In this document: piece by piece, positions 1-64,000 of the stretch
How positions within the stretch are numbered: the stretch's first letter is position 1
Layout: each line of letters opens with the position of its first letter
NCBI RefSeq assembly: GCF_029962605.1
Contig: NZ_CP124750.1
Span: 1,922,001-1,986,000 of the forward strand
DNA: 64,000 bases
Direction: 5' to 3'
Origin: Serratia sarumanii
GTDB lineage: Bacteria > Pseudomonadota > Gammaproteobacteria > Enterobacterales > Enterobacteriaceae
Program-made: the position numbers and the translations under genes
The notes under the pieces: generated by a model
What the model was told of the DNA's origin: nothing
The model's database searches: none
Seen by the model: only the letters and a program-made list of their open reading frames with translations

Positions 1-315
1 TCGGAAACCCGCTTCAAGGTGGAAGAGCGTTACGAATTCGCCACGCTGGTGAAGGCCAGCCCGATCACCGGGCGCACTCACCAGATCCGCGTGCACACGC
101 TGCATGCCGGGCATCCGATCGCCTTTGACGATCGCTATGGCGACCGCGAGTTCGATCGCCAACTGGCGGGCACCGGCCTGAAGCGTCTGTTCCTGCACGC
201 CGCGGCGCTGCGCTTCGAGCATCCGGCCACCGGCGAAACGATGCGCATCGAAGCGCCGATGGACCAAGAGCTGCGCCACTGCCTGCAGGTGCTGCGCCGG
301 CAGGTGGCCAAGTAA
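1..315 (+). CDS. rluC: 23S rRNA pseudouridine synthase RluC, C-terminal part
   Basis: The window opens inside this gene; the reading frame is open from base 1, so the N-terminus and S4 domain lie outside. The visible part has the RluA-family 'TGRTHQIRVH' motif that forms part of the active site, followed by the family's C-terminal strand region (GHPIAFDDRYG, RLFLHA). RluC isomerises uridines 955, 2504 and 2580 of 23S rRNA. It lies next to the yceF-yceD-rpmF cluster, the usual enterobacterial order, which favours RluC over RluD. It ends just before the convergent Maf gene. Confidence 0.93.
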   Translation, partial: SETRFKVEERYEFATLVKASPITGRTHQIRVHTLHAGHPIAFDDRYGDREFDRQLAGTGLKRLFLHAAALRFEHPATGETMRIEAPMDQELRHCLQVLRRQVAK

Positions 316-321
316 TCCGCG

Positions 322-903
322 TCAGACCAGCGGGTTGATGCCTTCAGCCCGCAACATCTCCAACAGCGCGATCAGCGGCAGGCCGATCAGGGCGTTCGGA
401 TCCCGGCCTTCCAACCTGTCGAACAGCGCGATCCCCAATCCCTCGCTCTTGAAACTGCCCGCGCAGTTCAGCGGTTGCTCCAGACGTACATAGGCGGCGA
501 TCTCCGCTTCGCTCAACGCGCGAAAATGCACGTGGAACGGCTCGCACAGGGCCTGCAGCTGCTTGCTGCGGCCGTTGTACAGCGCCAGGCCGGTATAGAA
601 GGTCACGGCCTGGGCGCTGGCCTGGCGCAGCTGCGCCCGGGCGTTTTCCTCGGTATGGGGCTTGCCGGTGATGTTGCCATCGATCACGCAGACCTGATCG
701 GAGCCGATGATCAGATGCTCGGGATAGGCGAGGGCCAGCGCCTGAGCCTTCGCCGCCGCCAGGCGCAGCACCAGCGCTTCAGCGCTTTCGCCCGGCAGTG
801 GGGTTTCATCCACCTCGGGTGCGGCGCAGTCGAAGGGCAGCTGCAGCTTCTCCAGCAGCATTTTTCGATAGGGTGAGGTGGAGGCTAAAAGCAATCTCTG
901 CAT
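322..903 (-). CDS. yceF: Maf/YceF-type nucleotide pyrophosphatase
   Basis: The 193-residue product starts with the Maf signature '[17 protein letters not shown]' and has the downstream 'GSDQVCV' block containing the catalytic Asp. Maf proteins hydrolyse non-canonical or modified nucleoside triphosphates; the YceF subfamily is reported to prefer m7GTP. An open frame continues 13 codons upstream to 942, but the ATG at 901-903 puts the conserved MQRLLLAS at the N-terminus as in E. coli and is chosen. The gene is divergent from yceD. Confidence 0.92.
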
Positions 904-1006
904 AATTTTTTTCGCAAACCGTAGCGTAAATGGGTATGGCATTTTAAACTGTCGGCCGCTGTGGAAGCGAATATTGGTGAAAGGAGCCGTTTTACGGCCT
1001 TTTTCT

Positions 1007-1035
1007 TTGACTCTATGTCGTTACAAAGTTAATAT
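1007..1035 (+). promoter_or_regulatory. Sigma70 promoter of the yceD-rpmF-plsX operon
   Basis: TTGACT (1007-1012) and TAATAT (1030-1035) are separated by exactly 17 bases. The predicted start is near 1042, only about 3 bases before the yceD ATG, and no Shine-Dalgarno sequence lies in between, so the mRNA would be leaderless or almost so. Confidence 0.7.
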
Positions 1036-1044
1036 GCGCGCCCT

Positions 1045-1566
1045 ATGCAAAAGGTAAAATTACCCTTGACCATTGATGCGGTACGTACCGCTCAGAAACG
1101 CCTGGACTATGCTGGTGTCTATGCGCCTGAGCAGGTTACTCGTGTTGCCGACTCCGTGGTCAGTGTGGACAGTGATGTCGAGGTGTCGTTGTCGTTCAAT
1201 ATCGACAATCAGCGCCTCGCGGTGATAACAGGGCATGCGGACGTCACGGTAACGTTGATGTGCCAACGCTGTGGAGTCCCGTTCGAACATCAGGTTCACA
1301 CAACATATTGTTTTAGCCCGGTCGTCAATGATGAGCAGGCTGAGGCATTACCGGAAGCGTACGAACCGATCGAAGTTGACGAGTTTGGCGAAGTCGATCT
1401 GTTGGCGATGATAGAAGACGAAATTATTCTTTCACTGCCTGTCGTTCCGGTACATGAATCTGAACACTGTGAAGTGTCCGAAGCGGACATGGTATTTGGC
1501 CAACTGCCTCCCGAGGCGGAGAAACCGAATCCGTTTGCCGTATTAGCCAGTTTAAAGCGTAAGTAA
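1045..1566 (+). CDS. yceD: 23S rRNA accumulation protein YceD (DUF177)
   Basis: The 173-residue product is colinear with E. coli YceD, starting [19 protein letters not shown] and ending [10 protein letters not shown]. It contains the 'CQRCG' cysteine pair of DUF177 around residue 75. YceD is linked to 23S rRNA accumulation and ribosome assembly and is always paired with rpmF, here 16 bases downstream. The start ATG has no visible ribosome binding site and sits directly after the promoter. Molecular activity is not established for the family. Confidence 0.93.
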
Positions 1567-1582
1567 TTGAGGAGTAAGGTCC

Positions 1583-1750
1583 ATGGCCGTACAACAGAAT
1601 AAACCAACCCGTTCCAAGCGTGGCATGCGTCGTTCTCACGATGCTCTGACCACGACTACTCTGTCTGTAGACAAAGTATCCGGTGAAACTCACCGTCGTC
1701 ACCACATCACTGCCGACGGTTTCTACCGCGGTCGCAAGGTTATCGGCTAA
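1583..1750 (+). CDS. rpmF: 50S ribosomal protein L32
   Basis: This 55-residue gene reads [20 protein letters not shown], then the conserved '[15 protein letters not shown]' end. L32 is a basic protein of the large subunit. A clear GGAG Shine-Dalgarno precedes the ATG. It lies between yceD and plsX, the standard operon that couples ribosome and lipid synthesis. Confidence 0.97.
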
Positions 1751-1761
1751 GTAGCGATACC

Positions 1762-2796
1762 TTGACTCGTCTAACCCTGGCGTTAGATGCAATGGGCGGG
1801 GACTTCGGTCCCTGCGTCACAGTGCCTGCTTCGTTGCAGGCACTGGCCTCTAATTTACAGCTTCATCTCCTGCTGGTCGGCAATCCCGACGTCATCTCCC
1901 CTTTGCTTGCCCACGCCGATCCGGTTCTTCTGGAGCGTCTGCAAGTCGTGCCCGCCGAGTCCGTGATCGCCGGCGACGCCAAACCTTCACAAGCGATACG
2001 CGCCAGCCGCGGCACGTCGATGCGCATTGCGCTCGAGCAGCTCAGCAGCGGTAAAGCGCAGGGCTGCGTCAGCGCCGGCAATACCGGTGCGCTGATGGGA
2101 TTGGCGAAGCTGTTGGTCAAGCCGCTGGAAGGCATCGAGCGCCCGGCGCTGATGACGGCGATCCCGAATCAGCAACGCAGTAAAACCGTGGTGCTGGATT
2201 TGGGCGCCAACGTCGAGTGCGACAGCACCATGCTGGTGCAGTTTGCCGTGATGGGCGCGGTGATGGCGGAAGAGGTGATCGGCATTGCGCAACCGCGGGT
2301 GGCGCTGCTGAATATTGGCGAAGAAGAGACCAAAGGCCTGGATAATATCCGCGAAGCGGCCGCTGTGCTAAAAAATACTCCGGCAATCAACTATATTGGT
2401 TACCTGGAAGGAAACGAGCTGCTCACCGGTAAGACCGACGTGTTGGTGTGCGATGGCTTCGTGGGCAACGTCACCCTGAAAACCATGGAAGGGGTGGTCA
2501 GGGTGTTCTTATCGCTGCTGAAATCGTCCGGCGACGGCAACAAGCGAGCGTGGTGGCTGAAATTGTTGGGCCGTTGGTTGCAAAAACGGGTGGTTAAGCG
2601 GTTCGGCCACCTGAACCCCGACCAGTATAATGGCGCATGTCTGTTAGGATTGCGCAGCACCGTAGTCAAGAGCCACGGCGCTGCGAACCCTCACGCGTTT
2701 GCAGTCGCAATCGAACAGGCTGTGCAGGCGGTGCAGCGGCAAGTCCCGGAAAGGATTGCTGCGCGCCTTGAGGCTGTATTACCTAAGAGTGACTGA
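1762..2796 (+). CDS. plsX: Phosphate acyltransferase PlsX
   Basis: The 344-residue product starts '[16 protein letters not shown]', the PlsX signature. PlsX converts acyl-ACP and phosphate into acyl-phosphate, the donor for glycerol-3-phosphate acylation at the start of phospholipid synthesis; it is a peripheral membrane enzyme. The start is a TTG at 1762, 11 bases after rpmF; an ATG start would remove conserved N-terminal residues. It is followed after 6 bases by fabH, suggesting translational coupling. Confidence 0.95.
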
Positions 2797-2802
2797 TCGT
2801 AC

Positions 2803-3756
2803 ATGTATACAAAGATTCTCGGTACGGGGAGTTATTTGCCCGTACAAGTGCGCACCAATGCTGATTTGGAAAAAATGGTGGATACCTCTGACGAGTGGAT
2901 CGTCACGCGTACCGGTATCCGCGAACGTCGCATCGCCGCTGCGGATGAAACCGTCGCGACGATGAGCTTCCAGGCCGCTGAGAAAGCGCTGGAAATGGCA
3001 GGTGTGGCTAAAGAAGACATTGGGCTGATCGTCGTGGCGACCACCACGACCACTCACGCGTTCCCGAGCGCGGCGTGCCTGGTGCAGCAAATGCTGGGCA
3101 TCAAAGACTGCGCGGCGTTCGATCTGGCTGCGGCCTGTGCCGGCTTTACTTACGCGCTCAGCGTGGCCGATCAGTACGTGAAGAACGGCGCGGTCAAACA
3201 TGCGCTGGTTATCGGCGCGGACGTCTTGTCGCGCACGCTGGATCCTGAAGATCGCGGCACCATCATTCTGTTTGGCGATGGCGCAGGGGCGGTGGTGCTG
3301 GGGGCTTCTGAAGCGCCGGGCATTCTGTCTACCCATCTGCATGCCGACGGCAGCTACGGCAACCTGCTGACGCTGCCGTACAAGGATCGCCAGAATCAAG
3401 ACAAGCCGGCCTATGTCACCATGGCGGGCAACGAAGTCTTCAAGGTTGCGGTTACCGAGCTGGCGCGCATCGTCGACGAGACGCTGCAGGCCAACAACCT
3501 GGACCGCAGCGAGCTGGATTGGCTGGTGCCGCACCAGGCCAACCTGCGCATCATCAGCGCAACGGCGAAAAAACTGGGCATGGGGATGGACAAAGTGGTG
3601 GTGACGCTCGATCGTCACGGCAACACCTCTGCCGCCTCGGTGCCTTCCGCACTGGACGAAGCGGTGCGCGACGGGCGAATTCAGCGTGGCCAACTGGTGC
3701 TGCTGGAGGCCTTCGGCGGCGGCTTTACCTGGGGCTCGGCGCTGGTTCGTTTCTGA
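2803..3756 (+). CDS. fabH: Beta-ketoacyl-ACP synthase III
   Basis: 317 residues, the family's usual length. The catalytic triad is visible: Cys in 'AAACAGF' (about residue 112), His in '[10 protein letters not shown]' (about 244) and Asn in '[10 protein letters not shown]' (about 274). FabH condenses acetyl-CoA with malonyl-ACP to start type II fatty acid synthesis. It is the first of a compact fab cluster with fabD, fabG, acpP and fabF. Confidence 0.97.
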
Positions 3757-3774
3757 TTTGGACAGGAAGAAAAA

Positions 3775-4704
3775 ATGACGCAATTTGCTTTTGTTTTCCC
3801 GGGCCAGGGGTCGCAGACCGTTGGCATGCTGGCCGAGTTGGCCGCACAGTTCCCGATCGTCGAAGAAACCTTCGGCGAAGCCTCTTCCGCCCTGGGTTAC
3901 GACCTGTGGCAGCTGGTGCAGCAAGGCCCGGCGGAAGAGCTGAACAAAACCTGGCAGACCCAACCGGCTCTGCTGGCCGCCTCGGTGGCGATTTTCCGCG
4001 TTTGGCAACAGCAGGGCGGTAAAGCGCCGGCGCTGATGGCGGGCCACAGCCTGGGCGAATACTCGGCGCTGGTCTGCGCCGGCGTGCTGGACTTCAAGGC
4101 GGCGATCCGTCTGGTCGAGCTACGCGGCAAGCTGATGCAGGAAGCGGTGCCGGAAGGCACCGGCGCGATGTACGCCATCATCGGTCTGGACAACGACGCG
4201 ATCGCCAAGGCGTGTGAAGAGTCTGCGCAGGGGCAGGTGGTTTCTCCGGTCAACTTCAACTCGCCGGGCCAGGTGGTCATCGCCGGCAACAAAGAAGCGG
4301 TTGAGCGCGCAGGCGCCGCCTGCAAAGCCGCCGGTGCCAAGCGCGCGCTGCCGCTGCCGGTGAGCGTGCCTTCGCACTGTGCGCTGATGAAACCGGCCGC
4401 CGACAAGCTGGCCGTGGCGCTGCAGGACATCACCTTCAACGCGCCGCAGGTGCCGGTGGTGAACAACGTCGACGTGCGCACCGAAAACGATCCGGAAGCG
4501 ATCCGCAGCGCGCTGGTGCGTCAGCTGTACAGCCCGGTGCGTTGGACCGAGAGCGTAGAATTTATCGCAGCACAGGGAGTGACGTCGCTGCTGGAAGTGG
4601 GGCCGGGCAAAGTGCTGACCGGTCTGACTAAACGTATTGTTGACACCCTGACGGCTGCGGCGGTGAACGACACCGCCAGCCTGTCGGCGGCGCTTGAACA
4701 ATAA
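3775..4704 (+). CDS. fabD: Malonyl-CoA:ACP transacylase
   Basis: 309 residues, with the nucleophile elbow 'GHSLGEYSAL' (Ser about residue 92) and the catalytic His in 'VPSHCALM' (about 201). FabD loads malonate from CoA onto ACP, giving the extender unit for FabH and FabF. A ribosome binding site (AGGAAG) precedes the ATG, and fabG follows 11 bases after the stop. Confidence 0.97.
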   Translation: MTQFAFVFPGQGSQTVGMLAELAAQFPIVEETFGEASSALGYDLWQLVQQGPAEELNKTWQTQPALLAASVAIFRVWQQQGGKAPALMAGHSLGEYSALVCAGVLDFKAAIRLVELRGKLMQEAVPEGTGAMYAIIGLDNDAIAKACEESAQGQVVSPVNFNSPGQVVIAGNKEAVERAGAACKAAGAKRALPLPVSVPSHCALMKPAADKLAVALQDITFNAPQVPVVNNVDVRTENDPEAIRSALVRQLYSPVRWTESVEFIAAQGVTSLLEVGPGKVLTGLTKRIVDTLTAAAVNDTASLSAALEQ

Positions 4705-4715
4705 AGAGGAAAATG

Positions 4716-5450
4716 ATGAGCTTCGAAGGTAAAATCGTTCTGGTCACCGGCGCGAGCCGCGGTATTGGCCGAGCTATTGCAGAAACGTTTGTGGCACGCG
4801 GCGCCAAAGTGATCGGCACCGCGACCAGCGAGAGCGGCGCTGAAGCGATCAGCAGCTACCTGGGCACAAACGGCAAAGGGTTTATGTTGAACGTTGTTGA
4901 TGCGCAATCTATCGACAGCGTGCTGGCATCGATTCGCGCCGAATTTGGCGAAATCGACATTTTAGTGAATAATGCCGGCATCACGCGTGATAACCTGCTG
5001 ATGCGTATGAAGGATGATGAGTGGGAGGATATCCTCGACACCAACCTGACTTCCGTATTCCGCCTGTCAAAAGCGGTAATGCGCGCTATGATGAAAAAGC
5101 GGTTTGGCCGTATCATCACCATCGGTTCCGTTGTCGGCACCATGGGGAACGCAGGGCAGGCGAACTACGCGGCGGCTAAAGCCGGTCTGATTGGTTTTAG
5201 CAAATCTTTGGCACGTGAAGTTGCTTCGCGTGGCATTACGGTCAACGTCGTGGCACCTGGCTTTATTGAGACGGACATGACACGGGCGTTGACAGATGAT
5301 CAACGCGCAGGCATTTTGTCATCAGTTCCAGCCAACCGGCTGGGCGATGCTAAAGAAATCGCCAGCGCTGTTGCATTTTTGGCCTCTGATGAGGCCGGCT
5401 ATATCACCGGTGAAACGCTACATGTCAATGGCGGCATGTACATGATTTAA
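4716..5450 (+). CDS. fabG: 3-oxoacyl-ACP reductase FabG
   Basis: A classical short-chain dehydrogenase of 244 residues with the NADP-binding 'GASRGIG', 'NNAGIT' and the YxxxK active site ('NYAAAKAG'). It reduces 3-oxoacyl-ACP in each elongation cycle. Two ATGs are adjacent at 4713 and 4716; the second is chosen because AGAGGA lies 5 bases before it and the protein then begins [12 protein letters not shown], matching the usual 244-residue enzyme. Confidence 0.97.
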
Positions 5451-5551
5451 AAAATGTGAAAACCATTTGCGTTATTTGAGGCAAAAACCGCAAAATAGCG
5501 TAAAATCGTGGTTTGACCAGCCGGGATTTAGTTGCATCTTTTTCAGCATTT

Positions 5552-5557
5552 TATACA
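5552..5557 (+). promoter_or_regulatory. Probable -10 element of the acpP promoter
   Basis: TATACA lies in an AT-rich 150-base gap between fabG and acpP, about 48 bases before the acpP start codon. A separate acpP promoter is known in E. coli, where this region is nearly identical as I recall it; the -35 is not well defined here. Confidence 0.4.
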
Positions 5558-5604
5558 CTACGAAAACCATCGCGAAAGCGAGTTTTGATAGGAAATTTAA
5601 GAGT

Positions 5605-5841
5605 ATGAGCACTATCGAAGAACGCGTTAAGAAAATCATTGTTGAGCAACTGGGTGTTAAACAGGAAGAAGTTTTGAACAACGCTTCTTTCGTTGAAGAT
5701 CTGGGCGCTGATTCTCTTGACACCGTTGAGCTGGTAATGGCACTGGAAGAAGAATTCGACACCGAGATTCCAGACGAAGAAGCTGAGAAGATCACTACTG
5801 TTCAGGCAGCTATTGATTTCATCAACGCTAGCCAGCAGTAA
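5605..5841 (+). CDS. acpP: Acyl carrier protein
   Basis: 78 residues with the phosphopantetheine site 'GADSLDTVE' (Ser about residue 37) and the acidic helix II. AcpP carries all acyl intermediates of fatty acid synthesis. An open frame extends upstream to 5467, but the ATG at 5605, preceded by TTTAAGAG, gives the canonical [10 protein letters not shown] start. Codon choice is AT-richer than in neighbouring genes, as is common for very highly expressed small genes. Confidence 0.98.
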
Positions 5842-5852
5842 GAGAACATATC

Positions 5853-5883
5853 TAGGCGGTCGCTCGACCGCCTAAGTTTTTTC
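5853..5883 (+). terminator. Intrinsic terminator after acpP
   Basis: Hairpin TAGGCGGTCG / CGACCGCCTA with a two-base loop, followed by AGTTTTTTC. It would cap abundant acpP mRNA ahead of fabF. Confidence 0.85.
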
Positions 5884-5923
5884 TATCCCTAGTGTCATAT
5901 TTTTCCCTCCCTGGAGGACAAAC

Positions 5924-7165
5924 GTGTCTAAGCGTCGAGTAGTTGTGACCGGACTGGGCATGTTGTCTCCTGTCGGCAATACGGTAGAGTCCACGTGGAA
6001 CGCTCTTCTTGCCGGTCAGAGTGGCATCAGCCTGATCGACCATTTCGATACCACTGCCTATGCGACCAAGTTTGCTGGCCTGGTAAAGAATTTTAATTCC
6101 GAGGATTTCATCTCGCGCAAAGATGCGCGCAAGATGGACGCCTTTATCCAGTACGGTATCGCTGCCGGCATGCAAGCCATGCAGGATGCAGGCCTGGACA
6201 TCACCGAGGCTAACGCCAGCCGCATTGGAGCCGCGATCGGTTCCGGCATCGGCGGCCTGGGTTTGATCGAAGAAAACCACAGTTCACTGGTTAACGGTGG
6301 CCCACGGAAAATCAGTCCGTTCTTCGTGCCATCCACCATCGTGAATATGATTGCCGGTCACCTGACAATCATGTACGGCATGCGTGGCCCAAGCATTTCC
6401 ATCGCCACCGCCTGTACTTCAGGTGTGCACAACATCGGCCATGCGGCGCGTATCATTGCCTACAATGATGCGGACGTGATGCTGGCCGGTGGGGCAGAGA
6501 AAGCCAGCACCCCATTGGGCGTCGGCGGCTTTGGCGCAGCGCGCGCCCTGTCCACTCGTAATGACAACCCGCAGGCGGCGAGCCGTCCGTGGGATAAAGA
6601 CCGCGACGGTTTTGTGCTGGGCGACGGCGCCGGCATGATGGTGCTGGAAGAGTACGAGCACGCGAAAAAGCGCGGCGCGAAAATCTACGCCGAAGTGGTG
6701 GGCTTTGGGATGAGCAGCGATGCTTATCACATGACGTCGCCACCGGAAAACGGCGCAGGCGCTGCGCTGGCGATGGAAAATGCCCTGCTTGACGCCGGTG
6801 TGACCCCGTCACAAATCGGCTACATCAACGCGCACGGCACCTCTACGCCGGCGGGCGACCAGGCGGAAGCGCAGGCGGTGAAATCCGTCTTCGGCGCCGA
6901 TGCAGAGCGCGTGCTGGTGAGCTCGACCAAATCGATGACTGGCCACCTGTTGGGTGCGGCAGGCGCGATCGAGTCTATCTTCACCGTGCTGGCGCTGCGC
7001 GATCAGGCGGTACCGCCAACCATCAATCTGGATAACCCGGATGAAGGTTGCGATCTGGACTTCGTGCCTCACGAAGCGCGCCAGGTCAGCGATATGGAGT
7101 TCAGCCTGTGTAACTCCTTCGGCTTCGGCGGCACCAATGGCTCGCTGATCTTCCGCCGAGTGTAA
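5924..7165 (+). CDS. fabF: Beta-ketoacyl-ACP synthase II
   Basis: 413 residues with catalytic Cys in 'TACTSG' (about 164) and the two His in '[11 protein letters not shown]' (about 304) and '[12 protein letters not shown]' (about 341). FabF elongates acyl-ACP and is responsible for the temperature-controlled C16:1 to C18:1 step. The start is GTG at 5924 with a strong GGAGG upstream. An intrinsic terminator follows. Confidence 0.97.
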
Positions 7166-7188
7166 CTCGCGCTGTGGATAGCTGATGA

Positions 7189-7217
7189 AAAGCCCGGTTT
7201 TTTAACCGGGCTTTTTT
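7189..7217 (+). terminator. Intrinsic terminator after fabF
   Basis: AAGCCCGGTT / AACCGGGCTT hairpin with a TTTT loop, followed by a T run. It closes the fatty acid cluster before pabC. Confidence 0.9.
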
Positions 7218-7310
7218 ACGCCTATCGTCTGGACACCAACAGGGCTGCGTATCGCCTCGTCGCCTGCTATTCTGCGAGCGTAATGAAATCACCCGGCAAC
7301 AGGAGGAAGC

Positions 7311-8108
7311 ATGTACTGGATTAACGGACAACGCCACGATGCGCTGGCGCCGAGCGATCGCGGCCTGCAGTTCGGCGATGGCTGCTTTACTACTGCCCGG
7401 GTTATCGATGGTAAAATCGAGCTGCTGTCCTGGCATCTGGAGCGGCTGCAGCAAGCGGCGCAGCGGCTGATGCTGCCCGCCACCGATTGGCTGGCTTTCG
7501 AGCGGGAGATGGCGCTGGCGGCCGAATCAATTCCGCTCGGCGTGGTCAAAGCGATACTGACGCGCGGCAGCGGCGGGCGGGGTTACAGCCCGACGGGGTG
7601 CGAAAACCCGACGCGTATCGTGGCCCGCAGCGGCTACCCTGCGCACTATTTGCAGTGGCGCGAGCAGGGCATCACGCTTGCGCTCAGCCCGGTGGCGCTG
7701 GCGCGCAATCCGTTGCTGGCGGGGTTGAAGCATTTGAACCGCCTGGAGCAGGTGCTGATCCGCGCGCATCTTGACCAGACGGCCGCCGACGAGGCGCTGG
7801 TGCTTGACACTGCCGGTATGCTGGTGGAATGCTGTGCGGCTAATTTGTTCTGGCGTAAGGGAAAAGCGGTATTTACCCCGGATCTGAGCCAGGCAGGCGT
7901 CGCGGGCCTGATGCGGCGGCGGGTGATCGCGCTGCTGGCGGGCTCGGAATACCGTCTGCACTGCGTCAGTGAACCGCTGGAGACGCTGGCCGATGCCGAC
8001 GAAGTCCTGGTGAGCAATGCGCTGATGCCGCTGCTGCCGGTAAACGCTGCGCAATCATGGCGCTATGCTTCGCGCCAGCTGTATGATTTTTTGCGTCCAC
8101 ACTGTTAA
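7311..8108 (+). CDS. pabC: Aminodeoxychorismate lyase
   Basis: 265 residues of fold-type IV PLP enzymes. The conserved 'LKHLNRLEQV' segment holds the PLP-binding lysine, and 'DEALVLDTAGMLVECCAANLFW' matches the cofactor-binding part. PabC releases pyruvate from 4-amino-4-deoxychorismate to give p-aminobenzoate for folate. AGGAGG lies just before the ATG. It starts a tight run with mltG, tmk, holB and ycfH. Confidence 0.93.
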   Translation: MYWINGQRHDALAPSDRGLQFGDGCFTTARVIDGKIELLSWHLERLQQAAQRLMLPATDWLAFEREMALAAESIPLGVVKAILTRGSGGRGYSPTGCENPTRIVARSGYPAHYLQWREQGITLALSPVALARNPLLAGLKHLNRLEQVLIRAHLDQTAADEALVLDTAGMLVECCAANLFWRKGKAVFTPDLSQAGVAGLMRRRVIALLAGSEYRLHCVSEPLETLADADEVLVSNALMPLLPVNAAQSWRYASRQLYDFLRPHC

Positions 8109-8121
8109 CCATGGCTGATTG

Positions 8122-9147
8122 ATGAAGAAAAGAAAGCTGAAGGTCCTGTCTATTATTGTTGTTCTGGTATTGGCGCTGCTGTTTTGGGGCTACCAGAAGA
8201 TCGAACGCTTTGCCGATACGCCACTGGCTATCCAACAAGAAACCATCTTCAAACTGCCGGCCGGCACCGGCCGGGTAGCGCTGGAAGGGTTATTGGTGCG
8301 CGATAAGCTGGTGCGCAACGGCCGCTGGTTCCAGTGGCTGCTGAAGCTGGAGCCGGAGCTGGCGGAGTTTAAAGCCGGCACTTACCGGTTCACGCCGGGC
8401 ATGACGGTGCGCCAGATGCTGAAACTGTTGGCCAGCGGCAAAGAGGCGCAGTTCACCGCACGCTTTATCGAAGGCTCACGCCTGCGTGACTGGCAGCAGG
8501 TGCTGCAGCAGTCCAAATACCTGAAACACACCCTGGCGGGCAAGAGCGAAGCGGAGATTGCCGCAGCGCTCGGCATTCCTGCGGGAGAAACGCCGGAAGG
8601 GCATTTGTACCCGGATACCTATCAGTATACCGCCGGCATGAGCGACATCGCGCTGCTCAAACGCGCACACGTGCGCATGAACAAAGCGCTGCAGGCCGCC
8701 TGGGCCGGCCGCGACACCAGCCTGCCGTATAAAACGCCGGAAGAGCTGCTTACCATGGCCTCGATCGTCGAGAAAGAGACCGCGGTGCCGGAAGAGCGCA
8801 GCAAGGTGGCGTCGGTGTTCGTCAACCGCTTGCGCATCGGCATGCGCCTGCAGACCGATCCGACGGTGATCTACGGCATGGGCGAAAGCTATAATGGCAA
8901 CATCACGCGCAAGGATCTGGAGACGCCGACGCCTTACAACACCTATGTGATCGCCGGCCTGCCGCCAACGCCGATCGCCATGCCGGGTGAGGCCTCGCTG
9001 CAGGCGGCCGCCAATCCGGCCAAAACGCCTTATCTCTATTTTGTCGCCGACGGCAAGGGGGGGCATACCTTCACCACCAATCTGGCGAGCCATAACCAGG
9101 CGGTGCGCGTGTACCGTCAGGCGTTAAAGGAAAAGAATGAAAAGTAA
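8122..9147 (+). CDS. mltG: Endolytic murein transglycosylase MltG
   Basis: The 341-residue product has a single N-terminal membrane helix (residues about 8-24) and a YceG domain with the catalytic Glu in '[11 protein letters not shown]'. MltG cleaves nascent glycan strands in the inner membrane and is thought to set their length. The ATG at 8122 is preferred to the TTG at 8119. The 3' end overlaps tmk by 11 bases. Confidence 0.94.
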
Positions 9148-9775
9148 ATTCGTTGTTATCGAAGGGCTGGAAGGCGCGGGTAAAACCACCGCGCGCGATA
9201 CGGTGGTCAATGTGCTGCGCGAACACGGCGTCAGCGACATCGTCTTCACCCGCGAGCCGGGCGGCACGCCGCTGGCGGAGAAGCTGCGCGATCTGTTCAA
9301 GCGCGGCATCGACGGCGAATTGCCGACCATCAAGGCCGAAGTATTGATGCTGTACGCCGCGCGCGTGCAACTGGTGGAAACCGTGATCAAACCGGCCCTG
9401 GCGCGCGGCGCCTGGGTGGTGGGCGATCGCCACGATCTCTCTTCACAGGCTTACCAGGGCGGCGGCCGCGGTGTGGATCCGCAGCTGATGAGCTCGCTGC
9501 GCGACACCGTGCTGGGGGATTTTCGCCCGGACTTGACGGTGTATCTCGATCTGCCGCCGCTGGTCGGCCTGCAACGCGCACAGGCGCGCGGTCAGCTGGA
9601 TCGCATCGAACAGGAGGCGCTGCCGTTCTTCGAACGCACCCGCGCTCGCTATCTCGAGCTGGCGGCGCAGGATAAAACCATCGTCACCGTCGACGCCGCC
9701 CAGCCGCTGGAGCAGGTGACCGCGGCGATCCGCGACTGCGTCGGCCACTGGCTGCGGCAGCAGGAAGGCGCATAA
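9137..9775 (+). CDS. tmk: Thymidylate kinase
   Basis: 212 residues with the P-loop 'GLEGAGKTT' near the N-terminus, the 'DRHDLSS' motif (about residue 96), and an Arg-bearing lid region. Tmk phosphorylates dTMP to dTDP for DNA synthesis. It overlaps mltG upstream and shares its stop with the holB start (TAATG), indicating translational coupling. Confidence 0.96.
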
Positions 9776-10782
9776 TGAACTGGTACCCGTGGCTGAACGG
9801 CCCTTATCGCCAGCTGATCGGGCAGTACGCCGACGGCCGAGGCCATCATGCGCTGCTGCTGCACGCGGCGGCGGGCAACGGTGACGATGCGCTGGCCTAC
9901 GGCCTGAGCCGCTGGTTGATCTGCCAGCAGCGCAACGGTGAAAAAAGCTGCGGCGAGTGCCACAGCTGCCGGCTGATGCTGGCGGGAAACCACCCGGATT
10001 ATCACGTGCTGGCGCCGGAAAAGGGCAAGAGCAGCCTGGGCATCGAGCCGATCCGCCAGGTGATTGAAACGCTGTACGCCCACGCGCAGCAGGGCGGCGC
10101 TAAAGTGATTTGGCTGCCGCAGGCGGAACAGCTGACCGAAGCGGCGGCCAACGCGCTGCTTAAAACGCTGGAAGAGCCGCCGGAGAAAACCTATTTTCTG
10201 CTGGGCTGCCGTGAGCCGTCGCGGCTGATGGCGACGCTGCGCAGCCGTTGCCTGTATTGGCATTTGGCCAGCCCGGATGAGCAGCTCAGCCTGCAGTGGT
10301 TGGGCCGGCAGGCGGCCGGCTCTCAGACGGACCGCCTCACGGCGCTGCGCCTGCACGACGGCGCGCCGCTGGCCGCTGAACAGCTGTTGCAGCCGCAGCA
10401 GTGGCAACAGCGCAGCGCCCTGTGCGCCGCGTTGAGCGCCGCGCTGCCGCAGCGCGATATGCTGTCGCTGCTGCCGGTGCTGAACCATGAAGACGTCGCC
10501 GAGCGCCTGCACTGGCTGTGCGCGCTGCTGGTGGACGCGATGAAGTGGCAGCAGGGCGCGCATCACTATGTATTGAATCAGGATCAGCAGCCGCTGGTGC
10601 ATCAGCTGGCCAGCCTGCTGAGCAGCGCCTCGCTGCAGCAGATCGTGCAGCAGTGGCTGAACTGCCGCCATCAGCTGCTCAGCGTGGTGGGCGTCAATCG
10701 TGAGCTGCTGCTGACCGAACAGTTACTTCGCTGGGAACAGATGCTCGGCGCCGCCGGCTATTCCCACCCTCATTCGCTGTAA
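9775..10782 (+). CDS. holB: DNA polymerase III delta' subunit
   Basis: 335 residues. The four cysteines of the zinc module are visible in the stretch from C-Q-Q to 'CGECHSCRLM' (residues 44-66), and 'EAAANALLKTLEEPP' is the AAA+ SRC-adjacent motif shared with gamma/tau. Delta' is the stator of the clamp loader that opens the sliding clamp. The start ATG overlaps the tmk stop by one base. The C-terminal half is Gln/Leu-rich and less conserved. Confidence 0.94.
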   Translation: MNWYPWLNGPYRQLIGQYADGRGHHALLLHAAAGNGDDALAYGLSRWLICQQRNGEKSCGECHSCRLMLAGNHPDYHVLAPEKGKSSLGIEPIRQVIETLYAHAQQGGAKVIWLPQAEQLTEAAANALLKTLEEPPEKTYFLLGCREPSRLMATLRSRCLYWHLASPDEQLSLQWLGRQAAGSQTDRLTALRLHDGAPLAAEQLLQPQQWQQRSALCAALSAALPQRDMLSLLPVLNHEDVAERLHWLCALLVDAMKWQQGAHHYVLNQDQQPLVHQLASLLSSASLQQIVQQWLNCRHQLLSVVGVNRELLLTEQLLRWEQMLGAAGYSHPHSL

Positions 10783-10801
10783 AGTAAAAGAGTTAAAAAT
10801 T

Positions 10802-11578
10802 ATGTTGTTAGTCGATTCTCATTGCCACCTTGACAGTCTGGATTATCAAACGCTGCACCAGAATGTGGACGATGCGCTGGCCAAAGCCAAGGCGCGCGAC
10901 GTCGGCTATGTGCTGGCGGTCGCCACCACGCTGCCGGGTTACCGTTCCATGACCGAGCTGATCGGCGAGCGCAACGACGTGGCCTTCTCCTGCGGGGTGC
11001 ATCCGCTCAATCTGGAAGAGGGGTATGATTACGCCGAACTGCGTCGCCTGGCGGCAGCGGAGCAGGTGGTGGCGCTGGGGGAGACCGGGCTCGATTACTT
11101 CTACCAGAAAGACAACCTTGAGCTGCAGCAGGACTCTTTCCGCGAACATATCCGCATCGGCCGGGATCTGAACAAGCCGGTGATCGTCCACACTCGCGAT
11201 GCGCGCGCGGACACGCTGGCGATCCTGCGTGAAGAGAACGCACAAGACTGCGGCGGCGTACTCCACTGCTTCACTGAAGATCTGGCCACGGCCGAAGCTC
11301 TGCTGGATCTGGGCTTCTACATCTCCTTCTCGGGCATCGTCACCTTCCGCAACGCCGAACAGCTGCGCGAGGTGGCGCGCTATGTGCCGTTGGATCGCAT
11401 TCTGGTGGAAACCGACTCGCCTTATCTGGCACCGGTGCCGCATCGCGGCAAAGAAAACCAACCCGCCTATGTGCGCGATGTGGCTGAATACATGGCGGTA
11501 TTGAAGGGCGTCAGCCTGGAACAACTGGCCGAAGCCACCACCGCCAACTTTTCACGTTTATTTCACCTCGAACTGTGA
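10802..11578 (+). CDS. ycfH: TatD-family metal-dependent hydrolase YcfH
   Basis: 258 residues with all expected metal ligands: 'DSHCHLD' at the N-terminus, 'GETGLDYF', 'IVHTRDA', 'HCFTE' and 'ETDSPYLAP'. TatD-type enzymes are metal-dependent nucleases or deacylases; the substrate of YcfH is not settled. It lies between holB and ptsG as in E. coli. Confidence 0.92.
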   Translation: MLLVDSHCHLDSLDYQTLHQNVDDALAKAKARDVGYVLAVATTLPGYRSMTELIGERNDVAFSCGVHPLNLEEGYDYAELRRLAAAEQVVALGETGLDYFYQKDNLELQQDSFREHIRIGRDLNKPVIVHTRDARADTLAILREENAQDCGGVLHCFTEDLATAEALLDLGFYISFSGIVTFRNAEQLREVARYVPLDRILVETDSPYLAPVPHRGKENQPAYVRDVAEYMAVLKGVSLEQLAEATTANFSRLFHLEL

Positions 11579-11639
11579 TCTTTGACCTAGGCTATAGCTG
11601 TAGATCATTGTCTGCGTAATTTTTTTTAAGCTCGTAATT

Positions 11640-11683
11640 AATCACTGAAACGGGTAAGGTTCCCTCCCGTTTCAGGGTGATTG
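11640..11683. terminator. Long hairpin between ycfH and ptsG
   Basis: AATCAC-TGAAACGGG pairs with CCCGTTTCA-GGGTGATT across an 11-base loop, with a two-base bulge. A second hairpin, TTTTTTGG / CCAAAAAA, follows at about 11691-11715. No T run directly follows the first arm, so it may act as a transcript-end or processing hairpin for ycfH rather than a classical terminator. Confidence 0.45.
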
Positions 11684-11753
11684 ATGCGTGTTTTTTGGTC
11701 TGTTTCGCCAAAAAACAGCCGGTTTATGCAAAGTTACCGCGGCTCGATCATCG

Positions 11754-11775
11754 AAACGTGATTGTCATCAAACAT
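11754..11775 (+). promoter_or_regulatory. CRP site of the ptsG promoter
   Basis: AAACGTGATTGTCATCAAAC closely follows the CRP site known upstream of E. coli ptsG (CGTGA-N6-TCAAA). It sits about 30 bases before the Mlc-like operator. Confidence 0.6.
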
Positions 11776-11786
11776 TGCGCAGGCTA

Positions 11787-11809
11787 TTTATTTTACTCTG
11801 CGTAATAAA
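11787..11809 (+). promoter_or_regulatory. Mlc operator overlapping the ptsG promoter
   Basis: The imperfect palindrome TTATTTTAC-TCTGC-GTAATAAA matches the Mlc operator at the ptsG promoter of E. coli. Mlc represses ptsG until glucose transport sequesters it at the membrane. Confidence 0.6.
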
Positions 11810-11899
11810 TTCAAGGGGTGCTCAGACACCCTGAATTGCAGGGGTTTTTCTCCCCCCCTTGCAGCGCGAATCATCGCGACAAGAAGTAGCAAAGCATTA

Positions 11900-11920
11900 T
11901 TACTCAGGAGCACACTCAAC
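11900..11920 (+). promoter_or_regulatory. SgrS pairing region and ribosome binding site of ptsG
   Basis: TACTCAGGAGCACACTCAAC includes the AGGAG ribosome site and is nearly identical to the E. coli ptsG segment paired by the phosphosugar-stress RNA SgrS. A second C-rich tract (TCTCCCCCCCTTGC, 11849-11862) is also present, as in E. coli. Confidence 0.6.
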
Positions 11921-11921
11921 T

Positions 11922-13355
11922 ATGTTCAAGAACGCATTTGCAAACCTGCAAAAAGTAGGTAAATCGCTCATGCTGCCGGTGTCCGTGTTGCCTATCGCAG
12001 GTATCCTGCTGGGCGTCGGCTCCGCCAACTTTAGCTGGCTACCTGCGGTAGTCTCCCACGTGATGGCGGAAGCGGGCGGTTCGGTCTTCGCCAACATGCC
12101 GCTGATTTTCGCCATCGGCGTCGCCCTGGGCTTCACCAACAACGACGGCGTTTCCGCGCTGGCGGCGGTGGTGGCCTACGGCATCATGGTGAAAACCATG
12201 GCGGTGGTTGCGCCGCTGGTGCTGCACCTGCCGGCTGAGGAGATTGCGGCCAAACACCTGGCGGATACCGGTGTGCTCGGGGGGATTATCTCCGGCGCCA
12301 TCGCGGCCTATATGTTCAACCGCTTCTTCCGCATTCAACTGCCGGAATACCTGGGCTTCTTTGCCGGTAAGCGTTTCGTGCCGATCATTTCCGGTCTGGC
12401 GGCGATCGTTCTGGGCGTAGTGCTGTCCTTCATCTGGCCGCCGATCGGTACGGCTATCCAGACCTTCTCGCAGTGGGCGGCTTATCAGAACCCGGTCGTG
12501 GCCTTCGGCATTTACGGCGTGGTTGAGCGTGCTCTGGTGCCATTCGGTCTGCACCACATCTGGAACGTACCGTTCCAAATGCAAATCGGTGAATTCACCA
12601 ACGCGGCGGGCCAGGTATTCCACGGCGACATCCCTCGCTACATGGCGGGCGACCCTACCGCGGGCAAACTGTCCGGCGGCTTCCTGTTCAAAATGTACGG
12701 TCTGCCTGCTGCGGCCATCGCCATCTGGCACTCGGCCAAGCCGGAAAACCGCGCGAAAGTCGGCGGCATCATGATCTCCGCCGCGCTGACCTCGTTCCTG
12801 ACCGGTATCACCGAGCCGATCGAGTTCTCCTTCATGTTCGTCGCGCCGATCCTGTACGTGATCCACGCTATCCTGGCCGGCCTGGCGTTCCCAATCTGCA
12901 TCCTGTTGGGCATGCGCGATGGCACCAGCTTCTCGCACGGCCTGATCGACTTTATCGTACTGAGCGGCAACAGCAGCAAAATCTGGCTGTTCCCAATCGT
13001 CGGCATCGTCTACGGTCTGGTGTACTACACCATCTTCCGCGTGCTGATCGCCAAGCTGGATCTGAAAACCCCGGGCCGTGAAGACACCGCTGCCGAGCAG
13101 ACTGCGCAGGGCGGTTCCGAAATGTCCGCGGCGCTGGTTCAGGCCTTCGGCGGTAAAGAAAACATCACTAACCTGGATGCTTGCATCACCCGTCTGCGCG
13201 TCAGCGTGGCCGACGTGTCCAAAGTTGACCAGGCGGGCCTGAAGAAACTGGGCGCCGCCGGCGTAGTCGTCGCTGGCTCCGGCGTGCAGGCCATCTTCGG
13301 CACCAAGTCCGACAACCTGAAAACCGATATGGACGAATACATCCGTAATCACTGA
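11922..13355 (+). CDS. ptsG: PTS glucose transporter subunit IIBC
   Basis: 477 residues, identical in length to E. coli PtsG. The IIC domain (residues 1 to about 380) is a multi-helix membrane unit with the 'GITEPIEF' substrate motif; a linker leads to the IIB domain with the phosphorylated Cys in '[13 protein letters not shown]' (about residue 421). It imports and phosphorylates glucose. An open frame extends 21 codons upstream, but the ATG at 11922 lies just after AGGAG and gives the canonical [10 protein letters not shown]. Regulation by CRP, Mlc and SgrS is supported by the upstream sites. Confidence 0.97.
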
Positions 13356-13376
13356 TTCAGGCAGGGGAGTTACCAA

Positions 13377-13400
13377 GGGAGGCGAAAGCCTCCCTTTTTT
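13377..13400 (+). terminator. Intrinsic terminator after ptsG
   Basis: GGGAGGC-GAAA-GCCTCCC followed by six T. Confidence 0.92.
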
Positions 13401-13411
13401 ATTGCCTGCCG

Positions 13412-13777
13412 TCAGGCGCCAAGGCGCTGTTCGAGTTCGGCGAGAGAAGGGAGGAACCAGACCTGTTCGCCGCGGTTGGCTTCACGCACGAAATCTTGCA
13501 GCGCGTTGCTTTGCGCCAGCCAGGGGGAGATATCGCCCAGCAGCGCAACGCGCAGGCTGTAGTTGATAAATTTCTGCAATACGGCGCCGGCAATGCCGCT
13601 TCTGAGCTGGAAAAAGGCGGCGTCGAGGCGGTTGACGGGGAGGGCAATCATCCCGGCATCGTGTTCAAAGGCGGGCGCGATAAACAGGCTGACGTCGTTT
13701 TCGTCTTTCAATGGTGGCCCGGCTTCGGCGAACACCACCAGGCGCAGATCGTGGATTTGCTGCACGGCGTAGCTCAT
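13412..13777 (-). CDS. DUF4180 domain protein
   Basis: A 121-residue cytoplasmic protein without signal or membrane segment, ending with a Leu/Glu-rich helix. The 'SLRVALLGDISPWLAQSNALQDFVREANRG' type pattern, seen here from about residue 74 to 103, is that of DUF4180; function unknown. It starts 14 bases after the mntR stop on the same strand and is probably cotranscribed with it, but I see no other link to manganese. Confidence 0.7.
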   Translation of the reverse strand: MSYAVQQIHDLRLVVFAEAGPPLKDENDVSLFIAPAFEHDAGMIALPVNRLDAAFFQLRSGIAGAVLQKFINYSLRVALLGDISPWLAQSNALQDFVREANRGEQVWFLPSLAELEQRLGA

Positions 13778-13791
13778 CGGCGCTCCGGGAG

Positions 13792-14262
13792 TCAGGGCTT
13801 GGCGTGCTTTTGCAGGTAATGCTCGAACACCGCCAGCGTTTCGTCCGAGATATGGTGCTCAATCCCTTCGCTGTCCAGCTCGGCGGTTTCGCTCGGCACC
13901 CCGACGCACATCAGCAGATCGACCACGATGCGGTGACGGCGGCGCACCTTCTGCGCCAGCAGCTCGCCTTCCTCGGTTAAAAACACCCCGCGATAAGGGC
14001 GCGATTCCACCAGCCCGGCGCTTTTCAGCCGCGCGATATTTTTGATCGCCGTCGGGTGAGACACGCCGAAGCGGCGCGCGATGTCGGTGGTTCTGGCTTC
14101 GCGGGTGCTTTGCAGCAAATCGGCGATCAGCTCAACGTAATCTTCGATCAGCGCATTGGACTGCGCTTCGCGGGCGCGGCTAAAACGCAGGGCGTGCTCG
14201 GCCTCGTCCGGCATGTCGGTCTGGGCGTGGCGGTCGGCGTTATCTGGCGCGCGGGTAACCAT
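13792..14262 (-). CDS. mntR: Manganese-responsive repressor MntR
   Basis: 156 residues of the DtxR/MntR family. An N-terminal winged helix ('TTDIARRFGVSHPTAIKNIARLKSAG', about 58-83) is followed by the metal-binding dimerisation domain with 'RRRHRIVVDLLMCVGVP' and 'DSEGIEHHISDETL', which carry the Glu, Cys and His ligands. The gene is divergent from mntH, with an MntR-like operator in between. In E. coli MntR represses mntH when Mn2+ is abundant. Confidence 0.93.
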   Translation of the reverse strand: MVTRAPDNADRHAQTDMPDEAEHALRFSRAREAQSNALIEDYVELIADLLQSTREARTTDIARRFGVSHPTAIKNIARLKSAGLVESRPYRGVFLTEEGELLAQKVRRRHRIVVDLLMCVGVPSETAELDSEGIEHHISDETLAVFEHYLQKHAKP

Positions 14263-14425
14263 AGCGTGGGGCGTCCTGTAAGCATAAAAATGGCGTCTCC
14301 CGGCAATGCGGGGAGGGTTGCCCTAAGTTAGTCCAAATAGCACACATTATCAATTCGATGCCACGCATTGTGGTAGTTAGAAATATCTCTACACAAAGCC
14401 AATGAATTTCGCCTGTTGCATAAAG

Positions 14426-14441
14426 TGTAGCCGATGCTACA
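14426..14441. promoter_or_regulatory. MntR-type operator upstream of mntH
   Basis: The perfect palindrome TGTAGC-CGAT-GCTACA resembles the known MntR box (ATAGC-N4-GCTAT cores). It lies 52 bases before the mntH start and about 164 bases before mntR. Confidence 0.65.
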
Positions 14442-14492
14442 TTGTCGGCATGGTAGGTGGAAAAATAACCAGTGAAAGATTGAGGGTAATTC

Positions 14493-15797
14493 ATGCGTGA
14501 CGCGGCAACCACTCCATCGTTAACCGAACGGACCAACATCGCGATTGGCGCCGCCCTTGCCGGACGCAAGCGCGGCGCCTTTACGCCGTTGCTGTTCGCC
14601 GGCCCGGCGGTGATTGCCTCTATTGCCTATATGGATCCCGGCAACTTCGCCACCAATATTCAGGCCGGGGCGAAATACGGCTACAGCCTGCTGTGGGTGG
14701 TGGTGATGGCCAACCTGATCGCCATGCTGTTCCAGGCGCTGTCGGCCAAGCTCGGCATCGTCACCAACCGCAATCTGGCGGAGATGTGCCGCGACCAGTT
14801 TTCACGGCCGGTAGTGATCGGCATGTGGCTGCTCAGCGAAGTGGCGGCGATGGCCACCGATCTGGCGGAGTTTCTCGGCGGGGCGATCGCGCTGGCGCTG
14901 CTGTTCCATATGCCGCTGCTGGCGGGGATGGGGGTGACGGCGGTGATCACCTATGCGCTGTTGATGGTGGAAAAGAAAGGTTTCCGCCCGGTCGAGCTGA
15001 TGATCGGCGGCCTGGTGGGCATCATCGCGCTGTGCTATCTGGTGGAGATGTTCATCGTACCGGTGGACTGGCAAGCGGCCGGCCTCGGCATGGTGACGCC
15101 GCAGTTGCCGGACGCGCAAGCGCTGACCATCGCCGTCGGCATTATCGGCGCCACCGTGATGCCGCACGCCATTTTCCTGCACTCGGGGCTGACCCAGCAC
15201 CGCAGCCCGGCCAGCGACAACGGCGAGCGGCGCAAGCTGCTGCGTTTTTCCAATATTGAAGTGGTGATCGCGCTGGCGCTCGCCGGGCTGGTGAATATTG
15301 CGATGGTGATCATGGCCTCGAGCGCCTTCCACGCCGGTAATAGCGACGTGGCCGAAATTGGCACCGCCTACCATACGTTGACGCCGCTGTTCGGCGCGGC
15401 GGCCGCCGGCATCTTCCTCGCTTCGTTGATCGCCTCCGGCATTTCCAGCTCGGTGGTGGGCACCATGGCCGGGCAAATGATCATGCAGGGCTTCGTTGGC
15501 TTCCGCATCCCGGTGTGGGTGCGCCGCCTGGTCACCATGGTGCCGGCGTTTATCGTGGTGGCGATGGGCGTCAACGCCACCGACGCGCTGGTCTATAGCC
15601 AGGTGGTACTAAGCCTGGCGCTGCCGGCGCCGATGATTGCGCTGGTGATGTTCACCCGCCGCCGCGACATCATGGGCGAGTTCGCCAACGGCCGCTGGAC
15701 CAGCCTGGCGGCGGTGGTCGGCACGGTGGTGATCGTGCTGCTCAACGTGGTGCTGTTGTTGCAGACCTTCGGCGTCGATATTCCCGGTTTGGGGTGA
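14493..15797 (+). CDS. mntH: Nramp-type Mn2+/H+ symporter MntH
   Basis: 434 residues with about 11 membrane helices. TM1 carries the Nramp metal-binding motif 'DPGNFATN' and TM6 carries 'GATVMPHAIFLHSGL'. MntH brings in Mn2+ (and some Fe2+) with protons. It is divergent from mntR and preceded by a palindromic operator; it ends close to a convergent SDR gene. Confidence 0.96.
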   Translation: MRDAATTPSLTERTNIAIGAALAGRKRGAFTPLLFAGPAVIASIAYMDPGNFATNIQAGAKYGYSLLWVVVMANLIAMLFQALSAKLGIVTNRNLAEMCRDQFSRPVVIGMWLLSEVAAMATDLAEFLGGAIALALLFHMPLLAGMGVTAVITYALLMVEKKGFRPVELMIGGLVGIIALCYLVEMFIVPVDWQAAGLGMVTPQLPDAQALTIAVGIIGATVMPHAIFLHSGLTQHRSPASDNGERRKLLRFSNIEVVIALALAGLVNIAMVIMASSAFHAGNSDVAEIGTAYHTLTPLFGAAAAGIFLASLIASGISSSVVGTMAGQMIMQGFVGFRIPVWVRRLVTMVPAFIVVAMGVNATDALVYSQVVLSLALPAPMIALVMFTRRRDIMGEFANGRWTSLAAVVGTVVIVLLNVVLLLQTFGVDIPGLG

Positions 15798-15834
15798 TCT
15801 TGCGGGCCGCGCGGGGCGCGGCCGCGTCGCTAAA

Positions 15835-16584
15835 TTATAAATTTCCCACACCACCGTCCATCTGCAGCTCGGCGCCGACCATAAAGGCCGACTCGTCCGC
15901 CGCCAGAAACACCGCCGCTTTGGCCAGCTCCAGCGCGCTGCCCATGCGGCCGATCGGTACCAGCGCGCGAATATCGTCGCGTAATGCCTGTTCATCCGCT
16001 TCCGCCAACCCCAGCTTACCCAACGCCGGGGTTTCGGTCGGGCCGGGGCTGAGGCCGTTAAGGCGAATGCCGCGCGCGTGCAGCTCGCCGGACAGCGTTC
16101 TGGCCAGCGACAGCAAGCCGGCTTTGCTGGCGGCGTAGGCGCTGCTCTGCGGCAGGCCGATATGGGCGCTGACCGAACCGCACAGGATCACCGAAGAAGG
16201 GTTGGCCAGCAGCGGCAGCAGCGCCTGGATCAGAAAAAACGGCCCCTTCAGGTTGATGTCCATCAGCCGCTGATAGCTCTGCTCATCCCACTCCTGCAGC
16301 GGGCGATGCGTAACGTCGCCGGCGTTGATGTACAGCACGTCCAGCCGCGGCCACCGTTGCCCCAGCCGCTGCGCCAGTTCGCGCTGCTGCGGAATATCGC
16401 CGGCGTCGCTCAGCAGCAACAGCGCCTTGCCACCCAATGCCTGGCCCGCCGCGTCCAGGGCGCTTTGGCTGCGCCCGGTGATCGCCACCGTTGCGCCCTC
16501 GGCGATGAACTGGCGGGCGGTTTCCAACCCGATGCCGCTGGTGCCGCCGGTAATCAATGCGTATTTGCCTTGCAGTCGTGCCAT
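15835..16584 (-). CDS. SDR-family NAD(P)-dependent oxidoreductase
   Basis: 249 residues with the classical SDR motifs: 'GGTSGIGLETA' for cofactor binding, 'NAGD', an active-site Ser in 'VILCGSVSA', and the YxxxK in 'AYAASKAG'. An open frame extends to 16695, but the ATG at 16582-16584, preceded by GAGGAA, gives the usual start. It is divergent from an HxlR-type regulator 99 bases away, a pairing seen for redox or electrophile-inducible reductases. The substrate cannot be told from sequence. Confidence 0.85.
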   Translation of the reverse strand: MARLQGKYALITGGTSGIGLETARQFIAEGATVAITGRSQSALDAAGQALGGKALLLLSDAGDIPQQRELAQRLGQRWPRLDVLYINAGDVTHRPLQEWDEQSYQRLMDINLKGPFFLIQALLPLLANPSSVILCGSVSAHIGLPQSSAYAASKAGLLSLARTLSGELHARGIRLNGLSPGPTETPALGKLGLAEADEQALRDDIRALVPIGRMGSALELAKAAVFLAADESAFMVGAELQMDGGVGNL

Positions 16585-16641
16585 AACCGATTCCTCTTTA
16601 GCGTCAGTTGCGGCATTATTTGCGCTATAGTTACTTTTGCA

Positions 16642-16664
16642 TAGTAGGCACCTTTTGGATACTA
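16642..16664. promoter_or_regulatory. Possible HxlR-family operator between the SDR and regulator genes
   Basis: TAGTA ... TACTA inverted repeat with a 13-base centre, in the middle of the divergent intergenic region; the form fits operators of HxlR/YodB-type regulators. Confidence 0.4.
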
Positions 16665-16683
16665 AAGGGCGAGGTGGAATGAA

Positions 16684-17061
16684 ATGACGGCACAAGCGCC
16701 ATTAGCGGCGGAAAATAATTTGGCGGCGTTGCCGCCGGCGGGCGAACCCTGCCCGATGGTGGACTTCGTCAATCTGGTGTCGGGCAAGTGGGCGATACCG
16801 ATCCTGTACCGGCTGATAATGATCGACGGCCCGGTGCGATTCAGCGAGCTGCAGCGGGCGGTGGCGCCCATTGCGCAAAAAGAGCTGACGCGTCAGCTGC
16901 GGCTGTTCGAGCAGCGTGGCCTGGTGACGCGGCAGGTGTTTCCCGAAGTGCCGCCGCGGGTGGAGTATCAGGTCACCGCGCTCGGTAAATCGCTGCGGCC
17001 GACGCTGGATTCGCTGGCCGAGTGGATGCGTCGGCACGCGCCGCAGCTGATCGGCGGCTAG
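16684..17061 (+). CDS. HxlR-family winged-helix regulator
   Basis: 125 residues. The HxlR core is clear: 'SGKWAIPILYRL' then 'RFSELQRAV', 'QKELTRQLRLFEQRGLV' and 'RVEYQVTALG'. A Cys in 'GEPCPMVDF' just before the core is the position used for redox sensing in some family members. It probably controls the divergent SDR gene. Its stop codon overlaps by 4 bases the stop of the convergent binding-protein gene. Confidence 0.85.
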   Translation: MTAQAPLAAENNLAALPPAGEPCPMVDFVNLVSGKWAIPILYRLIMIDGPVRFSELQRAVAPIAQKELTRQLRLFEQRGLVTRQVFPEVPPRVEYQVTALGKSLRPTLDSLAEWMRRHAPQLIGG

Positions 17062-17963
17062 TCGCCGATGCCCGGCGGATTGATGGCGGAGCGCTCGACC
17101 TTTTCGTCGCCTTCGCCCCAGCGCTCCAGCACCTGCGCGTATTCGCCGCTGACGATGACGCCGTTGATGGCGGCGTTGACGGCGTTCACCAAACCGTTGC
17201 CTTTTTTGGTGGTGACCGCGACGTAGGCCACGTTGGGGCCGATGCCGACCATTTTGGTCTTGCCGGTCAGCGCCGCCTTGTAGGCGCCGGTGGAGTGGGG
17301 GCCGAAGAACGCATCGGCGCGCCCGGACTGAATGCTCAGGTTGGTGGCGGCGTCGTCGGTCACGTAGATCGGCTGCACCGGCGGCAACCCGGCGGCGCGG
17401 TTTTGCTTATCCCATCCCAACAGTATGTTTTCCTGATTGGTGCCGGATCCGACGATGACCCGCAGCCCGGCGACGTCCTGCGGCCGGTTGATCGAGGTGA
17501 TGTGGCTGGTGGATTTGACGTAAAAGCCCAGCGTGTCCACCCGATAAGTGGCGAAGTCGAATTTGGTCTTGCGCAGTTTGGTGACGGCGATGTTGAAGAT
17601 CGCCGCGTCGTATTTGCCGGTGCTGATGCCCAGCGGCCAATCTTCCCACGAGGTAGGCACCAGATTCAGCGCCAGCCCAAGGCTGTCGGCCACCAGGCGG
17701 GCGATGTCCGGATCGCTGCCGATCAGCGTTTTATTGTCCTCGGCGAACAGCGCCAGCGGCGGAGAGTTCTCGAACGCCACCGCCACCGTCAGCTTGCCGG
17801 GCACCGCGAAGTGAAAGTTTGCCGGAATCAGTGCGATAGCGGCCGGGTTTTTCTCCGCGCGTATCGGCTCTCGGTTAGCCTGCAGATCGATACCGCCCGC
17901 CGTGGCCGCCTGCACGGCGGCGCTCAGCAACAGCGCGCACAGCGCCGAAATCCTCAGTGGCAT
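17058..17963 (-). CDS. Family 3 extracellular solute-binding protein
   Basis: 301 residues with a Sec signal peptide (cleavage after about residue 19-22, 'AVQAATAG'). The mature part is a SBP_bac_3 domain with the usual 'LIGSDPDIARLVADSLGL' and 'YDAAIFNIAVTKLRKTKFDFATY' segments. Such proteins bind polar amino acids or related solutes for an ABC importer. No permease or ATPase gene is adjacent, so it is an orphan receptor; the ligand is unknown. Confidence 0.85.
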   Translation of the reverse strand: MPLRISALCALLLSAAVQAATAGGIDLQANREPIRAEKNPAAIALIPANFHFAVPGKLTVAVAFENSPPLALFAEDNKTLIGSDPDIARLVADSLGLALNLVPTSWEDWPLGISTGKYDAAIFNIAVTKLRKTKFDFATYRVDTLGFYVKSTSHITSINRPQDVAGLRVIVGSGTNQENILLGWDKQNRAAGLPPVQPIYVTDDAATNLSIQSGRADAFFGPHSTGAYKAALTGKTKMVGIGPNVAYVAVTTKKGNGLVNAVNAAINGVIVSGEYAQVLERWGEGDEKVERSAINPPGIGD

Positions 17964-18184
17964 AGCACCCTCTATCCTTTGTTAATCATGGGGTTACTAT
18001 TGGCGGCGGCGCGGGGCAAGTAAAGCAACAATAGTGAATAACCAAAGTGAAAAGATGCACAAGCGCGGCGCCGGGCTGCGCGAATCTGCAGCACTCGACG
18101 TGGAAAGTGCGCAATCAGGTTGAAAGCAGTAGAATTTGTCACTCATACTGCGTACAGCTAATTGTGTAAAACAAGGAACGCCAG

Positions 18185-18535
18185 ATGGCCGAAGAAACGA
18201 TTTTCAGTAAAATTATCCGCCGCGAAATCCCTGCTGATGTGGTTTATCAGGACGAACTGGTCACCGCTTTCCGTGACATCTCTCCCCAGGCACCCACCCA
18301 TGTGCTGATCGTTCCCAACGTGCTGATCCCAACCGTCAACGACGTGACCGTGGAGCATGAAGCCGCGCTGGGCCGCATGATCACCGCCGCGGCGAAGATC
18401 GCCGAACAGGAAGGCATCGCCGAGGACGGCTACCGCCTGATCGTCAACTGCAACCGCCACGCCGGTCAGGAGGTCTATCATATTCACATGCACCTGGTCG
18501 GTGGCCGCTCGCTGGGGCCGCTGCTGTCACGTTAA
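18185..18535 (+). CDS. hinT: Purine nucleoside phosphoramidase HinT
   Basis: 116 residues of the HIT superfamily with the histidine triad '[10 protein letters not shown]' near the C-terminus. HinT hydrolyses adenosine and lysyl-AMP phosphoramidates. It heads a close run with ycfL, lpoB, thiK, nagZ and ycfP, the same order as in E. coli. Confidence 0.95.
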
Positions 18536-18546
18536 GCGAGGAAATC

Positions 18547-18936
18547 ATGCGCGGTAAAAAAACTCTCCGTGGTCTGATGGCGTTGGCGCTGCCCGCCGCG
18601 TTGCTGATGGGATGCAGTTCATCGCCCGGCATCGCGGTCAACCAAGGGCAGACGGTTGTGATGGATCCTTCGGTGCTGACCGCCGGCATTTTGGCCGATA
18701 CGCCCTCGATTTCGAACGCCTCCGGGCGGGTGATGGCGACCTCGGTGCTCAACAACAGCCAAATGACGCCGGTCACCGTACATTACCGCTTCTATTGGTA
18801 CGACGCGCAGGGGCTGGATATTCGCCCCTTCGAGAAACCGCGCGAGATCGTGGTGGCGCCCGACTCGGACGCCAAAATTTACTCGATTAACGGCAATCTG
18901 GACGCTAAAAGCGCGCGTCTGTATCTGTACCTGTAA
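18547..18936 (+). CDS. ycfL: YcfL lipoprotein (DUF1425)
   Basis: A 129-residue lipoprotein precursor; the lipobox 'LLMGC' puts the acylated Cys at residue 23. The mature part is a small beta domain ('TVHYRFYWYDAQGLDI') of DUF1425. Its place, 11 bases after hinT and just before lpoB, suggests an outer-membrane role near peptidoglycan synthesis, but no activity is known. Confidence 0.88.
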   Translation: MRGKKTLRGLMALALPAALLMGCSSSPGIAVNQGQTVVMDPSVLTAGILADTPSISNASGRVMATSVLNNSQMTPVTVHYRFYWYDAQGLDIRPFEKPREIVVAPDSDAKIYSINGNLDAKSARLYLYL

Positions 18937-18962
18937 GCGCTTGCCAGGTTTGGAGAAAAAGC

Positions 18963-19553
18963 ATGAAAAAGTACGTCTTAGTGGCGCTGGCCGCATTAAC
19001 CCTCAGCGGCTGTCTGTCGCGCCCGCCTGAGCCGGAACAACCGTTGCCGCCGGTCACCGTCGAACCGGAACAGCCGACGCCGCCGGTCGAGCAGCCACAG
19101 CCGCCAACCACCGAGCCGGTGCCGCAGCCGCCGAAAATCCAGCAGCTTGACTGGCTGGGCAGCGTTCAGCCGCTGGTGGGGCAGATGCTGAAGGCCGATG
19201 GCGTCACGGCCGGCAGCGTGCTGCTGCTGGACAGCGTCAAGAACAACACTAACGGTTCGCTGCAGATGGGCAAAGCTACCGCGGCGCTGTACAAGGCGCT
19301 GGCGTCGAACTCCACCTTCAGCGTGGTGCCGGAAGCGAAGCTGACCAGCGCCAGACAAACGCTGGGCCTGTCGGCGGATGACAGCTTCGGTTCGCGCAGC
19401 AAGGCGATTGGCCTGGCGCGCATCGTCGGCGCGCAGTACGTGCTGTACAGCGACGTCAGCGGCGACGTGAAGTCGCCGGCGTTGGATATGCAGCTGATGC
19501 TGGTGCAAACCGGCGAGATCGTCTGGTCGGGCAATGGCGCCGTTAAACGCTGA
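18963..19553 (+). CDS. lpoB: Penicillin-binding protein activator LpoB
   Basis: 196 residues with lipobox 'LSGC' (Cys 17), a Pro/Glu-rich flexible linker (residues 19-60) that spans the periplasm, and a C-terminal globular domain with 'SVLLLDSVKNNTNGSL' typical of LpoB. From the outer membrane LpoB activates the transpeptidase and glycosyltransferase of PBP1B. The last 20 bases overlap thiK. Confidence 0.94.
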   Translation: MKKYVLVALAALTLSGCLSRPPEPEQPLPPVTVEPEQPTPPVEQPQPPTTEPVPQPPKIQQLDWLGSVQPLVGQMLKADGVTAGSVLLLDSVKNNTNGSLQMGKATAALYKALASNSTFSVVPEAKLTSARQTLGLSADDSFGSRSKAIGLARIVGAQYVLYSDVSGDVKSPALDMQLMLVQTGEIVWSGNGAVKR

Positions 19554-20400
19554 GGCCGCGCTGCGACGATTGATGGAAACCAGACTGCCGGCGGTGAATA
19601 CCGCCGGTTGTCATTTCAGCCCGGTGCAGGGGCTGACCGGCGAGAGCTGGCGCATCGACGGCGCGGGCATCACGCTGTTGGCGCGCCAGCACAGTGCGGA
19701 AAAACGCGCGCTGGGCGTGAGCCGACGGCGCGAAGCGCGGGTCTTGCGCCGCTGCGCGCCGGGGCTGGGGCCGCGGGTTTTCGCGCAGAATAATCAGTGG
19801 CTTATCCTCGAATGGCTCGAAGGTGACGTCGTCACAGATGCCGAGTTTGCGGCGCTGAATGAGCGCGGCGAGCTGGCGGCGATGGCGGCGGAACTGCATC
19901 GGCGGCCGCTCAGCGGTTACCGGCTGGATCTGCGGCGGCAGTTCCTCCGCTACTGGCCGCAGCTGGATACGCGGCGTGTAACCCCCGCCTGGCTGCGCCT
20001 GCAGCGCCATTTTTTGCTAAGTGTGCCGCCACGGCCGCTGCGCTTGGCGCCGCTGCACATGGACATCCACCCGGGCAATCTGCTCGCCACCGGTGAGGGG
20101 CTGCGATTGATCGACTGGGAGTATGCCGCCGACGGCGACGTGGCGCTGGATATCGCCGCGCTGTTTCGCGGCAATGGTTGGTCGGCCGGGCAGCAGCAGC
20201 GCTTTTTGCAGCACTACGCGCGCCAGGGCTATCACGACGCCGCCCGGCTGCAGGCCCAGGTGCGGGGCTGGCTGCCGTGGGTGGATTATCTGATGCTGCT
20301 GTGGTTTGAAGTGCGCTGGCAACAGAGCGGCGACGCCGAATTTTTACGCTGGGGCGCTGCAGTGCGCCGGCGACTTTGTTTATCATCATCCGAATTCTGA
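19534..20400 (+). CDS. thiK: Thiamine kinase
   Basis: 288 residues of the aminoglycoside phosphotransferase/choline kinase fold. The Brenner-type catalytic loop 'LHMDIHPGNLL' and the metal site 'LIDWEYA' are both present. ThiK phosphorylates salvaged thiamine. It starts inside the lpoB coding end (20-base overlap) as in related genomes; the N-terminus may begin a few codons later. Confidence 0.87.
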   Translation: MAPLNAEAALRRLMETRLPAVNTAGCHFSPVQGLTGESWRIDGAGITLLARQHSAEKRALGVSRRREARVLRRCAPGLGPRVFAQNNQWLILEWLEGDVVTDAEFAALNERGELAAMAAELHRRPLSGYRLDLRRQFLRYWPQLDTRRVTPAWLRLQRHFLLSVPPRPLRLAPLHMDIHPGNLLATGEGLRLIDWEYAADGDVALDIAALFRGNGWSAGQQQRFLQHYARQGYHDAARLQAQVRGWLPWVDYLMLLWFEVRWQQSGDAEFLRWGAAVRRRLCLSSSEF

Positions 20401-20426
20401 ACGAACAATAATGAAGTGAGGTGCCC

Positions 20427-21458
20427 GTGGGCCCAGTAATGCTAGATGTCGCCGGCTATGAGCTGGATGCAGAAGAACGCGAGATTTTGAAACACCCGCT
20501 GGTTGGCGGATTGATCCTGTTTACCCGCAACTTCCACGATGCGGAGCAGCTGCGTGAGCTGGTGCGCCAGATCCGCGCCGCCTCGCACGATCGGCTGGTG
20601 GTGGCGGTAGACCAGGAGGGCGGGCGCGTGCAGCGCTTCCGCGAGGGCTTCACCCGCCTGCCGGCGGCGCAGTCGTTCGCCGCGTTGCACAATGCGCAGG
20701 AAGGCGGCCGGCTGGCGCAGGAGGCCGGCTGGCTGATGGCGGCGGAAATGATCGCGCAGGATATCGACATCAGCTTCGCGCCGGTGCTGGACATCGGCCA
20801 CGGCAGCGCGGCGATCGGCGAACGTTCGTTCCACAGCGATCCGCAGCAGGCGCTGGCGATGGCCGAACGCTTTATCCTCGGCATGCACAGCGCCGGCATG
20901 AAAACCACCGGCAAACACTTCCCTGGGCACGGCGCCGTCAGCGCCGATTCGCACAAGGAAACCCCGCGCGATCCGCGGCCGCTGGCGCAGATCCGCGAGC
21001 ATGACATGGCGATCTTCCGCGAGCTGATCAACCGCCAACTGTTGGACGCCGTCATGCCGGCCCACGTCATCTATACTGAAGCGGACCCGCGCCCGGCCAG
21101 CGGCTCGCCTTACTGGCTGCAGCAGATCCTGCGTCAGGAGCTGGGCTTCGACGGCGTGATTTTCTCCGACGATCTGTCGATGGAAGGCGCCGCCATCATG
21201 GGCAGCTACGCCGAGCGCGGCCAGGCGGCGCTGGATGCCGGGTGCGACATGATCCTGGTGTGCAACCACCGCGAAGGCGCGGTCAGCGTGTTGGATAACC
21301 TGTCCCCGGTCAAAGCAGAGAAGGTGAAGCGGTTATATCATCGCGGTCAGTTCACCCGTCAGGAACTGCGCGACTCCGAGCGCTGGCAGCAGGCGCACAA
21401 GGCGCTCAGCGCGCTGAGCGAACGCTGGGAGGAGCACAAGCAGCGTTCGCAAGGGTGA
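20427..21458 (+). CDS. nagZ: Beta-N-acetylhexosaminidase NagZ
   Basis: 343 residues, glycoside hydrolase family 3. The mobile catalytic loop '[16 protein letters not shown]' and the nucleophile Asp in '[10 protein letters not shown]' are visible. NagZ removes GlcNAc from anhydro-muropeptides in the cytoplasm; its product is the signal that induces AmpC in species such as Serratia. A GTG at 20427 gives the conserved MGPVMLDV start, 5 bases after GAGG; another GTG lies at 20421. Confidence 0.95.
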
Positions 21459-21537
21459 ATCCAGGCGCCGCATCGCGGCGCAGAGCGGAAATGATGAGGG
21501 CCGCGCCCGCGGCCCTTGGCTTGTTGCGAGGATCCAC

Positions 21538-22080
21538 ATGATTATCTATTTGCACGGCTTCGATTCCACCAGTCCCGGCAATCATGAAAAGGTGTTACAG
21601 CTGCAGTTTATCGATCCGGACGTGCGCTTCATCAGCTACAGCACGCTGCATCCGCGTCACGACATGCAGCATCTGTTGAAAGAGGTGGACAAGGCGGTGC
21701 AGCAGGGCGGCGACGCGCACCCGTTGATCTGCGGGGTCGGCCTCGGCGGCTTCTGGGCGGAGCGCATCGGCTTCCTGTGCGGCATTCGCCAGGCGATGTT
21801 CAACCCGAACCTGTATCCAGAAGAGCACATGCACGGCAAGATAGACCGGCCGGAAGAGTATCGCGATATCGCCACCAAGTGCGTGGAGGATTTCCGCGAG
21901 AAAAATCGCGACCGCTGTCTGGTGGTGCTGTCGCGGCACGACGAGGTGCTGGATAACCGGCGCAGCGCCGAATTGCTGCATCACTACTACGAGATCGTGT
22001 GGGATGAACAGCAGACGCACAAGTTCAAAAACATCTCCCCCCATCTGCAGCGGCTCAAGGCGTTCAAGGCGCTGGGTTAA
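21538..22080 (+). CDS. ycfP: YcfP (UPF0227) alpha/beta-hydrolase-like protein
   Basis: 180 residues, same length as E. coli YcfP. '[12 protein letters not shown]' and '[14 protein letters not shown]' resemble the oxyanion and elbow regions of alpha/beta hydrolases, but the elbow has Gly in place of the nucleophile Ser (GVGLGG), as in the family. Function unknown; it follows nagZ after 79 bases. Confidence 0.9.
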
Positions 22081-22101
22081 CAGTTTCATAACGCTGCCGT
22101 G

Positions 22102-22146
22102 AGCCGCGCTTCCCGTTTTTCACCGGCGGAAAGTGCGGCTTTTTTG
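22102..22146 (+). terminator. Possible terminator after ycfP
   Basis: AGCCGC ... GCGGCT with a long loop, then TTTTTTG. Confidence 0.5.
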
Positions 22147-22263
22147 TGCGCCCAGGCAAGATCTTGCGTGGCAATCGGCAAAATTTAAAACTGTGACTCA
22201 GCGCTAACTATTTGAATCACAATCGCCAAAAAATCCCCTCGTCCAGCCTTTAACCAAAAAAAT

Positions 22264-22277
22264 TTGATGTACGTCAA
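22264..22277. promoter_or_regulatory. FNR-like site upstream of ndh
   Basis: TTGATGTACGTCAA fits the FNR consensus TTGAT-N4-ATCAA with one mismatch. In E. coli FNR represses ndh without oxygen. The 332-base gap between ycfP and ndh holds this site, an AT-rich promoter stretch after it, and nothing else recognised. Confidence 0.7.
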
Positions 22278-22412
22278 TTTTGGTATGACCAAATAACCTC
22301 ACATGTTATTCTGGCCTCAGAGAGCCGATTTATTTTAAGCGAACCCTATGTATTCTAAGGATATTATTTATTTACCCTGGAATAACAAATGGTTCACATT
22401 TAGGGGGTTATT

Positions 22413-23717
22413 TTGACAACGCCAAAGAAGAAAATCGTTATTGTTGGCGGCGGCGCCGGTGGCTTGGAGCTGGCGACCAGCCTGGGCCATAAACTTGGCC
22501 GCAAGAACAAAGCGGAGATCACGCTGGTGGATCGCAACCACAGCCATTTGTGGAAACCGCTGTTGCACGAAGTGGCGACCGGTTCCCTCGATGACGGCGT
22601 GGATGCGCTCAGCTACCTGGCGCACGCGCGCAACCACCATTTCAGCTTCCAACTGGGGTCGTTGACCAACATCAACCGCGAGACGCAAACGCTGCAGCTG
22701 GCGCAGATCTGCGACGAGCAGGGCGGTGAGCTGGTGCCGGCGCGCGAATTGCCGTACGACATTCTGGTGATGGCGCTGGGCAGCACCTCGAACGATTTCG
22801 GTACGCCGGGCGTGAAAGAGCACTGCATCTTCCTGGATAACCCGCATCAGGCGCGTCGTTTCCACAACGAAATGCTCAATCTGTTCCTGAAATTCTCGGC
22901 GCAGCCGGGGCAAAAAGAGCGGGTCAACATCGCCATCGTCGGCGGCGGCGCCACCGGCGTCGAGCTGTCCGCCGAGCTGCACAACGCGGTGAAGCAGCTG
23001 CACAGCTACGGTTTCGAAGGCCTGGACAACAGCGCGTTGAACGTGACGCTGGTGGAGGCCGGCGAGCGCATTCTGCCGGCGCTGCCGCCGCGCATTTCCG
23101 CTGCGGCGCACCAGGAGCTGATTAAACTGGGCGTGCGCGTGCTGACCAACACCATGGTGACCAGCGCGGACGCCAAAGGCCTGAACACCAAGGGCGGCGA
23201 GTTCATCGACGCCGATCTGATGGTGTGGGCGGCCGGCATCAAGGCGCCGGACTTCATGAAGGATATAGGCGGCCTGGAAACCAACCGCATCAACCAGCTG
23301 GTGGTGGAGCCGACGCTGCAGACCACGCGCGATCCGAACATCTTCGCCATCGGCGACTGCGCCTCCTGCCCGAAAGAGGGCGGCGGTTTCGTGCCGCCGC
23401 GCGCTCAGTCGGCGCACCAGATGGCCTCGCGCTGCGCCACCAATATCCTGGCGCTGATGAACGGCCAGACGCTGAAGCTATACGTGTATAAAGACCACGG
23501 CTCGCTGGTGTCGCTGTCGCGCTTCAGCACCGTCGGCAGCCTGATGGGCAACCTGATGCGCGGCTCGATGATGGTGGAAGGGCGCATCGCGCGCTTCGTC
23601 TACATCTCGCTGTACCGCATGCACCAGGTGGCGTTGCACGGTTACATCAAAACCGGCCTGATGATGCTGGTGGGCGGCATCAACCGGGTGATCCGCCCAC
23701 GTCTGAAAATGCACTGA
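22413..23717 (+). CDS. ndh: NADH dehydrogenase II (non-proton-pumping)
   Basis: 434 residues, colinear with E. coli Ndh. Two Rossmann motifs are visible: '[14 protein letters not shown]' at the N-terminus for FAD and '[18 protein letters not shown]' (about 170) for NADH. The C-terminal amphipathic region anchors it to the inner membrane. It passes electrons from NADH to quinone without pumping protons. The start is TTG at 22413, with AGGGGG just before it. An FNR-like box upstream suggests anaerobic repression. Confidence 0.96.
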
Positions 23718-23735
23718 TACCGCCTTTGTCGACCA

Positions 23736-23768
23736 ACCCGCGCCGGTTCGCCCGCGCGGGTTTTTTTA
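23736..23768 (+). terminator. Intrinsic terminator after ndh
   Basis: ACCCGCGC / GCGCGGGT hairpin followed by seven T. The remaining 300 bases up to ycfJ show no other feature. Confidence 0.85.
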
Positions 23769-24074
23769 TGGCGGCGCGAGGCGATCGGCGGCGGTTGCTT
23801 GATTCTTCAGCATAAGCTGTCGTCGGTATGGGTAAAACTCTTAAGATTCCTCCTAAACAGCGGAAAAACGGCCGTTTTCCCGCATTTTTGGTCCCCTTGT
23901 CTTATTGCGGGGCTTCAGATCATTGTGCAGACTTTACCTCGTTTACAGACGGCGCGTCGCGCACGCCGTAAACCGGGATACCGCAAGCCGCCCATGCGCA
24001 AAATAATAAGCGCGGTGCCATGCCGGTAACAGACCCCGGAAAAAATGCGTGGTAACACTTTCAGGAGGTTTCCT

Positions 24075-24611
24075 GTGAACAAGTCAATGTTAGCCGGTGT
24101 TGGGATTGGTATCGCTGCCGCTCTGGGGATTGCCGCGGTAGCCAGCCTGGACGTCTTTTCTGCCGGTCCGCAATATGCGCAGGTGCTCGCCGCAACGCCG
24201 ATTAAAGAAACCATCAAAACGCCGCGTCAGGAATGCCGCAACGTCACCGTTACGCACCGTGCGCCGGTGCAGGATGAAAACCGCATCGCCGGTTCTGTGC
24301 TGGGCGCAGTGGCGGGCGGCGTGATCGGCCACCAGTTCGGCGGCGGCCGCGGGCGCGACGTGGCGACCGTGGTCGGCGCGCTGGGCGGCGGCTATGCCGG
24401 CAACCAGGTGCAAGGGGCGATGCAGAATAATGACGTCACCACCAGCGTGCAGCAGCGTTGCAAAACGGTCTATGACAAGTCTCAGAAAATGCTGGGCTAT
24501 GACGTGACCTACAAGATCGGCAATCAGCAGGGCAAGATCCGCATGGATCACGATCCGGGCACGCAAATCCCGTTGGATAAAAACGGCCAGCTGGTGCTGA
24601 ACAGAGCCTGA
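24075..24611 (+). CDS. ycfJ: YcfJ, glycine-zipper outer membrane-associated protein
   Basis: 178 residues starting at a GTG (24075) with CAGGAGG 6 bases upstream; the longer frame from 24045 is not needed. An N-terminal hydrophobic segment (about 4-24) is followed by a glycine-zipper 2TM domain ('GSVLGAVAGGVIGHQFGG', 'GALGGGYAGN') and a conserved C-terminal beta part. The family (Rick_17kDa-type) is envelope-associated; function unknown. Confidence 0.9.
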   Translation: MNKSMLAGVGIGIAAALGIAAVASLDVFSAGPQYAQVLAATPIKETIKTPRQECRNVTVTHRAPVQDENRIAGSVLGAVAGGVIGHQFGGGRGRDVATVVGALGGGYAGNQVQGAMQNNDVTTSVQQRCKTVYDKSQKMLGYDVTYKIGNQQGKIRMDHDPGTQIPLDKNGQLVLNRA

Positions 24612-24875
24612 TCGCCACATTCGAATTAAGCCCGCGGGCAGTGTTAGTTCTGATCGTTTAACCCGGTTAAGCGAGCGGCGTTAACATTGACGCGGGTTTC
24701 TGTTTTCTGCCCGCCCAACAATTTGCGATCGTTCTAATGTCTGCGTGCGATATCACTGGGCAAAACTTCAAAAAAGCCCCCGCGTTTGTTATATTATTGT
24801 GCAATTAAGCGGTGTTATCGGCGCCAATCGCCACACCGGCCAAACCTGAGTATTTCGTCTCGCAGAGATAACGAC

Positions 24876-25355
24876 ATGTTAGATTTTCGCTTTCCGACAG
24901 CGTTGCAAATGGTCCTTAGCGTCGCCGTAGCTGAGAAGCAGGGCATGCGTTCGACGAGCGCCACCCTTGCCGCCGCTCTGGAAGCCAACCCCAGCTTTAT
25001 CCGCAAACTGATGGTGCCGCTGACCAAAGACGGCATCATCGTTTCCACCCTGGGCCGCAACGGCTCTATCCACCTCGGCCGCCCGGCGGAAGAGATCACC
25101 CTGCGGGACATCTATCTGGCGGTGATCGACGACAAGCGCATCTGGGCTTCCCGTCCTGAAGTGCCGGCCCGTTGCCTGGTGAGCGCCAACGCCTGCTGGT
25201 ATTTCAAATCGGTGGTGAACGAAGCCGAACAGGCTTCGCTTGCGGTGCTGGCGCGCCATACCGTGGCCGATTCGCTGGCCGAACTGGAGCGGGGCGACAA
25301 GCGTGCCTGCGCGGAGTACGCCGCCGCGCAAGAGGCTGAAACCGCCGACAAATAA
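24876..25355 (+). CDS. Rrf2-family transcriptional regulator
   Basis: 159 residues. The N-terminal winged helix ('MLDFRFPTALQMVLSVAVAE', then 'TSATLAAALEANPSFIRKLM') fits Rrf2. The three-Cys iron-sulfur signature of IscR/NsrR is absent; only two cysteines occur ('ARCLVSANACW'), so it may be a YwnA-like thiol sensor or lack a cofactor. The start at 24876 gives the family N-terminus; the longer frame to 24786 is less likely. No obvious target adjoins it. Confidence 0.82.
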   Translation: MLDFRFPTALQMVLSVAVAEKQGMRSTSATLAAALEANPSFIRKLMVPLTKDGIIVSTLGRNGSIHLGRPAEEITLRDIYLAVIDDKRIWASRPEVPARCLVSANACWYFKSVVNEAEQASLAVLARHTVADSLAELERGDKRACAEYAAAQEAETADK

Positions 25356-25372
25356 TCGCGGTTCGCATGCAT

Positions 25373-25403
25373 AAAAAAAGGTCGGGCAATGCCCGACCTT
25401 TTT
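25373..25403. terminator. Bidirectional terminator between the Rrf2 gene and the RND pump
   Basis: AAAAAAAGGTCGGGC-AAT-GCCCGACCTTTTT serves the convergent genes on both sides. Confidence 0.9.
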
Positions 25404-25420
25404 GCATTTTAACGCTGCGT

Positions 25421-28400
25421 TCAGACGGTCTGCGGCTGCGCTTTGCGCGCCACCAGGCGCCGCAGCGTGACGTAGAACACCGGCGTCAGGAACAGCCCGA
25501 ACAGGGTGACCCCCAACATGCCGGAGAACACCGTGATGCCGGTGACGCCGCGCACCTCGGCGCCGGCGCCGTGGCCGAGGATCAGCGGGATGGTGCCGGC
25601 GATGAAGGCGATGGAGGTCATCACGATCGGCCGCAACCGCAGGCGACAGGCCTCCAGCGCCGCCTCGACGATGCCTTTGCCCTGCATTTCCAGCTCACGG
25701 GCGAACTCGACGATCAGAATGGCGTTCTTGCAGGCCAGCCCCATCAGAACGACCAGCCCGACCTGCACGAACACGTTGTTGTCGCCGCCGGTAAGCCACA
25801 CGCCGAACAGCGCCGACAGCATGGTCATCGGCACGATCAGGATCACCGCCAGCGGCAGCGTCCAGCTTTCGTACAGCGCCGCCAGCGCGAGGAACGCCAG
25901 CAGCACCGCCACCGGGAACACCACCAGCGCGGCGTTGCCCTGGGTCGATTGTTGGTAGCTCAGATCGGTCCACTGGATGTTCATGCCGTTCGGCAACAGT
26001 TTGCCGGCCATCTGCGTCAGCGCGCCCATCGCCTGGGTAGAGGAAAGCACGCGCGGATCGGCGTCGCCGATCAGATCCGCCGCCGGGAAGCCGTTATAGC
26101 GGATCACCGGATCCGGGCCGTAGGTGGTGCCGATGTTGACCATGCTGCCGATCGGCACCATTTCACCCTTGTCGTTGCGGGTGCGCAGGTTGGCGATGTC
26201 TTCCACGCTGTCGCGGAACTGGCCGTCTGCCTGCGCCATCACTTTCCAGGTGCGGCCATAGCGGTTGAAGTCGTTGATGTAAGACGAACCGAGGTAGGTC
26301 TGCAGCGTGCTGAACAGCGCATTGAGCGGCACCCCCTGCGCCTTGGCCTTGTCGCGATCGATTTTGGCGTCCAGCTGCGGCACGTTGGCCTGATACGAGG
26401 AGATCGGGAACCCCATCCCCGGCGTTTGCATAATGGCACCGGACATGGTGTTGATCGCCGTTTGCAACGCGCCGTAGCCCAGCCCGGCGCGATCCTGCAC
26501 GTACAGCGAATAGCCGGAGCCCTGGCCGATGCCGAGGATCGGCGGCGGCATGATTGAGAAGGCGAAGCCTTCCTGGATCTGTGAAATGCGCGCGTTGATC
26601 TCGGCGTTGATCTGCGCCGCGGTACGGGTACGGGTGCTCAACGACTCCAGCGCGAAGAACACCGTGCCGGTATTCGGCGTATTGGTGAACTGCAGCGCGT
26701 TCAGGCCGGGGAAAGCCACCGCATCGGTGACGCCGTCCACGCTCAGGCCGATGGCGCTCATCTTGCGGATCACCGCATCGGTGCGTTCCAGCGAGGCGCC
26801 TTCCGGCATTTTCACGCCGCCGATCAGGTACAGCTTGTCCTGCGTCGGGATAAAGCCGCCGGGCACGGTCTTGAACATCACCCCGGCGGCGGCCAGCAGC
26901 AGCAGGTAGACGACGAACACCGCGCCGCGCCGGCCCAGCACGCGGGAGACGCCGCGCTGGTAGCGTTGCGAACTGCTGGCGAAGAAGCGGTTGAACGGCC
27001 GGAACAGCCAGCCGAACAGCCGGTCGATCAGGCGCGACGGCAGGTCTTTCGGCGCGCCGTGCGGTTTGAGCAAGCGTGCCGCCAGCGCCGGCGACAGGGT
27101 CAGCGAGTTGATGGCGGAGATCACCGTCGATATGGCGATGGTGACGGCGAACTGCTTATAGAACTGCCCGGTAACGCCGGAGAGGAACGCCATCGGCACG
27201 AACACCGCACACAGCACCACGGCGATGGCGATGATCGGGCCGGAGACCTCGCGCATCGCCTGGTGCGCCGCCGCCAGCGGCGACAGCCCCTCTTCGATAT
27301 TACGCTCGACGTTTTCCACCACCACGATGGCGTCATCCACCACGATGCCGATCGCCAGCACCAGCCCGAACAGGCTGAGGGTATTGAGCGAGAAGCCCAG
27401 CAGATACAGCGCGGCGAAGGTGCCGACCACGGAGATCGGGACCGCCAGCAGCGGAATGATCGAGGCGCGCCAGGTCTGCAGGAACAGTATGACTACCAGC
27501 ACCACCAGGATCACCGCTTCCAGCAGCGTATCCACCACCGCGCGGATCGAATCGCGCACGAACACCGTCGGATCGTAAGGCGATTTCCAGCTCATGCCGT
27601 CCGGGAAGCGGGTCGCCAGCTCGGCCATCTTGCCGCGCACCGCGTCCGACAGCTCGATGGCGTTGGCGCCCGGCGACTGGAAGATACCGATACCGACCGC
27701 ATCCTTGTTATTGAGCTGGGCGCGCAGCGCGTAGCTGCCGGAGCCCATTTCGATGCGCGCTACGTCGCGCAGCCGCACGATCTCGCCGTTTTCGCCGCTC
27801 TTGAGGATGATGTTGCCGAACTCTTCTTCGGTTTGCAGGCGGCCCTGGGCATTGATCGACAGCAGATAGTCGCTGCGCGTCGGCATCGGCTCCGCGCCGA
27901 GCTGGCCGGCGGAGACCTGCACGTTTTGCTCCTGCATGGCGCTCACTACGTCGGAGGCGGTCAGGCCACGCGCGGCGACCTTGTTCGGATCGAGCCAGAT
28001 GCGCATCGCATACTCACCGGCGCCGAAGATCTGCACCTGGCCGACGCCCGGCAGGCGAGCCAGCTCATCCTTGACTTTCAGGGTGGCGTAGTTGCGCAGG
28101 TACAGCGAATCGTACTTGCCGGAAGGCGAGACCAGATGCACCACCAGCGTCAGCGCCGGGGACTGTTTCTGGGTGGTGATGCCCTGGCGGCGCACGTCTT
28201 CCGGCAGGCGCGCTTCGGCCTGCGCCACGCGGTTTTGCACCTGCACCTGGGCCTGATCGGGATCGGTGCCGGGGCGGAAGGTGACGGTGGTCACCAGCAC
28301 GCCGTCGGAACCGGCGACCGATTTCATGTACATCATGTTTTCGACGCCGTTGATCGCTTCTTCCAGCGGCGTGGCCACCGTTTCAGCGATCTCTTTCGGG

Positions 28401-28564
28401 TTGGCGCCCGGGTATTCTGCGCGCACCTGCACGCTGGGCGGCACCACGTCCGGGTACTCGCTGATCGGCAGCAGCGGGATGGCTATCACCCCGGCGACAA
28501 AAATCAGTATCGACAGCACCGCGGCAAAGATCGGCCGGTCGATGAAAAAGCGGGAAAAGTCCAT
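25421..28564 (-). CDS. sdeB: RND multidrug efflux permease, SdeB-like
   Basis: 1047 residues of the HAE1 RND family: 12 membrane helices, two large periplasmic loops. 'RPIFAAVLSILIFVAGVIA' is TM1, and TM4 carries 'GIVVDDAIVVVENVERN' with the paired proton-relay Asp residues. It follows a membrane fusion protein gene by 24 bases and has a divergent MarA-like activator nearby, the layout described for SdeAB/SdeR of S. marcescens, which exports fluoroquinolones and other drugs. The name rests on this context, not on alignment. No outer-membrane channel gene is present, so it would use a TolC-type partner. Confidence 0.82.
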   Translation of the reverse strand: MDFSRFFIDRPIFAAVLSILIFVAGVIAIPLLPISEYPDVVPPSVQVRAEYPGANPKEIAETVATPLEEAINGVENMMYMKSVAGSDGVLVTTVTFRPGTDPDQAQVQVQNRVAQAEARLPEDVRRQGITTQKQSPALTLVVHLVSPSGKYDSLYLRNYATLKVKDELARLPGVGQVQIFGAGEYAMRIWLDPNKVAARGLTASDVVSAMQEQNVQVSAGQLGAEPMPTRSDYLLSINAQGRLQTEEEFGNIILKSGENGEIVRLRDVARIEMGSGSYALRAQLNNKDAVGIGIFQSPGANAIELSDAVRGKMAELATRFPDGMSWKSPYDPTVFVRDSIRAVVDTLLEAVILVVLVVILFLQTWRASIIPLLAVPISVVGTFAALYLLGFSLNTLSLFGLVLAIGIVVDDAIVVVENVERNIEEGLSPLAAAHQAMREVSGPIIAIAVVLCAVFVPMAFLSGVTGQFYKQFAVTIAISTVISAINSLTLSPALAARLLKPHGAPKDLPSRLIDRLFGWLFRPFNRFFASSSQRYQRGVSRVLGRRGAVFVVYLLLLAAAGVMFKTVPGGFIPTQDKLYLIGGVKMPEGASLERTDAVIRKMSAIGLSVDGVTDAVAFPGLNALQFTNTPNTGTVFFALESLSTRTRTAAQINAEINARISQIQEGFAFSIMPPPILGIGQGSGYSLYVQDRAGLGYGALQTAINTMSGAIMQTPGMGFPISSYQANVPQLDAKIDRDKAKAQGVPLNALFSTLQTYLGSSYINDFNRYGRTWKVMAQADGQFRDSVEDIANLRTRNDKGEMVPIGSMVNIGTTYGPDPVIRYNGFPAADLIGDADPRVLSSTQAMGALTQMAGKLLPNGMNIQWTDLSYQQSTQGNAALVVFPVAVLLAFLALAALYESWTLPLAVILIVPMTMLSALFGVWLTGGDNNVFVQVGLVVLMGLACKNAILIVEFARELEMQGKGIVEAALEACRLRLRPIVMTSIAFIAGTIPLILGHGAGAEVRGVTGITVFSGMLGVTLFGLFLTPVFYVTLRRLVARKAQPQTV

Positions 28565-28588
28565 GGGTCAGAAGTCTCTGCTGGGAGC

Positions 28589-29776
28589 TTAGTTAAGTGC
28601 GGAGGCGATAGGGTTCATGGCGACGGTTTTCGCGTCGACCGGCATGCCCGGCATAAACACTTTCTGCATGCCGTCGACGATCACCCGATCGCCGTTTGCC
28701 AACCCTTTCTGCACGATGCGCAATCCTTCGGCCATACGGCCCACGTCGATGTCGCGGCGCTGCGCCTTGCCGTCTTTATCGACGATGTAAACGAACTTGC
28801 GGTTCTGGTCGGTCATCACCGCTTTATCGTCGATCAGCATGGCGTTGAACTCGGCGCTGCCGGGCATCTGTACCCGGGCGAACAGCCCCGGCGTGAAGCG
28901 GCGCTCGCGGTTGTCGAGCAGGGCGCGCATGCGGATGGTGCCGGTCCCGGCGTTCAGCTGGTTATCGGTGAAATCCACCAGCCCCTGATGCGGGGTGCCG
29001 TCTTCGCCTACCAGGCCGACCTTCACCGGCAGGCGCGCGTCGTGGCGGCCCTGCTGCTGATAGCGTAGGAAGGTGGCTTCATCCACATCGAAATAGACGT
29101 AGACCTTGTCGAGCGACACCAGCGTCGTCAGCACGCTGGCGCTGTCGCCGGCGGTGACCAGGTTGCCGGCGGTGATCATCGCGCGGCTGGCGCGCCCGTC
29201 AATCGGCGCGGTAACGCGGGTAAAGTCGAGGTTCAGCTGCGCCATATCGAGCTGGGCCTGCGCCGCCAGCACGTTGCTTTGCGCCTGCGCGGCGGATGAC
29301 CGGCGCTGTTCCCAGACTTCCTGAGAGATGGCCTGAGTGCCGATCAGTTTCTCGGTGCGCGAGGATTCGCTGCGCGCCAGGGCGGCCTGGTTGCGAGCCC
29401 GCACCAGCTCGGCCTGCGCCTGTTCGCGCGCGGCACGGTAGGTACGATCGTCGATGGTGAACAGCACCTGGCCTTTTTTCACCTCGTCGCCTTCGGTGTA
29501 GTTGACCCGTTCGATGTAGCCGGAGACCCGTGGGCGCAGCTGCACGCTCTGCACCGCTTCGACCCGGCCGTTGAAGGCATCCCACTGGCTGATCGGTTTG
29601 ACCACCACGCTGGCGGCGCTGACCACCGGCGGCGGTGGCGGGGCGTTGTGCGCGACGCTGTTGTCGCACCCGGCGAGCAGGGCGGCCAGCAGCGCCACCC
29701 CGGAGAGCCGCTGGCCCAGAGCGACGGCGCGTGTGCGGCCGCCGGCGTTGAACGATGAGTTTGGTTGATTTGCCAT
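28589..29776 (-). CDS. sdeA: RND periplasmic adaptor lipoprotein, SdeA-like
   Basis: 395 residues with a lipobox 'LLAGC' (Cys about 37) and a Pro-rich linker after it. The barrel-sandwich motif 'VRPRVSGYIERVNYTEGDEVKKGQ' (here as RPRVSGYIERV...) brackets a long coiled-coil hairpin rich in Ala, Gln and Glu (about 105-180). It bridges the RND permease and the outer-membrane channel. It is first in the operon with sdeB and divergent from the AraC-type gene at 30071. Confidence 0.83.
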   Translation of the reverse strand: MANQPNSSFNAGGRTRAVALGQRLSGVALLAALLAGCDNSVAHNAPPPPPVVSAASVVVKPISQWDAFNGRVEAVQSVQLRPRVSGYIERVNYTEGDEVKKGQVLFTIDDRTYRAAREQAQAELVRARNQAALARSESSRTEKLIGTQAISQEVWEQRRSSAAQAQSNVLAAQAQLDMAQLNLDFTRVTAPIDGRASRAMITAGNLVTAGDSASVLTTLVSLDKVYVYFDVDEATFLRYQQQGRHDARLPVKVGLVGEDGTPHQGLVDFTDNQLNAGTGTIRMRALLDNRERRFTPGLFARVQMPGSAEFNAMLIDDKAVMTDQNRKFVYIVDKDGKAQRRDIDVGRMAEGLRIVQKGLANGDRVIVDGMQKVFMPGMPVDAKTVAMNPIASALN

Positions 29777-29975
29777 TATTTTTATTCCGATGAGTAAGTG
29801 CGGTCAGGCCCCATACCCGGCCCTGTTCTCCGGGATTCGCCCCGCGCCGGCGTGCGGTGAGGGGGCGGCTGCGCCATGCAGCGGCGCAACGTTAGGTTTT
29901 GAAACACATTGGTGTCACATTAATGTATCAATATCGGTTACATTAATTGGGTGGAGTATAGTGGCGGCTTTCTGG

Positions 29976-30002
29976 TAAATGCAATAATAAAAATTGCATT
30001 TA
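29976..30002. promoter_or_regulatory. Perfect 10-bp inverted repeat before the AraC-type gene
   Basis: TAAATGCAAT and ATTGCATTTA flank a 7-base A-rich centre, 69 bases before the regulator's start codon. It lies in the divergent region shared with sdeA and could be an operator or an mRNA leader hairpin. A direct repeat ACATTAAT occurs nearby at 29916-29923 and 29940-29947. Confidence 0.45.
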
Positions 30003-30070
30003 AAGCGAAACTGTTGCAACGTATGTGCATCGGGCAGAGGGGAACCCTGCCAAATGATGGGAGCATCAGC

Positions 30071-30427
30071 ATGAACACTACGGGCTTTATTACCGATTTG
30101 AAGGCGTGGATCGACAACAATCTGGAAGAGAAACTGGATATCAACACCGTGGCGGATCGCGCGGGCTATTCCAAATGGCACCTGCAGCGCATGTTCAAAC
30201 GCCAGACCGGCTACGCGCTGGGGGAGTATATCCGCATGCAAAAACTGAAAGTCTCGGCGGAGCGCCTGGCCAACAGCGGCGAGCCTATCGTCAGCGTGGC
30301 GATTTCGCTCGGCTTCGACTCACAGCAGTCGTTCAACCGCAGCTTCAAGCGCCAGTTTGGCCAAACGCCGGGCGACTGGCGCCGCGCGTTGGCGCAGCCG
30401 GCGTCTATGGGGCGCACGCACCACTGA
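30071..30427 (+). CDS. sdeR: MarA/SoxS-type AraC-family activator, SdeR-like
   Basis: 118 residues, a stand-alone double helix-turn-helix of the MarA/SoxS/Rob class: 'INTVADRAGYSKWHLQRMFKRQTG' is the first and 'VSVAISLGFDSQQSFNRSFKRQFG' the second DNA-binding unit. Such proteins activate efflux and stress genes and are controlled by abundance, having no ligand domain. The ATG at 30071 is preceded by GGGAG; the frame open from 29951 is leader. Its divergent placement to sdeAB fits SdeR. Confidence 0.82.
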   Translation: MNTTGFITDLKAWIDNNLEEKLDINTVADRAGYSKWHLQRMFKRQTGYALGEYIRMQKLKVSAERLANSGEPIVSVAISLGFDSQQSFNRSFKRQFGQTPGDWRRALAQPASMGRTHH

Positions 30428-30448
30428 GCGGTTGGGCAGTGGGGATAA

Positions 30449-30479
30449 AAAAGCCTGAATTTGCGTTCGGGCTTTTTTG
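30449..30479. terminator. Terminator after the AraC-type gene (last repeat's hairpin)
   Basis: AAAAAAGCCTGAA-TTTGCG-TTCGGGCTTTTTT works on both strands. It is the degenerate far copy of the terminator found in each tandem repeat of the tRNA-Ser locus. Confidence 0.85.
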
Positions 30480-30485
30480 TCTATG

Positions 30486-30980
30486 TGGAAGGAGGGATAG
30501 ATTCGCTGCGCTCACCCTGCGGGCCGCCGTTGGCGGTCCAAAACGCAGGCGTTTTGTCGAACCCTGTCGAGGATTCTCACCCTCCCGGCCGGTACGCTAT
30601 GCAAACAAAAAAGCCTGAACTTTCGCTCAGGCTTTCTCGTTAGAATATGGCGGTGAGGGAGGGATTGATTCGCTGCGCTCACCCTGCGGGCCGCCGTTGG
30701 CGGTCCAAAACGCAGGCGTTTTGTCGAACCCTGTCGAGGGTTCTCACCCTCCCGGTTGGTGCGCCATGCATACAAAAAAGCCTGAACGTGAGTTCAGGCT
30801 TTCTCGTTAGAATATGGCGGTGAGGGAGGGATTGATTCGCTGCGCTCACCCTGCGGGCCGCCGTTGGCGGTCCAAAACGCAGGCGTTTTGTCGAACCCAG
30901 TCGAGGGTTCTCACCCTCCCGGTCGGTGCGCTATGCATACAAAAAAGCCTGAACGTGAGTTCAGGCTTCTTCGTAGAATA
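30486..30980 (-). repeat. Three tandem ~162-167 bp repeats carrying the tRNA-Ser 3' end
   Basis: Units span 30486-30647 (degenerate at its edge), 30648-30814 and 30815-30980; the tRNA at 30981 forms the start of what would be the next period. Units two and three begin with TGGCGGTGAGGGAGGGATT (plus strand), the same 19 bases that end the tRNA gene. Each unit then has a common ~110-bp core with the AAAACGCAGGCGTTTT palindrome and an intrinsic terminator facing the minus strand (30612-30633, 30779-30800, 30947-30968). Periods of 162, 167 and 166 bases. This mirrors the 178-bp repeats of E. coli tyrT that yield rtT RNA. Confidence 0.88.
30946..30969 (-). terminator. Terminator directly after tRNA-Ser 1
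   Basis: AAGCCTGAAC-TCAC-GTTCAGGCTT then TTTTTG on the minus strand, 12 bases after the CCA end. Confidence 0.88.
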
Positions 30981-31070
30981 TGGCGGTGAGGGAGGGATTC
31001 GAACCCTCGATACACTTTCGCGTATACACACTTTCCAGGCGTGCTCCTTCAGCCACTCGGACACCTCACC
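30981..31070 (-). tRNA. tRNA-Ser (anticodon GGA), copy 1
   Basis: A 90-base class II tRNA with encoded CCA. Acceptor GGTGAGG pairs with CCTCACC; the anticodon loop reads CTGGAAA; a long variable arm (GTATACGCGAAAGTGTAT) and the T arm GAGGG-TTCGAAT-CCCTC follow. The sequence is close to E. coli serW/serX and decodes UCC/UCU. It has its own stringent-type promoter and terminator, and its last 19 bases recur in the downstream repeats. Confidence 0.97.
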
Positions 31071-31110
31071 ATATTTTATTGTTGCGAAATCATCGCTGCA
31101 ACGGGGCGCT

Positions 31111-31139
31111 ACTATAGGGAGTGGGGCCGATCCGGTCAA
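31111..31139 (-). promoter_or_regulatory. Promoter of tRNA-Ser copy 1
   Basis: On the minus strand: TTGACC, 17 bases, TATAGT, then a GC-rich discriminator (AGCGCCCC) typical of stable-RNA promoters under stringent control. Confidence 0.85.
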
Positions 31140-31345
31140 GAATAATTTCAGTGTTTTTGTTCGTCCGCTCAAGCCGTGCGCACTTTGCTGAAAACTGCGG
31201 CGAACGGCAGGGCAGATGTCATGAATAGGCGAGAAAATCAGCGGTAAGGTTCGTGGATAACCGGCGGAAATGGGGAGCGCGGTCTCAGAGGGTGGGGAGA
31301 TGCGCTGCGCGCACCCCTCTCGGCGGTGCGCCATGCAAATAAAAA

Positions 31346-31369
31346 AGCCTGGACGCGAATCCAGGCTTT
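31346..31369 (-). terminator. Terminator after tRNA-Ser copy 2
   Basis: AAGCCTGGAT-TCGC-GTCCAGGCTT then TTTTA on the minus strand; related in form to the repeat terminators. The bases 31285-31340 between it and the upstream promoter keep a short piece similar to the repeat core (GCGCTGCGCGCACCC, GGTGCGCCATGCA). Confidence 0.85.
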
Positions 31370-31380
31370 CTCTTTGAATT

Positions 31381-31470
31381 TGGCGGTGAGAGAGGGGTTC
31401 GAACCCTCGATACACTTTCGCGTATACACACTTTCCAGGCGTGCTCCTTCAGCCACTCAGACACCTCACC
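31381..31470 (-). tRNA. tRNA-Ser (anticodon GGA), copy 2
   Basis: A 90-base tRNA with the same anticodon, variable arm and CCA as copy 1. It differs in the D stem (CTGAG versus CCGAG) and near the acceptor/T stems (TCTCACC, giving a G-U pair at position 7-66). It lies 310 bases upstream of copy 1 on the same strand. Confidence 0.97.
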
Positions 31471-31510
31471 GTTTTGTTGTCGAAAACGCTTTGCGCTGTC
31501 GACGGGCGCT

Positions 31511-31539
31511 AATGTAGGAGAATCTGATCTCAGCGTCAA
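31511..31539 (-). promoter_or_regulatory. Promoter of tRNA-Ser copy 2
   Basis: Minus strand: TTGACG, 17 bases, TACATT, then AGCGCCC discriminator. The 360 bases from here to the permease at 31900 show no other feature. Confidence 0.82.
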
Positions 31540-31899
31540 CCCTCTTATTTCATTCTCATGACTGTTTAGCCAAACTTGCAGCAATTTGCTGATTTACCGA
31601 ACGATATTCCCACTCGCGGCCGCCAGCGGGCAGGGCTGGCAGCGGTAAGAATCCATGAAAGACGATCGCTTGACCTTTTTCTGTGCAGATAGCTCAATAT
31701 ATCGCCATTGAGGTTGGGTTGTTTGCTGTTATATGCATTAATACTGGATTATTAGTCAGATGTGTCGCTAAATGGAATCATGTCGGCGCGGCGTTTTTGG
31801 CAAGGAACATCACGTCGCCGCGCAGATTGCCGGGTGACAGGCCGGCGATATCGCAGACAGGGACAGACTCATTACATAATAATGCAGTAGAGGTTCGTT

Positions 31900-33384
31900 G
31901 TGACTCCTTCAGATGCCATACCGGCGCCGCAAGCGCGCCATGCCATTCCCCCCGGTGCGGGGGCGCTGTTCTTCATCCAAATCTTCGCCACGCTAGGCTT
32001 CGCCGTGCTCTACTCCACGCTGGTGCTGTACGCCACCAAGCGATTGGGTTTCAACGAAAGCAGCGCCAACGCCATGATGGGCGTGTTCGGCGCCTTCAAC
32101 TATGGCCTGCACATGTTCGGCGGTTACCTCGGCGGCCGATTCCTCAGCAACCGCAATCTGTTCGTGCTCGGCATGGTGCTGCAGGTGATCGGCTGCGCGC
32201 TGATTGCCGTCGCGGGCGTGTGGGGGCTGTACTGGGGGCTGGCGATGTTCCTGACCGGCAGCGGCCTCAACGTCACCTGCATCAATATGATGCTCACCCA
32301 GCGTTTCAAGCCGGACGATGATCGGCGCGAATCGGCGTTCCTGTGGAACTACGCCGGTATGAACCTCGGGTTCTTCGTCGGCTTTACCGTTGCCGGTTAT
32401 TTCCAACTGACGGAAAACTACCGCGCGCTGTTCCTGTTCGCCACGCTGGGCAACGCGGCGGCGATCGTTGTCGCCGTCTGCCGCTGGCGCATTCTGGCGG
32501 ATCTCAATACGCCGCTGCGCGACGCCAGCCGCAGCCAATACCGTTGGCGCATGCTGGTCGGGCTGGCGGTACTGGTGGCGCTGGTGCCGATCATCCGCGT
32601 GATGCTGACCCACGCCGAGTTCAGCGGCCACTTCGTGATCGTGCTCGGCGCGCTGATCTTCCTGATGCTGTGCGTGGTGACGCTGCGCCACCATCCGCGC
32701 GATGAGCGCCGCAGAATGGCGGCCTATCTGATCCTGGCGCTGGGCTCGCTGGTGTTCTGGGCGCTGTACCAGCTGGCGCCGATGGGGCTGATGCTGTTCT
32801 CCGAGCACAACATCAACCTGAACGTTTACGGCATTCAGGTGGCGCCGCAGTGGATCCAGAACATCAACACGCTGGTGATCGTGGTGGGCGGCCCGCTGCT
32901 GGCCTGGTGGTTCAACCGCTTGCGCGCTCGCGGTTGCAACATCGACATTCCGCTGCAGTTCTCCGGATCGCTGTTCTGTATCGGGCTCGGCATGCTGGTG
33001 CTGCCGCTGGGCATCAGCATGGCGGGCGGCGATGGGCTGGTGGCGTTTAAATGGATCGTCATCAGCTATGTGCTGCAAAGCGTCGGTGAATTGATGATCT
33101 CGCCGATCGGTTACGCCATGATCGGCAAGTTGGCGCCGCCGCGCTATCAGGGCGTGATGATGGGCTGCTGGATGATGGTGACCGGCGTCGCCTCGGTGCT
33201 GGCGGGCTACGTCTCCGGCCTGATGCCGGAAAACAGCGGCAGCACGCCGCTGCAGACCAACCCCGGCTACAGCGAAATCTTCAGCGCGCTGGGCTGGGGG
33301 GCGACGGGCGTCGGCGTGGCGATGCTGATTCTCATTCCGCTGCTGCGGCGCCTTATCCGGCGCGACGGCCCGTCTGCTGCCTGA
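31900..33384 (+). CDS. POT-family (PTR2) peptide transporter, atypical
   Basis: 494 residues with about 14 membrane helices. The PTR2 signature is kept as 'FLWNYAGMNLGFFVG', and late helices show 'VLQSVGELMISPIGYAMIGKLAP', the well-conserved TM10 motif with its Glu. The proton-coupling ExxERFxYY motif of TM1 is missing: the matching place reads 'QIFATLGFAVLYS'. It therefore belongs to POT but may couple or transport differently. The start is GTG at 31900 with AGAGG upstream; a terminator follows at 33400. Confidence 0.85.
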   Translation: MTPSDAIPAPQARHAIPPGAGALFFIQIFATLGFAVLYSTLVLYATKRLGFNESSANAMMGVFGAFNYGLHMFGGYLGGRFLSNRNLFVLGMVLQVIGCALIAVAGVWGLYWGLAMFLTGSGLNVTCINMMLTQRFKPDDDRRESAFLWNYAGMNLGFFVGFTVAGYFQLTENYRALFLFATLGNAAAIVVAVCRWRILADLNTPLRDASRSQYRWRMLVGLAVLVALVPIIRVMLTHAEFSGHFVIVLGALIFLMLCVVTLRHHPRDERRRMAAYLILALGSLVFWALYQLAPMGLMLFSEHNINLNVYGIQVAPQWIQNINTLVIVVGGPLLAWWFNRLRARGCNIDIPLQFSGSLFCIGLGMLVLPLGISMAGGDGLVAFKWIVISYVLQSVGELMISPIGYAMIGKLAPPRYQGVMMGCWMMVTGVASVLAGYVSGLMPENSGSTPLQTNPGYSEIFSALGWGATGVGVAMLILIPLLRRLIRRDGPSAA

Positions 33385-33399
33385 TTGGCTAACATGCAC

Positions 33400-33427
33400 A
33401 ACAGCCCCACTGGTCGGGGCTGTTTTT
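33400..33427 (+). terminator. Intrinsic terminator after the POT gene
   Basis: ACAGCCCC-ACTGGTC-GGGGCTGT followed by TTTT. Confidence 0.9.
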
Positions 33428-33510
33428 ATTTTGGGCTTTAACGCTTGCATCCGGCGGCGAATCGCGGAAGGCTGGAGGTAAACCAATAAAAACAAACGGG
33501 AGCCCGCAGT

Positions 33511-34452
33511 ATGAACATCATTTATTACCACCCCTTGTTTAACGCCCAGGAATGGCTGGTCGGCATCAAGCAACGCCTGCCGCAGGCCGAGATCCGCGAA
33601 TGGCAGCGCGGCGACGAGCGGCCGGCCGATTACGCGCTGGTGTGGCGCCCGCCGCACGAGATGCTGGCCAACCGCCGCGATCTGAAAGCGGTGTTCGCCC
33701 TCGGCGCCGGCGTCGACGCGATCCTCGATCAGGAGCGCAAACACCCCGGCACGCTGCCTGCCGGCGTGCCGCTGCTGCGGCTGGAGGATACCGGCATGGC
33801 GCAGCAGATGCAGGAATACGCGCTGAGCTATGTGCTGCGCTATTTCCGCCGTTTCGACGAGTATCAGGCGCTGCAGCAGCGGCAGGAGTGGCAGCCGCTC
33901 GATCCGCACTCGCTGGATGATTTCACCACCGGCATCCTCGGCGCCGGCGTGCTGGGGCAGAGCGTGGCGCGCAAGCTGACCGAGTTTGGCTTCAGCGTGC
34001 GCTGCTGGAGCCGCAGCGCCAAGCAGATCGATGGCGTGCAAAGCTTCGCCGGAGAGGCGCAGCGCGCTGCCTTCCTCGACGGCGTCAAATTGCTGATCAA
34101 CCTGCTGCCCAATACGCCGGAGACCGTCGGCATTCTCAACCGCGAGCTGTTCGCGCAGCTGAGTTCGGGTGCCTATCTCATCAACATCGCGCGCGGCGCG
34201 CATCTGGTAGAAGCCGATCTGCTGGCGGCGCTGGAGCAGGGGCAACTGGCCGCCGCCACGCTGGACGTGTTCGCCCGCGAGCCGCTGCCGCAGGATCACC
34301 CGTTCTGGCGTCATCCGCGTGTCACCATTACCCCGCATATTGCTGCCATCACGTTGCCGCAGCAGGCGATGGATCAGATCGCCGCCAACATCCGCGCGCT
34401 GGAGGCGGGGCATGCCCCGGCCGGCGTGGTCGACAGGCAACGGGGGTACTGA
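33511..34452 (+). CDS. ghrA: Glyoxylate/hydroxypyruvate reductase A
   Basis: 313 residues of the D-2-hydroxyacid dehydrogenase family. The NADP-binding 'GILGAGVLGQSVARKL' is at about 140-155, and the catalytic Arg, Glu and His are in 'NIARGAHLVE', 'FAREPLPQDHP' and 'TPHIAA'. GhrA reduces glyoxylate and hydroxypyruvate. It precedes ycdX and ycdY, the order seen in E. coli. Confidence 0.94.
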   Translation: MNIIYYHPLFNAQEWLVGIKQRLPQAEIREWQRGDERPADYALVWRPPHEMLANRRDLKAVFALGAGVDAILDQERKHPGTLPAGVPLLRLEDTGMAQQMQEYALSYVLRYFRRFDEYQALQQRQEWQPLDPHSLDDFTTGILGAGVLGQSVARKLTEFGFSVRCWSRSAKQIDGVQSFAGEAQRAAFLDGVKLLINLLPNTPETVGILNRELFAQLSSGAYLINIARGAHLVEADLLAALEQGQLAAATLDVFAREPLPQDHPFWRHPRVTITPHIAAITLPQQAMDQIAANIRALEAGHAPAGVVDRQRGY

Positions 34453-34542
34453 TCCTTCTGCCGCCGTTCGGTAGCTGATAAGCTGTTATCGTCATCGCGC
34501 CTGCCCGTGCCTTTGCGGGCGGACCCTCTGGAAGGAGAAACA

Positions 34543-35280
34543 ATGTACCCCGTTGATTTGCATATGCACACCGTCGCCAGCACCCACGCTTACAGCACGC
34601 TGCACGATTACATCGCCGAAGCCCAGCAGAAGGGCATCAAGCTGTTCGCCATCACCGATCACGGCCCGGATATGGCCGATGCGCCGCACTACTGGCACTT
34701 TATGAACATGCACGTGTGGCCGCGCCTGGTGAACGGCGTGGGCATCTTGCGCGGCATTGAAGCCAACATCAAAAACCTGCAGGGCGACATCGACTGCACC
34801 GGCCCGATGTTGACCGCCACCGACGTCATCATCGCCGGTTTCCATGAGCCGGTGTTTGCGCCTCAGGATAAAGCGTCCAATACTGAAGCGATGATCGCCG
34901 CGATGGCGCAGGGGGACGTGCATATCATCAGCCACCCCGGCAACCCGCGTTACCCGATCGACATTCCCGCCGTCGCGGCGGCGGCGGCCAAATACGAGGT
35001 GGCGCTGGAGCTGAATAACTCGTCGTTCACCCACTCCCGCAAGGGCAGCGAGGCCAACTGCCGGGCGATTGCCGCCGCGGTGCGCGATGCCGGCGGCTGG
35101 CTGGCGCTGGGCTCGGATTCGCACGTCGCCTTTTCGCTGGGTAACTTTGAGCACTGCGAGCGCATTATCGAAGAGGTGGGCTTCCCGCAGGCGCGTATTC
35201 TCAACGTCAGCCCGCGCCGGTTGCTGGACTTTCTCGAGCGGCGCGGCAAGCCGGCGATTGCGGAATTGGCCGATTTGTGA
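34543..35280 (+). CDS. ycdX: PHP-family zinc phosphatase YcdX
   Basis: 245 residues. The PHP metal motifs are '[13 protein letters not shown]', 'ITDHGPDM', 'HIISHPGNP' and 'GSDSHVAF'. YcdX is a trinuclear-zinc phosphatase linked in E. coli to swarming motility. The ATG at 34543 follows AAGGAG; an in-frame codon at 34507 is ignored. ycdY, its proposed chaperone, follows 42 bases later. Confidence 0.93.
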
Positions 35281-35322
35281 CATCGTCCCGGCAAAATTTT
35301 CCGTATTGTATAAGGCATTATC

Positions 35323-35901
35323 ATGAATGAGTTTTCCATTGTCTGCCGCGTGCTGGGTACGCTGTTCTACCGTCAGCCGCAGGATCCGCTGCTGGTGCCG
35401 CTGTTCGCGCTGATCAAAGAGGGCAAGCTGCAGCAGCACTGGCCGCTGGAGCAGGATGACCTGTTGAAGCGCCTGCAGCAGGGCTGCGACGTCAACCAGC
35501 TGGCGACCGATTTTAACGCGATGTTCGTCGGCAGCGAATGCAGCGTGTCGCCGTTCCGCTCCGACTACGTCGAAGGCGCCAGCGAAGCGGACGTGCGCAC
35601 CTTCCTGCAGCAGCGTGGCATGCCGCTGGCGGAGGCGCCGGCCGATCATTTCGGCCAGCTGCTGCTGGCGGCGTCCTGGCTGGAGGATCAGTCGCAGGAA
35701 GATGAAGCGCAGGCGCAGATCGCCCTGTTCGACGAGTTCCTGCTGCCGTGGTGCGGCCGCTTCCTCGGCAAAGTGGAAGCACACGCCACCACCGGTTTTT
35801 ACCGCACGCTGGCGCTGATGACCCGCGACGCCATCCAGGCGATGCGCGACGAGCTGGCGGAGTACGAGCAGGACGACGAAGCGGGCGACGAAGAAGCGTA
35901 A
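35323..35901 (+). CDS. ycdY: YcdY, TorD-family chaperone for YcdX
   Basis: 192 residues, all-helical, with the TorD/DmsD-type pattern 'FNAMFVGSECSVSPFRSDYVEG' and 'FDEFLLPWCGRFLGKVE'. In E. coli YcdY raises YcdX activity, probably by helping zinc loading. Its C-terminal tail is strongly acidic. It sits directly after ycdX. Confidence 0.9.
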   Translation: MNEFSIVCRVLGTLFYRQPQDPLLVPLFALIKEGKLQQHWPLEQDDLLKRLQQGCDVNQLATDFNAMFVGSECSVSPFRSDYVEGASEADVRTFLQQRGMPLAEAPADHFGQLLLAASWLEDQSQEDEAQAQIALFDEFLLPWCGRFLGKVEAHATTGFYRTLALMTRDAIQAMRDELAEYEQDDEAGDEEA

Positions 35902-36051
35902 CGCCGCAGCTTACCCAGGCGGGCCGCCCGGCCCGCTAAACACAGGTTTGCATCCCCCAGACGTAAATTGACAAAAGATCCCTTAATCTGGCGGTTTACC
36001 GTCGGCTCGGCCGCGCCTGCGCGCCGCGCTTTTTCACGCAAGGGGCAGATG

Positions 36052-36705
36052 ATGAAAAGTAACTGGATGCAGCAGATTCAAACGTTGATCGGGCAGAAGG
36101 CCGGCGCGATGGGCGGGGCGGAAGGCATCGGCAAGCTGCTGGCGCCGACGGCGCTGGGCGGCCTGGTCGGCGTGCTGTTGGCCAACAAGTCCTCGCGCAA
36201 GCTGGTGGGCAAGTTCGGCAAGAATGCGCTGATCATCGGCGGCAGCGCGGCGGTGGGCGCAGTGCTGTGGAACAAGTATAAGCAGCGGGTGAAAGAGACC
36301 CATCAGGACGAACCGCAGTTCGGCCTGCAAACCACGCCGGTGGATCTGCGCGCCAAACGCCTGGTGCAGGCGCTGGTGTTCGCGGCCAAGAGCGACGGCC
36401 ATATCGATGCCGACGAGCAGCGCGCCATCGATCACAGCCTGGCGCAGCTGCAGGTGGGGGAAGAGGCGCAGGGCTGGGTGCAGGAAGCGATCGAGCAGCC
36501 GCTCAACCCGGAATTGATCGCCCGCAGCGTGCAAAACGAAGACGAGGCGCTGGAGGTTTACTATCTGAGCTGCCTGGTGATCGACGTCGATCACTTTATG
36601 GAGCGCGGCTACCTCGACGCGCTGGCGCAGGCGCTGAAGATCCCGGCGGACGTCAAGCAGGGCATCGAGAGCGACGTCAACGAGAAAAAGCGCGAGCTGG
36701 CGTAG
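36052..36705 (+). CDS. yebE: YebE, DUF533/TerB-like inner membrane protein
   Basis: 217 residues. Two glycine-rich hydrophobic stretches ('APTALGGLVGVLLA', 'ALIIGGSAAVGAVLW', residues about 28-75) are followed by a helical TerB-like domain with 'FAAKSDGHIDADEQRAI'. The ATG at 36052 has AGGGG at a better distance than the ATG at 36049. YebE is Cpx/heat-shock regulated in E. coli; a GTAAA appears upstream (35962-35966) but a full CpxR box is not clear. Function unknown. Confidence 0.88.
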   Translation: MKSNWMQQIQTLIGQKAGAMGGAEGIGKLLAPTALGGLVGVLLANKSSRKLVGKFGKNALIIGGSAAVGAVLWNKYKQRVKETHQDEPQFGLQTTPVDLRAKRLVQALVFAAKSDGHIDADEQRAIDHSLAQLQVGEEAQGWVQEAIEQPLNPELIARSVQNEDEALEVYYLSCLVIDVDHFMERGYLDALAQALKIPADVKQGIESDVNEKKRELA

Positions 36706-36773
36706 CGCCGCTTGGCAAGCCGGGGGGAATCATGTCACTCTTGCCGCAATCTATGTAAGCGGATGATTTAGCA

Positions 36774-38807
36774 ATGATGACCCCACCGAAAGCGGAAAAA
36801 CGCCCTTATCCCATCACCATCCACGGCGACACGCGCGTGGATGACTATTACTGGCTGCGCGACGACGAGCGCGCAGACCGCCAGGTGCTGGACTACCTGC
36901 AGGCGGAGAACGCCTACACCGATGCGATGCTGAAACCGCAGCAGGCGCTGCGCGAAACCCTGTATGAAGAGATGGTGGCGCGCATTCCGCAGCAGGAACA
37001 TTCGGTGCCTTACGTGCGCCACGGCTATCGCTATCAGACGCGCTATGAGCCGGGCAATGAATACGCGATTTCCGTGCGCCAGCCGCAGGCCGAGAGCGAG
37101 CGCTGGGAGGTGCTTATCGACGGCAACCAGCGCGCCGAGAATCACGAGTTTTACACCCTGGGCGGGCTGGACGTCAGCCCCGACAACCAGCGGCTGGGGG
37201 TGGCGGAGGATTTCCTGTCGCGCCGCCAGTATGACATTCGCTTCAAGAACCTGGCCGACGGCAGTTGGGCGGACGAAGTGCTGGAGAACACCTCCGGCAG
37301 CTTCGAATGGGCCAACGACTCCTCGACGGTGTACTACGTGCGCAAGCACGCCAAGACGCTGTTGCCGTATCAGGTTTATCGCCACGTGGTGGGCAGCGAT
37401 CCGCAGCAGGACGAGCTGATTTACGAAGAGCTGGACGATACCTTCTACGTCGGGCTGGAGAAGACCACCTCCGAGCGCTTTATCCTGATCCACCTGAGCA
37501 GCACCACCACCTCGGAGATCCTGCTGCTGGACGCCGACCGTGCGGACGCCAAGCCGCAGCTGTTCGTGCCGCGCCGCAAGGATCACGAATACGCCATCGA
37601 TCACTATCACCAGCATTTCTACATCCGCTCCAACAAGGACGGCAAGAACTTCGGCCTGTACCAGAGCGAACAGGCGGACGAAGCGCAGTGGCAGACGCTG
37701 ATCGCCCCGCGCGCCGACGTGATGCTGGAGGGCTTTAGCCTGTTCCGCGACTGGCTGGTGGTGGAGGAGCGCAGCGCCGGCCTGACGCTGCTGCGCCAGA
37801 TCCACTGGCAGACTGGCGAAGAGAAGCGCATCGCCTTCGACGATCCGACTTATACCACCTGGCTGGCGTACAACCCGGATCCGGAAACCGCGCTGCTGCG
37901 CTACGGCTATTCGTCGATGACTACCCCGACCACGCTGTACGAGCTGAATATGGACAGCGGCGAGCGGACGATGCTCAAACAGCAGGAAGTGAAGAACTTC
38001 ACGCCGGAAAACTACCGCAGCGAGCGAGTCTGGGTGAAGGCACGCGACGGCGTCGAGGTGCCGGTATCGCTGGTGTATCGCCAGGACAGCTTCCAGCGCG
38101 GCGCCAACCCGTTGATGGTGTACGGCTACGGCTCCTACGGCAGCAGCATGGATCCGGCGTTCAGCGCCAGCCGCCTGAGCCTGCTGGATCGCGGTTTCGT
38201 GTTCGCGCTGGCGCACATTCGCGGCGGCGGCGAACTGGGGCAGCTGTGGTATGAAGACGGCAAGCTGTTCAACAAGCAGAACACCTTCAACGATTTTATC
38301 GACGTGACCGAAACGCTGGTTGCCCAGGGGTACGGCGACGGCAAGCGGGTGTTCGCCATGGGCGGCAGCGCCGGCGGCCTGCTGATGGGCGCGGTGATCA
38401 ACCAGGCGCCTCAGCTGTTCCACGGCGTGGTGGCGCAGGTGCCGTTCGTCGACGTGGTGACCACCATGCTGGATGAGTCGATCCCGCTGACCACCGGCGA
38501 ATACGACGAGTGGGGCAACCCGAACGAGCAGGCCTATTATGACTACATCAAGCAGTACAGCCCGTACGATCAGGTGAAGGCGCAGGAATACCCGCATCTG
38601 CTGGTGACCACCGGCCTGCACGATTCGCAGGTGCAGTATTGGGAGCCGGCCAAGTGGGTGGCCAAGCTGCGCGAGCTGAAAACCGACGATCGGCAACTGC
38701 TGCTGTATACCGACATGGATGCAGGCCACGGCGGCAAGTCCGGGCGCTTCAAGGCCTATGAGGATATTGCGCTGGAGTACGCCTTCATTCTGGCGCTGGC
38801 GGAGTAA
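36774..38807 (+). CDS. ptrB: Oligopeptidase B
   Basis: 677 residues of the prolyl oligopeptidase family (S9A). An N-terminal beta-propeller (about 70-400) gates a C-terminal hydrolase with nucleophile '[10 protein letters not shown]' (Ser about 530), and the Asp and His in '[10 protein letters not shown]' and '[10 protein letters not shown]'. It cleaves after Lys/Arg in short peptides. ATG codons at 36774 and 36777 are adjacent; the exact choice is open. exoX is convergent. Confidence 0.95.
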
Positions 38808-38842
38808 CGGCATTCGGCGGGCAGCCTGCGCCGCCCGCCGTG

Positions 38843-39511
38843 TTAGCCAATCAGATAGTATTTCAGCGTGTGTTTCATGTCCGGGCTCAGATCGTCGATG
38901 GATTTCAGCATCCAGCGCAGATAGCCGGGATCTTCCTGGGCGATGCGATCGATCTCCTGCCCGCGATACTTGCCGAATTTGAACTTCTTCAGCAGCACCG
39001 GTTGTTCGGTGATCTGCACCATTTGCTCCGGCGTCCAGCCCGAATCCTTGATGATGCGTTGCAGCAGCGCGGCGGTGACGTAGCAGTCGTACAGCGCGCG
39101 GTGCGGGTACAGCGTGGCGTCTGCCGGCAGCTGCACGTCCAGGTTCAGCGCGTAGCGCAGATATTGGTTGCCGTACTTGATGTCCGGATACAGCGTGCGC
39201 GCCAGCTTGAGCGTGCAGATCCAGGCGCCGTTCATCTCCGGCAGCACGCCGCGATCGAAAGCGGCGTTGTGCGCCACATAGTAGGGGCTGCCCTGATAGC
39301 GGCCGATTGCCACCGCAATGCGCGGTTTGCCTTCCACCATTTGCTCGGTGATGTGATGAATCGCCATCGCGTCGAGGCTGATGGGGCGATCCGGGCTGAC
39401 CAGATCGCTCATCGGGTTGGTCAATTGGCCGTCGAGCAGATCGAGGGAGGCCACTTCCACCACGCCGCCGTCCAGCCCACAGGTCTCGGTATCTATTACG
39501 CGTAACGTCAT
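38843..39511 (-). CDS. exoX: Exodeoxyribonuclease X
   Basis: 222 residues of the DEDDh exonuclease family: 'LRVIDTETCGLDGG' (ExoI), 'YYVAHNAAFDRGVLPEM' (ExoII) and 'YPHRALYDCYVTAALL' (ExoIII). A C-terminal part 'FKFGKYRGQEIDRIAQEDPGYLRW' (excerpts) is the ExoX DUF3820 domain. It degrades single-stranded DNA 3' to 5' in repair. The ATG at 39509-39511 is chosen over the frame open to 39568. Confidence 0.94.
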   Translation of the reverse strand: MTLRVIDTETCGLDGGVVEVASLDLLDGQLTNPMSDLVSPDRPISLDAMAIHHITEQMVEGKPRIAVAIGRYQGSPYYVAHNAAFDRGVLPEMNGAWICTLKLARTLYPDIKYGNQYLRYALNLDVQLPADATLYPHRALYDCYVTAALLQRIIKDSGWTPEQMVQITEQPVLLKKFKFGKYRGQEIDRIAQEDPGYLRWMLKSIDDLSPDMKHTLKYYLIG

Positions 39512-39586
39512 GTTTTCCTCTGCGTTGCCGTCAGGCCTCAGCTTAACTGGCACAAGCGGCCGTGCCAACCGCGCCTTGCTGCAGCC

Positions 39587-39613
39587 AATAAAAAACCCGC
39601 CAAGGCGGGTTTA
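39587..39613 (-). terminator. Terminator after the 36-residue gene
   Basis: Minus strand: AAACCCGCC-TT-GGCGGGTTTTTT. Confidence 0.88.
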
Positions 39614-39632
39614 ATGACGGATGGAAGGGCGC

Positions 39633-39743
39633 TTACTCACCAGACGGATGCGCTTTTTTGGCGCGTTTCTCCGCACGTTTCTCAGCTGGGGTTTTCAACG
39701 GCTTCTTCTTCGCATTCTTTTTGCTATCCATTCCCTTACTCAT
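39633..39743 (-). CDS. 36-residue Lys-rich microprotein
   Basis: Reads MSKGMDSKKNAKKK then PLKTPAEKRAEKRAKKAHPSGE: about one third Lys/Arg, no hydrophobic stretch. AGAGG lies 5 bases before the ATG, and the gene is closed by its own intrinsic terminator, both of which argue that it is real. It lies between exoX and the DksA paralogue. A nucleic-acid or ribosome contact is possible from charge alone; I do not recognise the family. Confidence 0.7.
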   Translation of the reverse strand: MSKGMDSKKNAKKKPLKTPAEKRAEKRAKKAHPSGE

Positions 39744-39897
39744 GATGGCCTCTCGTTACCTATGATTGGGTGGCTTGCTCAGCCATTAACCGCCTAAAGC
39801 CAAGAGGATGCAAGCGGCAAAGTGCAGATTTAGGTTAACTGGCTGTTTGTGCATGAAATTTTGTTTTTGGATGACCGGGTGTTAAAAATAAATATTA

Positions 39898-39912
39898 TGT
39901 TATAATGTTACA
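39898..39912 (+). promoter_or_regulatory. Zur-type operator over the promoter of the DksA paralogue
   Basis: TGTTATAATGTTACA matches 13 of 15 positions of the Zur core TGTTATAATATAACA and covers the probable -10 (TATAAT, 39901-39906), a typical repressor position. Confidence 0.62.
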
Positions 39913-39934
39913 CTTTTGGTGTTGGGAGAGCGCA

Positions 39935-40360
39935 ATGACAGTCATGACGTTACCGGATGCGCAGCAACTGCTGGCCATGCCGGATTCTGATTATATGAAC
40001 TCGGTTCAACGGGCGTTTTTCCGCCAGCTGCTGCAGGATGAGCGGCAAAAGCTGCTGCTGCACATCGATGAGCTGAAAAAAGAGATCGATGGCGGCGAAG
40101 CGACGGGCGATGAAGCCGACAAGGCGGCGCGCGAAGAGGAGCTGCGCCTGCTGTTCCGCCAGTTGGATCGCGAAAGCCGCCTGCTGCCGAAAATCGATGC
40201 GGCGCTGGCAAGGTTGCAGAACGGCGAGTACGGCTACTGCCGGGAAACCGGCGAACCTATCGGGCTGGCGCGCCTGCTGCTGCGCCCGACGGCGGAACTG
40301 AGCATCGAGGCGAAAACCGCGCAGGAGATGCGCGAGCCGCATATGCGCAAAGGTGGCTAA
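39935..40360 (+). CDS. DksA paralogue without zinc-finger cysteines
   Basis: 141 residues with the DksA coiled coil (about 25-105; acidic tip 'GEATGDEADKAAREEE') and the C-terminal 'NGEYGYCRETGEPIGLARLL' globular part. Of the four zinc ligands only the first Cys remains; the other three positions are Thr, Ser and Ala, a C-T-S-A pattern like that reported for zinc-independent DksA2 of Pseudomonas. Together with the Zur-like operator this points to a backup DksA for zinc starvation, acting on RNA polymerase with ppGpp. The ATG at 39935 follows GGGAGAG. Confidence 0.82.
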   Translation: MTVMTLPDAQQLLAMPDSDYMNSVQRAFFRQLLQDERQKLLLHIDELKKEIDGGEATGDEADKAAREEELRLLFRQLDRESRLLPKIDAALARLQNGEYGYCRETGEPIGLARLLLRPTAELSIEAKTAQEMREPHMRKGG

Positions 40361-40370
40361 CTGAGTTCCC

Positions 40371-40386
40371 GGGGGGGGGGGGGGGG
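40371..40386. repeat. Run of 16 G
   Basis: An uninterrupted poly-G tract 10 bases after the DksA-paralogue stop, followed by a GGGGCG-AATG-CGCCCC hairpin. It may be slippage-prone, or its length may be a sequencing artefact. Confidence 0.8.
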
Positions 40387-40484
40387 CGAATGCGCCCCTC
40401 AACCGATCGCGCCTGTGGGCATTTTGCAGGCAGGTCGTTGTGATTTTGAGCAAACGCGCGCCGAGTTCTCGGCGCGCGTTCTAG

Positions 40485-41516
<1,032 letters not shown>

Positions 41517-41518
41517 CG

Positions 41519-41548
41519 CAAAAAACCCGCCGTAACGGCGGGTTTTGT
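41519..41548. terminator. Shared terminator between pip and holE
   Basis: AAAAAACCCGCCG-TAA-CGGCGGGTTTTG between convergent genes. Confidence 0.88.
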
Positions 41549-41778
41549 TATTTGGCCTTCGGCTCGTACGGCAGGCGCGAAAACTTGTGGGATTCCGCGC
41601 GGTAGTGCGCCACACGCTCGCGAAAATAGTCGCGCAGCGGTTCCGGCTGCTCGCGCTCCACCACTTCCGGGATCACCGGCATGTTGTAGCGCTCTTTGTA
41701 CGCCACGCCAGAGGCGGCGAGATCCACGTTCACCCTGTCCATCTCTTCTTTGGACAGCTCGGCCAGATTATAACCCAC
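41548..41778 (-). CDS. holE: DNA polymerase III theta subunit
   Basis: 76 residues matching HolE: '[21 protein letters not shown]' (in parts), '[16 protein letters not shown]' and 'SRLPYEPK'. Theta binds the epsilon proofreading subunit in the polymerase core. The start is a GTG at 41776-41778 with AAGGAG 7 bases upstream. Confidence 0.93.
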
Positions 41779-42123
41779 GCTATGCTCCTTACTTACTTTG
41801 CCGCATTGAACCTGCGCAGAAGGTAATCCACCCGGCGACGCTTGGCAAGCCCGTAGCGCCGCCGCGGCGGACGATATTTTCCAAAGAGTAATGCAATCTA
41901 TTTATTCTTTTAAATAAGAATGATTCGCTTTTTGATTAAAATAAAAGATGGGAATAATTATCATAATAATTAGCGTAAATCTCTATATGTTTTTATGTGA
42001 TTGATTTTAATCAAATAAATAATTAATATTGATCGGATGTAAATAAGGTGTTTTTATTTTTACGGCAGCAGGGCATAATGCGCGGAAATTAAATTCATGA
42101 CCTGCAAAATAAAAGGAATCATT
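41779..42123. promoter_or_regulatory. AT-rich control region of ftnA
   Basis: 345 bases, strongly AT-rich from 41880 on. A Fur-like stretch AATAATTATCATAATAATT (41953-41971) matches 14 of 19 positions of the Fur consensus, though base composition makes chance matches easier. In E. coli Fur activates ftnA by removing H-NS, and such AT-rich DNA would suit that. Confidence 0.45.
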
Positions 42124-42642
42124 ATGCTGACGCAAGAAATGACTCAAAAGCTGAATGAGCAACTGAATCTGGAGTTCTACTCCGCGAACCTGTACCTACA
42201 AATGAGCGCATGGTGCAGCGATAAAGGCTTTGAAGGCGCCGCCGCATTTCTTAAAGAGCACTCTCAGGAAGAGATGCAGCATATGCAACGTCTGTTCGAC
42301 TACCTGAGCGACACCGGCTCTTTGCCGCTGCTGGGCAGCATCGCCGCGCCGCCGGTGGCGTTCGAATCGCTGGCGGACGTGTTCCAGCAGACCTACGAAC
42401 ACGAACAGCTGATCACCCGTCAGATCAACGAACTGGCGCACGCCGCCATGACCGCACACGATTATTCCACCTTCAACTTCCTGCAGTGGTACGTGGCGGA
42501 GCAGCACGAAGAAGAGAAACTGTTCAAATCCGTGCTGGATAAGCTGGCGCTGGTGGGCACCAGCGGCAAAGGCCTGTTCTTCATCGACAAAGATCTGAAG
42601 AAAATGGGCGCGATGGGCCAGGGCGGCAACGGCCAGGCTTAA
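42124..42642 (+). CDS. ftnA: Non-haem ferritin FtnA
   Basis: 172 residues of the four-helix ferritin fold. Ferroxidase ligands are visible: Glu in '[16 protein letters not shown]', '[12 protein letters not shown]' and '[13 protein letters not shown]'. FtnA oxidises and stores iron in 24-mer shells in the cytoplasm. The ATG at 42124 follows AAGGAA; an upstream codon at 42097 is not used. A strong terminator closes the gene. Confidence 0.95.
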
Positions 42643-42660
42643 TTCGCACCAGAATATCGA

Positions 42661-42700
42661 AAAACCGCGCGCGGGCGAGCCTGACGCGCGGTTTTTTTTT
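42661..42700 (+). terminator. Intrinsic terminator after ftnA
   Basis: AACCGCGCGC ... GCGCGGTT followed by a nine-T run. Confidence 0.9.
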
Positions 42701-42765
42701 ACCCTGCGTTTATCGCGGTTATGCGGCGATACGTGCTGCCGGATCGCAAAATACCAGTGATGCGC

Positions 42766-42860
42766 TCGACTTGCCGCAGCGCGGTCGCTATGATTTACCG
42801 CGATACGCTACAGGGATGGTAGAGTCAAAACAGCGGGTTAGCCGATACAACCCGTTTTTC
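42766..42860 (+). ncRNA. Promoter plus orphan terminator: possible small RNA or leader attenuator
   Basis: TCGACT (42766-42771), 17 bases, TATGAT (42789-42794), then a hairpin CGGGTT-AGCCGATAC-AACCCG with TTTTT (42833-42857). A transcript of about 60 bases from near 42801 is predicted. It ends about 110 bases before yobA, so it may be an independent RNA or an attenuator for the copper genes. Confidence 0.4.
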
Positions 42861-42967
42861 TGTTTACCCGTGGCGCAATCATTTGCGGTGGGTTGGGGCC
42901 GCTGATACATCGCCTTGGCTGTGGCCTTAACCCTTATGACCCTCTTTTACTGTTAAGGGATACCACT

Positions 42968-43351
42968 GTGATCGGTAAAATTCGTTCCTCTTGTCGCCTG
43001 CTTTCCACCGTTTTCGTCCTGTTCGTCGGCCTGTCTTCGCAGCAAGCGCTGGCGCACGCCCACCTGAAAGTGGAAACGCCGAAGGCCGACGCCAGCGTCA
43101 GCCCGGCGCCGAAGGCGCTGACCCTCAGCTTCTCCGAAGGCATCGAACCGAACTTCAGCGGCGTGAAAATCACCGGCCTGGACAACGCCGTGGTGAAAAC
43201 CGGCAAGCTGCAGCTCGATCCGAACAACAACACCCAGGTCAATGTGCCGATCGAAGGCGAGCTGAGCGCGGGCAAATACAACGTCAGCTGGCATGTGGTG
43301 TCGGTCGACGGGCATAAAACCAAAGGCCAGTACAGCTTCACCGTAAACTGA
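42968..43351 (+). CDS. yobA: YobA, CopC-domain periplasmic copper-binding protein
   Basis: 127 residues. A signal peptide ends at 'SSQQALA', leaving a mature N-terminal His ('HAHLK'), the copper-binding terminus of CopC proteins; a second His lies in 'VVSVDGHKTKG'. The start is GTG at 42968 with AAGGGA upstream. The stop is followed 2 bases later by yebZ. It likely passes periplasmic Cu2+ to the CopD-like YebZ. Confidence 0.9.
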   Translation: MIGKIRSSCRLLSTVFVLFVGLSSQQALAHAHLKVETPKADASVSPAPKALTLSFSEGIEPNFSGVKITGLDNAVVKTGKLQLDPNNNTQVNVPIEGELSAGKYNVSWHVVSVDGHKTKGQYSFTVN

Positions 43352-43353
43352 TC

Positions 43354-44235
43354 GTGAGTCTGGCGACCCTGTTCGTTCTGTGTCGCTTGGTGCACTTTGC
43401 GGCGGTGATGCTGATGTTCGGCATCAGTCTGTTCACCGCCTTACTGTCACCGCAGCGCCTCTCCCCGATCCTCTCCCGCGATGTGCGCCCGCTGCTGCTT
43501 GCCAGCACCTGGATTGCCGGGCTTTCCGCCGTGGCGCTGCTGGCCATTCAGGCCGGGCAAATGGGCGACGGTTGGGAAGACGCCTGGCGGCTGGAGGTCT
43601 GGTGGGCGGTGCTCGGCACCACCTTCGGCGAAGTGTGGCGCTGGCATCTGGGCCTGTCGCTGCTGGCGATCCTGAGCCTGCTGCTGCCGGAACGGCCACG
43701 CGCGCAGGCGTTGGCGCTGTGCTCGGTACTGCTGCTGGTGAGCCTGGCGTTTATCGGCCACGCGGCGATGCACGAAGGCGCGCTGGGCGCGCTGCACCGC
43801 GCCAACCATGCGGTACACCTGCTGGCCGCCGGCTACTGGTTCGGCTGCCTGGCGCCGCTGCTGGTTTGCCTGCGCTACCTGCAGCCGCCGCAGTGGCGCA
43901 GCGACGCCATCACCACGCTGATCCGTTTCTCGCGCTGGGGGCACCTGGCGGTGGCGGCGGTGATCGTCACCGGCATCGTCAACAGCCTGATCATTCTCGG
44001 CGGTTGGCCGCTCAACCTCAGCTCGCCTTATCAGCGCCTGCTGCTGATCAAAACCGCGCTGGTGGCGCTGATGGTGATGGTGGCGCTGGCCAATCGCTAC
44101 GCCATAGTGCCGGCGATGAGCCGCGTGCCAGCGCTGGCGCAGCGCGGCGTGGTGCTGGCCTGCTGGCTCGAAGTCGGGCTGGGGATGGCGGTGCTGCTGC
44201 TGGTCAGTTTATTTGCAACCTATGCGCCGGTATGA
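43354..44235 (+). CDS. yebZ: YebZ, CopD-family copper membrane protein
   Basis: 293 residues with about eight membrane helices and the CopD pattern 'GHAAMHEGALGALHRANHAVHLLAAGYWFG', seen here around residues 127-158 and rich in His. Start is GTG at 43354. With yobA upstream and yebY downstream it forms the conserved enterobacterial copper cluster; import across the inner membrane is the proposed role. Confidence 0.92.
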   Translation: MSLATLFVLCRLVHFAAVMLMFGISLFTALLSPQRLSPILSRDVRPLLLASTWIAGLSAVALLAIQAGQMGDGWEDAWRLEVWWAVLGTTFGEVWRWHLGLSLLAILSLLLPERPRAQALALCSVLLLVSLAFIGHAAMHEGALGALHRANHAVHLLAAGYWFGCLAPLLVCLRYLQPPQWRSDAITTLIRFSRWGHLAVAAVIVTGIVNSLIILGGWPLNLSSPYQRLLLIKTALVALMVMVALANRYAIVPAMSRVPALAQRGVVLACWLEVGLGMAVLLLVSLFATYAPV

Positions 44236-44304
44236 CATTTCAGCTTGCCGCAGGCCGGCAAGCTGCGGGAAAATCGACGCGAATAGCAACCTTAAGGCCA
44301 ACAC

Positions 44305-44646
44305 ATGAAATCGGTATTACTCGGCATTACGCTGCTGGCAACCGCGACCGGCGCGCTGGCGGCAGACAAACTGGTGAACATCACCAAACTGGAGTACGGC
44401 AAACAGTGGGCGTTCACCAAGGAAGAAGTGACGCTGCAGTGCCGCAGCGGCGGCGCGCTGTTCGTGCTCAACAACAGCACTCTGATGCAATACCCGCTCA
44501 ACGACGCAGCGGAGCAGCAGGTGAAGAAGGGCCATCAGCGTGCGCAGCCGCTGGAGGTGCTCCTGCTGGACGACCCTGCCGAACCGGGGAAAAAAATGAG
44601 CCTGGCGCCGTTCATTGAACGCGCCGAGAAGCTGTGCGCTGACTAA
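44305..44646 (+). CDS. yebY: YebY (DUF2511) periplasmic protein
   Basis: 113 residues with a signal peptide cleaved after 'GALA'. The mature DUF2511 domain has two cysteines ('VTLQCRSGG' and C-terminal 'EKLCAD') that may form a disulfide. It is the third gene of the yobA-yebZ-yebY cluster and is connected with copper tolerance; its exact role is unclear. Confidence 0.9.
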   Translation: MKSVLLGITLLATATGALAADKLVNITKLEYGKQWAFTKEEVTLQCRSGGALFVLNNSTLMQYPLNDAAEQQVKKGHQRAQPLEVLLLDDPAEPGKKMSLAPFIERAEKLCAD

Positions 44647-44763
44647 CCGCTTATTTGCCAACGCCTTGCCCAAGGTGCGCGGATTGATGCGCCTTTGCCG
44701 CATAGTTATTTCGTCACGAAACTATCACGCGGCCGCCGGGCGGCTGGCAAAACTGGCGCGGTA

Positions 44764-44774
44764 GGCTACTCTTA
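44764..44774 (+). promoter_or_regulatory. RpoS-type -10 element of sdsR
   Basis: GGCTACTCTTA fits the sigma-S extended -10 (KCTAYACTTAA) with one mismatch, 5-6 bases before the inferred SdsR start. RpoS control of sdsR is well established in enterobacteria. Confidence 0.65.
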
Positions 44775-44778
44775 AAGT

Positions 44779-44884
44779 GCACGGCTGAACAAGCCCTGCA
44801 TTAAATGCCAACTTTTAGCGCACGGCTCTCTCCCAAGAGCCATTTCCCTAGACCGAATATAGGAATCGTATTCGGTCTTTTTTT
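44779..44884 (+). ncRNA. sdsR: SdsR (RyeB) small RNA
   Basis: About 106 bases. The inner block ATGCCAACTTTTAGCGCACG, the hairpin GGCTCTCTCCCAAGAGCC and the terminator GACCGAATA...TATTCGGTC with T run match SdsR of E. coli/Salmonella, and so does the place next to yebY. SdsR is an Hfq-bound RpoS-dependent RNA that represses targets such as ompD, tolC and mutS. The antisense RyeA/SraC would lie on the other strand here. Confidence 0.9.
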
Positions 44885-45133
44885 GTGTGATTGATTTATA
44901 AGGAAATTCTATTTAAGGCACCACCAACAATCCCCGCTCCTCTTTTCGAGTCATAGCCACCAACCCGATCTCCATCCTTATTCCCCATCCGCACATATCG
45001 CTAATTTCGCCGCACCAAAAGTCATTACGTCATTTATGGCGCTGATAAGCTCCGGTCATTGCTCCCATCACCGGTTAAATGAGAGTGGCATTATGGGGAA
45101 TATCAAGGCATTAGGCGTTATAAAAGGAAACCT

Positions 45134-45541
45134 GTGTTGAACGATCGGTTGAGCCAGTTGAAGAGGGCGCTGCCCGGTTATCTCGAGGCGTGGCGTGAGG
45201 GGGCTTTACCCTCTGACTGGGGGCAGGTGGCTAATCCTGAAGTGGTTGCCGCCCTGTTGGCGGAGTGGGAGGCGCTAAGCGAATTGGCGTCGCTGTTCGA
45301 AACCGCGACTGAAACCCCAACCGATCCCGCCGCGTTTTGGCAGGCGCGCGCCGAGCTGATGGCGCAGCGCAATCATGAGCTCAATGACCAACTGGCGACG
45401 CCAATCCGTTTGCCCGGCGCACGGGTAGCCTTCTTTGGCTATGTGAAAACGGCGGTGATGGACGCCAGGCAGGTGAAGGCGGCAATTCGCGATGCCGGTT
45501 TTACCATTGCGGGCGACAGCCAAAATGAGAACACGGCTTAG
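45134..45541 (+). CDS. Hypothetical protein, 135 residues
   Basis: A cytoplasmic, mostly helical, acidic protein ('LLAEWEALSELASLFETATE', 'FWQARAELMAQRNHELND') with a short beta part near 'VAFFGYVKTAVMDA'. The start is GTG at 45134 after AAAGGA. No family recognised. Its stop overlaps the stop of the convergent 72-residue gene. It lies in the accessory stretch after sdsR, a place where other enterobacteria carry phage-derived genes, so a horizontal origin is possible. Confidence 0.6.
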   Translation: MLNDRLSQLKRALPGYLEAWREGALPSDWGQVANPEVVAALLAEWEALSELASLFETATETPTDPAAFWQARAELMAQRNHELNDQLATPIRLPGARVAFFGYVKTAVMDARQVKAAIRDAGFTIAGDSQNENTA

Positions 45542-45756
45542 CGCGGCTTCTTCTCAAATTTCTCGGCAAAAAAGAACCGCAGCAATTTATGGGTCCACAG
45601 CAGCATTGCGCCGACCACCACCAGCGAGACGACGAAATGCGACAGGTTTTTCGGCGCGGCGTAGCCGTGAGTAAAAGAAACCCCGGCGCCGCTGAGCAGC
45701 AGGGTGGCGATCCAAAAGCCGAGTAGCAGGCACAAGGTACGGAACAGTTTAAACAT
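45538..45756 (-). CDS. 72-residue two-helix membrane protein, candidate microcin immunity protein
   Basis: Starts MFKLFRTLCLLLGFWIATLL; two hydrophobic helices (about 5-27 and 40-62) with a short loop and a basic C-terminus (FEKKPR). GGTGA lies 5 bases before the ATG at 45756; a GTG at 45765 is possible. It follows the candidate microcin precursor on the same strand after 73 bases. Class II microcin immunity proteins are small 2-3 helix inner membrane proteins encoded beside the toxin, so size, shape and place agree; no homology is claimed. Confidence 0.6.
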   Translation of the reverse strand: MFKLFRTLCLLLGFWIATLLLSGAGVSFTHGYAAPKNLSHFVVSLVVVGAMLLWTHKLLRFFFAEKFEKKPR

Positions 45757-45829
45757 TGTTATCACCGAAATGCTGAAAGCGCCGACTGAACGGAAAGACT
45801 CAGCCGGAGCTCTGATTAGTTAAAACCGC

Positions 45830-46174
45830 TTAGCGAGAGCAGGTGTTGCCACCCTTGTTGCTATTGTTATTGCAGTTGCTCTTGTTGCCGCCTTGCCCCA
45901 TGCCGACGTTGCCGCCACCTTTGCTGGCCTCTTTGAAACAGCCGCCGTTGAGCGCGCCCAGCGCCAGACCGCCAAGCCCCCCTAGTGAGCCGGTGATGAT
46001 GCCGTTAATGCAGTCCGGGGAGGTGTGTTTCTGGTACATATTGCCGTCCGACGATTTACCGCCCCCGTTCTTGTTGCCACCGTTGTTGTTGACGCGGCCG
46101 TTGCTGCCGCGGTTGTTGGCAAAGTTACCTGCGCCGGCGATCAGGTGAAAATATTTAGCCTCGATCTCTTGCAT
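45830..46174 (-). CDS. Candidate class II microcin precursor (Gly/Asn-rich, double-glycine-type leader)
   Basis: 114 residues. The N-terminus MQEIEAKYFHLIAGA followed by G-N-F fits the MREI...GA|G leaders of microcins E492 and H47, with predicted cleavage after residue 15 and a 99-residue mature peptide. The mature part has a Gly/Asn/Lys-rich N-terminal region (16-50), a hydrophobic Gly-zipper helix between Cys 55 and Cys 79 ('INGIITGSLGGLGGLALG'), and a Gly/Asn-rich tail with Cys 101 and 112. A strong AGAGGGAG precedes the ATG. Export would need a CvaAB/TolC-type system, which is not in the window. A Gly-rich structural protein is the alternative. Confidence 0.6.
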   Translation of the reverse strand: MQEIEAKYFHLIAGAGNFANNRGSNGRVNNNGGNKNGGGKSSDGNMYQKHTSPDCINGIITGSLGGLGGLALGALNGGCFKEASKGGGNVGMGQGGNKSNCNNNSNKGGNTCSR

Positions 46175-46465
46175 AAAACTCCCTCTTTATCGATTCGGTT
46201 AAATGGCGTATAGCTTGCGCAAGCCAACTGTTTTTAACAGAAAAAACGGCGGGGATAATTACCGGTTCGGATAAGAACAGAGAATTTATTTAAGAGTATT
46301 TTCCAGGCTTATGAGAGTGATGGTGAATGATATTCTCGACGAGGGGGTAGGCGAGCCACCTCGGGCCTTTGCAACGAATGGTCTATCTGCGGCACGCAGC
46401 AAGGTTCAATTCACCCGGCCAATTTGTTAGGATCGCCCGACCTACATGACTATTGGTGCAGTACA
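46175..46465. other. Intergenic region between the microcin candidate and the DUF4377 gene
   Basis: 291 bases with moderately AT-rich DNA and a small CTGTT-AAA-AACAG palindrome (46227-46239). It must hold two divergent promoters, but I see no convincing -35/-10 pair. Confidence 0.4.
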
Positions 46466-46816
46466 TTGAAAATTAAAGCGTTGTTATTTGTTGCGTTGGC
46501 CGCACTGGCCGGCTGCAGCCAGGAGGGAACCTCGATGAATCAGCCCGCAAACGAGAAAGGCGGCCAAACGGAAGTGTTGCTGGTGAACAGTGCGCTGGTG
46601 GACTGCGTGGGCGTCGCCCCGATGAAGTGCATGCAGGTGCGCCGCTCCGCGCAGCAGCCGTGGGAGTTGTTCTATACCGGCATCGAAGGTTTCACCTTCG
46701 AACCGGGCTATCAGTATCGGCTGAAAGTGCGCGTTACTCCGGTAGAGAACGTGCCGGCCGATGCCTCATCGCTGCGTTACACGCTGATTGAGCAGTTGGA
46801 AAAGAACAAGGCGTGA
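46466..46816 (+). CDS. DUF4377 lipoprotein
   Basis: 116 residues starting at a TTG (46466); the signal 'KIKALLFVALAALAGC' places the lipobox Cys at 17. The mature part has 'DCVGVAPMKCMQVR' and 'FYTGIEGFTFEPGYQYRLKV', the DUF4377 pattern that is often joined to HslJ-type META domains. Two cysteines may form a disulfide. Function unknown. A start further upstream would lose the signal peptide form. Confidence 0.8.
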   Translation: MKIKALLFVALAALAGCSQEGTSMNQPANEKGGQTEVLLVNSALVDCVGVAPMKCMQVRRSAQQPWELFYTGIEGFTFEPGYQYRLKVRVTPVENVPADASSLRYTLIEQLEKNKA

Positions 46817-46825
46817 CCCTCGACA

Positions 46826-46850
46826 GGCCGGGTAATCGCAATCCGGCCTG
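46826..46850 (+). terminator. Hairpin after the DUF4377 gene
   Basis: AGGCCGG / CCGGCCT with an 11-base loop; no T run, so termination is uncertain. Confidence 0.4.
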
Positions 46851-46999
46851 CCATGATTATCCCTTTACCATCATGACATGCCTCGGCGGCGGGCTTGCCG
46901 ACTGGTCTGTTCACTGCGCTTGTTTTCGCACTTTCTTAAGTATATTGAGAAAATCAGGTATATTGTCCTTCGGTTTTTAGCTACCAAGAAAAAATTACT

Positions 47000-48199
47000 A
47001 TGATTATCAAACCTAAAATTCGTGGTTTTATCTGCACCACCGCTCACCCGGCAGGCTGTGAAGCCAACGTCCGTGAGCAAATCGCCTACGTTAAGTCGCG
47101 CGGCGAACTGAAAAACGGGCCTAAAAAGGTGCTGGTCATTGGTGCATCCACCGGTTACGGTCTGGCCTCGCGCATCAATGCCGCTTTCGGCAGCGGTGCG
47201 GCCACCATCGGCGTATTTTTCGAGAAGCCTGGCAGTGAAGGCAAAACCGGTTCCGCCGGTTGGTACAACTCCGCCGGTTTCGACAAGGCAGCTAAAGAAG
47301 AAGGCCTGTACGCGAAAAGCATCAACGGCGACGCATTCTCCAACGAGTGCCGTCAGACCGTGATCGATCTGATCAAAAAAGACTTGGGTCAGGTTGACCT
47401 GGTGGTTTACTCGCTGGCTTCGCCGGTGCGTAAGATGCCGGAAACCGGCGAAGTGGTGCGTTCCGCACTGAAGCCGATCGGCGAGCCGTACAAATCCGTC
47501 GCGCTGGACACCAACAAAGACGTGCTGGTTGAAGCCGTGGTCGAGCCGGCCAACGAGCAAGAAATCGCCGACACCGTGAAGGTGATGGGCGGCCAGGACT
47601 GGCAGCTGTGGATGGACGCGCTGGACGAAGCGGGCGTGCTGGCGGATAACGCGCAGTCTGTCGCTTACTCCTACATCGGCACCGATCTGACCTGGCCAAT
47701 CTACTGGCATGGTACGCTGGGCAAGGCGAAAGAAGATCTGGATCGCGCGGCGCACGCCATCAACCAGAAGCTGCAGGCCAAAGGCGGCGCGGCTTACGTT
47801 GCGGTGCTCAAGTCGGTGGTGACTCAGGCTTCCTCTGCCATTCCGGTGATGCCGCTGTATATCTCCATCGTGTTCAAAATCATGAAGGAGCAGGGCATTC
47901 ACGAAGGCTGCATCGAGCAGATCCAGCGTCTGTTCGCCACCAAGCTGTACAGCGGCACGGCGCCGGACACCGACGAGAAACACCGCCTGCGTCTGGATGA
48001 CTGGGAACTGCGCGACGAAGTGCAGGAAACCTGCCGTGCCATCTGGCAGCAGTTGAACGACAACAACATCAACGAACTGACCGATTATCAGGGCTACAAG
48101 GCGGAGTTCCTGCGCCTGTTCGGCTTTGGCCTGCAGGGCGTTGACTACGACGCCGATCTGAGCGGCGAAGCCAACTTCGACGTGATCGAGCTGGTCTAA
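47000..48199 (+). CDS. fabV: Enoyl-ACP reductase FabV
   Basis: 399 residues, matching FabV. The NADH site is '[16 protein letters not shown]' (about 43-58) and the active site is Tyr-x8-Lys in the segment '[20 protein letters not shown]' region (about 225-245). FabV reduces the enoyl-ACP double bond and is inherently insensitive to triclosan. It stands alone, far from the fab cluster at the start of the window, with its own terminator. Confidence 0.95.
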
Positions 48200-48218
48200 G
48201 CGCGTCGAGCGGTCAAAC

Positions 48219-48246
48219 AAGGTCGGGTTAGCCCGGCCTTTTTTAT
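48219..48246 (+). terminator. Intrinsic terminator after fabV
   Basis: AAGGTCGGG-TTAG-CCCGGCCTT then TTTTATT. Confidence 0.82.
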
Positions 48247-48426
48247 TGCCTGCGAATTATCGGGTGGTTAAGCGAAAATGTTTATTTTGGGTTAACAGAC
48301 GAACCGGGTGATTAACATCGGCAGTCGGATGGTGAAATAACGGCGGTTATTAAACTAAAGAAAGTCATTTTTTTATTTACCCTTGCCGCCGGCTGCGGGT
48401 ATTTTATTTCCTTTAAGGAGGAAATT

Positions 48427-48645
48427 ATGACATGGCGTTATTGTGCCACGGTATCGTTGTTTTTGTTGAGCGGCTGCAGCGCGATTCAGCCGACGTCGAC
48501 GTCCCCAGACTGGTCTCAGCCGCAGCCTGCCACGCGGGAGCAGCGGCAACGCATCATGGCGGGTGAGTCCGCCTCCTCGGTATTACATGAAGGAAACGTC
48601 GGCATTGGCGGCACCTTTGATGGGGCGAAAATATTCGATCGTTAA
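48427..48645 (+). CDS. Small lipoprotein, 72 residues
   Basis: Signal peptide with lipobox 'LLSGC' (Cys 17); the mature part is polar, with Pro/Ser/Thr-rich start and a Gly-rich end ('GNVGIGGTFDG'). AAGGAGG lies just before the ATG. First of three small exported proteins in a row; function unknown. Confidence 0.72.
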   Translation: MTWRYCATVSLFLLSGCSAIQPTSTSPDWSQPQPATREQRQRIMAGESASSVLHEGNVGIGGTFDGAKIFDR

Positions 48646-48816
48646 GCCGCTAAATATATTCAGCCAAATTAATGCGCGCATTCTGCCGATATTGTCGGAG
48701 GGTTTACCTCTCCTGCGTTATTCTGCCGTGGCCCAACCATTCATTGCGTTAACAGACAATTCGTTTTCCTTATAGGGAACCGCCGGTTTATTTCGGCGTA
48801 ATCAAAGGAGTTGCCC

Positions 48817-49122
48817 ATGGCGAAGGAGATGGCCGCGATCTTTCTCTTGCTGTTGCTGCCGTTAAGCCAAAGCGCCGGCGCGGCGCGTTACGACAGGCCG
48901 TGCGAAGGCGTGTCGCCGGTGCTGTTTCAAAAGCGCCTGAAAGCGTTGGCGCAGGATTTGCGGCAGGAAATGAGTGAGGAAGCGACGCCGACAGAGCGCG
49001 ATGCGGAGGAGCTGGCGCGCTTGGCGGAGTGCGGTATCGAGCCCGGCAAAGCGCCCGTCACCGGTGGGCAGCGAGCGCCGCATTCCGAGGAAAAACCGCC
49101 GGCATCGCCAAACGGTTGTTGA
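48817..49122 (+). CDS. Small exported protein, 101 residues
   Basis: Signal peptide ('MAAIFLLLLLPLSQSAGA') cleaved after about residue 21, then a mostly helical charged mature part with cysteines in 'DRPCEGVSP' and 'RLAECGIEPG' and a final Cys. AAGGAG is 9 bases before the ATG at 48817. No family recognised. Likely periplasmic and disulfide-bonded. Confidence 0.65.
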   Translation: MAKEMAAIFLLLLLPLSQSAGAARYDRPCEGVSPVLFQKRLKALAQDLRQEMSEEATPTERDAEELARLAECGIEPGKAPVTGGQRAPHSEEKPPASPNGC

Positions 49123-49165
49123 GCCGGCGTGCGCGCAGAGTCAAGCGATGTAAAAGGAGTCATTG

Positions 49166-49501
49166 ATGAAAAGGATAGTGTTGGCCGGCGTGGCCTTGTG
49201 TAGCTGCTGCTTCGCGCAGGCGCGGGTGGATTTGGAATACCATGCGGCGCCGCCGAAGGACAGTAAGGTCACCGAGGAGTACCAGAAAAAGCGCGACGCA
49301 TTGCGCCACAAGGTGTGGAATGTCGATAACCTGACGCTGGCCAACGAGCAGGCGATTGCGCGCGAACAGCAGCGCGAGGCGGCAGAGACCGCCGAGCGGC
49401 AGCAGCGGAACCTGGAGCAGCAGCAGAAAAAGCAGCGCTGCCTGCGGAGACACTCGAAAGATCCTCACCGCGAGGCGAAGTGTTACACGCACAGCTTCTA
49501 A
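49166..49501 (+). CDS. Small exported coiled-coil protein, 111 residues
   Basis: Signal peptide ('MKRIVLAGVALCSCCFAQA'), then a helical region very rich in Glu, Gln and Arg (about 45-90) likely to form a coiled coil, and two Cys near the end ('QRCLRRHSKDP', 'AKCYTHSF'). ATG at 49166 after AAGGAG. It resembles other Ysc84/DUF-type periplasmic small proteins only in form; function unknown. Confidence 0.65.
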   Translation: MKRIVLAGVALCSCCFAQARVDLEYHAAPPKDSKVTEEYQKKRDALRHKVWNVDNLTLANEQAIAREQQREAAETAERQQRNLEQQQKKQRCLRRHSKDPHREAKCYTHSF

Positions 49502-49510
49502 CATTAATCG

Positions 49511-49531
49511 TCCGGGCGCCATCAGCGCCCG
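49511..49531. terminator. Hairpin between convergent genes
   Basis: CCGGGCGC-CATCA-GCGCCCGG between the small exported protein and the response regulator gene. Confidence 0.5.
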
Positions 49532-49538
49532 GCGTCGT

Positions 49539-50258
49539 TTAGGCCGGGCGGCAATGCTCCTTCAGCATGGCGATCGCGTCCGGTTTCAGCTGATACAGAT
49601 AGACCGGGCGGCCGGTGGCGCCGTACAGAATACGGGTGCCGAGAATGCCGCTCTCCGCCAGATAGATGAGGTACTTGCGGCAGGACACCCGCGAAATGCC
49701 GATGGCGTTGGCCAGATTGTCGGTGGAAAACTCGTTATCGTGCTGCTGTTCGATCCACTCGCAGACCGTGCTCAGGGTGATGCTGGTCAGCCCCTTCGGC
49801 AGCTTTTTGCTCTCCTGGCCGCCGGGCTGGCGGCGCAGCAGGCTGTCGACGTCGGCCTGCGAAAACTCGCGCTGCGCCAACAGCTGCGACTGCTGCCGGT
49901 AGTGGCTCAGCGCCTCCTTGAAGCGGCTGAACTGGAACGGTTTGATCAGATAATCCACCACCCCGTAGTGCAGCGCTTTTTGCACCGTGTTCACGTCGCT
50001 GGCGGAGGAGATGATGATCACGTCGGTCTTCTCGCCGAGCTCGCGCAGGCCGGGCAGCAGATCCAGCCCGTTCTCCTGCTGCATGTAGATATCCAACAGC
50101 ACCAAATCGATGCTGATGCCGGCATCGGCCAGCAGCGCGCGCGCCTGGCTAAGAGTGGCGACCGTCGCCTGGCAGTGAAAACCGCCGACCTGGCTCAGGT
50201 AGTATTTGTTCAGCTCCGCCACCATCGGGTCGTCGTCGACAATCAGTACGTTAATCAT
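49539..50258 (-). CDS. dcuR: DcuR-type response regulator
   Basis: 239 residues. The receiver domain has 'VLIVDDDPMVAELN', the phospho-acceptor Asp in 'LVLLDIYMQQENGLDLL' (about 54) and 'YLIKPFQ'; the C-terminal part is a CitB-family helix-turn-helix ('STDNLANAIGISRVSCRKYL'). It overlaps dcuS by 8 bases. In E. coli DcuR activates C4-dicarboxylate genes; the targets here are not adjacent. Confidence 0.87.
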   Translation of the reverse strand: MINVLIVDDDPMVAELNKYYLSQVGGFHCQATVATLSQARALLADAGISIDLVLLDIYMQQENGLDLLPGLRELGEKTDVIIISSASDVNTVQKALHYGVVDYLIKPFQFSRFKEALSHYRQQSQLLAQREFSQADVDSLLRRQPGGQESKKLPKGLTSITLSTVCEWIEQQHDNEFSTDNLANAIGISRVSCRKYLIYLAESGILGTRILYGATGRPVYLYQLKPDAIAMLKEHCRPA

Positions 50259-51864
50259 GGGTTCTGCTCTTGGCCTGATAGGGAAGGTGCACGAAAAATT
50301 GGGTCAGCTCGCCCGGTTCGGACTCGAAATCGATGCTGCCGCCCAGTTTCTCCAGATGGCTGCGGATCAGCGCCAGGCCGATGCCACGTCCGGTTCCCTT
50401 GGTGGAAAATCCGTGTTCGAAGATGCGCGCGCCGATCGCCGGATCGATGCCGGGGCCATCGTCGCTGACGATACAGTGTAATTGATCGTCGTGATGATGG
50501 AAGCTCAGGCCGATCTCGTGGCCCTCAACGCCGTCGATGGCGTCGATGGCGTTTTCGATCAGGTTGCCGAGCACGCTGATCAGCACGTGCGTGGTTTCCG
50601 CATCGTCGGTTTCCGGCAGCAGGCTGGTTTCCTCGATGGTCAGCTCGATGCCGGCCTCGTGGGCGCGGCTGATCTTGCCGATGAAGAAGCCCGCCACTTC
50701 CGGCGAGTGGATCTTGCGCAGCAGTGCGCCGATCTCTTCCTGATAATTGCTGGCGGTGTTGATGATGTAGCTTTCCAACTGCTGATAGGCCTTCATGTGC
50801 AGCATGCCGAGTATCACATGCAGCTTGTTCATAAACTCGTGCGATTGTACCCGCAGCGCGTCGGCATAGTGCGCCATGCCGCTCAGGCGCTGCAGCAGGC
50901 GGCTGACCTCGGTTTTGTCGCGGAAGGTGGCAATGGCGCCGGTCACCTGGCCGTTGACGATCACCGGCACGGTATTGGTCAGCAGTTCGCTGCCGTTGAA
51001 GCCGATCTGCCGATCGCGCAGCGGCTTGCCGTCGGCCAGCACCTCCGCCAGATGCAGCTGCGCCGGCCAATGCTTGCTGGCGGCGTCCAGCAACAGATTT
51101 TCCACCGGGCCGCTTTGGCGCAGCAGGCGCTTGGCTTCGTCGTTGACGATGGTGATGCGGGATTCAGTATCGACCGCGATCACGCCTTCTTTAATCGACT
51201 GCAGCATGGCGTTGCGCTGTTCGAACAGGTTGGAGATTTCGTAAGGCTCGAAACCCAGCATGATGCGCTTGAGCGCGGAGACCAGGAAGAAGGTGCCCAG
51301 GCTGCCGACCAGGGCGGCGAAGGCGATGGTCCAATAGATGATCCAGCGGCTCTCCGCCACCACCCGCTGCACGGTGTCCAGCGCGATGCCGAGCGCCACC
51401 ACGCCGATTTGTTGTTTCTGCGCGTCATACACCGGCACGAACACCCGCAGCGCCGGGGCCAGCGTGCCGCGGTTGATGGCACTGTTGACGTTGCCTTGCA
51501 GCGCGGGCGCCAGATCGTCGCCGATAAAATGCTTGCCGATCAGCCAGGGTTTGGGGTGCGAATAGCGGATACCCTGCATATCTACCACCACCACGAACAG
51601 CAGCTCGTTTTGATGGCGCACCTGCTCGGCGAAGCGCTGAATGGCGCCGCTTTGCTCGCGCCGCTGCAGGCCGTCAACTACGGTGCTGGAGAGCGCCAGC
51701 GTATTGGCGACGGCGATGGCTTTCTGCTGCAGCTGATCTTGCCCCTCGCGGCTCATCTGCACGAAAAACAGCGCGAACACCACCAGCAGCACCGAAGCGA
51801 TGATGGCGGACACCATCAGCGTGATGGAGGTGCTCAGCTTGAGCGGCACCCGTTGTTTTGGCAT
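50251..51864 (-). CDS. dcuS: DcuS-type C4-dicarboxylate sensor kinase
   Basis: 537 residues: TM1 (about 12-34), periplasmic PASp domain, TM2 (about 175-195), cytoplasmic PAS, and kinase. The ligand-binding pattern of DcuS is kept ('RYSHPKPWLIGKHFIGDD', 'INRGTLAPALRVFVPVYD'), and the phosphorylated His is in 'RVQSHEFMNKLHVILGML' (about 343), with ATP-site 'NLIENAIDAI' and 'DDGPGID'. This favours C4-dicarboxylates over citrate as signal. It is upstream of dcuR on the same strand. Confidence 0.87.
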   Translation of the reverse strand: MPKQRVPLKLSTSITLMVSAIIASVLLVVFALFFVQMSREGQDQLQQKAIAVANTLALSSTVVDGLQRREQSGAIQRFAEQVRHQNELLFVVVVDMQGIRYSHPKPWLIGKHFIGDDLAPALQGNVNSAINRGTLAPALRVFVPVYDAQKQQIGVVALGIALDTVQRVVAESRWIIYWTIAFAALVGSLGTFFLVSALKRIMLGFEPYEISNLFEQRNAMLQSIKEGVIAVDTESRITIVNDEAKRLLRQSGPVENLLLDAASKHWPAQLHLAEVLADGKPLRDRQIGFNGSELLTNTVPVIVNGQVTGAIATFRDKTEVSRLLQRLSGMAHYADALRVQSHEFMNKLHVILGMLHMKAYQQLESYIINTASNYQEEIGALLRKIHSPEVAGFFIGKISRAHEAGIELTIEETSLLPETDDAETTHVLISVLGNLIENAIDAIDGVEGHEIGLSFHHHDDQLHCIVSDDGPGIDPAIGARIFEHGFSTKGTGRGIGLALIRSHLEKLGGSIDFESEPGELTQFFVHLPYQAKSRTHD

Positions 51865-51989
51865 GGCGGTTCTCCGAATGGCGATATCACGGCGTATTCT
51901 AGCGAGGAATGAGGCAAGCTGCAGTTACCGGCAGCAGGTTATAGCATGCTGCCGGGGAGCGGGGGGCTTATTTTAGTTACAAAAGCGGG

Positions 51990-52832
51990 TCACTGCTGGT
52001 GGTAGATCTCCAGCGCCTGTTGGCCGCTGGCGCCCTGATGGATGATTGCCATCAACGCGCGCACCACCTGCGACGGATTGCTGTGTTGATAGACGTTGCG
52101 GCCGTAAACCATGCCGGAGGCACCCTGGGCCATCAGCGCGGCGGATTTCTCCAGCACCGGCCCCAGCTCCCCCTTGCCGCCGCCGCGCACCAGCGTCGGG
52201 CAGCGCGCCGCTTCCACCACGCGGTGAAAATCTTCCACCCGCTCGGTTGGATCGGCCTTGATGATGTCGGCACCCAGCTCGCGCGCCAGCCGCACCAGCG
52301 GCACGATCTTCTCCACGTCGCCGAGCGAGCCGTAGGCGGCGCCCTGGCCGGCCGGCGTCATCACCAGCGGTTCGATCATCAGCGGCATGGCGTAGCGATC
52401 GCAGGCGTGGCGCAGGCGGCCGATGTTCTCCACGCACTGGCGGAAAATGCCGGGCTCATCCGGGATCATATACAGATTGACCACCACCGCGGCGGCGTCC
52501 ATTTGCAGCGCCGCCAGGATTGGCGCCTCCGGGTTGTGCAGCACCGCCCACATCTCGCGGTGGCGGGCGGCGTTATAGGCGTTGCCGACGTCGGTGCGCA
52601 TCACCAGCGCCGGTTTTTCGCGCTGCGGCGCGCGCTGCAGCAGATCCGCCTGGCCGTAGTTGACCTGAATGGCGTCGGGGCGCGCGGCGATCAGGTTGCC
52701 CATCACCCGTTCGATATCTTCCAGGCCGATCAAGAAATCCGGTTCGTTGGCGATGCCGTGATCGATCGCCACGTCCAGGCACTTGCCGTTGTTGAACAGG
52801 CGGTTCATCCGCACCTTGCTGCTGAGCTGCAT
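51990..52832 (-). CDS. Class I DhnA/LsrF-type aldolase
   Basis: 280 residues, a TIM barrel of the DeoC/LacD/DhnA aldolase group. 'VAIDHGIANEPDF' is the N-terminal signature, 'ADIIKADPTE' carries the Schiff-base Lys (about 190), and 'TLVRGGGKGE' the phosphate site. It would cleave or thiolyse a phosphorylated ketose. It is divergent from the sugar ABC operon with 484 bases between, so the two may act in one pathway. Substrate unknown. Confidence 0.8.
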   Translation of the reverse strand: MQLSSKVRMNRLFNNGKCLDVAIDHGIANEPDFLIGLEDIERVMGNLIAARPDAIQVNYGQADLLQRAPQREKPALVMRTDVGNAYNAARHREMWAVLHNPEAPILAALQMDAAAVVVNLYMIPDEPGIFRQCVENIGRLRHACDRYAMPLMIEPLVMTPAGQGAAYGSLGDVEKIVPLVRLARELGADIIKADPTERVEDFHRVVEAARCPTLVRGGGKGELGPVLEKSAALMAQGASGMVYGRNVYQHSNPSQVVRALMAIIHQGASGQQALEIYHQQ

Positions 52833-53147
52833 GTCAGGTCCTCCTGAGATAGGGATATGTCCATTATTGCCGAGTAAGGATGGTCGGGAAACGCGGAAAC
52901 CGCAAACTGCGCGGCCGCTCGCAGTTTTTGCCGGCGCACGAAAGGGGAACGCTCGCCAGCGGCTTGCACTTCATTTGTTAGATCCGTGTCATGTTTTTGT
53001 TAATAAGCCATTCCAAAATGCATGTTTCGCTTGTTTGGGTTAAAAAGTTTCAATAACCTCAATTATGAAATAAACATTTAAAAAAGCGGTAAAGACGCCG
53101 TTTGTTGTGCCAGGGGTTTATTTCAATTGGTTGTTTTTAATCTGTTT

Positions 53148-53163
53148 TGAGACATCGATCACC
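53148..53163. promoter_or_regulatory. CRP-like site upstream of the sugar ABC operon
   Basis: TGAGACATCGATCACC matches the CRP half-sites TGTGA and TCACA with one mismatch each, at the correct spacing. Confidence 0.45.
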
Positions 53164-53178
53164 ATTTTTACAACGGCC

Positions 53179-53215
53179 TTGATACGGCGATAACGCGGTA
53201 AATTCGCCGTATCAA
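53179..53215. promoter_or_regulatory. Perfect 12-bp inverted repeat, probable operator
   Basis: TTGATACGGCGA and TCGCCGTATCAA flank a 13-base centre, about 100 bases before the first binding-protein gene. The rest of the 484-base region (52833-53316) is AT-rich and shows no open frame of note. Confidence 0.6.
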
Positions 53216-53316
53216 AGGGATAACACCGACCGTATTGTTGTTTGAATGTAAAAAATATTTTTCATTAGCTGTCAACCAACAGACCTCTTCATTCTAACGA
53301 TTAAAGGGTAACGAAC

Positions 53317-54246
53317 ATGAAGCTGAAGAAACTGATCGCCGCCTCGGTACTGATGTGCATGCTGCCGGCCAGCGTGCTGGCGAAAGACATCAAGATCGGC
53401 GTTTCCATGGCTTACTTCGATGACAACTTCCTCACCATTCTGCGCCAGTCGATGCAAAACAAAATGAAGGCCGACGGCAACGTCAGCGGCCAGTTCGAAG
53501 ACGCCAAGGGCGATATCGCGCAGCAAATTCAACAAATCGAAAACTTCGTCAGCCAGGGCGTCGACGCCATCATCCTCAACCCGGTGGATACCCAGGGCGT
53601 CAAGCCGATGATCAAGCTGGCCGAGAAGGCCAAGATCCCGCTGGTGTTCGTCAACCGCAAGCCGGAAGTGGCGCTGCCGGCCGGCATGGCCTACGTCGGC
53701 TCCGACTCCAAGCTGGCCGGCAAGCTGCAGATGGAGGAACTGGCCAAGCTGATGAACGGCAAGGGCAACGTGATGATCCTGATGGGCGAGCTGTCGAGCG
53801 AAGCCACGCGCGACCGCACCCGCGGCGTGGAAGAGGTGGCGGCCAACTACCCCGGCATCAAGATTATCGATAAGCAAACCGCCAAATTCTTCCGCAAAGA
53901 GGCGGTAGACGTCACCACCGACTGGATTTTGTCCGGCCAGCAGATCGACGCCATCGCCTCCAACAACGACGAAATGGCCATCGGCGCTATTTTGGCGCTG
54001 AAGCAAGCCAAGAAATCCGGCGTGCTGGTGGCCGGCGTTGACGGCACGCCGGACGCGCTGGAGTTCATCAAGAAGGGCGATCTGGCGCTGAGCGTGTTCC
54101 AGGACGCCAAAGGCCAGGGCGAAGGCGCGGTGCAGACCGCCGTTCAACTGGTGAAAGGCGAGAAAGTGGAGAGCAACGTGCTGATCCCTTACCAGCTGAT
54201 CACCCAGGCCAATTACCAGCAATTCGCCGATAAAAACAAGAAATAA
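53317..54246 (+). CDS. Ribose-type ABC sugar-binding protein 1
   Basis: 309 residues with a Sec signal peptide ending 'PASVLA'. The Peripla_BP_4 fold shows 'IKIGVSMAYFDDNFL', 'GVDAIILNPVD', 'YVGSDSKLAGKLQMEEL', 'NNDEMAIGA' and 'VAGVDGTPDAL'. It binds a small polyol or pentose/hexose for the importer encoded next. A paralogue lies at the end of the operon. The ligand cannot be read from sequence. Confidence 0.87.
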   Translation: MKLKKLIAASVLMCMLPASVLAKDIKIGVSMAYFDDNFLTILRQSMQNKMKADGNVSGQFEDAKGDIAQQIQQIENFVSQGVDAIILNPVDTQGVKPMIKLAEKAKIPLVFVNRKPEVALPAGMAYVGSDSKLAGKLQMEELAKLMNGKGNVMILMGELSSEATRDRTRGVEEVAANYPGIKIIDKQTAKFFRKEAVDVTTDWILSGQQIDAIASNNDEMAIGAILALKQAKKSGVLVAGVDGTPDALEFIKKGDLALSVFQDAKGQGEGAVQTAVQLVKGEKVESNVLIPYQLITQANYQQFADKNKK

Positions 54247-54321
54247 GCCTTGAAGCCCGCCGCGGGCGCCGGTGTGGGGCGAGCGCGGCGGAAAACGTGG
54301 GTCAGTGCGGAGGTAAGCGGT

Positions 54322-55806
54322 ATGTACCCTTATGTTCTTGAGGCCGAAGGCATCAGCAAGCAGTTCCCCGGCGTCAAAGCGCTGGATAAGGTCTCGATTA
54401 AAATCAAACCCGGCAGCGTGCACGCGCTGATGGGGGAAAACGGCGCGGGCAAATCGACGCTGATGAAATGCCTGATCGGCATCTACCACCCGGACGAAGG
54501 CTCGATAAAAATCAAAGGCCGGCCGGTCACCTTCAGCGACACGCTGCAGGCGCTGCATTCGGGCATTTCCATGATCCACCAGGAGCTGAACCTGGTGCCT
54601 TACATGACGGTGGCGGAAAACATCTGGCTGGGGCGCGAGCCGGCGCGGCTGGGGTTCGTCAACCACGAACAGCTGAACGAACAAACCCGCGAGCTGCTGG
54701 CGCGGCTGAACATCAAACTGCAGCCGGACACGCTGGTGGGCGAGCTGAGCATCGCCAATCAGCAGATGGTGGAGATCGCCAAGGCGGTGTCCTACAACGC
54801 CGACGTGCTGATCATGGACGAACCGACCTCGGCGCTGACCGAAGGCGAAGTGGTGCACCTGTTCGCCATCATTCGCGAACTGCGCGAGCAGGGCAAAGGC
54901 ATCATCTATATCAGCCACAAGATGGACGAGATCTTCGCCATTACCGACGAAGTTAGCATCTTCCGCGACGGCACCTTCATCGCCTGCGACAAAACCGAAA
55001 ACCTGACCAAACAGTCGCTGATCACCATGATGGTGGGGCGCGAACTGACGCAGATATTCCCCAAATTCAACAACAATATCGGCGAGGAAGTGCTGCGGGT
55101 GGCGGGGCTGCGCCGCAGCGGCTGGTTCCATGACGTGTCGTTCAGCGTCAAGCGCGGCGAGATCCTTGGCGTCGCCGGGCTGGTGGGCGCCGGGCGCAGC
55201 GAAGTGATGGAAAGCCTGTTCGGCATGCACCCGGCGGACGGCGGCGAGATCTTTATCGAAGGCCAGGCGGTGAAGGTGGATTCCCCGGCGAAGGCGATCG
55301 AGAGCGGGCTGGCGTTCCTCACCGAAGACCGCAAGAAATCCGGCCTGTTTCTGGTGCTGTCGGTGGTTGAGAACATGAGCATCGTCAACCTGTCGGAATA
55401 CATCGGCAAGAACGGTTTCGTCAGCCACGTGCAGATGGCCAAAGACTGCATGGAGCAGATTAAAAAGCTCAACATCAAAACGCCGACCATGGATCAGATC
55501 ATCAATAACCTCAGCGGCGGCAACCAGCAGAAGGTGCTGATCGCGCGCTGGCTGCTGGCGCAGCCGAAAATCCTGATCCTCGACGAACCGACGCGCGGCA
55601 TCGACGTGGGGGCGAAAGCGGAAATCTACCGCCTGATCAGCGAGCTGGCCAACCGCGGCGTCGCCATCATTCTGGTCTCCTCCGAGCTGCCGGAGATCCT
55701 CGGCATGAGCGACCGGGTAATGGTGATGCACGGCGGCCGCATCACCGGCATTTTGGACAAAGACGACGCGGACCAGGAGAAGATCCTGGCGCTGGCCTCA
55801 GAATAA
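54322..55806 (+). CDS. ABC sugar importer ATPase (RbsA/MglA type)
   Basis: 494 residues with two ABC halves. The first has Walker A 'GENGAGKST' and Walker B 'VLIMDEPTSAL'; the second has the degenerate 'GLVGAGRSE', signature 'LSGGNQQKV' and 'ILILDEPTRGIDVG'. It powers the ribose-type importer. The ATG at 54322 follows GGAGG and gives the usual N-terminus; the frame open from 54250 is not used. Confidence 0.92.
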   Translation: MYPYVLEAEGISKQFPGVKALDKVSIKIKPGSVHALMGENGAGKSTLMKCLIGIYHPDEGSIKIKGRPVTFSDTLQALHSGISMIHQELNLVPYMTVAENIWLGREPARLGFVNHEQLNEQTRELLARLNIKLQPDTLVGELSIANQQMVEIAKAVSYNADVLIMDEPTSALTEGEVVHLFAIIRELREQGKGIIYISHKMDEIFAITDEVSIFRDGTFIACDKTENLTKQSLITMMVGRELTQIFPKFNNNIGEEVLRVAGLRRSGWFHDVSFSVKRGEILGVAGLVGAGRSEVMESLFGMHPADGGEIFIEGQAVKVDSPAKAIESGLAFLTEDRKKSGLFLVLSVVENMSIVNLSEYIGKNGFVSHVQMAKDCMEQIKKLNIKTPTMDQIINNLSGGNQQKVLIARWLLAQPKILILDEPTRGIDVGAKAEIYRLISELANRGVAIILVSSELPEILGMSDRVMVMHGGRITGILDKDDADQEKILALASE

Positions 55807-55821
55807 CGAAGGGTGAACATC

Positions 55822-56862
55822 ATGAGTAACGTAAAGATTGAGAAGCCGCTCTCCGCCGATTCAACGGGCAAGGGAACGCTGTTCTCCGGGCTGAGCGGCA
55901 AAATGCCGAAGGATACCGGCATCTTCATCGTGATGATCGGCATCGCGCTGATCTTCGAAATCCTCGGCTGGTACATGCGCGATCAGTCGTTCCTGCTGAA
56001 TCCGAACCGCCTGCTGCTGATCGTGCTGCAGGTGGCGATCATCGGCATCATCGCGGTGGGCGTCACCCAGGTGATCATAACCACCGGCATCGATCTCTCC
56101 TCCGGCTCGCTGATTGCGCTGACCGCAGTGGTGGCGGCCAGCCTGGCGCAGACCTCGGACAGCATCTCGCCGATGTATCCGGGGCTGCTCGATCTGCCGG
56201 CGGCGATCCCGATCGGCGCGGGGATCGGGGTGGGCATCGTCTGCGGCTTTATCAACGGCTTCCTGATCACCCGCACCGGCATTCCGCCGTTCATCGCCAC
56301 GCTGGGGATGATGGTGTCGGCGCGCGGCCTGGCGCAGTACTACACCAAGGGCAACCCGGTCAGCTTCCTGTCGGACGGCTTCACGTCAATCGGCCAGGGG
56401 GCGATGCCGGTGATCATCTTCCTGGTGATTGCGGTGATCTTCCATATTGCGCTCAAGCACACCCGCTACGGCAAATACATCTACGCCATAGGCGGCAACA
56501 TGACCTCGGCGCGGGTCTCCGGCATCAACGTCAACAAGTACCTGGTGACTGTTTACACCATCGCCGGCGGCCTGGCGGGGTTGGCGGGTGTGGTGCTGGC
56601 GGCGCGCGTCAGCAGCGGCCAGTCGAGCATGGGGATGTCGTATGAGCTGGACGCCATCGCCGCGGCGGTGATCGGCGGCAGCAGCCTGATGGGCGGCGTC
56701 GGGCGCATCACCGGCACGCTGATCGGCGCGGTGATCCTGGGCCTGATCAAAAGCGGCTTCACCTTTATCGGCGTCGACTCTTACATTCAGGACATCATCA
56801 AGGGCGTGATTATCGTCGCCGCCGTGTCGATCGACATGCGGCGCAACCGTAAAAAACACTGA
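55822..56862 (+). CDS. ABC sugar importer permease (RbsC type)
   Basis: 346 residues, about 9-10 membrane helices, with 'GVTQVIITTGIDLSSGSL' (residues near 75) and the late 'GGSSLMGGVGRITGTLIGA' motif of the BPD_transp_2 family. The ATG at 55822 has AAGGG upstream. It follows the ATPase gene after 15 bases and is succeeded by an intrinsic terminator-like hairpin before the second binding protein. Confidence 0.92.
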   Translation: MSNVKIEKPLSADSTGKGTLFSGLSGKMPKDTGIFIVMIGIALIFEILGWYMRDQSFLLNPNRLLLIVLQVAIIGIIAVGVTQVIITTGIDLSSGSLIALTAVVAASLAQTSDSISPMYPGLLDLPAAIPIGAGIGVGIVCGFINGFLITRTGIPPFIATLGMMVSARGLAQYYTKGNPVSFLSDGFTSIGQGAMPVIIFLVIAVIFHIALKHTRYGKYIYAIGGNMTSARVSGINVNKYLVTVYTIAGGLAGLAGVVLAARVSSGQSSMGMSYELDAIAAAVIGGSSLMGGVGRITGTLIGAVILGLIKSGFTFIGVDSYIQDIIKGVIIVAAVSIDMRRNRKKH

Positions 56863-56871
56863 TTGCCGTGA

Positions 56872-56911
56872 ATTGCCGCCGGCGTCAGGGTTGGCCGGCG
56901 GCGTTTTTTTT
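56872..56911 (+). terminator. Internal terminator in the sugar operon
   Basis: CGCCGCCGGC ... GCCGGCGGCG followed by seven T, between the permease and the second binding-protein gene; likely attenuates expression of the latter. Confidence 0.8.
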
Positions 56912-56927
56912 ACCTGGGGGGCACATC

Positions 56928-57848
56928 ATGAACTACCTGAAAGGGCTGTGGCTGGCGGTGGCGCTGTGCGCGTCTACCCCGGCATGGGCGCAAACCATCG
57001 GCGTGTCGATGGCCTATTTCGACCAGAATTTCCTCACCATCATCCGCCAGGCGATCGACAAGGAGGCCAAGGCGCGCGGCATCACCGTGCAGTTCGAGGA
57101 CGCGCGCGGCGACGTCGGCCGCCAGACCGATCAGGTGCAGAGCTTTATCAGCGCCGGGGTGGACGCGATTATCGTCGATCCGGTCAACTCGGCCAGCACG
57201 CCGGTGATGACCAAAATGGTGCAGGCCGCCGGCGTGCCGCTGGTGTACGTGAACCGCACGCCGGGCGATGCCAAACTGCCGCAGGGCGTGGTGTTCGTCG
57301 GCTCCGACGAGCGGGAATCCGGCACGCTGCAGATGGAAGAGCTGGCGCGGCTGGCCGGCTATCAGGGCAACGTGGCGGTGATGATCGGCAACCTGACCGA
57401 CGCCGGCGCGCTGCAGCGCACCAAAGACGTGGAGCAGGTGGTGAGCAAGTACCCGAAAATGAAGGTGGTGCAGAAGCAGAGCGCCAACTATTCACGCAGT
57501 GAAGGTATGGATCTGATGATGAACTGGCTAACCAACGGTGAAGCGATCGACATCGTCGCCGCCAACAACGACGAAATGGCGATCGGCGCAATCATGGCGC
57601 TGCAGCAGGCGGGCAAGGCGGACAGGAAAGTGCTGATCGGCGGCATCGACGCCACGCCGGACGGCCTCAAGGCGCTGGCCTCCGGCAAGATGCAGGTCAC
57701 TGTGTTCCAGGACGCGGTCGGCCAGGGCAAAGCCTCGGTCGATGTGGCGCAGCGCATGATCAACGGGGAAAAACTCGAACCGTATTACTGGATCCCGTTC
57801 GAGCTGGTGACGCCGGCCACGATGCAGAAGTATGCGGCCAGGCCGTGA
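56928..57848 (+). CDS. Ribose-type ABC sugar-binding protein 2
   Basis: 306 residues with a signal peptide ending 'TPAWA'. It is a clear paralogue of the first binding protein ('IGVSMAYFDQNFLTIIRQ', 'YVNRTPGDAKLPQG', 'NNDEMAIGAIMALQQAG'). Two receptors for one importer suggest either related ligands or different affinities. It lies 65 bases after the permease, behind an internal terminator, and has its own terminator downstream. ATG at 56928; GGGGGG precedes. Confidence 0.88.
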   Translation: MNYLKGLWLAVALCASTPAWAQTIGVSMAYFDQNFLTIIRQAIDKEAKARGITVQFEDARGDVGRQTDQVQSFISAGVDAIIVDPVNSASTPVMTKMVQAAGVPLVYVNRTPGDAKLPQGVVFVGSDERESGTLQMEELARLAGYQGNVAVMIGNLTDAGALQRTKDVEQVVSKYPKMKVVQKQSANYSRSEGMDLMMNWLTNGEAIDIVAANNDEMAIGAIMALQQAGKADRKVLIGGIDATPDGLKALASGKMQVTVFQDAVGQGKASVDVAQRMINGEKLEPYYWIPFELVTPATMQKYAARP

Positions 57849-57873
57849 GTTAACCGTCAGATTCGCGTTGCCG

Positions 57874-57898
57874 GGGCGCTGCTTGCAGCGCCTTTTTT
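57874..57898 (+). terminator. Intrinsic terminator after the sugar operon
   Basis: GGCGCTGC-TT-GCAGCGCC followed by six T. Confidence 0.92.
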
Positions 57899-57987
57899 AT
57901 TGGCGTCAGTTACATGTCCGCTTGCGGCCAGCGCGGCGCCGGATCTTGCCTCACACTGAGGATCTTTAAACCGTGTGAGGATGAGCG

Positions 57988-58752
57988 ATGAATGCATTAA
58001 ACGGCAAGGTGGCGGTGATCGGCGGCGCCAGTTCGGGGATCGGCAAAGCGGCGGCGCTGCTGTTCGCCCGCCAGGGGGCTGCGCTGGTGTTGGGCGCGCG
58101 GCGCGAGCCGCTGTTGGCGGAGCTGGTGGAGGACATTCGGCGCGAGGGCGGCCGGGCGCTTGCGGTGGCGGGCGACGTGCGTGACGAAGCCTTCGCCGAA
58201 CGGCTGACGGCGACGGCGGTCGACGAATTCGGCGGGCTGGATATCGCCTTCAACAACGCCGGCACCTTGGGGGCGCTGGGGCCGTCGCTGGCGTTGAGTG
58301 CCTCAGAGTGGCGCGAGGTGCTGGAAACCAACCTGTCCAGCGCCTACTACGGCGCCAAATATCAAATCCCCGCCATGCTGGCGCGCGGCGCGGGCTCGGT
58401 GATTTTCACCTCCACCTTCGTCGGCCACACCGCAGCGTTTCCCGGTACGGCGGCCTATGCGGCCGGCAAGTCGGGGCTGATCGGCCTGACGCAGGCGCTG
58501 GCGGTGGAATTCGGAGGACGCGGCATTCGGGTGAACGCGCTGCTGCCGGGCGGCACCGATACGGCAATGGGGCGGCAGATGAGCCATACCCCGGAGGCAT
58601 TGGCGCAGGTGGCCGAACTGCACGCGCTGAAGCGGTTGGCGATGCCGGAGGAGATCGCGCAGGCGGCGCTGTATCTGGCGTCTGACGCTGCTTCATTCGT
58701 CACCGGCACCGCGATGCTGGTGGACGGCGGCGCGTCCATCCAGCGCGGCTGA
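57988..58752 (+). CDS. SDR-family oxidoreductase
   Basis: 254 residues of the classical SDR type: 'GGASSGIGKAAALLF', 'NNAGTLG', Ser in 'IFTSTFVG' and YxxxK in 'AYAAGKSG', ending with 'TGTAMLVDGGAS'. It is monocistronic and convergent with lhgO. Substrate unknown. Confidence 0.85.
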   Translation: MNALNGKVAVIGGASSGIGKAAALLFARQGAALVLGARREPLLAELVEDIRREGGRALAVAGDVRDEAFAERLTATAVDEFGGLDIAFNNAGTLGALGPSLALSASEWREVLETNLSSAYYGAKYQIPAMLARGAGSVIFTSTFVGHTAAFPGTAAYAAGKSGLIGLTQALAVEFGGRGIRVNALLPGGTDTAMGRQMSHTPEALAQVAELHALKRLAMPEEIAQAALYLASDAASFVTGTAMLVDGGASIQRG

Positions 58753-58781
58753 GGCCACGGGCGCCGTGGCTTCAACGGGCG

Positions 58782-59975
58782 TCAGAAAGCGGACAGGTGG
58801 CGGCGCACGATCTCGCGGCCGATCTCCAGCGAGGCGGTCGCCGCCGGAGAGGGGGCATTGCATACGTGCAGCGAGCGTTGGCCCTGCACGAAGTGGAAGT
58901 CGTCCACCAGCTTGCCGTCGGCGGTCAGCGCCTGGGCGCGCACGCCGGCCGGGCCGGGGCGAATATCCTGCTCCTGCAGCGCCGGGATCAGCCGACGGGC
59001 GTTCTCGGCAAAGCGGCGGCGCGACAGCGAACGGCGCATTTCCGCCAGCCCTTCGCCGAGGTAGTTGCCGGCGATTTTCCAAAAACCGCGATAGCCGAGC
59101 ACCTCGCTCAGATCGCGCAGGCTGAAGTCGCATTTGCGGTAGCCTTCGCGTTTGAAGGCCAGCACCGCATTGGGGCCGACGTCGCGCTTGCCGTTATACA
59201 TACGGGTAAAATGCACGCCGAGGAAAGGGAAATCCGGGTTGGGCACCGGGTAGATCAGATGGTTGACCAGGTGGTTTTTCGCGTCGTCCAGCACATAGTA
59301 TTCACCGCGGAACGGCACGATCTTCATGCCTGTTTCGTAACCGGCCAGTTTGGCGATACGATCGCTGAACAGCCCCGCGCAGTTGATCAGCAGTTTTCCC
59401 TCGAAGGTGTCGCCGGCGGCGGTGACGGTGACGCCGCCGGCGTGTTCGCGGATGGCCTCAACCTGATGGCCGTAGGCAATCTCGCCGCCGCGCCGCACGA
59501 TGATCTCCGCCAGCTTGGCGGCCACCTCCGCGTAGTTGACGATACCGGCGTCGGGCACCAGCAGCGCTTCAAGGCCATTGACGTGCGGTTCGCGCTCCCG
59601 CAGCTGCGCCTGCGACAGCCGGGTGACCTGCAGGCCGTTTTGCAGGCCGCGCTGATAGATGTTCTCCAGCCGATCCAGTTCGTTTAGCTGGGTGGCGACA
59701 ATCACCTTGCCGCATTGGTCGTGATACAGGTCGTGTTCGCGGCAGAAGGCGAACATGCTACGGTTGCCCTGTTTTGCCAACTGCGCTTTCAGGCTGCCGG
59801 GCGTGTAGTAGATGCCGGAATGCACCACGTTGCTGTTGTGGCCGCTTTGGTGCGCCGCCGGGCCGCGCTCTTTTTCCAGGATCAGAATGCGCCGCTGCGG
59901 ATCCGCTTCCTGCAGCGCATTCACCACGCCGAGCCCCACCAGGCCGGCACCGATAACGATCGCGTCGTACATCAC
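58782..59975 (-). CDS. lhgO: L-2-hydroxyglutarate oxidase LhgO
   Basis: 397 residues of the DAO family. FAD-binding 'AIVIGAGLVGLGVVNAL' is at the N-terminus, and 'HNSNVVHSGIYYTPGS' is the LhgO substrate-side motif. The enzyme oxidises L-2-hydroxyglutarate to 2-oxoglutarate, giving electrons to the membrane quinone pool. Unlike in E. coli, where lhgO lies with csiD and gabDTP, here it ends an operon with a GntR regulator and a TAXI-TRAP transporter; its start overlaps the regulator stop by 4 bases. Confidence 0.92.
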   Translation of the reverse strand: MMYDAIVIGAGLVGLGVVNALQEADPQRRILILEKERGPAAHQSGHNSNVVHSGIYYTPGSLKAQLAKQGNRSMFAFCREHDLYHDQCGKVIVATQLNELDRLENIYQRGLQNGLQVTRLSQAQLREREPHVNGLEALLVPDAGIVNYAEVAAKLAEIIVRRGGEIAYGHQVEAIREHAGGVTVTAAGDTFEGKLLINCAGLFSDRIAKLAGYETGMKIVPFRGEYYVLDDAKNHLVNHLIYPVPNPDFPFLGVHFTRMYNGKRDVGPNAVLAFKREGYRKCDFSLRDLSEVLGYRGFWKIAGNYLGEGLAEMRRSLSRRRFAENARRLIPALQEQDIRPGPAGVRAQALTADGKLVDDFHFVQGQRSLHVCNAPSPAATASLEIGREIVRRHLSAF

Positions 59976-60691
59976 GGCTCTTGCTCCTCGTTTTCCAGGC
60001 GGCGTAATTTGCCGCGTACGTTGTTCAGATGGCTTTGCATGGCGGCGGTGGCCGCCGCCGCATCGCCGTCGCGAATGGCGATAAACACCTGCTCATGTTC
60101 GTCGATCACCCGCTGGCGCTCGGCCTGCCGCCCTAGGTTTTTGCTGAGCGAGTACACCAGCACCCCCAGATACAGCTCGTGCATGTTATCGAGGATCTGC
60201 ACGAAAAACGGGTTATGCGAAGCCTGCATGATGGCGCGATGGAACAGGTAGTCTTGCCGATAGCCGATCTGGCCGTCGTTCAGCGTACAGTCACGAAAGG
60301 CGAGGTGCGCCTGTTCGATCGCCTGCAACTCCTGTTCGGTGCGGCGCTCGGCGGCCATGCGCGCCGCCTGCTGTTCCATGACTTCGCGCATTTCCAGCAG
60401 CGCTTCCACCTCGCAGCGGTCGGCTACCTCCATCACCAGCGGTTCGTATTTGCTCAGCAGCGAATGCTGTTCCACCCGGTGGCCGCCGCCCTGGCGTGAG
60501 GAGATGATGCCGCTGACCTCCAGCACGCCGAGCGCCTCGCGCACCGGCACCCGGCTGACGCCGAACGCGTCCGCCAACACGTTTTCCGACGGCAGCTTCT
60601 CGCCGACCGGAAAGGTGCCGTCGTTGATGCCGGCTTTCAGCTGCGCCAGCACCTGATGAGAGGCTTTCTGGCGCGTGACCTTGCGGATCAT
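59972..60691 (-). CDS. GntR-family (FCD) regulator
   Basis: 239 residues: an N-terminal winged helix ('LPSENVLADAFGVSRVPVREAL') and a helical FCD ligand domain with metal-ligand type residues ('DYLFHRAIMQASHNPF', His in 'MQSHLNNVRG'). It is bracketed by 4-base overlaps with the permease and lhgO genes, so it almost surely controls this operon, probably in response to L-2-hydroxyglutarate or a related dicarboxylate. Confidence 0.88.
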   Translation of the reverse strand: MIRKVTRQKASHQVLAQLKAGINDGTFPVGEKLPSENVLADAFGVSRVPVREALGVLEVSGIISSRQGGGHRVEQHSLLSKYEPLVMEVADRCEVEALLEMREVMEQQAARMAAERRTEQELQAIEQAHLAFRDCTLNDGQIGYRQDYLFHRAIMQASHNPFFVQILDNMHELYLGVLVYSLSKNLGRQAERQRVIDEHEQVFIAIRDGDAAAATAAMQSHLNNVRGKLRRLENEEQEP

Positions 60692-62643
60692 GACGCGCCT
60701 CCCGGCAGCGCGGCGCGCTGTTTATAGCGCAGCAGGTGCATGGCGGCGGCGGCGGCGATCAGGGCCGCGCCGCCCAGATCGGTCATCAGGCCCGGTTTGA
60801 TCAGTAAAATCGCCGCCGCGGTAAACAGCACCCGCTCCAGCCAGTGGGTCTTCATCAGCCAGAAATTGGCGCTGGCGATCGACAGGGCGTAGATCCCCAC
60901 CAGCGCGCTGATCACCATATGCAGCACCGACAGCGGGTTGAGATCGTCGCCCTGCATCAACAGCATCGGGTTGTAGACCAGAATGAACGGGATGATAAAA
61001 CCCGGCAGCGCCAGGCGCACCGCGTCCCACGAAGTTTGCATCGGATCGGCGCGGGCGATGCTGGCGGCGGTGTAGCTGGCCAGCGCCACCGGCGGCGTGA
61101 TGTTGGACAACGCGCCGAACCAGAACACGAAGAAATGCGCCGCCAGCGGCAGCACGCCGGCTTTGATCAGGATCGGCGACACGGTCACAGCCACCACGAT
61201 GTAGAGCGCGGTGGAGGGTAGCCCCATGCTGAGCACGATGCACACCAGCATCACCACCAGCAGGATCATCCACAGGGTGTTGTCGGTCATGGCGACGATG
61301 TTGAACGCCAGCGTGGAGCCGATGCCGGTCATGGTCACCACGCAGATGATCACGCCGATGGCGGCGCAGGCGATGGTGACCTGGATCGAGCCGCGCGCCG
61401 CGTCGTTCAAGGCCAGCGCGATTTTTTTCGGCGTCATGCGCACCGAACTGTCGGGGGTGAGCCAGCTGGCGACGATGATAGAAATGATGCCGAGGAAGCC
61501 GGCATAGATTGGCGTTTTGCCCAGCAGCAGCGTGCCGATGACGATGACGAGCGGCAGCAGCAGCAGCCCGCGCGCCTTCAGCACCGCGCGCACCTGAGGG
61601 ATGTTCTCCTTGTTGATGCCCTTCAGGCCCTGTTTCTTGGCCTCCAGGTCGATAGCCATGATCAGCGCGGCGTAATAGAGCAGCGCCGGCACGATGGCGG
61701 CGATGACGATGGTGGTGTATGAGATGCCGAGGAAGCCGGCCATGATAAACGCCGCCGCGCCCATGATGGGGGGCATGATCATGCCGCCGGTGGAGGCGGT
61801 GGCTTCCACGGCGCCGGCGAAGCGGGACGACAGCCCGATGCTTTTCATCAGCGGAATGGTGAAGGTGCCGGTGGTGGCGACGTTGGCCACCGCGCTGCCG
61901 CTCAATGAGCCGGTCAGTGCCGACGAGATCACCGCCACCTGGGCCGGGCCGCCGCGGCGGCGTCCGGCGGCGGCCAGCGCCAGATCGTTGAACAGCGCGG
62001 TTGCGCCGCTGACGCTGAGAAAGGCGCCAAACAGAATAAACACCACGATGGCGGTAGAGGCGGTGGACAGGGTGATGCCGAAAATCCCCTCGCTGGTCAT
62101 GAACAGCCGATACAGCAGGCGTTCCACCGAGAAGCCCCCGTGGCCGAAAATGCCCATGAAGTACTGCCCGAACAGCGCATAGAGGATGGCGAAAGTCGCC
62201 AGGCCGGGGATGAAATAGCCGGTGGTGCGCCGCGCGGCTTCGAACAGCACGCCGATACCGATCGCCGCCATCACATAGTCGGTGGCGTTGGGGATGCTCT
62301 TGCGCACCACGTGCAGATCGACGTAGTTAACGTAGAAATAGCCGTAGCTGACCAGCGTCAGGATGATGAACAGATAGTCCCAGCGGTTGAAACTGCGGGT
62401 GGCGTGCCGGGCCGAGAAGGGGAACAGGATAAAGCCCAGGATCAGAATGCCGCTCAGGAACGTGGTGTTGCGGTAGAACTCCTGCGTGTTGGACAGCGCG
62501 TTGGCGTAGATGGCATAGGCGGAAATGGCGATCGCCAGGACGGTTGCCAGCTGCAAATAGATGCCGCTCAGCGGCCGGTTGCCGGCGCCGGCTTCCTTGT
62601 CCAGATCGACGGCGGGCTGCGGTGAAGAAGGGTGAGTGCTCAT
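60688..62643 (-). CDS. TAXI-TRAP transporter fused permease
   Basis: 651 residues with roughly 17-19 membrane helices: the small 4TM (DctQ-like) unit and the large DctM-like unit are fused, as in TAXI-type TRAP systems ('GSLSGSAVANVATTGTFTIPLM', in parts, is the DctM signature). It uses the ion gradient to import a solute brought by the TAXI receptor, whose gene ends 13 bases upstream. A 4-base overlap joins it to the regulator gene. Confidence 0.92.
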   Translation of the reverse strand: MSTHPSSPQPAVDLDKEAGAGNRPLSGIYLQLATVLAIAISAYAIYANALSNTQEFYRNTTFLSGILILGFILFPFSARHATRSFNRWDYLFIILTLVSYGYFYVNYVDLHVVRKSIPNATDYVMAAIGIGVLFEAARRTTGYFIPGLATFAILYALFGQYFMGIFGHGGFSVERLLYRLFMTSEGIFGITLSTASTAIVVFILFGAFLSVSGATALFNDLALAAAGRRRGGPAQVAVISSALTGSLSGSAVANVATTGTFTIPLMKSIGLSSRFAGAVEATASTGGMIMPPIMGAAAFIMAGFLGISYTTIVIAAIVPALLYYAALIMAIDLEAKKQGLKGINKENIPQVRAVLKARGLLLLPLVIVIGTLLLGKTPIYAGFLGIISIIVASWLTPDSSVRMTPKKIALALNDAARGSIQVTIACAAIGVIICVVTMTGIGSTLAFNIVAMTDNTLWMILLVVMLVCIVLSMGLPSTALYIVVAVTVSPILIKAGVLPLAAHFFVFWFGALSNITPPVALASYTAASIARADPMQTSWDAVRLALPGFIIPFILVYNPMLLMQGDDLNPLSVLHMVISALVGIYALSIASANFWLMKTHWLERVLFTAAAILLIKPGLMTDLGGAALIAAAAAMHLLRYKQRAALPGGAS

Positions 62644-62656
62644 ACGTCCTCCTGGA

Positions 62657-63691
62657 TTAAGGGTTGGCGGCCAGCGCGGCGGCTTCCGGCGGGATCAGAT
62701 AATCGGGTATCTCGACGCCGGCTTCGCGGTAGTAGCGATAGGCGCCGAGGTGCAGCGGCACGGAAACGCCTTTCAGCGCATTCTCCAGCGAGATGTATTT
62801 GGCCGAGCTGTGCACCTGGTGCACTTCCGGCAGGTTCTCGAACATCGTTTTGGTCAGGTCGTACACCAGCTTTTCATCGAGCCGGCTGAGGGCCACCAGA
62901 ATATTGGGCTGCGCGATGGTGGCGATCGCCTTGGGCTGGCGCGGGTAGGTCTCCGCCTTGATGTCGAAGCGGAACCAGGAATTGGCGATAGCGTTGATGC
63001 TGGCCAGCTGTTCGTCGGTGACTTCCAGGATGCGTGCCGGCACGCCGCTGGCATACATGTCGGTGACGGCGGCGGCCGGCACCCCGGCGGGCAGGGCGCC
63101 GCCGTCCAGGCGCCCGTCGCGCATTGCGGAAACCGTATCGCCGTAGCCGAGGTATTCCGCCGACAGCGACTTTTTGGTCAGGGTAACGCCCTGCAGGATG
63201 ATCATCGTCGACTGTTCGGTGCCGCTGGCCTGCGGCCCGACGGAAAAGCGCGTGCCGGCGATATCGTTCAGCGTGCCGTCTTTCACCCGGCTTTCCAGCA
63301 TCACGAAGTGTTCGACGTTGGGCCACAGCATGGAGATGGAGCGCAGATCGCCGTAGGCGCGGCCGTCGAAGTTGCGCACGCCCTGATAGGCTTCGACGGC
63401 GATCAGGCTCTGCAAAATCGCCAGCTGCGCCTCGTCTTTTTGCAGCAGGTCGATATTCTCGATCGAACCGGCGGAGGATTGGCCGGTGACCTGTATCCCC
63501 TGGCGTTTCAGCCGGTTGCTCCAGACGTTGGCCAACCCGACGCCCATCGGGTAGTAGGTGCCGCCGGTGGAGGCGGTGGCGACGGAGAGGAAGGTTTTAT
63601 CGGCGTTTTCCGCTTTACCGGCGATGGCCAGCAACGCGGCGCCGACCACGGCGCAGGTAACAAGCAACGCTTTGATTTTTCTATTTTTCAT
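62657..63691 (-). CDS. TAXI-family TRAP solute-binding protein
   Basis: 344 residues. The signal region (residues 1-26 or so) precedes 'LSVATASTGGTYYPMGVGLAN', the TAXI family N-terminal signature, and 'SAGSIENIDLL'. It is the periplasmic receptor of the adjoining fused permease. The ATG at 63689-63691 gives a normal signal peptide; the frame open to 63730 is rejected. From its operon with lhgO the likely ligand is L-2-hydroxyglutarate, glutarate or a similar acid (inference). Confidence 0.9.
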   Translation of the reverse strand: MKNRKIKALLVTCAVVGAALLAIAGKAENADKTFLSVATASTGGTYYPMGVGLANVWSNRLKRQGIQVTGQSSAGSIENIDLLQKDEAQLAILQSLIAVEAYQGVRNFDGRAYGDLRSISMLWPNVEHFVMLESRVKDGTLNDIAGTRFSVGPQASGTEQSTMIILQGVTLTKKSLSAEYLGYGDTVSAMRDGRLDGGALPAGVPAAAVTDMYASGVPARILEVTDEQLASINAIANSWFRFDIKAETYPRQPKAIATIAQPNILVALSRLDEKLVYDLTKTMFENLPEVHQVHSSAKYISLENALKGVSVPLHLGAYRYYREAGVEIPDYLIPPEAAALAANP

Positions 63692-63835
63692 TATTTTCCC
63701 CAGCGGTTTTTTGAAACAAATAGAAAACATTTACGCAAACTTGTATACAACATGGCAGCTTTATTCACCTAAAGCGCCGTGCTTGATTTGTGATCTGAGT
63801 GGGCGAAAATTGAACGGTGCGGCGGAGGGCGGAAA

Positions 63836-63861
63836 TGAAAAACCCGTGGCGGGCGCCACGG
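63836..63861 (-). terminator. Terminator of the MetQ/NlpA-like gene
   Basis: Minus strand: CCCGTGGCG-CC-CGCCACGGG followed by TTTTT. Confidence 0.88.
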
Positions 63862-63876
63862 GCATGCGGGGGAGGG

Positions 63877-64000
63877 TTACCAGCCTTTGACGGCGTCGCC
63901 CTTGTAGATATCGGCGGCGCTGGCTGCCACTTCATCGGTCTGATAGGCCTTGACCAGATCCTTCACTTTCTCGCTGTCTTTGTTGTCGATGCGGCTGGCG
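63877..64000 (-). CDS. MetQ/NlpA-family substrate-binding lipoprotein, C-terminal part
   Basis: The window ends inside this gene; 41 codons of the C-terminus are visible. 'ASRIDNKDSEKVKDLVKAYQ' and the last residues 'GDAVKGW' match the end of MetQ/NlpA lipoproteins, which bind methionine (or related amino acids) for a MetNI importer. Which paralogue it is cannot be told from this part. Confidence 0.82.
   Translation of the reverse strand, partial: ASRIDNKDSEKVKDLVKAYQTDEVAASAADIYKGDAVKGW

Follow-up and report, generated by a model that had tools for sequence, protein, structure and literature searches.

Class II microcins are common in Serratia. Parker et al. 2026 (PMC13101503) report that 96% of S. 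marcescens assemblies (1,562 of 1,621) encode them and that only 5 of these 1,562 lack a C39-peptidase ABC exporter (PCAT); of 40 cloned candidates 17 inhibited growth and 23 gave no activity. As described there, these microcins carry a double-glycine leader of 15-18 residues and adjoin a small membrane immunity gene, with a PCAT and its fusion protein (MFP) elsewhere in the genome; SM020 and SM064 of strain SM39 sit away from the exporter locus, and none of the 93 microcins of that paper bears the class IIb C-terminal motif. For the definition of the leader and of the system we follow PMC10233263.

The DNA considered here (the window) is a 64-kb stretch of a genome from the same genus (G000:C1:1922001-1986000, G000 being the window's own genome). 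On its minus strand, at 45538..46174, lie a 114-residue open reading frame and a 72-residue two-helix protein, which a sequence-only reading had taken for an undescribed class II microcin with an adjacent immunity protein. Both frames are present, and this is the best supported of the readings we compared. The pair is, with little doubt, a class IIa-type microcin and its cognate immunity protein exported in trans, and very probably gives rise to an exported, rival-killing peptide and a membrane protein that would protect its maker. Like the S. marcescens microcins, it combines a leader of this type with an adjoining small membrane protein gene and a PCAT and MFP elsewhere. The word undescribed applies at most to this exact peptide; the kind is already known in Serratia, and PMC13101503 both describes it and validates it in part.

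The peptide also resembles the E492 group, whose leaders have the form M-[RK]-E-[IL]-...-GA; it shares this form, a Gly-rich hydrophobic body and predicted PCAT export. Class IIa microcins bear no modification beyond disulfides and lack the Gly/Ser C-terminal motif of class IIb; unlike the E492 group, the peptide appears by eye to end (NNNSNKGGNTCSR) without the siderophore type of this motif. It has four cysteines, whereas microcin E492 has none and microcin V has two. Membership in the E492 group (NF051486, cut-off 50 bits) and in the microcin V family (PF17508) was considered and dropped, the peptide giving no significant match to either profile (none at E<=1 for the former).

The precursor peptide and its leader

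Table 1. Positions of the features discussed, in window coordinates unless another genome is named
Feature	Position	Strand	Basis
Predicted class II microcin precursor, 114 aa	45830..46174	-	ORF, relatives, dN/dS
Putative leader, double-glycine type (GA), MQEIEAKYFHLIAGA, residues 1-15	46130..46174	-	leader profile, aligned members
Predicted mature peptide, 99 aa	45833..46129	-	computed, assuming cleavage after GA
Cys55 to Cys79, hydrophobic Gly-rich stretch between two cysteines	45938..46012	-	sequence; role predicted
Cys101 to Cys112, C-terminal Cys loop	45839..45874	-	sequence; role predicted
Ribosome binding site AGAGGGAG	46179..46186	-	sequence, before the 114-aa ORF
Perfect 12-base palindrome GCTTGCGCAAGC, 5' of the microcin gene	46213..46224	-	sequence
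Predicted cognate immunity partner (72 aa) with two membrane-spanning helices	45538..45756 (ATG 45756, stop 45538)	-	hydropathy, model, family downstream of loci
orf135, 135 aa	45134-45541	+	ORF; 4-nt stop overlap with the immunity gene, tail to tail
Intact immunity gene beside core-deleted peptide (L043)	G024:C1:1345488-1345712		
Lone immunity gene (L055)	G002:C1:2026005-2026214		beside the DUF4377 gene of G002
Lone immunity gene (L056)	G003:C1:2665359-2665559		second place in G003, away from its sdsR-site pair

That the 114-residue frame is a real gene is settled by its relatives, because these occupy 17 loci (its own among them) in 15 of the 30 Serratia genomes searched and silent changes are favoured in both genes of the pair. 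The best match outside its own genome has an E value of 3.3e-54. In comparison with three close relatives, the peptide has a dN/dS of 0.19-0.21 and its partner one of 0.02-0.04, so that the peptide changes faster than the partner at this range; against the more distant L008 the peptide value is 0.26 at dS >1, and that of the partner is not computable. A 16-row profile of the peptide found matches in 12 of 295 genomes and in 10 of 154 genera sampled from the taxonomic family, again with its own included. A search of GTDB contigs with the window peptide gave no confirmed relative, probably owing to low-complexity masking in tblastn, and one with the immunity protein gave a single relative, on a Serratia ureilytica contig. 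The window peptide had no match among plasmids, where the peptide of a relative gave one, and the DNA of the pair had none among phages.

The strong ribosome site described in the sequence-only reading precedes the start codon, and the composition it described is likewise borne out. The predicted mature peptide is computed at 9.66 kDa, within the class II range of about 5-10 kDa, with a pI of 9.7, 27 Gly, 20 Asn and four Cys, at mature positions 40, 64, 86 and 97. Cys55 and Cys79 of the precursor, which bound the hydrophobic stretch, are both kept in 15 of 16 aligned members, and this stretch is probably the membrane-active part. The last cysteine, Cys112, occurs in all 16 and its partner Cys101 in 15; the loop that they delimit is probably the uptake part. 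Four cysteines, which probably allow two disulfides, are found in the mature part of 14 members, with five in another and one in L018, a peptide with a different body. An AlphaFold model of the peptide alone was unusable (mean pLDDT 47).

The leader ranks first among 1785 possible starts in the window, at 9.1 bits with a runner-up at 3.2, when scored with a profile built from nine leaders of E492-group matches above the cut-off; matches with no recognisable leader, L113 (a 14-aa leader) and L118 (a duplicate leader) were excluded from it. Because one of 20 shuffled windows gave a higher chance score (12.2), and because the relatives range from 0.5, for one clear relative, to 22, the leader score is not decisive by itself for microcin identity. 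In length and ending the leader agrees with the class II definition (15-18 residues, GG or GA), and among the 16 aligned members it ends in GG in ten and in GA in six, that of the window among the latter. The leader-profile search that had been suggested as a check gave a divided answer: no model of the Pfam and NCBIfam libraries, including bacteriocin leader models of the TIGR01847 type, matches the window peptide at E<=1, an outcome that the sequence-only reading had named as counting against it, whereas the profile made from E492-group leaders does score it. Within the family, three of 16 members touch the E492-group model NF051486 (best E 0.088) and one touches the MccV model PF17508 (E 0.37). 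We regard the library result as outweighed by what the family and the exporters show. The leader strings of the window peptide were not found in the literature text searched.

A promoter scan recognised no sigma-70 promoter upstream of the microcin gene. The palindrome listed in Table 1 lies within 120 nt upstream of all five intact peptide genes at the sdsR site and is found at none of the 19 other relatives checked; it is a possible operator. As a separate observation, six of 24 microcin relatives (L009, L010, L012, L018, L020 and L091) carry a direct repeat, [TC]TTAC-N5-[TC]TTAC, 46-67 nt 5' of the start codon; the window gene is without it. In our estimation this repeat resembles a CpxR-type box, and it is absent from 272,608 strand-bases of an own-genome control that is G+C-richer to the eye.

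A membrane partner in an accessory cassette

The partner gene begins 73 nt beyond the precursor gene, within the 38-174 nt seen in 19 pairs measured. Hydropathy shows two hydrophobic stretches in its product, and a model made from the single sequence without an alignment places helices at residues 2-27 and 36-68 (mean pLDDT 74); a small inner-membrane immunity protein encoded alongside is what class II systems have, and the protective role is predicted here. Proteins of the same family, marked by LLSGAG- and AP-type motifs (LLSGAG...AAP), are encoded downstream of 16 of the 17 Serratia peptide loci, L018 being the exception. As a query by itself, the 72-residue protein has matches in 15 of the 30 Serratia genomes, and 13 of these are also peptide-positive. 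For the immunity proteins of ten verified class II microcins, PMC9746304 reports no obvious sequence similarity.

The divergence of the peptides is correlated with that of their partners (Mantel r 0.485, with 0 of 10000 permutations as high, for 15 non-redundant pairs), a relation that shared descent could also produce. This comparison used 19 of 31 peptide loci, the 31 being the 17 from the Serratia search and 14 new ones from the profile search; it omitted L016 (a deletion allele), the different-bodied L018, L091, L092, L094-L099, L101 and L102.

The pair had been placed in an accessory stretch after sdsR, and comparison with 27 other Serratia genomes agrees. SdsR/RyeA lies beyond orf135, about 1 kb from the pair; the opposite flank carries a DUF4377-domain gene and a gene that we take from its sequence to be fabV. 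In 13 of the 27 genomes the 5-kb stretch compared holds only sdsR, so that the site is not judgeable. The pair or its remains lie between orf135 and the DUF4377 gene in G013, G009, G029 and G024, and between sdsR and the DUF4377 gene in G003, where orf135 is absent. There is no pair in nine genomes (G014, G001, G006, G007, G008, G017, G018, G025 and G028) where the stretch spans sdsR to DUF4377/fabV. Because orf135 and the DUF4377 gene are directly adjacent, 150 nt apart, in G014 and G001, the pair is an accessory two-gene cassette between them. It is not universal in the genus, as the counts of peptide and partner above also show. The orf135 product has no Pfam or NCBIfam match; the gene is found in 7 of the 28 sdsR loci, the window included, 13 of the 28 being not judgeable.

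The peptide is intact in five of the seven genomes that retain the pair or the immunity gene at this site. In G024 an in-frame core deletion has cut it to 41 residues, keeping the leader and both ends, and the immunity gene is intact. Lone immunity genes occur in G002 and G003 (Table 1), and the 900 nt that precede them encode no such peptide in either genome. Immunity is thus kept beside no working peptide in three cases, the pattern expected if the partner protects against a peptide made by neighbours.

Export machinery

No exporter had been seen near the pair, and a CvaAB-type system elsewhere was predicted to be needed; the former holds, and exporters of this type are present in the same genome. 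The genome has three C39 matches, none of them in the window and the nearest two about 343 and 377 kb away. Two, P1 and P2, are full PCATs with peptidase, membrane and ATPase domains, each preceded by an MFP of HlyD type, and both have an intact triad (Cys32, His105, Asp121). These are the triad residues that PMC9746304 names for CvaB. In the third C39 transporter, as read from its sequence, Asn replaces the catalytic Asp. Two TolC-family channels score above the TIGR01844 cut-off, at 441 and 394 bits. Judged from the genes, each of the five components that PMC9746304 and PMC10233263 list for a class II microcin system is present.

Four relatives in Serratia genomes (G016, G010, G002 and G001) are convergent to and less than 1 kb from a PCAT and its HlyD-type MFP, the one in G001 being L018; no C39 match lies near the other 13 of the 17 peptide loci. 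A fifth relative is linked in the same way in S. marcescens FY, on its plasmid p1 (NZ_CP053379.1). Its peptide, WP_143779261.1, annotated as a hypothetical protein, has four cysteines and belongs to the same family, and a two-helix protein of the same immunity family is encoded downstream, as in the window; its leader ends in GG where that of the window ends in GA, and the plasmid, a mobilizable one, has the genes for its PCAT and HlyD protein directly beside it, an arrangement that the window pair lacks. P2 is 84.6% (G016), 92.8% (G010), 89.7% (G002), 93.8% (G001) and 93.3% (plasmid p1) identical to these linked PCATs, as against 60-61% for P1 and 26-27% for the third C39 transporter, and the MFPs at the four loci in Serratia genomes are 79-95% identical to that of P2. 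PCATs with 94-95% identity to P2 also occur in three genomes that have the pair or its remains at the sdsR site (G009, G013 and G024); in a fourth such genome, G029, the one compared of five C39 matches is a PCAT with 77% identity. Because P2 is the closest to the PCATs beside microcin relatives and its like is found in these four carriers, P2, about 377 kb away, is the probable exporter of the window microcin.

A single exporter type for the whole family was considered and dropped. Two findings speak against P2: the exporter-linked peptide of G001 is the different-bodied L018, and the PCATs compared in G003 (an sdsR-site carrier) and in G006, G007, G008 and G019 (carriers of more distant relatives) share no more than 40-41% identity with either P1 or P2, so that the exporter type is not fixed across the family. 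A C39 match occurs in all 15 peptide-positive Serratia genomes and in 9 of the 15 others (Fisher p 0.017), a contrast that is confounded by reduced genomes, counts matches irrespective of the triad and includes among its negatives G018, which has a profile relative.

The exporter regions hold further peptides of their own. Beside P2, L040 7438-12855 (G000:C1 about 2341437-2346854) encodes a Ser/Gly-rich peptide of 94 residues, whose leader, MKEILSSQLDAVSGG, is clearly of the GG type, and a 425-residue protein in which Pfam recognises a glycosyltransferase domain of TcdA/TcdB type (E 1.6e-28), followed by the MFP and PCAT, the P2 exporter being at G000:C1 about 2343488-2346854; this could be a cluster for a sugar-modified microcin. 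Near the third C39 transporter, a small ORF at L041 9477-9680 (-) has the leader MKKINLSEAENIVGG. The P1 region has another peptide above the E492-group cut-off (61.2 bits; cut-off 50), further leader-bearing ORFs and large ORFs of 1069-1381 residues that we take for NRPS genes. In these respects it resembles the locus drawn for strains Db11 and SM39 in PMC13101503, a likeness that rests on our reading of the text of that paper.

Proposed action, alternative readings and the microcin family

In the mechanism that we propose, the GA leader of the precursor would be recognised by a PCAT with its HlyD-type protein, most likely P2, and cut after GA, so that a 99-residue cationic peptide, probably with two disulfides, would be secreted. 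Following PMC13101503, we divide the peptide into a killing part at the N-terminus and an uptake part at the C-terminus: related cells would take it up by means of the C-terminal Cys loop, and the Gly-rich hydrophobic segment between two cysteines may then harm the inner membrane or obstruct a protein there. In the producer's own inner membrane, the two-helix protein would block this action.

Double-glycine leaders and PCATs also export pheromones. The peptide, which no family model matches, might accordingly be a signal or another exported small protein, with the membrane protein as its receptor or accessory factor. We consider this quite improbable: the four adjacent proteins scanned contain no regulator domain, the partner is kept in the three cases where the peptide is lost or core-deleted, and between close relatives the peptide sequences evolve faster than those of the partners. 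That 17 of the 40 Serratia class II candidates cloned in PMC13101503 inhibited growth also argues for a toxin. That the frame is a glycine-rich ORF arisen by chance, or that it encodes a core structural protein, is hardly credible; its Gly/Asn-rich, low-complexity composition would suit such an origin, but 15 of the 30 searched Serratia genomes have no match, the protein sequence is conserved under selection and its relatives are tied to exporters.

A somewhat more serious alternative, although still an unlikely one, accepts the microcin pair and holds that it is no longer active, having been separated from its exporter and retained chiefly for the sake of the immunity gene. No exporter adjoins the pair, and relatives have lost the peptide while keeping immunity, at this site in both G024 and G002 (by its DUF4377 gene). 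Against this, five of the seven genomes with the pair or immunity at the site have an intact peptide, dN/dS is low, the leader and all cysteines are kept, and a matching exporter is present in the genome.

More tentatively, and with slightly more doubt than belief, we suggest that the window pair belongs to a coherent family of four-Cys microcins with homologous immunity proteins, which would spread as two-gene cassettes and borrow any microcin exporter that the cell or a plasmid provides, a lone immunity gene then marking a weapon dropped and a shield kept. Of the 17 loci of this family, 13 stand away from any exporter gene. Since the sequences of peptide and immunity protein can both be aligned, one can ask which residues set the specificity between peptide and shield, and the family also lets one ask why some strains keep only the shield. 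The window offers a well-supported candidate bacteriocin that comes with a named probable exporter and a putative shield.
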